Of a DNA stretch of 35,241 bases, positions 1-35,241 are shown in pieces. The DNA lies in the IMG/VR virus record IMGVR_UViG_3300049830_000114, positions 1 to 35,241 of that record. The stretch is one strand, 5' to 3'. Origin of the DNA: a virus. Under the pieces are notes generated by a model. That model did no database searches and was not told the DNA's origin. It saw only the letters and a program-made list of their open reading frames with translations. A program made the position numbers and the translations under genes. Position 1 is the stretch's first letter, and each line of letters starts with the position of its first letter.

Positions 1-335
1 TTACCAGAGTTCCCGTAACCAGAGTTCCTGTTACCAGAGTTATTACCTTTTAATACTCCATCTAACATTTCTTTTACAGAAAGTTCTCTTACAATTTTCA
101 ATACATCAGTTACAGTTTTATCGCCATCTACGACGGTATTTCCTGTAGCTTCTACTTCACAAATTCTCGTATCAGAACTTCGCGGATAATACCCGTAAAC
201 ATTTTCAAGTTTTACGCAAAAATGGAATCCAGATTCACAAGGCTTAATAGTCCCATTATGGATATAAGTCTCTCCTACTTTAAATTGGATATCACGACAT
301 TTTAAGTCTTTATCAAATGCTTTAAATCCCTTCAT
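1..335 (-). CDS. DUF7666-like phage protein with Asn/Gly repeats (3' end outside window)
   Basis: The gene starts at ATG 335 behind a strong GGAGG site and runs off the left edge of the window, so only about 111 residues are visible. The N-terminus (MKGFKAFDKDLKCRD, then a segment with KPCESGFHFC) matches a conserved phage family of unknown function that I recall as DUF7666. The visible C-terminal part changes into a short repeat built on N-S-G-N/Y-x-N, which looks like the start of a repeat tail similar to pentapeptide-type repeats. It lies 15 bp downstream of the homing-endonuclease-like gene and is probably co-transcribed with it. Function is unknown; the family assignment is from memory of the N-terminal motif. 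Confidence 0.7.
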   Translation of the reverse strand, partial: MKGFKAFDKDLKCRDIQFKVGETYIHNGTIKPCESGFHFCVKLENVYGYYPRSSDTRICEVEATGNTVVDGDKTVTDVLKIVRELSVKEMLDGVLKGNNSGNRNSGYGNSG

Positions 336-350
336 TATACCTCCATAGCT

Positions 351-1931
351 CTACTTTATAGGATTGTTAGGACTTGTCAATAAGTATTTAATAAATTTGG
401 CTTGGCCTGCGTCGAAAATGCGATAGAGATTAAGCTCTTTTGCGTGTTGTCTCTCTGTGAGACCACGCTCATCCATATTAGCCATACAATGAGATCTATC
501 ATAAGTTTTAATCATATCCGTCCATTTAAACCCTAAAGTAATGCCCTTTTTAGGTAAAACAAACCCTAATTTTTTAAGACTATTCCCGTTACCATATCTC
601 AAATCAACATAAGAAGTTATAAATTCATATTGCGGATTTTTCTTAACAATCTCAGACAAAAGTTTAGATAGGGCTCCAGATACAGAATATCCTATCTTAC
701 AGCAAAATCTAGATATATCACAGCCATTACCAGATTTTCTATAAGCAATTAAGCTAACTAATTCATCTTTATCGTATAAACCTATACCTTTAGACGCAGA
801 ATGGTCTCCCATAAGATGGTTAGCTTTTAAAAAAGAAGAAATATCAACTCGATCAACGACCTTAACTTGCAACTTGCGGGCATGCAGTTTTTTATCAAAA
901 ATGCCAATTTTATATCGTATAAGAGATCTAACAATAGCCTTATTAAATACCAATTCATCCTGTCTAATTTGTAAAAGATCAAGCCCTTGGGCGTCATAGT
1001 CCTCTCTTTTCTTCATGTGGTATCTTTTATCAGGCTTTCGTAGTTCAGAATGGGTAGATAACCCGTCAGTATCAACATATATAGATTTGCCAGTTAAGTT
1101 ATTAATTATTTTAAAGTCTGGACGCCAGAATTTATTTATCTTTTTATCACCCTTACGTGGCATTTTTTTAACTTCAGGGCAAGATTTTTTGCCAAGATGC
1201 TTACAGGTTACGTTTTCGCCAAAATCAACTCTCATCATTTTTAATTCGAGACTAGATGTATTATCCTTATAAGCCGAGATCCAATCCTCTAAGGCTTGTA
1301 ATCCATCATCTTGGGCAATGTTCAGCATATGGACATAAGACATTCCAGTTCGAGCCGCTAGTTGTCTTATACTTTCACCAGAAGAAGTTATAAATTGTGC
1401 CTGTTCTTGGCTAGAGGTAATTCTAGCTCTTTCTGGATGCCTCTGCCCTGTAAGGACTTTTCCTACAATATTAACGAATTCACCATATTCTTTATCAATA
1501 AAGGTAGCGTGTTTATTAGTTCCTAGATAGCTTTCAGCTATAATCTCAATAGTGCCCTTATGGGTGTCTTTTATTTTACGAATCACTTCATTTATTGGCA
1601 AAATCTTCTTCTGTGCCGCAGACTGATGAGTCCCAGTCGTAATATTATTTTTAGCAGCTATCTTTTTAATAAATTCATAACAATATCCAGATCTTCTAAC
1701 CTCTTTAACCGTTTTACCAGAATTAAGGAGTTCAATAATTTCTTTTTCTTTTTCAATTAAACTATCTTTATTAGTTTTAAGAGTAATACTATTGCGTTTT
1801 GCATGGGTTTCAATGGTAGATCTACTAGTATCCATTAACTCACTTATTTGGTAACAGAATAATCCCTCTTCTGCATATTTTTTCAATAAGTTTATGTCAA
1901 TTTTCACTCTTAATGGTAATTCTTTTTTCAT
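351..1931 (-). CDS. Free-standing homing-endonuclease-like protein (VSR-like nuclease with HTH N-terminus)
   Basis: 526 residues, probably a mobile site-specific nuclease. The N-terminal third has three helix-turn-helix-like stretches (about residues 15-45, 63-95 and 180-215). The middle part (about 255-335) has VDTDGLSTHSE followed by a Tyr/Lys-rich helix and GLDLLQIRQDE, the pattern of VSR-like (EDxHD/Hef-type) phage homing endonucleases. The C-terminal part (about 345-515) has the NHLMG, SYVDLRYGNG and LGF motifs of a module often attached to phage homing endonucleases; it looks GNAT/Mom-like to me. The gene lies just after the capsid-gene terminator and has no clear ribosome binding site, fitting late insertion of a mobile gene. 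Target site and activity are unknown. Confidence 0.7.
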   Translation of the reverse strand: MKKELPLRVKIDINLLKKYAEEGLFCYQISELMDTSRSTIETHAKRNSITLKTNKDSLIEKEKEIIELLNSGKTVKEVRRSGYCYEFIKKIAAKNNITTGTHQSAAQKKILPINEVIRKIKDTHKGTIEIIAESYLGTNKHATFIDKEYGEFVNIVGKVLTGQRHPERARITSSQEQAQFITSSGESIRQLAARTGMSYVHMLNIAQDDGLQALEDWISAYKDNTSSLELKMMRVDFGENVTCKHLGKKSCPEVKKMPRKGDKKINKFWRPDFKIINNLTGKSIYVDTDGLSTHSELRKPDKRYHMKKREDYDAQGLDLLQIRQDELVFNKAIVRSLIRYKIGIFDKKLHARKLQVKVVDRVDISSFLKANHLMGDHSASKGIGLYDKDELVSLIAYRKSGNGCDISRFCCKIGYSVSGALSKLLSEIVKKNPQYEFITSYVDLRYGNGNSLKKLGFVLPKKGITLGFKWTDMIKTYDRSHCMANMDERGLTERQHAKELNLYRIFDAGQAKFIKYLLTSPNNPIK

Positions 1932-1965
1932 TACTTAAGTGTAATGCATTATTACATATTTTACA

Positions 1966-1997
1966 AATAAAAACCCAAGCTTTTTAGGGCTTGGGTT
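1966..1997 (-). terminator. Rho-independent terminator after the major capsid gene
   Basis: A 9-bp inverted repeat (AACCCAAGC / GCTTGGGTT at 1972-1980 and 1989-1997) encloses an 8-nt loop. Read on the minus strand it is followed by a T-rich run (TTTATTTG), so it terminates leftward transcription coming out of the capsid gene, whose stop codon is 26 bp upstream. There is no T-run in the plus direction. Confidence 0.85.
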
Positions 1998-2022
1998 GAT
2001 AAACTCTTCGTAAAGTGTCTAA

Positions 2023-3423
2023 CTATTTTACGTTATCGATTAACACGTTAAATCTTGGTAATTTCACGGTTAATGCAGTGAAGCGATAATAAGCTTTTGG
2101 AGTTGATAAATCGGTTTTTGCAAGCTCAATTGATTTAAAGCTTGACAATTCGCCCATTTCCATGCCCCTCATGTCCAGAGCAAAAGCCGTCGCCATTCCT
2201 GGTAACTTGTTGTTCAAGTCAACAAAAGTAACAGCAGCTGCGCCATTAGCCTTAACACGACCAATGTATTGACGTTTAGAACCACCAGCTTCTGATCTAT
2301 AGATATTATAGAAAAGAGCAGCGATACCGCCAGTTGGAGTGATTGCGATAGAAACTGAGTCACCATTAGCAACGATAGTCGCAGTAACCGCAGCAGATTC
2401 TTGACCTTCACCGATTACGTTTACAGCAGTAGCAGAGTACTTGTAAACCTCAGCAGCTAAGAAGCTAGTACCAGCAGCAGAAGTGATCGCTGGAGCACCC
2501 ATTGAAGGAGCAGCAGGAGCATTAGCGCGTGGTTTAGCAGGTTTTTGTTTAGGTTGCAAGAAAAGTGAACTTTCTACTGTGATCGCGCCAGCAACTGTTG
2601 ACTGTTCGTTAAGAGCAGCACCAGTTGATTTTTGTGGCGAACCAGCCAATACGATACGTTCTTTGTTGAACGCGATCTTATTGTAGTTACCATGAGCTTG
2701 CGGGCTTAAGTAGATTTTTTCTACTTGACCATTATGGATAGCTGAAGTAGTCGCTACGTCTTCAACAGTAGCTTGTGCAAGCGTACCGTTTTGCGGAATA
2801 ACAACAGAAACATCGCCACCGTATTCGTCAAACATTAAATCTTTAGTAGAGATATCGTAGTCACTGTTACGGATTTGTGGGTCCAAACCATGCATCCCTG
2901 GCTCTTCTTGCGACATCGCCAAAGGGTTACCATCAAAAACACCAGCATTAGAATAGTCAGCATGACCTTTAAATGAATGGAATTCGATATCGCCTTGGAT
3001 TTTCATCGCTGCATCAGCATCAACGCGATCTTCAGCTTTTACGCCGTCGAAAGTAGATACTAATTCAGATTGCAATGTGCGACGACGAACGTGTACGTAG
3101 TAAGCCATAGGAACTACGGCACGTACAATGTTAGAAGTTTCTTCTTGACCAACTTGGCCTTCAAGAACAGCAGATCCACCAAATTGACCGTAGTCAAGTT
3201 GACGATTAAACTGAACCAAAGTTGATTTAACTTGGTTAGATTTAAAAATCTTCTGCAATTTAATTGCTTGTGATTGGAAAGTAGTAACATTCATGATGTT
3301 GCTAAGATCTTCCATTTGTAATGCAGAACCTTGGGTAAGGGTGCCAGGTGCGGCGTTGTAACCACCAGCTTCCAGTGCCTTTTTCAGTTCTTCGATTTGC
3401 GTTTGTAATTTTTCTACAGACAC
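2023..3423 (-). CDS. Major capsid protein (HK97 fold, SPO1/Twort-like layout)
   Basis: 466 residues from a GTG start behind AGGAG. It forms the icosahedral head shell. The order of features matches SPO1/Twort-type capsid proteins: an N-terminal arm, a segment beginning about residue 38 (DLSNIMNVTTFQSQ) with the basic RRRTLQS stretch, then a Pro/Ala-rich linker (about 290-305), an Ig/FnIII-like insertion (about 308-410, with YKYSATAVN and YNIYRS), and a C-terminal strand that completes the HK97 fold. Residues 13-36 repeat a motif also found in the prohead protease. The gene is last in the head operon, after scaffold-like and protease genes, and is followed by a terminator, as expected for the most abundant product. 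The identity is inferred from layout and neighbours; no search was run. Confidence 0.85.
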   Translation of the reverse strand: MSVEKLQTQIEELKKALEAGGYNAAPGTLTQGSALQMEDLSNIMNVTTFQSQAIKLQKIFKSNQVKSTLVQFNRQLDYGQFGGSAVLEGQVGQEETSNIVRAVVPMAYYVHVRRRTLQSELVSTFDGVKAEDRVDADAAMKIQGDIEFHSFKGHADYSNAGVFDGNPLAMSQEEPGMHGLDPQIRNSDYDISTKDLMFDEYGGDVSVVIPQNGTLAQATVEDVATTSAIHNGQVEKIYLSPQAHGNYNKIAFNKERIVLAGSPQKSTGAALNEQSTVAGAITVESSLFLQPKQKPAKPRANAPAAPSMGAPAITSAAGTSFLAAEVYKYSATAVNVIGEGQESAAVTATIVANGDSVSIAITPTGGIAALFYNIYRSEAGGSKRQYIGRVKANGAAAVTFVDLNNKLPGMATAFALDMRGMEMGELSSFKSIELAKTDLSTPKAYYRFTALTVKLPRFNVLIDNVK

Positions 3424-3432
3424 TTGATTCTC

Positions 3433-4272
3433 CTATTTGTTAAAAAGTTGTAAAACTTTATCGTTAATTTGTTTAGTGTGGAAATAACCTTGTAAAGTAT
3501 CCATTTCTGATTTATTTAAAGATTGGAGCGCGAATCGGTCTTTAGCGATGCTGTCCATTTTTTTAAATACTTCAGAGGCAGAAGGGTTATTGCCTTTTTC
3601 TTTTTTGTTTAAATCTTCACCACGACCAACTACTTGAACATCTTTAATCTCAGTCACGGCTTTAGGGCGTGGCGTTGAAGCAGATTTAGTAATCGTCTCA
3701 GTAATCGTCAACACAGAAGCTTGTAAGTTAGCAAAATTCTCTTCGGATTTAGCCAGTTTAGCTTTCATGCTTTCAAATTCAGATTTCATCGCCATATCAG
3801 CTGGAGCCATCTGTTGAGACGCCTCTGGAGCTGGAGAAATATTATCTGTAGATTCTTCAGGAGCAGGTTGTTGCTGAGATTGTCTAGATTCCATTTCCAT
3901 CTGAACAACTTGCATCAATTCCTGTAACATTCCATCATCAAGGCTAGACACTAAACCATGTAAGTCTGCGCCATCATCTTGTTGCTGGTCAGGCTGTTGG
4001 TCTGGAGCAGGAGCGTCTTGAGGAGGCTGTGCAGAAGCATCTGGAGCTGGTGAACTAGACATTTCGTCTTTTTTCATCTCAGCTTTAGAACTTTCCTTAC
4101 TAGATTCTTCTTTTTTAGACTCTTCCTTAGATTGCTCTTTGCTTGATTCTTCTTTTTTACCTAAAGTTTTTAATTTTTCGTTCTCGCTTTTGATAAGGGT
4201 ATCAATTGTACTGATAGCCTCACCAATTAGCTCATCAACATTAAGATCTTTTTTATCTTTATTAGCTGGCAT
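3433..4272 (-). CDS. Scaffold-like low-complexity head assembly protein
   Basis: 279 residues. The start is ATG 4272 (MPANKDKK), placed 8 nt after GGAG; a longer reading frame would need a TTG that is part of that ribosome binding site. Residues about 40-70 are Lys/Glu/Ser-rich, about 73-105 are Pro/Gln/Asp/Ala-rich, and about 155-200 are predicted coiled coil. The C-terminus is a short helical domain. A charged, Gln-rich, helical protein encoded between the protease and the capsid gene is typical of a scaffolding protein that is removed or cleaved during prohead maturation. No family was recognised from sequence; the role rests on composition and position. Confidence 0.6.
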   Translation of the reverse strand: MPANKDKKDLNVDELIGEAISTIDTLIKSENEKLKTLGKKEESSKEQSKEESKKEESSKESSKAEMKKDEMSSSPAPDASAQPPQDAPAPDQQPDQQQDDGADLHGLVSSLDDGMLQELMQVVQMEMESRQSQQQPAPEESTDNISPAPEASQQMAPADMAMKSEFESMKAKLAKSEENFANLQASVLTITETITKSASTPRPKAVTEIKDVQVVGRGEDLNKKEKGNNPSASEVFKKMDSIAKDRFALQSLNKSEMDTLQGYFHTKQINDKVLQLFNK

Positions 4273-4302
4273 TTTAATCTCCAATTCTTTAATAAAGTTA
4301 AA

Positions 4303-4755
4303 TTATTGACCTGATTGTGGCCAGTTATAGCTAGAAAGAACACCGAATGAGTTAGTTGCTGTGCATGAACCGTCAGCCGCAAACATAGACGCCGCAGGAG
4401 CTGCATCAGTGAAACGCTCAGAGAAAACGCCTTGACGAGCTAGTTCCCAATCAAGATCCATTTTTACTTTAAGTAAAACAGTAGATACAGTAGCTGAACC
4501 AGCTTCAATTACTTGACATACGCTTGGTGCATAAGCTGATTTAGCTAAACCCAATACGTCAGTAAATTGATTAGCTTGGCTTTTATAGCGCAAAGCTACT
4601 TGAACAACAGCTGAACCATCTTTAATTAAAAGAATTGGGCCTTGTGTGTCGCTTGATTCTACAACAGTCCATGGTAATGCTTGGCCTTTAATACGACCTT
4701 CAAGCTTGCTTTTTAATTGATCTTTTAAGCTATTAAGTTTAGCTAAATTAGACAT
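4303..4755 (-). CDS. Putative head structural or decoration protein
   Basis: 150 residues, ATG start behind AAGGAG. After an N-terminal helix (SLKDQLKSKLEGR) the protein is mostly beta-strand-like, with few charged residues and Ala/Ser/Thr-rich C-terminal segments ending in a Trp-Pro-Gln tail. No motif was recognised. Its place between the prohead protease and the scaffold-like gene, 30 bp upstream of the latter, suggests a head component such as a decoration protein. It is the first gene after a 147-bp intergenic gap, so it may begin a high-expression unit that includes the capsid gene. Confidence 0.5.
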   Translation of the reverse strand: MSNLAKLNSLKDQLKSKLEGRIKGQALPWTVVESSDTQGPILLIKDGSAVVQVALRYKSQANQFTDVLGLAKSAYAPSVCQVIEAGSATVSTVLLKVKMDLDWELARQGVFSERFTDAAPAASMFAADGSCTATNSFGVLSSYNWPQSGQ

Positions 4756-4859
4756 TTCGTTCTCCTTAAATATGTTTTAGTTCTTAAACAACTCTAATAA
4801 AATTAGGTTTTTTGCGTAAGTAACCGTTTTTGTTTATGTTTTTCAAATAAAAAACATTA

Positions 4860-4892
4860 ATTATACAAAATATAAATAAAATCTATTGACAA
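4860..4892 (-). promoter_or_regulatory. Possible leftward promoter before the capsid gene unit
   Basis: The 147-bp gap 4756-4902 is very AT-rich. On the minus strand it contains a perfect TATAAT (4860-4865) and a TTGTCA (4887-4892). The spacing of 21 bp is too long for a standard sigma70 promoter, so only the -10 is convincing. It would give a leader of about 100 nt before the 4755 start. A promoter read by another sigma factor could also lie here. Confidence 0.3.
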
Positions 4893-4902
4893 AATCTTGC
4901 GA

Positions 4903-5859
4903 TTAGTTAATAGATTTGTAAATTTTCTCGCACGTTTCCAATGTTCTATCGAAAAGATGCTTCTTTAGTGCTTTGAGGACTTTTTTCGCGTTTTCATCAG
5001 TGAGAGTAGGGACTGCTTTCTTTACAGAATCTTCGGTAAGAGACGTTTTTGCCATCTTACGGGCTAGCTTAGCTAGGTTTGATTCTTTTTGTAAAGCACT
5101 TCCTCCTGTCAGACTTGACGGAGCAGCGTCTTGTCCTCCCGCAGTTAAAGCTTTCTTGAGATCAGAAAGTGCATTAGACAATCCGAAATCATTAAAAGTT
5201 TTTTCCACGAAGATTTGCTGCATTGAAACTGATTTGTACAAAGGTTCATTTACATCCATCGAAGCCCTATATTCAGACTTGTTGACTCGTGATGAGTTAG
5301 AACCGTTTGTATTATCAGATGAAATATGAATCCAAGCTTGTTTGTTGCATGGCTTGAGTGTCCCAGCAAGGCGACGTATGCAAGTTTCTTTAAGAATATT
5401 GCCATTTTCTCTCTTAAGAGTTGACCCTTCCACGGAAAGACCGAATTGTGGACCATCAGGGTCCTGATCAAACATTCTTATTAAAGCCGCAGCTGCGCGA
5501 GAATTGTCTGGGGCATCATCGCCATCATAAATCTCGACTTTGCCATAAATGAGCGGGATTTTTCCGTTTTTCTTAAATGAGTCTAATTCTTTATCAGTAG
5601 AACAGTCGTCCTCATCAAAGATTTTCTTAGCAGTGAGGACTCGACCAATAATAGTATCAAAACCTTTAGGCTCATCTTTTTTAGCGCTTTTATTTTTTTC
5701 AAAATCTTCGGGGTTTTGGTGCTCCAGATTAACTAGACTTTTTCCTGCGGTAAGGTCTGAGATGTCGGCACCCCGGATATCCAGGACTTCGCCCGAACTA
5801 TCGATGGCTTGACTCGCAAATACCCCTTCCATAATAAGATTCTTCTTCAAACTACTCAT
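4903..5859 (-). CDS. Prohead maturation protease (S78/U35-like serine protease)
   Basis: 318 residues. The N-terminal about 175 residues carry a prohead protease pattern: GEVLDIRGADISDL, the catalytic His in VNLEHQ (His47), GRVLTAKKIF, and the nucleophile in GLSVEGS (Ser142), then RRLAGTLKPCN. The C-terminal about 140 residues are a separate charged, helical part. It includes residues 234-257, which repeat a motif at the N-terminus of the major capsid protein. This may be a cleavage or recruitment segment. The ATG at 5859 lacks a good ribosome binding site; Met10 (LIMEGVFASQ) is an alternative start that would still keep the whole domain. It is the first leftward gene after the plus-strand small-gene cassette. 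Confidence 0.8.
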   Translation of the reverse strand: MSSLKKNLIMEGVFASQAIDSSGEVLDIRGADISDLTAGKSLVNLEHQNPEDFEKNKSAKKDEPKGFDTIIGRVLTAKKIFDEDDCSTDKELDSFKKNGKIPLIYGKVEIYDGDDAPDNSRAAAALIRMFDQDPDGPQFGLSVEGSTLKRENGNILKETCIRRLAGTLKPCNKQAWIHISSDNTNGSNSSRVNKSEYRASMDVNEPLYKSVSMQQIFVEKTFNDFGLSNALSDLKKALTAGGQDAAPSSLTGGSALQKESNLAKLARKMAKTSLTEDSVKKAVPTLTDENAKKVLKALKKHLFDRTLETCEKIYKSIN

Positions 5860-5909
5860 AAAAGATATATTAAGATATTGACCTAACTACATGATATTAC
5901 TAATATTAT

Positions 5910-5964
5910 CATTATGAGATAATGCTAAAAATAGCTTGTGTATTGACTTTTGTGCTGATATATT
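5910..5964 (+). promoter_or_regulatory. Divergent intergenic region with rightward promoter
   Basis: This lies in the 124-bp gap between the leftward protease gene and the rightward small-gene cassette. The best rightward promoter is an extended -10, TGA-TATATT (hexamer 5959-5964), with a weak TTGTGT -35 (5936-5941) at 17 bp. It puts the start point upstream of the GGAGG at 5975-5979. A short hairpin or operator-like inverted repeat CATTAT-GAG-ATAATG is at 5910-5924. I see no convincing leftward promoter for the protease. Confidence 0.4.
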
Positions 5965-5983
5965 GGTTATATACGGAGGCGTT

Positions 5984-6250
5984 ATGAATAAAGAAAGATC
6001 TTCTTATAGAATAATATTTGAATGGGTTCCTAATTATGGCACAAGTGCTGGATTTTCTTTTGCCTGCGATGAGAAAGGAAATCCTTTGCCATTTAAAAAT
6101 CCTGAATCTGAAAGTAACTATAAAAAATGTATTTCTGGTGATCCTGAGATAAAATTTAAGTGCATCAGAGAGTACCACTATATGCCTAATTACGGCATGA
6201 CCGTTTGGGAATTACTGTTTAATCCATTTGAGGTGAATAAATGCTGCTAG
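5984..6250 (+). CDS. Small protein of unknown function
   Basis: 88 residues starting at ATG 5984, 4 nt after GGAGG; an upstream in-frame ATG lacks a ribosome binding site. The protein has no membrane segment. It has two similar YNYG-type turns (VPNYGTSAG and MPNYGMTVW) and ends in Cys-Cys. No family was recognised. It is the first gene of a plus-strand cassette of nine small genes and overlaps the next gene by 10 bp. Confidence 0.6.
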   Translation: MNKERSSYRIIFEWVPNYGTSAGFSFACDEKGNPLPFKNPESESNYKKCISGDPEIKFKCIREYHYMPNYGMTVWELLFNPFEVNKCC

Positions 6251-6381
6251 AACTTATATTCCCCATTTCTGTACTCGTAGCTATCGGTCCTTGGACGGGA
6301 GCCTTCTGTATTATAGTGCATAACGTGATTAAGAAGGATATGCAAGATATTGATGAATGCTACAATAATGCGACGAAATGA
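6241..6381 (+). CDS. Short single-span membrane protein
   Basis: 46 residues, ATG at 6241 inside the end of the preceding gene, with GAGG about 7 nt upstream. One hydrophobic segment (about residues 2-28, MLLELIFPISVLVAIGPW onward) is followed by a charged tail, so it is a likely inner-membrane protein with a cytoplasmic C-terminus. Function is unknown. The overlap with the upstream gene suggests coupled translation. Confidence 0.5.
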   Translation: MLLELIFPISVLVAIGPWTGAFCIIVHNVIKKDMQDIDECYNNATK

Positions 6382-6425
6382 GCTAAAAAAGTTAATAATT
6401 GATTTATATCACAATAAGGAGAAAT

Positions 6426-6554
6426 ATGAAATCAAGTACAGTTGTTGTTATTTTAGGACTAGTGTTGTTATACTTAGGCTTTACTATCATCGGAACGGCT
6501 TTAATTACAGCAGCTTTAGTTTATAAAGTTGTTACATTTTCACTACCATTTTAG
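6426..6554 (+). CDS. Short hydrophobic membrane protein
   Basis: 42 residues, ATG at 6426 after AAGGAG with ideal spacing. Nearly the whole chain is hydrophobic (about residues 5-36), enough for one long or two very short membrane spans with a Gly-rich hinge. No function can be assigned. The strong ribosome binding site supports expression. Confidence 0.55.
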   Translation: MKSSTVVVILGLVLLYLGFTIIGTALITAALVYKVVTFSLPF

Positions 6555-6562
6555 GAGAATAT

Positions 6563-6739
6563 ATGAAGCGGGAAGCATTAAAAGAAATTATCGCAATGTG
6601 GGCGGCATTGTCCACAGTAATAGGATTTACAGCAATAATTATCTATTTAATTGACAATGTGAGCCCTTGGTTTGGGCTTACTATTCTCATAGTTCCAATT
6701 TTATACTCAATAGAATACTATAACGAATCATCTAATTAG
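6563..6739 (+). CDS. Small two-span membrane protein
   Basis: 58 residues, ATG at 6563 after AGGAG. A short charged N-terminus is followed by two hydrophobic segments (about 10-30 and 36-50) separated by a turn containing DNVSPW, and an acidic C-terminus. It is probably a double-spanning inner-membrane protein of unknown role, in series with the other small membrane proteins of the cassette. Confidence 0.55.
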   Translation: MKREALKEIIAMWAALSTVIGFTAIIIYLIDNVSPWFGLTILIVPILYSIEYYNESSN

Positions 6740-6749
6740 GAGCTAAAAC

Positions 6750-7022
6750 ATGAATCCAATGAAATTTCTAAGTCCTTTAAAATTGATTGCCGCATTTATT
6801 GGTACATTAGTAATGGTAGGGCTTATTCTGTATATTCCAACTAGAAAAGTAGCTGATGAAGCAAAAGAGAGGCAAGATATTCTCATAATGAAACGACCAG
6901 ATCTACCAGAATTAAAAACTAATAAAAGAGTTGAAAAACACATTAACCCCTGCCAAGATGGTGTTATAGCATATCTAAGAGCAGACGGAACGCTGGTAGG
7001 ATGTATAGAACAACAATTTTAA
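6750..7022 (+). CDS. Membrane-anchored small protein
   Basis: 90 residues, ATG after AGGAG. One membrane span (about residues 10-28, LKLIAAFIGTLVMVGLILYI) is followed by a soluble segment of about 60 residues with two Cys (NPCQDG and VGCIEQ) that could form a disulfide if it faces the periplasm. Family not recognised. The type-II-like topology with a short cationic N-terminus is my inference. Confidence 0.6.
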   Translation: MNPMKFLSPLKLIAAFIGTLVMVGLILYIPTRKVADEAKERQDILIMKRPDLPELKTNKRVEKHINPCQDGVIAYLRADGTLVGCIEQQF

Positions 7023-7032
7023 AGGAGCTAAA

Positions 7033-7260
7033 ATGCCACAGTTAAAAATGAACAAAGACAAGAAATTGACTTTAGTAGGTAAAAAGCACACCTTTACGGA
7101 TCTTTCTGTCGTCCAGATGCAGAATGTAATGCTTAAACTGGATTACGAGAAAGAATGCCTGTTTGACTGTTTAGTTAATATGGAAGACTTCGGCGATAAT
7201 ATCTGTGAAATCGGGATGTGCGGCGGGTACATGTTTTCTTATAGACAGGAGGTCGTATAA
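7033..7260 (+). CDS. Small cytoplasmic protein of unknown function
   Basis: 75 residues, ATG after AAAGGAG. The N-terminus is Lys-rich (QLKMNKDKKLTLVGKKH) and the C-terminal half has four Cys and an acidic stretch (NMEDFGDNICEIGMC). No membrane segment or known fold was recognised. Its stop overlaps the next start as TAATG, so the two are probably translated together. Confidence 0.55.
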   Translation: MPQLKMNKDKKLTLVGKKHTFTDLSVVQMQNVMLKLDYEKECLFDCLVNMEDFGDNICEIGMCGGYMFSYRQEVV

Positions 7261-7466
7261 TGATTAAGTTTTTATTTAATATAGTATTTAACTTTGGACT
7301 TGCGGTTATACATGTCGGGACATGCCATAATATATACGATTCGAATCCACCTAATGATGCTCTTGTATGTATTGGAATATTTACGCTTATATTTTTATTT
7401 CTAGTTTTTGTATTAAATCTTATGATTAAAGTAGTGAGTATAATTATAGAGGAGTTTATGTCGTGA
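7260..7466 (+). CDS. Small two-span membrane protein
   Basis: 68 residues, starting in a TAATG junction with the preceding gene, with AGGAGG about 10 nt upstream. Two hydrophobic segments (about 3-22 and 35-60) flank a polar loop with the sequence NIYDSNPPND. It is probably an inner-membrane protein. Role unknown; it belongs to the small-gene cassette. Confidence 0.55.
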   Translation: MIKFLFNIVFNFGLAVIHVGTCHNIYDSNPPNDALVCIGIFTLIFLFLVFVLNLMIKVVSIIIEEFMS

Positions 7467-7627
7467 ATAAGAAAGACATTTTACAAGAGATAAAGAAGAT
7501 CCTTAAAAAAGAATCTAACAAGGTCGATAATTCAAGAGATTATGATAGTGATGGGAATTATATTGCTTACGAAATGGCTGATTTTGACTATTTAGAACGA
7601 CAAATTGAAGAATTATTTGAGGAGTAG
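7463..7627 (+). CDS. Small acidic/helical protein
   Basis: 54 residues from a GTG start that overlaps the previous stop by 4 nt, with GAGGAG about 10 nt upstream. The N-terminus is a Lys-rich amphipathic helix (DILQEIKKILKKE) and the C-terminus an acidic helix (YLERQIEELFEE), joined by an Asp/Asn-rich turn. No family was recognised. Confidence 0.5.
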   Translation: MNKKDILQEIKKILKKESNKVDNSRDYDSDGNYIAYEMADFDYLERQIEELFEE

Positions 7628-7629
7628 GG

Positions 7630-8049
7630 ATGGGGATGTATACTGAGTTATATATTAAGGCTAAACTTAAGGCAGATCCAGAAGCTATATCTGTGATTAA
7701 ATTCCTACAAGACTCTAAGTATGGAGAAATCCCTACATTTAATACAAACTATTCTCTTTTTAAAACCCAGAGATGGGAATGGATGTTACGTGGTGGATCG
7801 GGTTATTTTAGTACACAGCCATACCAAGTATTAGAAGATAAAGGGGATCATTTTATTTTCGAAAATTGCTCTAATATTAAAAATTACGATAATGAATATG
7901 AATATTTTTTAGAGTGGCTGAGTCCGTATATTATCGAAGAAGAAGGACACATACATTATGAAGAATACCAAAATCCTTCAGTGATTGAGTATAGGAACGG
8001 AAAATTAGAAGTAATGGAACGAGTAAAAGGCAATCTTGATGATTATTGA
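7630..8049 (+). CDS. Conserved phage hypothetical protein (MGMYTE family)
   Basis: 139 residues, ATG at 7630 after GAGGAG. The N-terminal MGMYTELYIKAKLKAD opening is shared with a widespread family of small phage proteins of unknown function. The central WEWMLRGGSGYF and the His/Tyr-rich acidic C-terminal part are typical of it. The protein is soluble. Its stop lies within the last 7 bp of the convergent MuF-like gene. The family assignment rests on recall of the N-terminal motif. Confidence 0.65.
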   Translation: MGMYTELYIKAKLKADPEAISVIKFLQDSKYGEIPTFNTNYSLFKTQRWEWMLRGGSGYFSTQPYQVLEDKGDHFIFENCSNIKNYDNEYEYFLEWLSPYIIEEEGHIHYEEYQNPSVIEYRNGKLEVMERVKGNLDDY

Positions 8050-8867
8050 GACTTTCTCTGTTTCTCAAACTCATCCCACAAGTTTCCGTTTTCATCACGG
8101 CCCTTGTAGGTGATTTTACCTGCTTCGAAGCCAAAGCCAGGGCTTAGAAGCGTGAGAACGTCCCGGCAATTCGGGTGTGTAGTGCTTATCGAGGCGATAG
8201 GGTTCTTCCAATCGCCAGCACTTCCAGATAATTCGCTAAGTTTATAAACTCTTGGAGTGATTCGATCTTCCGACATCCATAAGCGCCAGCAGTGCTTGCA
8301 CTTCTTTTCATCATTAACGCCGAGTTTGCAGACCGTAGGATCTTCGATGCCCATATTTTGGGCTGCATGTAGAATCCCATCAAAAGCACCAAAGTTAGCT
8401 GCAGTATTTAATTCATTCTCAACTATTGTAGTAGCACTAGACTTCATTTTATCGACATAGCCATTAAGATTATCTCTAAATTTCTTATAAAGCTCTTTAC
8501 CTTCGTCTTTGTAAGAAATATCTTCGGTAGATACACCCATTATTTTACTTTTTACTTCAAGATCATGAGTATAATCTGTAATCATTCTAGAGATATCCGT
8601 AAAACTCTTCTGCTCCAAACCTTCAATATGATTTAATGCGTTATTTTCAATAGCCGTTAGTGTTTTTTTATCAAAACTATCTGGACTAGAACTATGCATC
8701 GTATTTGCATTAACGTAGGCGTGTCCTAGTGTGCTTTGAGGATTGTAGTTTTTGAGAGTAAAGATGAAAGACTTGTTAACAAAATTAGGACCGAGAAGGT
8801 TAGCCTTTAGCCCTTCGGTAGTTCCTAGAACTAAGTTTTTAATAATCTTGATTAGATTCTTATTCAT
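8043..8867 (-). CDS. Minor head protein, MuF/SPP1 gp7-like
   Basis: 274 residues from ATG 8867 (MNKNLIK), which overlaps the portal stop by 8 bp; Met at 8873 and 8900 are alternatives. The N-terminal two thirds are helical. The C-terminal part has the MuF pattern: KKCKHC (Cys190, Cys193), a KLSEL stretch, then THPNCRDVLT (His231, Cys234) and GFGFEAGKITY, consistent with a small metal-binding domain. Such proteins bind the portal and may be ejected with DNA. Position directly downstream of the portal supports this. It converges with the small-gene cassette with no visible terminator between. Confidence 0.75.
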   Translation of the reverse strand: MNKNLIKIIKNLVLGTTEGLKANLLGPNFVNKSFIFTLKNYNPQSTLGHAYVNANTMHSSSPDSFDKKTLTAIENNALNHIEGLEQKSFTDISRMITDYTHDLEVKSKIMGVSTEDISYKDEGKELYKKFRDNLNGYVDKMKSSATTIVENELNTAANFGAFDGILHAAQNMGIEDPTVCKLGVNDEKKCKHCWRLWMSEDRITPRVYKLSELSGSAGDWKNPIASISTTHPNCRDVLTLLSPGFGFEAGKITYKGRDENGNLWDEFEKQRKSQ

Positions 8868-10824
8868 GCCCATCTTCGCACTTATGAGGCTTTTGACCAT
8901 TTATAGCTGCCAATAACGATTCAGCCATATCTTTTGAATCTTTTTCAAACTGATCTAATACTTTTTTCTTAGCTGCTCTATGTTTTTTGAGTAAGTCTTT
9001 TCTTACTGGAGAAAGATTTGCCTCAGATTTAGAAAGAGATGCATCTAGCTGACCAATAGCCGAATCTAAGTCTTGGCTTTGAGCTAGCTCAGGTAACTGT
9101 TGCTGACCTTGTCCGCCTTGTGGCGGTTGACCTTGCTGTTGAGCCATAGCTTGTTGTTGCATCTTCATTTGTTGCATCTGCAACCAGACTGGATCTCCCA
9201 TATAGTATTGAAGATCTGGATCTTTATCTGCATTTGCAAATGCTTTACCGCCAAAGGCTTTTAGGATTTCACCTTTTTTAAAGTATTTTTCGATAACTTG
9301 CTGGAATGCAGGATTTAATGGAAAATCGCCGCCAATAGGAACGTCTTCATTTTCTACACGATGCATTATATCATTCATTGTTAAAAACAATGAAGCATCT
9401 TGAGTTATTAGCGTAGATTCTTTTTCAGGAGAATTTGCATCTAATCCTTCAAGATTTATCTGGACCATATTAGCCCATTCGGGATTTATTTTAGGCAAAA
9501 GACGTTCATTAAAAAAATCTTCAATAGACATTAATAAGGGTCTGATGCCAGCATCACGAGCAGCGATAGTCTTAAACTCGTTATTCGACTCTGCCAAGGA
9601 TTGAGAATTTGTTCCACGACTTAAATAAGAAAGAGCAGGAACTTCATCTGGACTCATCTGGAACCCGGCGAAGATAATTCTTTTATTCAAATCTGCCAGG
9701 TACTGGTACTCCATATCCTTAGATGAAGGATCTACACTAACTATTGAAATCTCATCAGTTGGTTTAATACCAAACACTGGTAATCGACCAGACGCACCTG
9801 CAGAATTAATATGCGCAGTCATCTGATTCTTAATGTTGATGATATCTTCTTTTTCCAGATCTTCTGATTTAAAAACCATTACACTTTTGTAAGATCTTCC
9901 ATTAATAAAGAAAAGCTTGTTAGAAGTTGTAAGATTGATATGAGTCGTGATTGCACTCAAAATACGCTCAAGTGGCGATACTGGATATCCGTTGCGATTT
10001 ACGTCAGTTGATGGGTAAGCATTCCAAAAAATAAGCTCATCGTCTGTAAATACTTCGGCAGGCATGCCTTCTAAAACTTGAGCATAAGTATACTGATCGT
10101 CTTGAAGTTTCTTAGGCTGAATTTTCTCACCAAGAAGTTGCTGCAATGCAATCAACGCCTGCTGCCTAATCTTTTCGGCTTCTTTGCTCTGTTCATCTTT
10201 TTTGTTGATGAAGTAAATCGTCCCTGCATCACGAGCACGGAAACTATGGAATTTACCATTATCGTCTTTGATGACTTCGACCGCAAATCCGCCGTAAGTA
10301 AGTAAATCTTCCACGATCTCATAAAAGAACTGAGAAAGATTACGCTTTTGCTTGTCCGTGATTTCGGCATTACTGCCGCAATTAAGAAGGATCTCTTTAA
10401 GTTTAGGGATAATCTCAAGCTTAACTTTTTTCTTCTCTTCGTCGCTAAGCTTATCTTCGATGTCTGGTTTAAGATTTACGGTATAGCCTACGTCGAATCG
10501 ATTCGCACGAGGTCTCGAAAACAGTGTTGCCTGCTTAGCTTTGGTCGGGATAATAATACCGCCGACAAGTTCTTCCGAGTCTCTGATACGCTTAGCTACG
10601 TCTGGAGGAAGGCCTGCGGTTCTGCTTTTATATAAATTCTTATACGAAGTGCCTGAAATGTTAGGATTCTCTTCGAATGCCAAAGTCACGATTTTACTAA
10701 CTCTGTTGTCTTCTTTTTTCTTTAAGTCTTCAAGAATCAGCGATAGCACGTCTTTAGGAGTGCCAGATTCCATCTCCATCATTGCCACTTCTGACTTTTT
10801 AGAATCCTTCTCTTTATCAGACAC
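8860..10824 (-). CDS. Portal protein
   Basis: 654 residues, GTG start behind GGAG. The portal is the dodecameric ring at the head vertex through which DNA is packaged. The sequence has portal-like features: DLLTYGGFAVEVIKD, a crown/wing region with YPVSPLERI, the LNKRIIFAGFQMSPDEV stretch, SRGTNSQSLAESNNEFK and a helical stem. The C-terminal about 100 residues are rich in Gln/Met/Pro then Lys, a flexible tail. It lies between an unknown structural gene and the MuF-like gene, the usual neighbour. The assignment is by motif recall and synteny. Confidence 0.8.
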   Translation of the reverse strand: MSDKEKDSKKSEVAMMEMESGTPKDVLSLILEDLKKKEDNRVSKIVTLAFEENPNISGTSYKNLYKSRTAGLPPDVAKRIRDSEELVGGIIIPTKAKQATLFSRPRANRFDVGYTVNLKPDIEDKLSDEEKKKVKLEIIPKLKEILLNCGSNAEITDKQKRNLSQFFYEIVEDLLTYGGFAVEVIKDDNGKFHSFRARDAGTIYFINKKDEQSKEAEKIRQQALIALQQLLGEKIQPKKLQDDQYTYAQVLEGMPAEVFTDDELIFWNAYPSTDVNRNGYPVSPLERILSAITTHINLTTSNKLFFINGRSYKSVMVFKSEDLEKEDIINIKNQMTAHINSAGASGRLPVFGIKPTDEISIVSVDPSSKDMEYQYLADLNKRIIFAGFQMSPDEVPALSYLSRGTNSQSLAESNNEFKTIAARDAGIRPLLMSIEDFFNERLLPKINPEWANMVQINLEGLDANSPEKESTLITQDASLFLTMNDIMHRVENEDVPIGGDFPLNPAFQQVIEKYFKKGEILKAFGGKAFANADKDPDLQYYMGDPVWLQMQQMKMQQQAMAQQQGQPPQGGQGQQQLPELAQSQDLDSAIGQLDASLSKSEANLSPVRKDLLKKHRAAKKKVLDQFEKDSKDMAESLLAAINGQKPHKCEDGHE

Positions 10825-10826
10825 GA

Positions 10827-11795
10827 TTACTCCGAGGTTACTACGACTAGATTTAGAGTTTCTAAGCTTAAGTTTTTAATATCTAACGAATACACGAGAC
10901 CTTGTTTCAGAAATAAACCAGGTTTCTCTTGGTTATTCGTCTCTCTTGGCTCGATCATAAAATTATCTGAAACGTCGCCATTACATCTAACCGAACAATT
11001 CTGCTGAGCCGCGACTAGTACAAAAGTTTTCGCACTAGAATAAGCCTTAAGCCCCTGTGTTCCTATTATAACATTAGTTTCGCTCGGTAGTCCACTATTG
11101 TCAGCTGCAAGAAATTCGATCCACTCAGGCGTTACTTCCGTTACTTGATAAGTCCCGAAACTGACAGGGCTTAATCCACCACTAATAACAATTTTGTCAC
11201 CTATAAGGATTTGGTTAGAAGCTGCTCCGTTAGAATAAGTTAAGAATCCAGCAGGGACTAGAGTTGCGGTTTCACCAACCGCGTTTGTATTCTGAACCGT
11301 AATAGAATTCGCGTCTTTAGCAATAACCGTGAATCTACCTTGGTTAGCTTGTGACATCCCAGAGGTGGGCAGGATATTAAGAATATCACCTACGTTTAAA
11401 GGCGTAGCGACCATTGGGGTTCCTGCAGAATTGGCTATCTTCATTAGAGGTCCATTAACCGTAACTACCACAACAGTCGTAGCATCTATGCCTAAATTGA
11501 CGGGATTACGGAAGGCGGGGGCGGTTCCAGAAGAATGAGTGAGTCTATATACGTTTAAATTAGGGTCTTGGCGTGTAATATCGAAGGCAGTGGTCGTATC
11601 CATAGAAGTTGTTCTAAACCCGTTGAATATGTTTAAGATTTGGCCTGGGGCGATGGACAAGTCCTGAGACTTAGGCTTATTAGCCGTCTGACCCAACAGA
11701 TTCCAGCTTAAGTCCGCAATCCTTATATTAGGGTTATTAGACACATTAGTATCGTTAAACGCGAGGTATCGAACTAATAGGTTCGTCGTTGACAT
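10827..11795 (-). CDS. Putative virion structural protein
   Basis: 322 residues, ATG after TAGGAG; its stop lies 2 nt before the portal start. The chain is Asn/Thr/Val/Gly-rich and appears to be beta-structure throughout, with few charged residues, typical of virion proteins. The central part (about 90-230) has several TVQNT and GDKIVISGG-like strand-turn elements. Cys in SVRCNGD is near the C-terminus. The location between terminase and portal suggests a head or connector component. No family was recognised. Confidence 0.5.
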   Translation of the reverse strand: MSTTNLLVRYLAFNDTNVSNNPNIRIADLSWNLLGQTANKPKSQDLSIAPGQILNIFNGFRTTSMDTTTAFDITRQDPNLNVYRLTHSSGTAPAFRNPVNLGIDATTVVVVTVNGPLMKIANSAGTPMVATPLNVGDILNILPTSGMSQANQGRFTVIAKDANSITVQNTNAVGETATLVPAGFLTYSNGAASNQILIGDKIVISGGLSPVSFGTYQVTEVTPEWIEFLAADNSGLPSETNVIIGTQGLKAYSSAKTFVLVAAQQNCSVRCNGDVSDNFMIEPRETNNQEKPGLFLKQGLVYSLDIKNLSLETLNLVVVTSE

Positions 11796-11855
11796 TTTAA
11801 GCTCCTAAATTCCAATTATTCAAAATTAAGATTTCGACATAAATAGCTGATTTCA

Positions 11856-14800
11856 TTAGTCAATATCCCACACTATTGAACCACTTTTTGATACAATTGT
11901 GCCAGTCGCTTTCTCGTCCGTATGGGCGTTAATTTCCTTAGAAAGCCAGTTATCGTAGTTTTTAGATACTTCTTTGTTGTATTTGTCTCTGATTTGGTCT
12001 GGGGTCATTTTTACTTGAGGCTGATCTAAAAGATGATTCTTGCCTTTTGGCTGGAATAGGTTTTGACCAGCGTAACGGAGAGCATCAGCTATATCAGCAA
12101 ATTCTCCGTCATCTGGCTCTCTGGTGATGTTACCTAACTGGTCAAGCATAAAGGTATGTTCTGCAAACATTTTAAAGTAAAGCTCATTCCTATCAGTTTT
12201 AATAACTTTTAATCTTCTAACGCCAGAAGCATCAACAATTTGAGTCCTGATAGCATTTATTCCAGCATCAATATCTTTTTTAAATTCGGCACATGGCATT
12301 TTATTTTTATTAAATGTTTTAATTGATTGAGGAGCGCTAGTATCTGCAAACCATTTTTTAGGTTTATACTTGTCTCTTACTTCAATAGCCAAGCTCAGTT
12401 GCTGATCAAATTCAAGACCAGCCACAGAATAAGAGTCTACCAGCCAGAATTCCCCATTAGGCATTAGGACACAAACACCTATTGCATAGAAATGGCGGAA
12501 CCCCCAATCTAGAAAAGCATAGAATTTTAATTCATTCTTCTTTAAAAGATTTATAAGATCTTCAAATTCAATTTTACTGTTTATTTTTTCTCCAGTATAA
12601 GATTCCCAAGCTTGATTAACCGTATACGAATTACCAGTGCCATCTTCTTTATTTATAAATCTAGGATAAACCATACCTTGACTAGACGGCTTACGGCTTA
12701 ATAATTGAGCTTCAGCCAAATCTGGATCTGTTTTTTTGAATTGAGTGATAGTAAAATCGATAGGCTTCCATAACCCACCTTTATCACTTTCACTCCGATG
12801 AGCCAGTTGACTCCTACAGACTGGAAGTATCGGACAGTTAGCACAGCCACTGTAGGTGTTAATTTTTGTATAATTTTCTTTTTCTTTAGATGTTAAGTCA
12901 TTATATTGAGGCTCGGTCAAAGACGACATTGGAAGCTCATATCTTACATATCTATCTTCTTTAGGAAGATCGGGGCGATGACGGGATTCTGGGCACTTTT
13001 CAGTAATATCTATGATATTCCATTTAAAAGTTTTCCAATTTTCCTTGCGGGACATTTCAATTTCTTTAGAGAAAAGTCCACCAGGAAATTTAAGCGTAGA
13101 GGTTTTAATAGTGAGAGGATGCTGTCCGTTAAATACCCCTGGGATCATTTGTGCTTCTTTATATGCTCTAATCCCTTCCTTACTGCGCACCGTATCGATC
13201 TCATCAAAACAATTATGTGTTAATAGTCCATTAGAAAAAAAATTATGATTACCTTCTACAGTAAAGTCATAGTACCGTCTATTATAAATAGCGGGTTTAA
13301 TTTTAATTACTTTTACCTTCTGTAATTGGCGATTTTTGGCCGCTTGACAGTCAACGTCAGAGCAGTAATATGATACCGCAGTATATATGTATTCTGAATT
13401 ACAATTTTTACATTTTTTTATAGATTTATTTAAGAGACCATCAAATTTGTACATTAAAGACGGATGAATGTATTTTTTTGTTATTTCATATAATTTATAA
13501 GTGCTTATTACATCTATATGAATCGTACAATATTTTTTCCCTCTAGTATTATACTCTTTAATGACGCAATCTATGTCAAATTTATTCTTTAAAACTTCTT
13601 TTAATTTTAAATTCTGCTCATAAGTAAATGATTGTGTATTTAAAGTAGCTGTGCCTGTGACTCTTGAACCTGAGCCGTCATCCATAAACCAAACAGCAAG
13701 ACCAAGGGCTTCTATTTTATCTAAGCCATCAAGAGTTTTCCTAAACCCAAACCAATCACTTAAATCTTTAGTAAGATTAGAGCAGAAAGCTATTTGTTCT
13801 GCCCCAGTATATCCGCTCTTAGCTCCTTTATTTTGATACATTTTAAAAGATTTAGATAAAATATTCATTTTCCAGATGGCATAATCTTTTTGCTTAACAC
13901 AGTGTCTGAAAGATATGTGAGGATTACCGATGTGCTTAGCCTCTAGTCCTTTTTTTATATCTTTATAATTCCTCTTCTTATAACATCCCATATCTCCTAG
14001 AAGTCCGCCAATAATAACTTGTTCAACATCATTAAATTCTGGCTCTTTATATTTTATTTCAGGGAATTTGTCAAAATACTTATAATTATCAATTTTATCT
14101 TCAGCTTTTTGTTTTGTAATTTTATAAACGCTTTTACCAATAAGTTTAGATATCTCTTCATAACCATTTTCAGAGTAAAATTTATGATCGGGTGTGCAGG
14201 TAACAATAGTACCATCTTCAAAGTATACATCTACTCCCTTTTTATTACCATTATCGTATTGAGCTATTATTTTTTTAAATTCACATTTACCAGTTTGATG
14301 ATTAAATGAATAAGCTTCAATTTCCTTACCTTGTTGTAATAATTTGTATAATTTACTAGCTCCTATTTTAGATCGAATCCTTTTGGTTCCTTTTATATTT
14401 TTTATTAATATATCAGTTTTACCAGAAACACATAAGATATTGCTATGAGAACTATTCGCACCTGAAATTGTGCAAACAACTATTCTCATCCATGCCGAGT
14501 TACCATTATCATCTGATATCTTCACTTCTTTAATATTCTGACTAGTTACTTCTCGTCCATGATGCGTCATGTATGGAGATATAGAAGATAGGAATTTTTG
14601 AACATAATTTTGAGCTGCGGCTGCTTGAGAGGTAATTGCAGCCATATGACATATAGTAGCATTAAAATGAGTCATAAGAATAACTGCCATCGCACTCTGA
14701 GAAAGTGTCTTATAACTCTCTCGACTAGAAACGGTAATTACAGATGGAGACTCGTTACACTTATTATCTCTATACATTTGATAAACATCCCACATCCAAT

Positions 14801-14945
14801 CGATAGGACTACTATTAGATTCTGGGTCTACAAATGAATCAGGCAAATCCAAGCCAAAGAAAATATGTATCCAGTCTTTCATTTGCTGTTTAGAGTAGAA
14901 ATTAGTTAGAAATATTTTAGATAGGGCTTTAAATTCTGCAGTCAT
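11856..14945 (-). CDS. terL: Terminase large subunit interrupted by an intein
   Basis: 1029-residue precursor; removing the intein (172-578) leaves a terminase of 622 residues. TerL is the ATP-driven packaging motor and headful or site-specific nuclease. N-extein: a Walker A-like SSRESYKT (74-81). The join SNIL|CFDEID restores the Walker B strand and catalytic Glu. C-extein: a Cys cluster CANCPILPVC, then RNase H-like nuclease motifs FLDWGF, ADTSAPQS and GEFADIADALRYA. The gene overlaps the upstream putative TerS gene as TAATG. Walker A has Tyr where Gly usually precedes Lys-Thr. Splicing is needed for activity because the intein splits the ATPase site. Confidence 0.92.
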   Translation of the reverse strand: MTAEFKALSKIFLTNFYSKQQMKDWIHIFFGLDLPDSFVDPESNSSPIDWMWDVYQMYRDNKCNESPSVITVSSRESYKTLSQSAMAVILMTHFNATICHMAAITSQAAAAQNYVQKFLSSISPYMTHHGREVTSQNIKEVKISDDNGNSAWMRIVVCTISGANSSHSNILCVSGKTDILIKNIKGTKRIRSKIGASKLYKLLQQGKEIEAYSFNHQTGKCEFKKIIAQYDNGNKKGVDVYFEDGTIVTCTPDHKFYSENGYEEISKLIGKSVYKITKQKAEDKIDNYKYFDKFPEIKYKEPEFNDVEQVIIGGLLGDMGCYKKRNYKDIKKGLEAKHIGNPHISFRHCVKQKDYAIWKMNILSKSFKMYQNKGAKSGYTGAEQIAFCSNLTKDLSDWFGFRKTLDGLDKIEALGLAVWFMDDGSGSRVTGTATLNTQSFTYEQNLKLKEVLKNKFDIDCVIKEYNTRGKKYCTIHIDVISTYKLYEITKKYIHPSLMYKFDGLLNKSIKKCKNCNSEYIYTAVSYYCSDVDCQAAKNRQLQKVKVIKIKPAIYNRRYYDFTVEGNHNFFSNGLLTHNCFDEIDTVRSKEGIRAYKEAQMIPGVFNGQHPLTIKTSTLKFPGGLFSKEIEMSRKENWKTFKWNIIDITEKCPESRHRPDLPKEDRYVRYELPMSSLTEPQYNDLTSKEKENYTKINTYSGCANCPILPVCRSQLAHRSESDKGGLWKPIDFTITQFKKTDPDLAEAQLLSRKPSSQGMVYPRFINKEDGTGNSYTVNQAWESYTGEKINSKIEFEDLINLLKKNELKFYAFLDWGFRHFYAIGVCVLMPNGEFWLVDSYSVAGLEFDQQLSLAIEVRDKYKPKKWFADTSAPQSIKTFNKNKMPCAEFKKDIDAGINAIRTQIVDASGVRRLKVIKTDRNELYFKMFAEHTFMLDQLGNITREPDDGEFADIADALRYAGQNLFQPKGKNHLLDQPQVKMTPDQIRDKYNKEVSKNYDNWLSKEINAHTDEKATGTIVSKSGSIVWDID
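13212..14432 (-). mobile_element. Class 1 intein with LAGLIDADG endonuclease in TerL
   Basis: 407 residues (172-578 of the precursor). Splicing residues are all visible: Cys1, block B T-x-x-H (TCTPDH, Thr80/His83 of the intein), block F RRYYDFTVEGNHNFF, and the terminal LLTHN followed by Cys+1. The centre holds a two-motif LAGLIDADG endonuclease (IIGGLLGDMG about 140-149; LGLAVWFMDDGSG about 243-255), so it may still be able to home. Unusually, a four-Cys zinc-ribbon-like segment (CKNC about 341-344 and CSDVDC about 357-362) precedes the C-terminal splicing block. Insertion is two residues before the Walker B Asp-Glu. Confidence 0.93.
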
Positions 14946-15619
14946 TATTTAGACCTCTTAGAGTCTGAGATTATCTTTAAAACTGCTGCGGCGTCTTCTG
15001 GACTCAAAGAGCCTTTATCTTTGGAATTATCTACATCAGACTGCTTCCCTCCAGCAATCCTAGGGCTATTAGAGGTAGCACTACTTAAATCAACTAGTTT
15101 CTTATCATCCTTACTAGCAATCTTATCCTGTCCAGTGATCTTCATCAAATTCTCGGTAATACGAGTCAAGGCGGTAAGATTTTCGATATTCAAAGCACCT
15201 TCAAGATGGGATTCATCCCCAGTTTGTAGATATTTTTGAAGTTTCGCATTATTCTTCTTACCAGCGACGAAAAGAATATTACTAAGTAATTCAGTGGTTT
15301 GAAGCTGAGCCTTAATCACCTTTTCTCTTATCTTAGAGTGCAGCTCATAGGCGTACTCTTCTTTATTCTTATCCCATTCATATCGTATCCTAGCATCAAT
15401 AATAGCTCCATAAGCTAAGCCCTTATTAAGCTTCAAAATCTCCATACAGCTAGATCCATTAAGGAAAAGCTCGTACAGACCACCTGCAAGGTTAGCAGAC
15501 AATGGCAAGCCGCCAGATTCCACGTATAGAGTCATACAGCTCTTCTCTTCTTCAGTAAGGAACTCGTTCATCTTTTGGATGAAAGCCTCATTCCTTAGCT
15601 CTGGCAATTTAGTTGCCAT
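14945..15619 (-). CDS. Putative terminase small subunit
   Basis: 224 residues from ATG 15619 (MATKLPELR), 9 nt after GAGG; a longer frame from 15637 lies inside the upstream gene. The chain is almost entirely helical. A helix-turn-helix-like stretch (about 45-85) is followed by long amphipathic helices and a polar, Ser/Lys/Asp-rich C-terminal tail. The position immediately upstream of TerL with a TAATG overlap is typical of TerS, which recognises the phage DNA and feeds it to TerL. No sequence motif proves this, so it is an inference from synteny and fold type. Confidence 0.55.
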   Translation of the reverse strand: MATKLPELRNEAFIQKMNEFLTEEEKSCMTLYVESGGLPLSANLAGGLYELFLNGSSCMEILKLNKGLAYGAIIDARIRYEWDKNKEEYAYELHSKIREKVIKAQLQTTELLSNILFVAGKKNNAKLQKYLQTGDESHLEGALNIENLTALTRITENLMKITGQDKIASKDDKKLVDLSSATSNSPRIAGGKQSDVDNSKDKGSLSPEDAAAVLKIISDSKRSK

Positions 15620-16151
15620 GGGTATAATCCTCAACATTAAAATTAAAATCTACATAAAAAGAAATTTCTGTGTCGCCGTTTTTAAGTTTTTTACTTTCTT
15701 GTTCTAAATTTGGACCATCTCCATAACAACAATAACATCCTACCCTGTGAATGGCGCGAGGAATAAATGTCTTAACAAACTGGAAGCCATTATCAATTTC
15801 TCTAGAAAAAGAATCAGGACTTTTATCTAGGGCTTCTTTTTGAATAATTCTTTTATGAACCAAAATATTTCCATACGTTTCTCCTGTATATTCTCTGAAT
15901 TTATATTTAACATCAAAAGTTAGTCTCACAAGATCGGAAGAATCTGGGCTATTAACATAAGTTTGTATATATTCCTCTTCTTTTATTAACTTAATTACAA
16001 CAGCAAATGCAGAAAATTCATACTCAAGATCCATCTTAATAGATTGCACAGCAAGAGTTAACAGCTTATGCCTATCCTTAATCCACTCGTCCTTACGCCA
16101 AGATTGATCACTATTTAACATAGAAACATCTTTAACGGTAAAATTACTCAT
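15609..16151 (-). CDS. Hypothetical protein in the head operon
   Basis: 180 residues, ATG after GAGG, overlapping the previous gene as ATGAGTAA and the next by 11 bp. Mixed alpha/beta; a distinctive VGCYCCYGDGP motif (about 137-147) has three Cys near a turn. C-terminal strands (ISFYVDFNFNVEDY) are acidic and aromatic. Its place upstream of TerS suggests a structural or completion function, but no family was recognised. Confidence 0.45.
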   Translation of the reverse strand: MSNFTVKDVSMLNSDQSWRKDEWIKDRHKLLTLAVQSIKMDLEYEFSAFAVVIKLIKEEEYIQTYVNSPDSSDLVRLTFDVKYKFREYTGETYGNILVHKRIIQKEALDKSPDSFSREIDNGFQFVKTFIPRAIHRVGCYCCYGDGPNLEQESKKLKNGDTEISFYVDFNFNVEDYTHGN

Positions 16152-16587
16152 TTACATCCTCAATCGGCGTCGTAGGCCCGTAAACCTGCTTACCGTCCAT
16201 AGTGATACGTAGTTCCGTTTTTGTCCACAGAAGCTCCCTAGTCCAAGTCTTTAGGTTAATCACAGCTAATTCAACCTCAGCTCCGTATTTATATTGAAAA
16301 TAAAGCCTAGCCAATGAATATTTAAACCTATCCTTTATTTTTGAGTCTTTCACGTAATAATCCCGCTTAGTCTTTATATCGAATATAACACGCTTACTCT
16401 CAGCGTATATCGCTACATTGCCAGCAATAGCATAATCACAGCATGCAATCGTATATCTTTGCAGCTGTTCGGTATGAAATGAATGAATAACGCCATACTT
16501 ATCTAAAAGCATCTTAGCCAGAAGAAGATTTCTCCTAGCCTCGGTTAATCCGTTATTTGTTTGGATAGAGTCTCCATCTGATCCCAT
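16144..16587 (-). CDS. Hypothetical protein with nuclease-like strand
   Basis: 147 residues, ATG preceded by AGGG, overlapping the end of the SbcD-like gene by 43 bp. The core segment about 55-75 (AIYAESKRVIFDIKTKRD) has the look of a PD-(D/E)XK nuclease strand with a Glu followed by D-x-K, but without the rest of the fold being evident I do not assign a function. It is followed by several Tyr/Lys-rich helices. The gene sits between recombination and packaging genes. Confidence 0.45.
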   Translation of the reverse strand: MGSDGDSIQTNNGLTEARRNLLLAKMLLDKYGVIHSFHTEQLQRYTIACCDYAIAGNVAIYAESKRVIFDIKTKRDYYVKDSKIKDRFKYSLARLYFQYKYGAEVELAVINLKTWTRELLWTKTELRITMDGKQVYGPTTPIEDVNE

Positions 16588-17567
16588 ATTTTACCCTTCA
16601 TATCTGTTTCAGCATTATAGGTATTGAACACATATCCTTCGAAAGCCTTATAAATATCGGTTTCAACTTGTTTCGAGTCCACCTTAGAGTCTATTGTCTT
16701 CTTAATGTGTGGAATAAAACTTACTTTACCAGTTGACTGTAATGACTTATTCTCTTCCGTAAACTTTTTATAGAAGTCAGAAGATCCATGTACGTGGATT
16801 TTAACGTCATCTCCAGCTTTCCAAGTAGATTGAATAGGCTCGTCACCTTCTTTAACATCAAATGAATAGAAGCATTTAGTAAGATGATTGAGAGAGATGA
16901 ATTCAAATTGAAGAGTTTCATCGTTAAAAATATGAACGCCTTTGTCTTCATTTACGTCTGAGAAAGTTAGGGCTCTCGGCGAGCCCGGGTACGTGAACTT
17001 ATCAAATGCCTGAGCCTTATGTACGTGTCCGCCTATTAGCATCTTATTCGGAAGAAGTGACCCAACAATGCCCCCAATGGCTGGCATTCCACTCTCGTAC
17101 TTAGAACCATCGATAGTTTGGTGGTGCAATATAATAGAGTTAGGATTGAGCTTATAAATCTCCTTACAAGTCTCTACGAACATATCCTGATGTCGAAATC
17201 CTACCGCATAAAGATCGCTATCAGTAATTCTATGGTATTCTGTAAATCCAGAGATTTTAACTCCAGTATCGCCAAGTATTAAATCAGCTGAATTAACCGG
17301 ACCACCTCGTGGATTCTCATTATCATGATTTCCAGTTACATAATAGACATTGCTATTAGCTTCCTTTAGTTTTAGGACGTTTCTCTTCAAACAAGTTGAA
17401 ACCGATTGCTTAACGATGTTATGACAGTGCCAGGCATCACCAAGAAGCACTACGCTATCTATTTTAGTACCCTTTAATACGTCATTAATGATAAAATCAA
17501 ACATAGCGTCAGTTTCAGCTATGTTACTATCTTGTATGTGTAAATCTCCGACTAATAAATGCTTCAT
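16545..17567 (-). CDS. SbcD/Mre11/gp47-like recombination nuclease subunit
   Basis: 340 residues starting at ATG 17567 (MKHLLVGDLHI), 7 nt after GGAG and overlapping the GroES-like gene as TAATG. It is a calcineurin-fold metallophosphoesterase: GDLHI (about 7-11), LLGDAWH, TGNHDNE, an HHQ motif and GGHVHKA supply the two-metal site. With the SbcC-like ATPase on the right arm it should form the Mre11-Rad50 type (T4 gp47/gp46) complex that resects DNA ends for recombination and replication restart. The two partners are encoded in opposite arms, about 10 kb apart. Confidence 0.85.
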   Translation of the reverse strand: MKHLLVGDLHIQDSNIAETDAMFDFIINDVLKGTKIDSVVLLGDAWHCHNIVKQSVSTCLKRNVLKLKEANSNVYYVTGNHDNENPRGGPVNSADLILGDTGVKISGFTEYHRITDSDLYAVGFRHQDMFVETCKEIYKLNPNSIILHHQTIDGSKYESGMPAIGGIVGSLLPNKMLIGGHVHKAQAFDKFTYPGSPRALTFSDVNEDKGVHIFNDETLQFEFISLNHLTKCFYSFDVKEGDEPIQSTWKAGDDVKIHVHGSSDFYKKFTEENKSLQSTGKVSFIPHIKKTIDSKVDSKQVETDIYKAFEGYVFNTYNAETDMKGKIWDQMETLSKQITD

Positions 17568-17851
17568 TAAAACTCCATATGAGTTAAATCGTAAGCCACT
17601 ACCCAATCTATTGGGAATAAGACAATCTTAGTCCCTTTAAGAATTAATATGTTCTTATTTTGTGGATGACCTAATACGTCTGCTCTAAAGTAAACTAAAG
17701 TACCAGCCTTAAAGTCATCGCTATCAACTACTACCTTACCTTGGACAAGATCTTTAGTGAAAATAGCAGACATATCAAGGCCTCTAGTTTTTGTCTTCTC
17801 TTCTTTAGCCTCAAGTGGTTCCACAGCAACTAATTTACCATAAATTTTCAT
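17567..17851 (-). CDS. GroES-like co-chaperonin candidate
   Basis: 94 residues, about GroES length (97), ATG in an ATGA overlap with the sigma gene and behind GGAG. The order of elements fits GroES: a first strand KLVAVEPLEAKEE, a polar then hydrophobic segment (TKTRGLDMSAIF) where the GroEL-binding mobile loop would lie, a strand LVQGKVVV, the KAGTLVYFRAD segment resembling GroES VGDIVIF, and a final ILKGTKIVLFPIDWVVAY like the closing IMSESDILAIVE. The phage also encodes a GroEL-type chaperonin, which makes a cognate partner plausible. Identity at residue level is low, so this is a fold-level inference. Confidence 0.55.
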   Translation of the reverse strand: MKIYGKLVAVEPLEAKEEKTKTRGLDMSAIFTKDLVQGKVVVDSDDFKAGTLVYFRADVLGHPQNKNILILKGTKIVLFPIDWVVAYDLTHMEF

Positions 17852-18870
17852 GCAAAATCTCCTAAGTTAATACCTTTTAAAATTAAAACTTTTTTCTCCA
17901 ACAAAGTCAATTGCTCGTAAACTTTATCTATCTTAGACAGCGTATCTTTTTTCTCTACTAATTCAAGAGGGTCCTCTTGATCCTCATATGAGGTTAAATC
18001 CACAGCTCTGACTTCTTGATTTTCACCAACAAATTCATCTAATGATCTTTTCTTCGTAGCCATGATTAAATCGCTAACAAGATCTAATTCCATTTCTAAA
18101 GAATCGGCTACATGTTCAGCAGTTGCGTCTGGATTAACCTGCAAGAATTTTCTAATAGTGTAGAGCTTCTTCCGATCATTGACGCCTATCGTAACATCTG
18201 CGTAATTATCTCCATCAGAAATAAGAGCAGCTGTGATTTTACCAATAGCTACTTGATGAAAAGATGATATATCGGTTTCATGAACATACTTGTCAACTGC
18301 ACTTACTAAGCCCATATTAGCGACTTGGATAAGGTCTTCAAACTCCATACTTTTAAACGTAGATCCAAATACTTTAGCCTTACTTAAAGATAAGTATAGA
18401 TGCTTCGTAATAATCTCATCTCGAAGCTTTTTTATGCCTTCAAAAAAAGACGATAATTCTTTAATGATTTCGACATTTACTTCTTTGCCGTCCTTGTTAA
18501 CTCTATCTATATTTTTCATAGCAAAGCTGCAGAACTGAAAATTGATTGGGATGTTATGCATTAGGCTTGGGTTATTAGTTCTGATCGCCACATTTACGGT
18601 ATCTTTGAAAATTTCTTGACGTGCTCTGAAATAAGATCTAGCAGTTTTAATCCCGCCTTTAATCCTGTTGATGAATCTAATGAATTTGAAGTATACTTTT
18701 CTGCCTGGGCCGCTAGCCCTCAACTTCTTCGAGAATAAAATCTCCATTTGAAATAATCGATGCAATAATACAAGAATATCCTCAACCTTGCCCTGCTGCT
18801 TCTTAAGAGAGTCCTTGATGTCTTTTAAGTACGCCTTAATGAGTTTATACTCTTTTAGATCTTCATTCAT
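17848..18870 (-). CDS. Sigma70-family factor lacking region 4.2
   Basis: 340 residues. Region 2 is clear at about 150-220: RDEIITKHLYLSLSKAKVFG, then FEDLIQVANMGLVSAVDKY and a ten-residue-later SFHQVAIGKI helix, matching the region 2.1-2.4 pattern of core-binding and -10 recognition. Region 3-like helices follow (about 226-285). The chain ends after an LTLLEKKVLILKGINLG helix equivalent to region 4.1. The DNA-binding helix-turn-helix 4.2 is absent and no frameshift restores it. The N-terminal about 145 residues are long, basic and helical. It probably redirects host RNA polymerase to phage promoters, perhaps late ones. Confidence 0.75.
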   Translation of the reverse strand: MNEDLKEYKLIKAYLKDIKDSLKKQQGKVEDILVLLHRLFQMEILFSKKLRASGPGRKVYFKFIRFINRIKGGIKTARSYFRARQEIFKDTVNVAIRTNNPSLMHNIPINFQFCSFAMKNIDRVNKDGKEVNVEIIKELSSFFEGIKKLRDEIITKHLYLSLSKAKVFGSTFKSMEFEDLIQVANMGLVSAVDKYVHETDISSFHQVAIGKITAALISDGDNYADVTIGVNDRKKLYTIRKFLQVNPDATAEHVADSLEMELDLVSDLIMATKKRSLDEFVGENQEVRAVDLTSYEDQEDPLELVEKKDTLSKIDKVYEQLTLLEKKVLILKGINLGDFA

Positions 18871-18876
18871 CTATAT

Positions 18877-18906
18877 ATTGTATCCTATATTCTCATATTG
18901 AGTCAA
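18877..18906 (-). promoter_or_regulatory. Sigma70-like promoter of the sigma-factor gene
   Basis: In the 38-bp gap after the helicase gene, minus strand: TTGACT (18901-18906), 18-bp spacer, TACAAT (18877-18882). The ATG of the sigma gene lies only 6 nt beyond the -10, so transcription from here would begin at or next to the start codon. An AGGA exists 12 nt before the ATG and could serve read-through mRNA from the helicase gene. Confidence 0.6.
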
Positions 18907-18908
18907 GC

Positions 18909-20351
18909 CTAAGTGATGTCTAAAAATTCAACTGGACCCACTTCTAGGTAATATTCGACCCTAGCATCGCAATGTCTTCTAAGACTGTCTACATTTTGTA
19001 CACGAAAGTCTATGAGTTTACATTCAGTTTTACCTTCAGAAAGTCTAGTACTTCGCCCAATAATACCTTGTTTAACCTGTACGGAGCTTCTATTGGCTTT
19101 CCAGCTTATCGAAACTTGGTTCGATCTGATATCGGTCCCGGTACTGACTGCAGAGGTTCCAACTAAAACCATAACTTTACCGCTATTAAAGTCATCCACG
19201 GCTTTCTTCGTATCACTCTTGCCATGAGCAAAGGCATATATTGGACCTAACTCCTTCAATAGAAGCTCTTCTTGGCTTAATTCGTCTATTAGAATCAAAA
19301 CAGGCATATTAGCTTCTATTGATTGCCTTACAACTGTCCCGATAGTGCTTATGATGTTTTTATTCTGATAAATATGTTTTTGATTAGATAAGACCTGATT
19401 AGATCCTTTATAGGAAGAAGATGAATTAACGTCAAAAATCAGCGTAGATAGCTTTGCTAAGAATCCTTCGTCCTGAAGCTCTTTGATGCCTTTTTCATAA
19501 ACAAGTGGACCAATAATCCCTTCTAGTAATATATCCTTGCCATCGTTTCTTTCTTGAGTAGCAGAGAGGAACCAACGATATGGACAATGAGCTAAAGTCG
19601 TAAGGGCTGACTTAGAAAGCAATTCCGAAGGGACGGTATGGGACTCATCGATTATGCAAGCTGTATATTTTTTAAACGCCTCAAGCTCTTCTGGATCTTC
19701 TACCATAGCTACTGATTTAGCAATAGATACCAGTATCCTCTTGCCTAAATCTCTTTTTCCATCACCAAATAATCCAACATTCTTTTTACCAAATAAGACT
19801 AAAGCCTCATCATATAATTGTCTACCAATAGAAGCGGAAGGAGTTACTATTACGGTAGGGAGTCCTATCTCTTTTATTAAGTTCATAATAATTAAACTTT
19901 TGCCTGCGCCAGTACCAATCTCAACATGGCTATGAGAGTTCTTGAGTAAAATCTCAACAGCATCCTTCTGATAATACCTCATCTTCTTCTCTGGAACCTT
20001 ATCCCATGGCATTATCTTAAATTCAGGATAAACCACATCATCTCTATACCCAACATTTTGCATCAAGACCTGAATCTTACCGACTAAACCAGTTAAGGTA
20101 TAATAGCCGCTCTCATCTTCGAATAAAACCGTTCCATTAACTTCTTTGGTTAGCCTATCCATTTCTAATTGAAAATCTTCTTCACCCATTCTGCTGACTA
20201 AAAAATACTTACTCTTCTTCATCCTGCTAATGCTATGCTGGACATCTTTTTTCTTATACGACAGTATTTTAGTCAAACGAACAATATCGGATTCATCATG
20301 CTCTAAAATTCTAAGCTTTGTAGGGCTTTCTTTAACTAATAGCATATGCAT
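18909..20351 (-). CDS. UvsW-like SF2 DNA helicase
   Basis: 480 residues. Superfamily 2 motifs are complete: Q-like MRYYQKDAV (about 124-132), motif I GTGAGKS (146-152), II DESH (235-238), III LSATQERNDG (262-271), and near the C-terminus motif V/VI GTSAVSTGTD and QGIIGRSTR. An N-terminal about 110-residue domain precedes the helicase core as in T4 UvsW and RecG/RadD-like phage helicases. It likely unwinds branched recombination and R-loop intermediates. Start is ATG 20351 or 20345, both after AAGGA, within the end of the preceding gene. It is clustered with sigma and SbcD genes. Confidence 0.85.
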   Translation of the reverse strand: MHMLLVKESPTKLRILEHDESDIVRLTKILSYKKKDVQHSISRMKKSKYFLVSRMGEEDFQLEMDRLTKEVNGTVLFEDESGYYTLTGLVGKIQVLMQNVGYRDDVVYPEFKIMPWDKVPEKKMRYYQKDAVEILLKNSHSHVEIGTGAGKSLIIMNLIKEIGLPTVIVTPSASIGRQLYDEALVLFGKKNVGLFGDGKRDLGKRILVSIAKSVAMVEDPEELEAFKKYTACIIDESHTVPSELLSKSALTTLAHCPYRWFLSATQERNDGKDILLEGIIGPLVYEKGIKELQDEGFLAKLSTLIFDVNSSSSYKGSNQVLSNQKHIYQNKNIISTIGTVVRQSIEANMPVLILIDELSQEELLLKELGPIYAFAHGKSDTKKAVDDFNSGKVMVLVGTSAVSTGTDIRSNQVSISWKANRSSVQVKQGIIGRSTRLSEGKTECKLIDFRVQNVDSLRRHCDARVEYYLEVGPVEFLDIT

Positions 20352-21648
20352 CTCTTCCTTCGTAATGCCAATCGTAGGCTTCAGGGTTAGAATACTTTAA
20401 CTGAAACTTAACAACGTAATTAGCGTATTTACTTTTTTCCATACGAGATAGGTCAGCCTCATCTAAATGCCTTTGCTTCATTCTTGGATCATCAGCATAA
20501 AGTTTATAAGCCATGAAGCTTAGCGAACCCACGTTCTTACCCTCTTGTTTAAAGTATTGATACCTCTCATATGCCTCTAACTTATCTGGCAAGTACCTAG
20601 AAGCGTATATAGACTTATTCGCGGCAAATTTCTCTTTATCCGTAAACTTTAAAATCTTACCATATTGAGTTTCGATATTATTAAGGGAAAACTTGTATGG
20701 CTTAATGCTTTGTCCGACCGCAAGCATTACCTTGGTTTCCCATGAACGGCTTCGGACCCCAGGGCAAAAGGTCATATCAGTACATTTGAGTAGCTTCATC
20801 TTGACTAATCCAGCTCTTAAAGGCCCATAGGCGTGACTAAAGAAGGCAAGCTCACGTTTAGACGAAACTTCCAAATGCTTCTTGTGGTACTGCTGTAACG
20901 TCGAAATAGCACCCCAATATAGGATATATTTCAAACACTTCTTCTTCGTTATACGTAATTTAGCCCATTCTACGTCAATTTTAGCAGACCCTAGCATGTT
21001 TGAGTTCTTGCTATAAAAAGTAAATTTACACTCATCAAATAGTTTATGGGAAAGTCTTACTACTGAATTATAGGTTTTAAACTTCGAGTTCCTCGACCCA
21101 GGGTTTAGTTTGAAGATCCTATTCATTATCTCTTCAACTGCTTTCTTTTTCATTGAGCCCTTAACTAAACGGATTGCATCCAACTGATTCTTGATGATCT
21201 TAACACCAGAAGGTCTACCATTAAAGATACTCTTATGGAATATTTCTTTAGATAAAAGCTTATCAAGGGCATTCTTAAAATCCCAATAGTTTTCATTTTT
21301 AAACCATTTAGGGTAATTAGTTGTTCTAATGTCATATCGAGCCTCAAGTCTTTTCTTTAAAGAAATCAGACAAGAGTAGAGAATCTTATCATCTATTACC
21401 GCGAATGTACGTTTATTGATATTAAAATCAATATAGCTACCAGATTTTATTCCTTTTTCGGCTAGCTCTGAATACGACTCACTTAAGAACCAATACAGGA
21501 TATGAAATCTTGTTTTATTAGTAAAAGACTTCCTAGCATTTTTATTAGCGAAGTTATCGTAAAATGAATCAACGACATGCAATTCTTCTTTTGAAAGAAC
21601 TGCATCCATATTTTCTTTAAATGTATCTTTGTAAATCTTATTAATCAA
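20332..21648 (-). CDS. Large basic hypothetical protein
   Basis: 438 residues, strongly Lys/Tyr/Phe-rich and helical. The start appears to be a TTG at 21648 overlapping the upstream stop (TTGATTAA); the ATG at Met14 (MDAVLSKEEL) is an alternative. No catalytic motif was recognised. The basic charge and the position just before the helicase suggest a nucleic-acid-related role. It overlaps the helicase gene by 20 bp. Confidence 0.5.
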   Translation of the reverse strand: MINKIYKDTFKENMDAVLSKEELHVVDSFYDNFANKNARKSFTNKTRFHILYWFLSESYSELAEKGIKSGSYIDFNINKRTFAVIDDKILYSCLISLKKRLEARYDIRTTNYPKWFKNENYWDFKNALDKLLSKEIFHKSIFNGRPSGVKIIKNQLDAIRLVKGSMKKKAVEEIMNRIFKLNPGSRNSKFKTYNSVVRLSHKLFDECKFTFYSKNSNMLGSAKIDVEWAKLRITKKKCLKYILYWGAISTLQQYHKKHLEVSSKRELAFFSHAYGPLRAGLVKMKLLKCTDMTFCPGVRSRSWETKVMLAVGQSIKPYKFSLNNIETQYGKILKFTDKEKFAANKSIYASRYLPDKLEAYERYQYFKQEGKNVGSLSFMAYKLYADDPRMKQRHLDEADLSRMEKSKYANYVVKFQLKYSNPEAYDWHYEGRDAYAIS

Positions 21649-22069
21649 GGATGTAAATCTTTACTACTTTAGAGTTGTCTTTAGATTTTAAAGTTACCTT
21701 AACTTCTTTACCATCTTTATCATGAAAGTTTAAAAATACCGAAGTCTCGCCGACACGAGCATCTGCCGTATACGTCGTAGAATTCTTCTCAGAATACTCT
21801 CTGCCATCAGCTCGTACGTAAACGTCTGGACCACTACTACCCTTACCGCGATAAACTTTAGATTTACCGTATTGAACTAACATAAAGTTACTATCGCCAA
21901 GTTTACCTTGCATAAATTCTCTTAAATGATCACCATCACGAATAGGGATCTGTAAAAACTCCGTCTTACCTTCTTTAACCGAATGCTTCCAATACTTCTT
22001 CATGTCGCCTCTTTCTTTATTTACAGGAAATCTTAACCAATTAGGATATAGCCAGTCTCTTAGTTTCAT
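21641..22069 (-). CDS. Hypothetical protein
   Basis: 142 residues. ATG 22069 overlaps the upstream stop as ATGA. An internal ATG at 22003 (MKKYWKHS) has a better ribosome binding site (GAGG), so two starts are possible. The first 20 residues are aromatic/basic (RDWLYPNWLRF). The rest is strand-rich with many charged residues, including DVYVRADGREYSE. No family was recognised. Confidence 0.45.
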   Translation of the reverse strand: MKLRDWLYPNWLRFPVNKERGDMKKYWKHSVKEGKTEFLQIPIRDGDHLREFMQGKLGDSNFMLVQYGKSKVYRGKGSSGPDVYVRADGREYSEKNSTTYTADARVGETSVFLNFHDKDGKEVKVTLKSKDNSKVVKIYILD

Positions 22070-22230
22070 TTTGATTTCTTAATTTTAGATTGTTTTAATA
22101 CCATTTTAACATCTCTATCCTTTAAACCCAATAAAGATACCATGCGTATAACTTCTTTAATGATTTCTTTATCACTCATCTTTTTATAACCACATAAAGT
22201 AATTTCAGGCAATTTAACTTTATAATTCAT
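22066..22230 (-). CDS. Small basic helical protein
   Basis: 54 residues, ATG 6 nt after GAGG and overlapping the next gene as ATGA. The C-terminal part (SDKEIIKEVIRMVSLLGLKDRDVKMVLKQ) is two short helices joined by a turn and the tail is Lys-rich. It could be a small DNA-binding or regulatory protein, but nothing is recognised. The good ribosome binding site and tight coupling support a real gene. Confidence 0.55.
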   Translation of the reverse strand: MNYKVKLPEITLCGYKKMSDKEIIKEVIRMVSLLGLKDRDVKMVLKQSKIKKSK

Positions 22231-22404
22231 TTAAACCTCATCCAAGACAAATGTAAGATTTCTTTGTTTACAAAACTCAACAGCTTTCTTTTTCTCAAGA
22301 CTTTGGAATAGAACTGATCCATCCGATACTCGAACAACTTGATAGACAGGATACTGAATAGCCTGACTTAATATAATTCTTGTATCGGCTACCACTTTAT
22401 TCAT
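22231..22404 (-). CDS. Small hypothetical protein
   Basis: 57 residues from ATG 22404 (MNKVVADTR), which overlaps the preceding stop as ATGAATAA. The sequence PVYQVVRVSDGSVLFQS followed by a helix AVEFCKQRNL and a short strand suggests a compact alpha/beta fold. Unknown function. It is adjacent to the HTH regulator and probably co-regulated. Confidence 0.45.
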   Translation of the reverse strand: MNKVVADTRIILSQAIQYPVYQVVRVSDGSVLFQSLEKKKAVEFCKQRNLTFVLDEV

Positions 22405-23176
22405 CCCAAGAAATCTCATCGGATTCTTTTTTATCTTTTGATTCTTCTTTCAGATGTTCATTAATATCAGAATCAAGATGCTGGTGATAGCCGTTTATAA
22501 CTTCATCAGAGTCAATACGAATATTACCGCTCTTAACATGTATATTTTCACTACCAGCAACCCATTCAAGATGAGATTTTTTAGATTCAGGAGGATTATT
22601 AACTACATAATCTTTAAATTCATCCTCACTCATCGTCTTGACATCCATATTCTTAGATTTAACAATTCTACTCTTTGCATATGCAATTTTTCTTTGCATT
22701 GATTCTTCATCATTCTTAGATTCAAGATATCTCTCTCTAGCTTCTTTAAGCTTGTTACTGTGAGCAGGAGGATTATTCATGCTTTTAACTAAACCATAAA
22801 AATCTTCATTAGAGAGGGTATAGTTACCTTCTGACTTCATTACTGGATCAATTTCATCCTCAGACAAAACTCCACCCATAGCTAAAGCTAATTCTTTACC
22901 AGCATTAACAGCAGATGGAACTGACTCTTCAAAATCCATGTATTCCAAATCTCCTAAGAAAGACCTAATAGTATGTTCTGATAAGGAAAAGATACCCATT
23001 AGCTTTAGAAACACAGATAACTGTATGTTATTTCTAAGGTTTTCATAATTAGTGACAACTGATACGTTTACGCCAAGCAATTCAGCTAATTTAGTCCTAG
23101 ATAAAAGACCGTCAGACTCTCTTCTATGTTTAAAGTAAAGCGCAATTTTATTTTCTAAAGTTAATTGTGTATTCAT
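22397..23176 (-). CDS. HTH (XRE/Cro-CI-like) transcriptional regulator
   Basis: 259 residues from ATG 23176 (MNTQLT), 6 nt after GGGAG. The first about 65 residues form a Cro/CI-type helix-turn-helix (SRTKLAELLGVNVSVVTNYENL as the recognition region, then KLMGIFSLS). The rest is acidic and polar, without an autocleavage (Ser-Lys protease) domain, so this is not a LexA-type repressor. The C-terminal about 110 residues are charged and possibly disordered. The gene is first in the leftward arm with its own promoter, which contains a palindrome that could be its binding site. It may act as an early-gene switch. Confidence 0.65.
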   Translation of the reverse strand: MNTQLTLENKIALYFKHRRESDGLLSRTKLAELLGVNVSVVTNYENLRNNIQLSVFLKLMGIFSLSEHTIRSFLGDLEYMDFEESVPSAVNAGKELALAMGGVLSEDEIDPVMKSEGNYTLSNEDFYGLVKSMNNPPAHSNKLKEARERYLESKNDEESMQRKIAYAKSRIVKSKNMDVKTMSEDEFKDYVVNNPPESKKSHLEWVAGSENIHVKSGNIRIDSDEVINGYHQHLDSDINEHLKEESKDKKESDEISWDE

Positions 23177-23195
23177 ACCTATCTCCCGTACAATG

Positions 23196-23225
23196 ATGAT
23201 AGCAGAGAACATACGTATGTGTCAA
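23196..23225 (-). promoter_or_regulatory. Leftward promoter of the HTH regulator with candidate operator
   Basis: Minus strand: TTGACA (23220-23225), 18-bp spacer, extended -10 TGC-TATCAT (hexamer 23196-23201). The spacer contains a perfect 12-bp palindrome ACATACGTATGT (23209-23220) that touches the -35. A regulator bound there would block polymerase, so autoregulation by the downstream HTH protein is the simplest reading. The leader is about 13 nt. Confidence 0.7.
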
Positions 23226-23233
23226 GCTGAGGC

Positions 23234-23294
23234 GTTCTTGTATATGCCCCCAATTCCTAGGGGGTAGTGCATTTTATATTATCCTTGCAAGAAC
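23234..23294. other. Nested stem-loop in the divergent control region
   Basis: A GC stem CCCCC/GGGGG (23247-23251 with 23260-23264, 8-nt loop) stands out in AT-rich DNA. It is enclosed by a second inverted repeat, GTTCTTG (23234-23240) with CAAGAAC (23288-23294). It lies between the leftward regulator promoter and the rightward tRNA. It has no T-run in the leftward direction and only a weak TTTTATATT rightward, so it is a poor terminator. Its function is unknown. Confidence 0.4.
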
Positions 23295-23320
23295 CAGTTA
23301 GACGGTATAGTATTATTTAT

Positions 23321-23397
23321 GGGAAGTTAGCTTAGTTGGTTAAAGCATTCGCCTCATAAGCGAAGGATCGTGGGTTCGAGTCCCACACTTCCTACCA
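23321..23397 (+). tRNA. tRNA with anticodon CAU (Met, or Ile2 after lysidine modification)
   Basis: A complete cloverleaf: 7-bp acceptor stem with G1-U72, D-stem GCTT/AAGC, anticodon stem TTCGC/GCGAA with loop CTCATAA, a 5-nt variable loop, T-stem GTGGG/CCCAC with TTCGAGT loop, discriminator A73, and encoded CCA (23395-23397). The anticodon is CAU. The initiator C1-A72 mismatch is absent, so it is an elongator Met tRNA or an Ile2-type tRNA. Upstream TTGCAA (23285-23290) and TATAGT (23306-23311) form only a weak promoter (15-bp spacer). Confidence 0.93.
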
Positions 23398-23415
23398 AAT
23401 TTATTTAGGAGGAAT

Positions 23416-23562
23416 ATGATATTAGGTTATAAAGAATATAGTTATGAAAGGCATAAGACTTATTATTTGACTATAAACGGTATACAGTTTGGTGGGCCAT
23501 TATTTTCAATGGCTGAGGTAAATAAGAGGATGGAAGAGATTATGAGTGGTGAATGTGTGTAA
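23416..23562 (+). CDS. Small hypothetical protein
   Basis: 48 residues, ATG 5 nt after AGGAGG, immediately downstream of the tRNA. The chain is Tyr-rich at the start (YKEYSYERHKTYYLTI), with a beta-turn NGIQFGGP and a C-terminal helix. It looks like a small alpha/beta protein of unknown function. The strong ribosome binding site is the main support. Confidence 0.55.
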   Translation: MILGYKEYSYERHKTYYLTINGIQFGGPLFSMAEVNKRMEEIMSGECV

Positions 23563-23764
23563 TAAATGTGTAAATGAAGATGGATTTAGTGGGGTTAAGT
23601 TTTTAGCTTGTTTATATTTGTTGCTTTCTGTAATGGCTTTCGTATCTGGATTGGTTGATTCAAAAGTAATTCTTTATGGTAATAGTCCATGTGATGAAGT
23701 TACTCAGGGATTAGGATATGCATTCCCGACGTATAAATTAGGTTGCATGGTAGGGAGGGATTAA
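23546..23764 (+). CDS. Small membrane-associated protein
   Basis: 72 residues if GTG 23546 is used; GTG codons at 23549 and 23555 are alternatives and no start has a strong ribosome binding site. Cys-x-x-Cys at the start (VCNKCVNED) precedes a hydrophobic span (about 18-40, LACLYLLLSVMAFVSGLV). The C-terminal part has two more Cys. It overlaps the previous gene by 17 bp and the ThyX start as TAATG. Confidence 0.45.
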   Translation: MVNVCNKCVNEDGFSGVKFLACLYLLLSVMAFVSGLVDSKVILYGNSPCDEVTQGLGYAFPTYKLGCMVGRD

Positions 23765-24423
23765 TGAAAGTTAGGTTAATATCAATGACAAAACCAGTTG
23801 AAGATAGTATTAAAGACTTCTCGTCAGAGGAGCTTATGGCTTATGTAGCTAGGGTTAGTAATCCTTCTAATCAGATGAATAATGAGACTTCTTCTAAATT
23901 ATTGGGGTATTGCGCCAAGAACCAGCATTGGAGCGTATTCGAACATGTAATGTTTACCGTAGAAATTAAGACATCTAGGGCTATCGCAGCTCAAATACTT
24001 CGTCATAGAAGTGCTGTATTTCAGGAGTTTAGTCAGCGTTATGCTGAGGCTATGGATAATGAGTTTTATCCAGCTAGGCGTCAGGATTTGAAAAATAGGC
24101 AGAACTCTATTGATGATATGGTCGATGAAGATAAGGTTTGGTTTGAAGAGGCCCAGAGATCTAATTGGGAGAATTCTATTGGTTTATATAAAGAAGCTTT
24201 AAAAAAAGGCATCGCTAAGGAGCAAGCTAGGTTTCTATTACCCTTATCTACACAAACAACTATTTATATGACTAATAATGTAAGGAATTGGATTCACTAC
24301 ATTGATTTAAGGACTAAGAATGGAACCCAATTAGAGCATAAAGAAATAGCTGAAGAGATTAAGAATATCTTTAAAAAGGAATTCCCTGCTATATCTGAAG
24401 CTAAAGGTTGGCTCAATGAATAA
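23764..24423 (+). CDS. thyX: Flavin-dependent thymidylate synthase
   Basis: 219 residues from ATG 23764, 5 nt after GGGAGGG. ThyX makes dTMP from dUMP using methylene-tetrahydrofolate and FAD/NADPH, supplying thymidine for phage DNA. The signature RHR-x7-S is present (RHRSAVFQEFS, residues 80-90), followed by QRY; upstream HWSVFEHVMFTVEI and downstream ARFLLPLSTQTTIYMTNNVRNW match the FAD/dUMP-binding regions. The length is within the usual 210-260 range. It starts in a TAATG overlap and its end overlaps the next gene by 8 bp. Confidence 0.95.
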   Translation: MKVRLISMTKPVEDSIKDFSSEELMAYVARVSNPSNQMNNETSSKLLGYCAKNQHWSVFEHVMFTVEIKTSRAIAAQILRHRSAVFQEFSQRYAEAMDNEFYPARRQDLKNRQNSIDDMVDEDKVWFEEAQRSNWENSIGLYKEALKKGIAKEQARFLLPLSTQTTIYMTNNVRNWIHYIDLRTKNGTQLEHKEIAEEIKNIFKKEFPAISEAKGWLNE

Positions 24424-24643
24424 ATACAAATTAGTCGTTTATGAAGATAACGGCGGAGTTACTAGACTTATGATGTTTAAGAATAGCTTTGCTTATTGGT
24501 GTTCTGACAAAAGTGGAGTTTCAGGCTTCTTCTTGGATTATGATGGTAAGTTGTGGATGACGGAGCCATTCCTTAAATCTAGTCTAGGACATGAATGTCC
24601 GGATAATTACCAAGTTCTAGACGAATGGCAGCAGCTTGACTAA
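24416..24643 (+). CDS. Small hypothetical protein
   Basis: 75 residues, ATG inside the end of thyX. An aromatic-rich sequence with paired strands (YKLVVYEDNGGVTRLMMF; GFFLDYDGKLWMTEP) suggests a small beta-rich domain. No family was recognised. The TTGACT of the groEL promoter overlaps its last codons and stop. Confidence 0.5.
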   Translation: MNKYKLVVYEDNGGVTRLMMFKNSFAYWCSDKSGVSGFFLDYDGKLWMTEPFLKSSLGHECPDNYQVLDEWQQLD

Positions 24644-24665
24644 GTGTATGTTTTTGATATAGAAT
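24636..24665 (+). promoter_or_regulatory. Promoter of the groEL-like gene
   Basis: TTGACT (24636-24641), 18-bp spacer, TAGAAT (24660-24665); a TATAGA hexamer two bases earlier gives a 16-bp option. The start point would be about 24672, leaving the ribosome binding site AAAGGGAG (24681-24688) within a leader of about 20 nt. This resembles the other sigma70-like promoters in the window, with TTGAC and 18-bp spacing. Confidence 0.65.
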
Positions 24666-24692
24666 AATATTGACGTAATTAAAGGGAGATTT

Positions 24693-27479
24693 ATGTATCA
24701 AACCGTTAAGGCTAAGACCGCAGCTAAAAAAATGACATCTAATCAGACTTCGCTAAAAAAAGCCATCTTAGATACCGTAGGAGAGGCTTCTGCTGTTGTT
24801 GGGGCTACAATGGGTCCCAATGGTAAGGTGTCCTTAATTGAACGTCAGGAGAACCTGCCTCCGTTCGTTACAAAGGATGGTATCACTGTATTTAACTCAA
24901 TGGCATTTGCTGACCCTACTAAGCAGGCTATCCTTGAGGCTGCTCGTGATGCATCAGCCAAAACCAATACCGAAGCAGGGGACGGACCTCAACCGCTATG
25001 GAGTAAGATATTAACTCCCGATGGATTTATCCAGATGAGTGAAGTTGAAGTAGGTATGGATATTTGTGGAACTAACGAAACCATACAGAAGGTCTTGGGG
25101 GTCTATCCAAAAGGGCAGAAAGAAATTATTGAAGTTGAATTTTTTGACGGTCGAGTTGTAGAATGCTGTGAAGACCATTTATGGACCGTTACTACTAATT
25201 ATGGAAGTAATAAAGCCTTAACTACAAAAGAGATGATGAATGACTTCTTGTCCACTTCTTCGGAAGGACAGAATAGATATAAATATTACACCCCAAGAAC
25301 TAAGATTGAGTACAAGGCTAAATTAAGACAGTTTCCATTAGATCCTTATTTAGTTGGGTTACTAATTGGAGATGGTTCTTTAACAGGAACAGGTTCTGTA
25401 GAATTATCTTTGGGTAAGAATAAAGAACATATTCTAGATAAAATTAAATTACCAGATGGATTGTTTTTAAAAACGTATTGGGTTGAAAAGAAAAATTATT
25501 ACAGAGTTAAAATACAGGGAAAGACTTTAGATAATAAGACTATTCGAGATTTTGTTAAAGAAATAGGATTAGATGGGTCATATAGCGAAACAAAGCACAT
25601 TCCTTCTATGTATTTATTGGCTTCTAAAGACGATAGAGTGAGTCTTTTAAGGGGGTTGCTTGACACTGACGGGTATATAAATGATAGAGAAAGATTTGAA
25701 TTCAGTACAGTGAGCGATGAATTGGCAAAAGATTTCATTTTTTTAACTAGGAGTCTAGGCGTTAGTTTGTACTGTAGAGTTCATCATAGAAAAGAGGGAG
25801 AAGGGTCGTATTCTCAAAAAAGCATACACAAAATTACGGAACTTAAGGGCGACAAGTATGGGGATAAAATAATTCATATACGAGCTACTGGGAAGTTCAC
25901 CGACATGCAATGCATCAAAGTAAGTAATCCTGATAATTTATATATAACAGATAATTTTATTGTTACACACAATACTACAACCGCTACAGTTTTAGCTGAG
26001 TCTCTTATTAGGTTAGGCTTTAATTATCTCGAAGCTAATCCTAAGTTATCTACCCAAAAGGTTATGCGTGAGCTTGAAGTAGTTCATAGAGACGTAATCT
26101 CTCCATTCATTAAAGAAAACTCATTAAAGATTAAATCAGATGATGGTCAAGATCTTTTACGCAAGGTATCGATGATTGCTACTAATAGCGATACGGAAAT
26201 GACTAATGCGGTTGTAGAAGCTTTTGATTTAGTCGGTCATAATGGTAACGTCACTATTTCCGAAGACTCTGGTCCGTCAGGATATTACGTAGATAAACTT
26301 AACGGCTTCCCTATTCCAAGAGGGTTTGAGGATAGCTGTGGGCGCTTCTTAGAAGAGTTCATCAACGATAAGGCTAATTACAGAACCGTATTAGATAAGC
26401 CTCGATTCATCTTATACAATGGTCAAATCAAAGACGTTGGTGTAATGATGAATGTCTTAAATAAGATTATTGGAGATTCAATCCCTGAAGATGAATCTCA
26501 GCCATCTACGGCATCTCCTAATGTTGTCATTATGGCCCATGGATTTTCAGATACGATGTTAGCCTTCTTTGCTCGTAACTTTAAACAAGAAGGTACTCTA
26601 AACCTGTTACCTTTAAAAACTCCACTCTCTCCTCAAGCCAACGGGCAATATCATTTCTTGTTAGATGTATCGGCATTTACTGGAGCTAAGGTTTTTGACC
26701 CATTAACTACGCCATTACAAGAGGCTGAATTAGATGAATTGGGCAATAAAAATATGCACTACTTTGAATTCTATCGTTATAAGGCTTTAATCGTAGGTGA
26801 TCCTGACGAAAGTACTTTATTCCCACGAATCGAAGAACTTGAGCAGCAGGTTAAAAATCACGAGAGTATTATTGATAAAGAAATGATCAATGAGCGCATG
26901 GCTATCCTTTCAGGAGGCATTGCTAAGATTAAGGTTATTGGATCTTCAGAATCCGAGATTAAGGAAAAGAAGGCTCGTGTAGAAGATGCCGTCTGTGCTG
27001 TTAAGGGTGCTTTACGGTCTGGCGTATTGCCTGGTGGGGCTCGAACCCTGCTAGTCTTAGCTAAGATGATCTTAACTGGCAATTACTCAAAAGCCGTTAA
27101 AAGAATCTTAGGCGAGGCTTATCAAGTCCCTGCCAAGCGCATCTTGAGCAATGGTGGCTATAATGAAGATGAAATTAAAGAAGTTTTACGACAACACGAT
27201 AATAATAATGACTTTTTCTTTACCTATGATAGTCTGAATGAGAAGTATGGTGATGCGGTAGAGTTGGGCTTAATCGATTCAGCAGAGGCAGTGGCTATGG
27301 CGATTAAAAATAGTTTATCAGTAGCAAAGATGCTTATGGGCTTATCTTCTGTTATCGTATTCCAGCGTGATTTTGAAGATGAAATTGACCGAGCTAAAAA
27401 ATATGATTATCAGCAGGAGACTATTTCAGCTGCACAAGAACGAGAAGTGCAGGAGAGATACAATGATGACCGTCAATAA
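24693..27479 (+). CDS. groEL: GroEL-type chaperonin interrupted by an intein
   Basis: 928-residue precursor; without the intein (99-427) it is 599 residues, somewhat longer than bacterial GroEL (548). GroEL is the double-ring ATP-driven folding machine. Conserved elements: VVGATMGPNGKVSL and FVTKDGITV (ATP pocket), then AGDG|TTTATVLAESL, the nucleotide-binding loop split by the intein. After the intein come intermediate and apical regions (GYYVDKLNGFPI), KEKKARVEDAVCAVKGALRSGVLPGGA with the Asp equivalent to GroEL D398, and the equatorial end with DSAEAVAMAIKNSLSVAKMLM. The C-terminal tail is charged, not the Gly-Met repeats of bacteria. A phage chaperonin would fold capsid or other virion proteins. 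Confidence 0.93.
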   Translation: MYQTVKAKTAAKKMTSNQTSLKKAILDTVGEASAVVGATMGPNGKVSLIERQENLPPFVTKDGITVFNSMAFADPTKQAILEAARDASAKTNTEAGDGPQPLWSKILTPDGFIQMSEVEVGMDICGTNETIQKVLGVYPKGQKEIIEVEFFDGRVVECCEDHLWTVTTNYGSNKALTTKEMMNDFLSTSSEGQNRYKYYTPRTKIEYKAKLRQFPLDPYLVGLLIGDGSLTGTGSVELSLGKNKEHILDKIKLPDGLFLKTYWVEKKNYYRVKIQGKTLDNKTIRDFVKEIGLDGSYSETKHIPSMYLLASKDDRVSLLRGLLDTDGYINDRERFEFSTVSDELAKDFIFLTRSLGVSLYCRVHHRKEGEGSYSQKSIHKITELKGDKYGDKIIHIRATGKFTDMQCIKVSNPDNLYITDNFIVTHNTTTATVLAESLIRLGFNYLEANPKLSTQKVMRELEVVHRDVISPFIKENSLKIKSDDGQDLLRKVSMIATNSDTEMTNAVVEAFDLVGHNGNVTISEDSGPSGYYVDKLNGFPIPRGFEDSCGRFLEEFINDKANYRTVLDKPRFILYNGQIKDVGVMMNVLNKIIGDSIPEDESQPSTASPNVVIMAHGFSDTMLAFFARNFKQEGTLNLLPLKTPLSPQANGQYHFLLDVSAFTGAKVFDPLTTPLQEAELDELGNKNMHYFEFYRYKALIVGDPDESTLFPRIEELEQQVKNHESIIDKEMINERMAILSGGIAKIKVIGSSESEIKEKKARVEDAVCAVKGALRSGVLPGGARTLLVLAKMILTGNYSKAVKRILGEAYQVPAKRILSNGGYNEDEIKEVLRQHDNNNDFFFTYDSLNEKYGDAVELGLIDSAEAVAMAIKNSLSVAKMLMGLSSVIVFQRDFEDEIDRAKKYDYQQETISAAQEREVQERYNDDRQ
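24987..25973 (+). mobile_element. Class 3-type intein with LAGLIDADG endonuclease in GroEL
   Basis: 329 residues, Pro1 to Asn329, inserted between GDG and TTT of the ATP-binding motif. It has no Cys/Ser at position 1 but carries the class 3 triplet: Trp in block B (EDHLW, Trp66), Cys in block F (DMQCIKVS, Cys309), and Thr in block G (IVTHN, Thr327) with Thr+1. In this class the block F Cys makes the first attack. A LAGLIDADG endonuclease lies in the centre (GLLIGDGSL about 124-132; LRGLLDTDGYI about 221-231), with both acidic residues present. Class assignment is by motif and should be tested. Confidence 0.9.
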
Positions 27480-27699
27480 TAATGCAAAATTTATGATTGC
27501 TATCGTAGTTTCAGCTATTGTAGGCAGATTTATTGAGTATGTTGATTTTAATCTAAGCAAAGATTACTATACTCTAAAAATAGCTGAGAATAGTTATTTT
27601 ATGGGCTGTGCTTCACAATCAAAAGATTTATCTAATTGTAAAGACTTAGCAGATCAATGGCGGATAAGAATTAAAAACGCGGTTTGGGCTACGCCATGA
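27463..27699 (+). CDS. Small membrane-anchored protein
   Basis: 78 residues from ATG 27463, 7 nt after AGGAG, overlapping the end of groEL by 17 bp in another frame. One span (about residues 8-27, KFMIAIVVSAIVGRFIEYV) is followed by a soluble part with two Cys (MGCASQS and SNCKDL) that might pair in the periplasm. Unknown function. Its stop overlaps the next start as ATGA. Confidence 0.55.
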   Translation: MMTVNNNAKFMIAIVVSAIVGRFIEYVDFNLSKDYYTLKIAENSYFMGCASQSKDLSNCKDLADQWRIRIKNAVWATP

Positions 27700-27980
27700 A
27701 AATATTAAATTTTAGATGCAATCTATGTAAGAATGAGATTAAAAAACTTTTCAAGACTGGCGACACTATTCCTCATTACTTAACCTGTGAGTGTTCTGGG
27801 GTGTTAGAGAAACAGTTACCAGACTTTAGTACTACAACCGTTGAAGTCGTAGATAACGGCATCCAAGCTAAAAGATTAGAAATTAGAAAAGACGCTCAGC
27901 AAAAGTTTAAAGAGCGCGGTGAAAATTATATCAAGACGATGAACGATAGAGATAAGCAAATTAAAAAGGGCAATGAATAA
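27696..27980 (+). CDS. Small zinc-ribbon protein (FmdB-like)
   Basis: 94 residues, ATG in ATGA overlap with the preceding gene; a longer TTG-initiated frame is less likely. The N-terminus carries two metal-ligand pairs, CNLCKN (residues about 8-11) and CEC about 25 residues later, then SGVLEKQLPDFSTT, the layout of short zinc ribbons similar to FmdB family proteins found in many phages. The C-terminal half is a charged helix. It precedes the SbcC-like gene (TAATG overlap), so a nucleic-acid or recombination accessory role is possible. Confidence 0.6.
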   Translation: MKILNFRCNLCKNEIKKLFKTGDTIPHYLTCECSGVLEKQLPDFSTTTVEVVDNGIQAKRLEIRKDAQQKFKERGENYIKTMNDRDKQIKKGNE

Positions 27981-30220
27981 TGTTAATTACACTAGATCAT
28001 GTGCATATTCATTTAGTTGGAGCTATTGGTGAAAATCAGCACATAGATATGCCGCAGAATCAAATCGTGGCTATTATTGGCGAAAATAAAGATGATGGTG
28101 GATCTAATGGCTCATCTAAGTCTACGTTTACATATGCATCTCCGCTAAGCCTATTTGGATCTAAAGCCGTTGGTAAGACTAATAAAGAATTAAAAAATGA
28201 CAAGATTAAAGGGACTCCACGAGTTATTTGTAAGTATACCGTAGACGGTAAGGGCTTAATCGTAGACAGAACTATTGGTGGTGAACTTAAGGTAACATAT
28301 GATGGTAACGGGATAAAGGGCTCCACGGATGAAGTCCAGTCAAGGCTAGAGAAAATTATTGGCATGACTATGGAGCAATTCCTTCAATTTTCTTATAAGG
28401 GTCAGAAAACTACTGAACATTTCCTTAAAATGAAGGATTCTGAAAAAAAAGAATTCCTTAGCTCGTTCTTTGATACGTCTAAACTAGATAAAATGAAAGA
28501 ATTATCAGATATTAGGTTATCTGTGCTTAAAAAAGATAAAGAAAAGAATGACGGAGCAGCAGAGCAGCTGCTTACGTTCTGGAAAACCTCTGAAGAGAGA
28601 TATAATGCTTTAAAACTTAATCATGACGAATTTATTAAGCAAAAAACAACGGATTTAGATACTAATACTCTATTATTGGAGTCCTCGAAGAAACAATTGC
28701 AGGGGCTGAATAGTATCCCTGAAAGCTTTATCTTGTCTGCAGATGAAGAATACGATAAAAAGAGTAATGAATATATAGAATTAGAGAAATCTACGGAAAT
28801 TCAGAAATCAGCATACGCTCAATCTTACATGGATATAATGGGGCTTATAGGTATTAAAAAAATACCACGTAAGAATGAACAGGCTGAGTCCATTAAAGAA
28901 GAGATAAATTCTTTAATCGTTAAAAAGACAAATGTTGCAGTTCCACAGGATTTAATGAATGACTTAACTCAATGTGTAGGCTTTGTTAAGGACCAAAGAG
29001 ATGGGCTTAAGCTTATAAATCTTAAGCAATTAGAGCTTTCTAATGTCATTCAGAAAATCGCAATGAATGAAGGAATTATCAAGGATATTGATGCAAAGCC
29101 TTGCCCTACTTGTAATAGAGCTTTTGATGATTCTCATAAAGAACAGCAGAAGTCTGGATTTATTGCTAATGGCAAAGAATTCCAAGCTATTTCTGATTCT
29201 AAACGAAATGAGTTAAACCTACTCCAAGAACAATTCTCAGAAGAAACCGTAAATCTACTATTAGAACGACAAGCTGAGCTGAACAGTGAAATAAAGGGGT
29301 ATAAAGATAAGCATATAGGAGAAATCGAATCTAAGATGGCTTTACTAAAAGTAGAAATGGATTCAATCCTCTTAAAAGATAAGATGGAGAAAGACGCCGA
29401 AATTAGTAAGCTTGAGGCTGAGTTGCAATCTATATCTGCAGCTAAGGCTTCAATAGAGTCTACGCTATCTATGGCTAAATCTCAGTTTACCATTATTAAG
29501 AATAAAGTCCTTTCCGCACATAAAGAGGCCTTGGCTAAGTGTAATACTACGGTTAATTCTTTAAGCGATAAAGTTAATTCATTAGAGCAAGAAATTAAGA
29601 GCGCGACTTTATACCTTGAAAGAGAGGAAAAAGCTCTTAATGAAAACTTAAGTAAATATGAACAAGCTAAAGCTTTGAAAGCTAAATTAACAGAAGAAGT
29701 GACGGTTCAGGAGCACGTAAGCTTCATTTTATCTAAAAATGGCTTCACTGGATATCTATTTGATACTATATTAGACGATTTGAATTCTGAGATTAACACC
29801 AATCTTAAATTAGTCCCAGTTACTAGTAAATTCGTCTTAAATTTTACTCCTGACAAAACTGCGAAAACAAGCGGTGAAGTTAGTAAAGCTATTACTTACG
29901 AATTGACTAAGGGCGGGGTAGAGAGTAGCTTAGGCAAAACATCTGGAGCCGAAGAGCTTGTCATCTTACTTTCCGTAGATGAAGCCGTTGAAACTGTTTT
30001 ATCTAAGAGACTCGGTATAAATATTGGCTGGAAAATCTTAGATGAGCAATTATTTTGGGTTGATGGCAATAGTAAAGAATATGTTTTCGAATTTTATAGA
30101 CAGAAGTCTAAAGATAAGACATACTACATAATAGATCATGCTTCTGAATTTAATGCGGCAATCGATTGCGTAATAAAGGTAATTAAGGAAAACGACATAT
30201 CGAGAATTGTACATGACTAA
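27980..30220 (+). CDS. SbcC/Rad50/gp46-like recombination ATPase
   Basis: 746 residues, an SMC-like ABC ATPase that partners the SbcD-like nuclease in DNA-end processing. N-terminal P-loop: an extended GENKDDGGSNGSSKST (about 34-49) in which Ser replaces the Gly before Lys. Long coiled coils (about 165-370 and 395-600) flank a zinc hook CPTC (Cys375, Cys378). The C-terminal lobe has a signature-like TSGAEELVILLS and Walker B WKILDEQ (Asp688, Glu689). The shortened coils are usual for phage gp46-type proteins. The gene starts in a TAATG overlap. Confidence 0.88.
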   Translation: MLITLDHVHIHLVGAIGENQHIDMPQNQIVAIIGENKDDGGSNGSSKSTFTYASPLSLFGSKAVGKTNKELKNDKIKGTPRVICKYTVDGKGLIVDRTIGGELKVTYDGNGIKGSTDEVQSRLEKIIGMTMEQFLQFSYKGQKTTEHFLKMKDSEKKEFLSSFFDTSKLDKMKELSDIRLSVLKKDKEKNDGAAEQLLTFWKTSEERYNALKLNHDEFIKQKTTDLDTNTLLLESSKKQLQGLNSIPESFILSADEEYDKKSNEYIELEKSTEIQKSAYAQSYMDIMGLIGIKKIPRKNEQAESIKEEINSLIVKKTNVAVPQDLMNDLTQCVGFVKDQRDGLKLINLKQLELSNVIQKIAMNEGIIKDIDAKPCPTCNRAFDDSHKEQQKSGFIANGKEFQAISDSKRNELNLLQEQFSEETVNLLLERQAELNSEIKGYKDKHIGEIESKMALLKVEMDSILLKDKMEKDAEISKLEAELQSISAAKASIESTLSMAKSQFTIIKNKVLSAHKEALAKCNTTVNSLSDKVNSLEQEIKSATLYLEREEKALNENLSKYEQAKALKAKLTEEVTVQEHVSFILSKNGFTGYLFDTILDDLNSEINTNLKLVPVTSKFVLNFTPDKTAKTSGEVSKAITYELTKGGVESSLGKTSGAEELVILLSVDEAVETVLSKRLGINIGWKILDEQLFWVDGNSKEYVFEFYRQKSKDKTYYIIDHASEFNAAIDCVIKVIKENDISRIVHD

Positions 30221-30584
30221 AATGCAGGAGTATATCTCAGGAATCCATGATAAAGCCATGGAATCTTGGATGTTAGGTGATGATGAAAACGAGATATATG
30301 TTCCAGTTATTCATAGAGAAACTGGGCATGCTGTTTTTATAGAAGTCGAGCAGCAGAGTAAGAAAATTAAGGTCTTTATCAAGGAAGAAGATGCTTCTAA
30401 GTATAAAGCCACGAAAGAAAAGCATAAGGTTTTACTGGTAAGAACGAAAGTTAAGACCTTGATGCAGCAAATGGCGAAGTACATATCTCCAAATGCACTT
30501 AAACTAGATTGCGTTATATGTACTTACGATGTAGAAGATCAATTATATGAATTATATGTATTGTGGACGAATTTTAACAATTAA
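30213..30584 (+). CDS. Hypothetical protein
   Basis: 123 residues from ATG 30213, overlapping the SbcC-like stop by 8 bp (ATGACTAA); no strong ribosome binding site, so coupling is likely. A central strand-rich part (FIEVEQQSKKIKVFIKEED) is followed by a basic helix and a C-terminal region with two Cys (DCVICTYDVED). No family was recognised. It may assist the SbcCD complex, only by position. Confidence 0.45.
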   Translation: MTKMQEYISGIHDKAMESWMLGDDENEIYVPVIHRETGHAVFIEVEQQSKKIKVFIKEEDASKYKATKEKHKVLLVRTKVKTLMQQMAKYISPNALKLDCVICTYDVEDQLYELYVLWTNFNN

Positions 30585-30595
30585 AAGGAGATAGA

Positions 30596-30895
30596 ATGAG
30601 TAAGGCAGATGTTATTGAGAAGCGTTTAGAGAAGCTTGAGAAGAAGATGTCAGATACTGAGGTTTCTGAAATTAAAGTAATGGATTCAAAAAAACTAAAA
30701 GACGTAGCTTTTGAATTAAGTAAAAAGCTTGAGGAAATCGAGAGCACTAAGCAGGCTGATGAGAAATATCAAGCCGCTAAACAAGCTAAAGCTGATTTTG
30801 ATTCGGCATATCGTGATCTTTTGAGCCCTATTAAGACTCAATTATCATATATCCACTTAGTTATTCAGAATAAAGAACTGGCTCGTGAAGAGTAA
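30596..30895 (+). CDS. Small coiled-coil protein
   Basis: 99 residues, ATG after AAAGGAG. Heptad-like Leu/Lys/Glu patterns over residues about 5-18 and 36-75 indicate an extended coiled coil; the C-terminus is a further helix (LSPIKTQLSYIHLVIQ). It is probably a dimeric or oligomeric accessory protein. Function not recognised. It overlaps the HNH gene by 11 bp. Confidence 0.55.
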   Translation: MSKADVIEKRLEKLEKKMSDTEVSEIKVMDSKKLKDVAFELSKKLEEIESTKQADEKYQAAKQAKADFDSAYRDLLSPIKTQLSYIHLVIQNKELAREE

Positions 30896-31496
30896 AAAGG
30901 CTAAAAAGCCAGTCGCCCTATACGATGAAAATGGGGACTGGCTACTTCAAAAATCTATGATAAAAGGGGCTATGCGTCGGACATTCCGACTTAGTCCTCA
31001 AATGCGTGAAGTAATGAATGAGGCAAGGGTCGAGTTACCCCCAAAGACTCTTAAAGATGGTAGCGTAGGCAAGAAGAATCAAATACGTTATCGATGTGCT
31101 TGCTGTGGCGAGCTATTCCCTCAGAGATGGGTCCAGGTAGATCATAAAAATCCCGTTGTACCATTACATTGCACTGAAAAATCAATGACCTATGACGAGC
31201 TAGCCTCTAATGTATTTTGTAAAAAATCAAATCTACAAGTGATGTGTAGTACTCCATTAAAATTCTTACCTAAAGGGCAGAGAAGCTGCCATGGACGTAA
31301 ATCAGCTGAGGAAAACTTCATAAGAGATCAATATAATTCTTACGAATATTCCGTTGGTGAAGGAATGCTTGAATCTTTTAAGAAGAAATATCAAGATTAT
31401 CTATCCGAAAAGAAAAAGATTGAACAAGAAAAAGAAGCTAAAAGACAAACTAAGTTACTTAAAAAGACCAAGACCTTGCCTACTGGCTCAAAATGA
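30885..31496 (+). CDS. HNH nuclease-like protein
   Basis: 203 residues, GTG start inside the end of the previous gene. The core has a treble-clef/HNH pattern: YRCACCGELF (Cys71, Cys74), VQVDHKNPVVP (Asp86-His87), then SNLQVMC (Asn116, Cys121) and SCHGRKSAEEN (Cys135-His136). These supply the zinc ligands and the catalytic His/Asn of HNH enzymes. An N-terminal basic helix region and a long charged C-terminal helix flank it. It lies among replication and recombination genes in phase with them, so it may be a housekeeping phage nuclease rather than a mobile one. Target unknown. Confidence 0.7.
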   Translation: MKSKKAKKPVALYDENGDWLLQKSMIKGAMRRTFRLSPQMREVMNEARVELPPKTLKDGSVGKKNQIRYRCACCGELFPQRWVQVDHKNPVVPLHCTEKSMTYDELASNVFCKKSNLQVMCSTPLKFLPKGQRSCHGRKSAEENFIRDQYNSYEYSVGEGMLESFKKKYQDYLSEKKKIEQEKEAKRQTKLLKKTKTLPTGSK

Positions 31497-31504
31497 TATA
31501 TTAT
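31476..31504 (+). promoter_or_regulatory. Possible internal rightward promoter
   Basis: TTGCCT (31476-31481), 17-bp spacer, TATTAT (31499-31504), overlapping the end of the HNH gene. The start point would be about 31511, just ahead of AAGGAG (31513-31518) and the ATG at 31524. It is moderately close to consensus and lies in the only gap in this stretch of the operon. Confidence 0.45.
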
Positions 31505-31523
31505 ATAAGTGTAAGGAGATTTT

Positions 31524-32318
31524 ATGTATAATGAAGAAGATGAAAATTATTCAGCAGCTGATGAGATTTTAAATCAGCTAGAGGACCAAGAAGAGATGGA
31601 AATGCCAGACGGAGAAACCCTTAATTGGGCCGTACAACGCATTGAAGAGGCTAATTTATTCAAATACCTCCTTGTAACTCCTATTTTTACTGAAAAATCC
31701 GCAGATCCGTCTATTGTTGCTTCTGTTAACTCAAAGATTGCTAGATTTGCCATGGAAGAGTTAAAAGAGCTTCTTGGTGGTAAAAGAGAAGAATCCGTAG
31801 TAAGAGTAGCTGAAAGTCAGTTTAATGATAATGAGGTATTTGCCTTAAAGACTATTGCAGCTAAGGTTATCGAGAAAACTAGCGGGACTTCGGTAGCTCC
31901 AGAAGAAAGAACTCCTACAATCAATCCTATTGATGTCGGAAGTAAGCAAATAAGCACGAATAAAGTTATGCCAAGTCCTCAACCAAAAGCTAGCAGTCCT
32001 GCACCAGCGAAGCAAGCCGCTAAAGCTCCGACTAAGCAAGTTGTTAAGAAATCAACAAAGGGCATGACTGAGGCTGAAGTAAAAAAACAAAGAATTCTTG
32101 AAAAAAATGCGGCCAGAGTAGCTCCTACCCCTCCGATCCAGCCCATTGCTCAACCAGTAAATGGCACTTGGGCACAAGGTCAGGCTTTTGCTAATCAAGG
32201 TAGAGGTCAAAGCGTATTATCGTCTATCGTAGGTTTAGAACTAGCTACGCCAATGACTCCAGTCAGTAGCGGTCAGGGTTCAGACTCGGCAATAGAATTT
32301 GATCCAGATCAACAATAG
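31524..32318 (+). CDS. Hypothetical protein with disordered C-terminal half
   Basis: 264 residues, ATG after AAGGAG. The N-terminal about 110 residues are acidic and helical (LNWAVQRIEEANLFKYLL, IARFAMEELKELLGG). From about 125 it becomes Pro/Ala/Lys/Ser/Gln-rich (SPQPKASSPAPAKQAAKAPT) and looks disordered, ending in an acidic short tail (SAIEFDPDQQ), a pattern seen in some single-strand-DNA-associated proteins, though no OB fold is evident. No function is assigned. Confidence 0.5.
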   Translation: MYNEEDENYSAADEILNQLEDQEEMEMPDGETLNWAVQRIEEANLFKYLLVTPIFTEKSADPSIVASVNSKIARFAMEELKELLGGKREESVVRVAESQFNDNEVFALKTIAAKVIEKTSGTSVAPEERTPTINPIDVGSKQISTNKVMPSPQPKASSPAPAKQAAKAPTKQVVKKSTKGMTEAEVKKQRILEKNAARVAPTPPIQPIAQPVNGTWAQGQAFANQGRGQSVLSSIVGLELATPMTPVSSGQGSDSAIEFDPDQQ

Positions 32319-32326
32319 GAGATTAT

Positions 32327-32878
32327 ATGAGTGAAGTTGAAAAAGAAGAAAAGACATTCGTTCAGGAATGGCAAGAGTCAAAACAAAGACTTAGCGATTT
32401 ATCTGTAATCGTTTTAGATAGCAGAAAAGCCTTAGAAGATCTTGATAAGCTTTTGGCTGAGCAAGTCAATCACTTGAATAAGACTGTTATGATGTTAAAT
32501 GCTCAAACAGCTCAGGCTTCAGCTCTTTCCGATACCCTAATGGCTTTGCTAGAGCTTAATTATGCCAAAAAGAAGGTTACTCCAGAAAATATGGAAGAGC
32601 AGCTGATTAAGTTTACGGTAGAAATGTCTAAAGACGTAATTAAAAGAAATTTAGAGTCTAAGGCGATTGCTCCATCTGATGTGGTCTCAGAGAATAGCAT
32701 CATAGTTTATAAGACTAAAGACATTTCATATGCTTACTCTAATATATCTGACTTGAGCGAAGGTGTTACTGCTCAAAAGGTCGGAGATAAATTCAATATT
32801 AAATATTTAGATAAAGATCAAAAAGTAACAGAAGTAGAAGCTGAAGTAATTGAACTGTATGATATAGTAGTAAAATAG
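32327..32878 (+). CDS. Hypothetical coiled-coil protein
   Basis: 183 residues, ATG after AGGAG. Residues about 10-75 form one long predicted coiled coil (LSVIVLDSRKALEDLDKLL with following repeats); the remaining part is alpha/beta with strands ISYAYSNI and FNIKYLDKDQKVTEV. It could mediate oligomerisation. No family was recognised. It lies 9 bp after the preceding gene and 6 bp before the phosphoesterase gene, so the three are probably one unit. Confidence 0.5.
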   Translation: MSEVEKEEKTFVQEWQESKQRLSDLSVIVLDSRKALEDLDKLLAEQVNHLNKTVMMLNAQTAQASALSDTLMALLELNYAKKKVTPENMEEQLIKFTVEMSKDVIKRNLESKAIAPSDVVSENSIIVYKTKDISYAYSNISDLSEGVTAQKVGDKFNIKYLDKDQKVTEVEAEVIELYDIVVK

Positions 32879-32883
32879 GAGTT

Positions 32884-34137
32884 ATGGTGAAAAAAAGTAA
32901 AGCAAGTCCTAGTATGGATAGAGTCAAGAACGCGATTCTAAAGGTGTCTAAGCAACTTAAGATACATCCGAGTCAAGTTTCTAAAAAAGACTTATTAACT
33001 TCAAATGCTGATATTAGTGATTGGGCATTAAAAATGGTAGGAGGTCTTAATGTCGTTAAGAATGCTTACTTCCCGATTGAAGAAAAAGAGTTACATGTTA
33101 TTCATGATAATAAAAAAGAAGCTAACTACGTAAGAAAGCTTGAAAAGGAATTAGGAGCCTCTACATCTATAGAAAACAGATTGAGAGATGTCTTGTCTAA
33201 TTTGCCAAAAATTAGCGTAATTCCTTATAAATCTAAGAAAAAAGAAAAAATCAATAGACAGGTTAATATAGTTTTGTCTGATTTGCATATAGGATCTAAC
33301 ATTAAAAAGTCTGAAACTGGTCAACTTGACTTTGGTATTACAGAAGAGTCTAGGCGATTGGCTAGGATTACTAAAGAAGTTATGGGGTATAAACCTCAAT
33401 ATAGAGCTGAAACTACCCTGAACGTGCTTCTTTTAGGAGATTTGATCCAGAATTCATTACATGATGCCAGAGATGGGGCTCCATTGGCTGAACAAGCAGC
33501 AAGAGCTATTCATCTATTATCTCAAATGATAGGACATTTTTCTAACTCTTACCCTAGCGTTACTGTATATTGTAATACAGGTAATCACGGTAGAAATACA
33601 GGAAGACATCATGGTCGAGCTGTTAATCAGAAGTGGGATAGTATTGAGACTATTATTGGCTATTCCTTAAAAACAGCAGCGAGTTCATTAAAAAACGTAA
33701 AATTTGTCATACCAAAAACTCCCTACGTAACCTATGATGTATTTGGTAAAAAGGTTTTTGCAACTCATGGAGATACGGTCTTAAACCCAGGCTACCCGGG
33801 GAAAGCGATTAACGTAGGAAGCATTGAGGCTCAAATAAATAAAATCAATTCAAGCCTTAACGATACTGATGAGTATTCCGTATTTTACGTGGGTCATGTC
33901 CACACTGCCAGCACAACTCACTTAGCTAATGGATCTGTATTGATTACTAACGGTCCTATGGTTCCTAGCGATGAATTTGCAGTAAGTATTGGATTAATGG
34001 AAGTAGCCTGTGGGCAAATGCTTACAGAATCAGTTAAAGATTTTCCAGTAGGAGATACTAGATATATTCGAGTCAGCGAGAAAGATGATAAAGATTCATC
34101 ATTAGATTCAATCATTGTACCGTTTAAAGAATTATAA
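32884..34137 (+). CDS. Calcineurin-like metallophosphoesterase (second in window)
   Basis: 417 residues; ATG 32884 is close to AGGAG, and GTG 32887 is an alternative with better spacing. The core has the two-metal motifs: LSDLHIG (131-137), LLLGDLIQN (about 182-190), TGNHGRNTG (232-240), ATHGD and GHVHTAS. The GNHGR form, with Gly in place of the usual Asp or Glu, recurs in other phage members as I recall. A basic N-terminal about 120 residues may bind DNA. It is distinct from the SbcD-like protein and lacks an adjacent Rad50-type partner. Substrate unknown; nucleic acid is likely from context next to the polymerase. Confidence 0.75.
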   Translation: MVKKSKASPSMDRVKNAILKVSKQLKIHPSQVSKKDLLTSNADISDWALKMVGGLNVVKNAYFPIEEKELHVIHDNKKEANYVRKLEKELGASTSIENRLRDVLSNLPKISVIPYKSKKKEKINRQVNIVLSDLHIGSNIKKSETGQLDFGITEESRRLARITKEVMGYKPQYRAETTLNVLLLGDLIQNSLHDARDGAPLAEQAARAIHLLSQMIGHFSNSYPSVTVYCNTGNHGRNTGRHHGRAVNQKWDSIETIIGYSLKTAASSLKNVKFVIPKTPYVTYDVFGKKVFATHGDTVLNPGYPGKAINVGSIEAQINKINSSLNDTDEYSVFYVGHVHTASTTHLANGSVLITNGPMVPSDEFAVSIGLMEVACGQMLTESVKDFPVGDTRYIRVSEKDDKDSSLDSIIVPFKEL

Positions 34138-34155
34138 ACACCAATAGTAGGTAAA

Positions 34156-34497
34156 ATGTCTAAAAGCGCTAAAGCGGAACGACGAGCACTAAAAGGCACC
34201 TCAGAGAAGAATTCTGAAAAATTAAAAGGGCGAATTAGAGAATTAGCCAAAGAAGTTGAGAAATGGAAGAGATACGCGTTATCTCTTGAAAAACAACTAA
34301 TCTACTCCCCTGAGCAAATAGAAGAAATGAAGGCTAATAAGAAAAAGAAAAAGGAAGAGAAAGTCGAGATACCGAAAGAAAAAGATAGATGTTCAAATTG
34401 CGCAGGAACTGATACGATAAAGAACGTCCTATGGACTCCAACAGGAGAGAGAATAATTTTACACTGCAATTCGTGCAATCATAAAGAAAAACTATGA
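34156..34497 (+). CDS. Coiled-coil protein with C-terminal zinc ribbon
   Basis: 113 residues, ATG preceded by GTAGG. Residues about 15-75 are a basic coiled coil (KLKGRIRELAKEVEKWKRYA) followed by a Lys-rich tract. The C-terminus has RCSNCAG and HCNSCNH, about 24 residues apart, a four-Cys zinc ribbon. It is likely a small nucleic-acid- or protein-binding factor. No specific family was recognised. It overlaps the next gene as ATGA. Confidence 0.6.
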   Translation: MSKSAKAERRALKGTSEKNSEKLKGRIRELAKEVEKWKRYALSLEKQLIYSPEQIEEMKANKKKKKEEKVEIPKEKDRCSNCAGTDTIKNVLWTPTGERIILHCNSCNHKEKL

Positions 34498-34880
34498 ATT
34501 CAAGCGAAAAGTACCAATTTGACGTAATGTATGCCTCTATTGAACAATGTAAAGCTGCTATTAAAGTAGCTGAAGAGGGCAAGGTAGAAGTTAATCAAGA
34601 TCTTTCAAAATGTGCTAATTACTTAGCAGAGTTAGAATCGGCTAAGAGAAACTTAAAAGAAAGTAATGCAGTCGTTTCGATGTTTGAATTCGCAATGATT
34701 AAGAAAGAAATAGAAATGTCGGATGAATTAATTAGGCAACAAGAGCTTAAGATAAATAATCTTAATAATTTAATAAGAGATAGAAGCAAAGAAATGCATG
34801 TCTTGGCGGAAAAGTTAGAAGCATTTTCTAGGTCATTAGAAAAGGGTAAGATCCTAACTTTTAGAGGTAAAAATGGATAA
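34494..34880 (+). CDS. Hypothetical helical/coiled-coil protein
   Basis: 128 residues, ATG in ATGA overlap with the zinc-ribbon gene. Almost entirely helical, with heptad-like runs at about 10-60 and 70-115 (KINNLNNLIRDRSKEMHVLAE). Probably an oligomeric accessory protein. Unknown function; encoded between the zinc-ribbon protein and the polymerase. Confidence 0.5.
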   Translation: MNSSEKYQFDVMYASIEQCKAAIKVAEEGKVEVNQDLSKCANYLAELESAKRNLKESNAVVSMFEFAMIKKEIEMSDELIRQQELKINNLNNLIRDRSKEMHVLAEKLEAFSRSLEKGKILTFRGKNG

Positions 34881-35097
34881 TAAAGAAGAAGTGAAAAAGT
34901 TAGTCGAGTCAGACCCTGAGTTTATTTTCTCTAAAAAATACAAATATAAGCTGTCTCAATATAAGAAAGCTCATCCAGATAAAACTCCAGATCGTCAAAT
35001 CGCGTATATGCTAGCCTGCACTGAAGCTGAAATACAGGGAATATACGAAGGAATAATTAAAAAAGCTAGACAGATCTTAAAAATAAACATATCATAA
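34873..35097 (+). CDS. Small basic hypothetical protein
   Basis: 74 residues, ATG overlapping the previous stop (ATGGATAA). Three short helices: an acidic N-terminal helix, a Lys/Tyr-rich stretch (SKKYKYKLSQYKKAHPDKT) and a helix-turn-helix-like end (DRQIAYMLACTEAEIQGIYE). The arrangement of the last 40 residues would suit DNA binding. It is directly upstream of the polymerase gene. Confidence 0.5.
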   Translation: MDNKEEVKKLVESDPEFIFSKKYKYKLSQYKKAHPDKTPDRQIAYMLACTEAEIQGIYEGIIKKARQILKINIS

Positions 35098-35101
35098 TGA
35101 T

Positions 35102-35241
35102 ATGAGTATTCCCGATAGTTTAAAAAATAGATCAGTATTTTCAGTTCATAATCATTTACTATCTCTTGATAGCGCCAATTCACCTGAAAAATTCCTTAAA
35201 GCTGCTGCCATTGATTTTGGTAGAACTGCTATTGCTCTTAC
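35102..35241 (+). CDS. DNA polymerase III alpha-like, N-terminal PHP domain (partial)
   Basis: The first 46 residues of a protein that runs off the right edge. SVFSVHNHLLSLDSANSPEK followed by FLKAAAIDFGRTAIALT matches the start of the PHP domain of bacterial-type DNA polymerase III alpha (DnaE/PolC), including the first metal motif H-x-H (HNH) and the A-I-A-L-T strand that precedes the D-H motif. Intact His residues suggest a metal-binding PHP. The start ATG 35102 lacks a clear ribosome binding site and overlaps a 17-bp palindrome (35088-35104). Whether it is a full replicative polymerase or a stand-alone PHP enzyme cannot be told here. Confidence 0.65.
   Translation, partial: MSIPDSLKNRSVFSVHNHLLSLDSANSPEKFLKAAAIDFGRTAIAL

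Follow-up and report, generated by a model that had tools for sequence, protein, structure and literature searches.

The match between the N-terminal region of the major capsid protein and the C-terminal region of the prohead protease encoded in a 35-kb IMG/VR fragment that makes up its whole record (hereafter the window) is best read as a maturation-cleavage site followed by a co-evolving arm on its P' side. According to this reading, which we consider probable, the protease cuts the capsid protein, the scaffold and, probably, itself, and one partner reads the arms of both proteins. It rests on the register of the match with a lysine, the covariation of both copies within phages, the starting residue of the mature capsid chains of phage 812, and the enrichment of candidate cleavage sites in scaffold proteins.

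Both copies of this module lie on the minus strand. The capsid copy, LKKALEAGGYNAAPGTLTQGSALQ, spans residues 13-36 (DNA 3316-3387) and follows a helix (residues 3-19) in a segment predicted to be disordered (pLDDT below 50 at residues 19-47), whereas the protease copy, LKKALTAGGQDAAPSSLTGGSALQ, spans residues 234-257 (DNA 5089-5160) and falls in a low-confidence, predicted disordered linker that joins the protease domain to a helical tail, a place that would be accessible according to the model. The positions of the match and its 18 identical residues out of 24, as described in the initial annotation, were confirmed, as was its statement that the codons differ widely: different synonymous codons are used at 16 of the 18 identical residues, with the same codon at the other two, and 41 of the 72 bases match. 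The alignment scores 83, against a maximum of 52 over 20,000 composition-preserving shuffles of the capsid segment, none of which reaches the observed value, and the protease, used as query against the window, returned the capsid arm as the only other match (E = 4.8e-7), so that chance is excluded for the match in the window. When the capsid arm was compared with all the other open reading frames of the window, the protease scored 78 and the runner-up 35.

The capsid gene (2023-3423, minus strand, with a GTG start) encodes a protein of 466 aa, which matches the major head proteins of phrog_752 (E 2.2e-47) and is 45% identical to the major capsid protein (MCP) of Myxococcus phage Mx1. Its predicted model aligns with the SPO1 capsid (9vel_A) with a Z score of 31.5 over 391 residues (rmsd 3.4) and with the phage 812 capsid (5lii) with a Z score of 24.8, both far ahead of the next one, SU10 (18.8), and this predicted fold places it among the SPO1/phage 812-type major capsid proteins, with an HK97 fold. 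The protease gene (4903-5859, minus strand) encodes 318 aa, 39% identical to the putative prohead protease of Mx1. Since neither Pfam nor PHROGs recognizes this protein, its identity rests on the Mx1 homology, the gene order, and the fold, whose predicted model resembles T4 gp21 (5jbl_B; Z 10.1, 124 aligned residues, rmsd 2.8) and the herpesvirus assemblins (Z 7-9.6). By fold, it would be a gp21/assemblin-type serine protease with putative activity on the capsid and core proteins, and H47 and S142, invariant among 17 homologues, would by analogy be its catalytic His and Ser. Both genes lie on the same strand as the portal gene (8860-10824), with the protease gene between portal and capsid. Between protease and capsid there is an acidic, low-complexity open reading frame (3433-4284, minus strand) with no family match in Pfam or PHROGs, a putative scaffold or core protein whose gene lies where SPO1 (gp3.3) and phage 812 (gp93) have their scaffold genes.

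The clearest indication of what the match represents comes from phage 812, whose virion MCP chains (9row, 9rox, and 9roz) start at Ser25 of the precursor (SFQTGYG), directly after a lysine. This K24|S25 cut aligns with K15|A16 of the window capsid (3376-3381, minus strand), where cleavage is thus supported by homology: the site, a lysine followed by A or S, is kept in sequence, and the cut itself is seen in the deposited chains of phage 812 only. The HK97 capsid protein is cut at a site of the same type (FNK|S), its deposited chain 2fs3_A aligning from residue 104. As a lead outside this evidence, the Cps protein of A511 is reportedly cut after a lysine according to N-terminal sequencing. Since the match starts in register with the lysine cut of phage 812, it begins at a known capsid cut, and its conserved part is the retained arm. 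The initial annotation had proposed that the motif was either the site cut in both proteins or a common signal for the prohead. Both roles remain plausible, and the covariation they predicted was found, but the position of the cut needs correction: placed at the start of the motif, it would remove residues 1-15 and leave most of the motif on the mature capsid as its N-terminal arm, whereas the same cut in the protease would put the motif on the released C-terminal piece. There, the candidate autocleavage site in the same register is K236|A237 (5149-5154, minus strand), which would release a predicted C-terminal propeptide of 82 aa (4906-5151, minus strand) comprising the arm and a helical domain at residues 261-317 (helices 261-269, 276-282, and 288-317; pLDDT 78-88). 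Other candidate sites in the linker are K194, K209, and K220.

The same register is kept among relatives, for which we assembled 58 capsid/protease pairs, ranging from Mx1-like phages to SPO1, Staphylococcus phage 812, and Pseudomonas phage Touem01. The P1 lysine is found in all 58 MCP arms and in 55 of the 58 proteases, the exceptions being locus L065, with R at P1, and phages Cumys and Iacchus, where the lysine is absent at the exact position and a K[AS] lies 3-6 residues upstream. With this lysine as the anchor of the alignment, the two arms of a phage show an identity of about 0.1 at the upstream positions, P3 (hydrophobic, mostly Leu) being the exception; identity reaches 0.94 at P1, stays high from P1' to about P25' and then falls, with nothing in common upstream of P3. 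Across the aligned relatives, the protease copy is as conserved as the catalytic motifs. The presumed site type would be hydrophobic-x-K|(A/S/T). In a set of 19 scaffold proteins we counted 119 hydrophobic-x-K[AS] sites where 21 were expected, a 5.6-fold enrichment (500 shuffles gave 38 at most), whereas the capsid cores show no enrichment (11 observed against 12.7 expected). This fits a protease that would shred the scaffold at such sites, with the candidate K200|S (ITKS; 3682-3687, minus strand) as an example in the window scaffold, together with others at K32, K179, and K258. Scaffold proteins bear the short site without the arm, so the match is a module running from P3 to P25', longer than the protease site requires.

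These relatives were gathered via the capsid and Mx1, a direct scan of viral contigs with the window protease as query having returned no matches. In each locus, its own capsid arm was aligned to every other open reading frame, with shuffled arms as controls. In most of the related loci the best match is the protease, usually with scores of 51-127, where the best shuffled arms reach 36-49. A copy of the arm in the scaffold was rejected, given that the second-best matches of these loci score about as high as shuffled arms. The phages with the arm copy in the protease include SPO1, 812, Listeria phage LP-125, Brochothrix phage A9, Enterococcus phage EF24C, Bacillus phage BSP18, Mammaliicoccus phage PMS3, Pseudomonas phage Touem01, and Thermus phage Cumys. 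The protease lies elsewhere in the contig, and still carries the copy, in G001, L023, and L026, the copy being weak in L026 and also in Thermus phage Lalka27b. The protease gene of Chryseobacterium phage MA9V-3, an exception, is uncertain. Despite related capsids, no significant arm copy was found in the proteases of Bacteroides phage DAC19, L010, L027/L089, and L045/L090, which indicates that capsid cleavage does not strictly depend on the copy. Nor is the module universal in HK97-type phages: in the maturation systems of HK97 (gp4/gp5) and D3, the protease lacks a significant copy of the arm and, in contrast to the window, scaffold and capsid protein are fused. SPO1 (gp6.1/gp3.2) and phage 812 (gp94/gp92), from the Herelleviridae, share with the window the capsid fold, the gene order, and the presence of the module in both proteins, and show no basic difference from it.

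Covariation in relatives, which the initial annotation had named as a check, was found, since the arms of own pairs resemble each other more than those of swapped pairs. Among 55 pairs below 90% capsid identity, the mean arm score is 84.0 within the same phage against 48.8 after swapping, and none of 20,000 within-clade permutations reaches the observed mean, either at this limit or at the 60% limit (23 pairs). The control, in which the next MCP segment was compared with the protease domain, shows no own-pair effect (p = 0.40 and 0.24). By clade, the effect at the 60% limit is significant in B (11/20,000) and C (0/20,000), whereas in clade A, that of the window, it is not (1319/20,000, p = 0.07, n = 6), becoming significant at the 90% limit (6/20,000, n = 22). 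Joint changes can be followed in individual phages: Brochothrix phage A9 (KSMTTGYNHGGTDQ / KSMTTGYEHGGTDQ) has HGGTDQ in both proteins, Thermus phage Cumys (TAGDPHALDFKAGLSGVPAIRLESLE / TAGDPHALDPKSGLTGVPAIRRESLE) has both TAGDPHALD and GVPAIR in the two of them, locus L060 has GRALI in both, and in L061 an insertion is common to both. Had the arms evolved independently, common ancestry alone would not favour own over swapped pairs, and from this covariation we infer that the two arms must have one reader in common.

The mechanism that we propose would start with the prohead protease, through its putative catalytic residues H47 and S142, cutting after the lysine of hydrophobic-x-K|(A/S/T) sites. 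On the capsid protein, the cut at K15|A16 would remove a 15-residue propeptide and leave the arm as the mature N-terminus. On the scaffold, several hydrophobic-x-K sites would be cut. On the protease itself, the cut would most likely take place at or near K236|A237, freeing the 82-residue helical propeptide headed by the arm. The likeness of about 25 residues past the cut would be maintained by the need for a single partner to recognize both copies. This partner could be the protease itself, binding the extended P'-side arm in cis and in trans, with roles in docking the substrate and in controlling the zymogen; alternatively, the two arms could dock on one and the same procapsid surface, the protease being built in as a mimic of the capsid arm. 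Autocleavage of the protease and the binding partner of the arm are what we infer here from the comparisons above, and each option can be taken to its extreme as a rival explanation.

In the first one, a protease exosite would read P1'-P25' and both arms would simply be preferred substrates, with no docking on the shell. We regard this as a serious possibility, although somewhat short of an even chance. The exact register with the scissile lysine favours the protease as the reader of the arm, and a three-way co-evolution would be its natural consequence. However, the scaffold, presumably a substrate too, lacks the arm, and the capsids of L027 and L045 keep canonical arms even though the protease copy has been lost. 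The second one assumes targeting only, with the protease mimicking the capsid N-terminal arm to bind the procapsid lattice or scaffold where the capsid arm binds and become encapsidated, the lysine being incidental or secondary, and we hold it possible, if slightly less likely than the first. Since scaffolds bear the short site without the arm, cutting itself does not depend on the arm, and this, together with the retention of the arm in Cumys and Iacchus, where the lysine is shifted, would favour docking on the shell, in line with the encapsidation signal proposed for the SPN3US protease tail (PMC7411985). Against it, a pure docking mimic would not need the exact register with the P1 lysine kept by nearly all the proteases, nor the lack of likeness upstream of P3. 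Reading by the protease and docking on the shell may both be true at once.

That the match stems from a recent DNA duplication, or from gene conversion involving the capsid and protease genes, is very improbable. Individual loci do point in that direction, such as L067, where a third gene has a 50-residue copy of the capsid arm with the same codon at 23 of 36 identical residues, and L052, with the same codon at 16 of 22 against 7.5 expected. However, over all pairs the same codon is used at 457 of 1040 identical residues, against 448 expected from codon usage, and codon identity at the level of expectation, together with the 2 of 18 of the window, shows that DNA copying is not a general cause, so gene conversion is rejected. 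Chance or low-complexity likeness, which the richness of the segment in A, G, and L could suggest, is as good as refuted by the shuffles in the window and related loci and by the independent repeats in dozens of loci.

The cleavage site with its co-evolving arm can be compared with other maturation systems. T4 gp21, whose fold the window protease is predicted to share, cuts the capsid, the core proteins, and itself, and the internal proteins of T4 carry a capsid-targeting sequence (CTS), a short conserved peptide beside the cut that sends proteins into the prohead (PMC9958956). However, the T4 CTS has about 10 residues, is N-terminal and is removed, whereas the module of the window has about 25, lies on the P' side in both capsid and protease and is kept by the capsid. 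It is therefore not a CTS of the T4 type, since it is retained in the capsid, the one protein in which it is N-terminal, and lies near the C-terminus in the protease. According to two papers (PMC7411985; PMC10052503), gp245, the protease of SPN3US, cleaves off a C-terminal propeptide of 64 residues from itself, which their authors propose to target the protease into the prohead. The likeness resides in the C-terminal propeptide, autocleaved in gp245 and predicted in the window protease, and the difference in the site, as gp245 is described there as cutting after AXE, unlike the presumed after-lysine site here; a keyword search of both papers finds no mention of a capsid-arm copy in the gp245 propeptide.

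Many Mx1-like phages encode the protease as the N-terminal portion of a longer protein (700-1640 aa), in which the arm is followed by other domains: GGDEF in L028, L033, and L037, DUF6321 in L035, and kinase-like domains in L035, L036, and L039 (weak in the first two). Polyvalent proteins, a known class of phage proteins with several domains, are packaged and injected, and some of them contain GGDEF domains (PMC5512222). The order protease, K|A, capsid arm, and enzyme is suggestive of cargo loaded into the head. An extended and rather unlikely version of the mechanism would have the protease tail as an arm mimic that installs the protease in the shell lattice, the arm behind K|A in Mx1-like phages also loading the cyclase (GGDEF) or kinase-like cargo, and one cut inside the head releasing these effectors from their tether to the capsid, to be ejected with the genome.

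Prohead proteases, the N-terminal cleavage of capsid proteins, and auto-removed propeptides were already known. We found no description in the accessible literature of a long copy of the capsid arm within a protease, evolving together with the capsid, even though it may have been noticed earlier. To our knowledge, T4 and HK97 aside, little is understood of how prohead proteases are recruited, silenced, and directed at the capsid. A co-evolving module of 25 residues in SPO1 and phage 812, for which capsid structures exist, offers a handle on encapsidation, autocleavage, and capsid cleavage, and gives a rule to predict the mature capsid N-termini across these phages. By analogy with T4 capsid targeting, it may also provide a peptide to load proteins into such capsids.

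In six related phage loci, the prohead maturation protease makes up the N-terminal part of polyproteins of 700-1640 aa, encoded at positions 4272-8066 of L028, 2675-7594 of L033, 5935-8118 of L037, 1978-6687 of L035, 2597-6871 of L036, and 2396-6484 of L039. The parts lying downstream of the capsid-arm motif in these six loci include GGDEF, PI3/PI4-kinase-like, and DUF6321 domains, with the GGDEF signature present in L028, L033, and L037, and the kinase-like domains in L039 and, weakly, in L035 and L036. Upstream of the arm, the L035 polyprotein has a weak ParB_N match (residues 294-351).

No significant arm copy was found in two clade-relative proteases, those of loci L089 (469-2052, minus strand) and L090 (1441-2715, plus strand), though the arm is kept in the corresponding capsids, L027 and L045; hydrophobic-x-K[AST] sites, the type predicted to be cleaved by the prohead protease, are still present in both proteases.

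In the window itself, a GroEL-like phage chaperonin gene (24693-27479, plus strand) has an apparent LAGLIDADG intein inserted at the conserved GDG/TTTAT nucleotide-binding loop, and a 1029-aa protein (11856-14945, minus strand) has intein-splicing and LAGLIDADG domains at residues 207-578. This second host protein is possibly the terminase, since its gene adjoins that of the portal. A free-standing homing/HNH-type endonuclease (351-1931, minus strand) is encoded just past the end of the capsid gene.

In locus L067, whose contig also carries L028, a third gene (9611-10624, 337 aa) bears a 50-residue copy of the capsid N-terminal arm, in which 36 residues are identical, 23 of these 36 with the same codon. 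In contrast to the protease copies, this one is apparently duplicated capsid DNA. The protease of L088 (331-2109, minus strand), on the contig of L038, contains a long low-complexity insert that shifts the arm module to residue 376, which shows that this module can shift its position relative to the protease domain.
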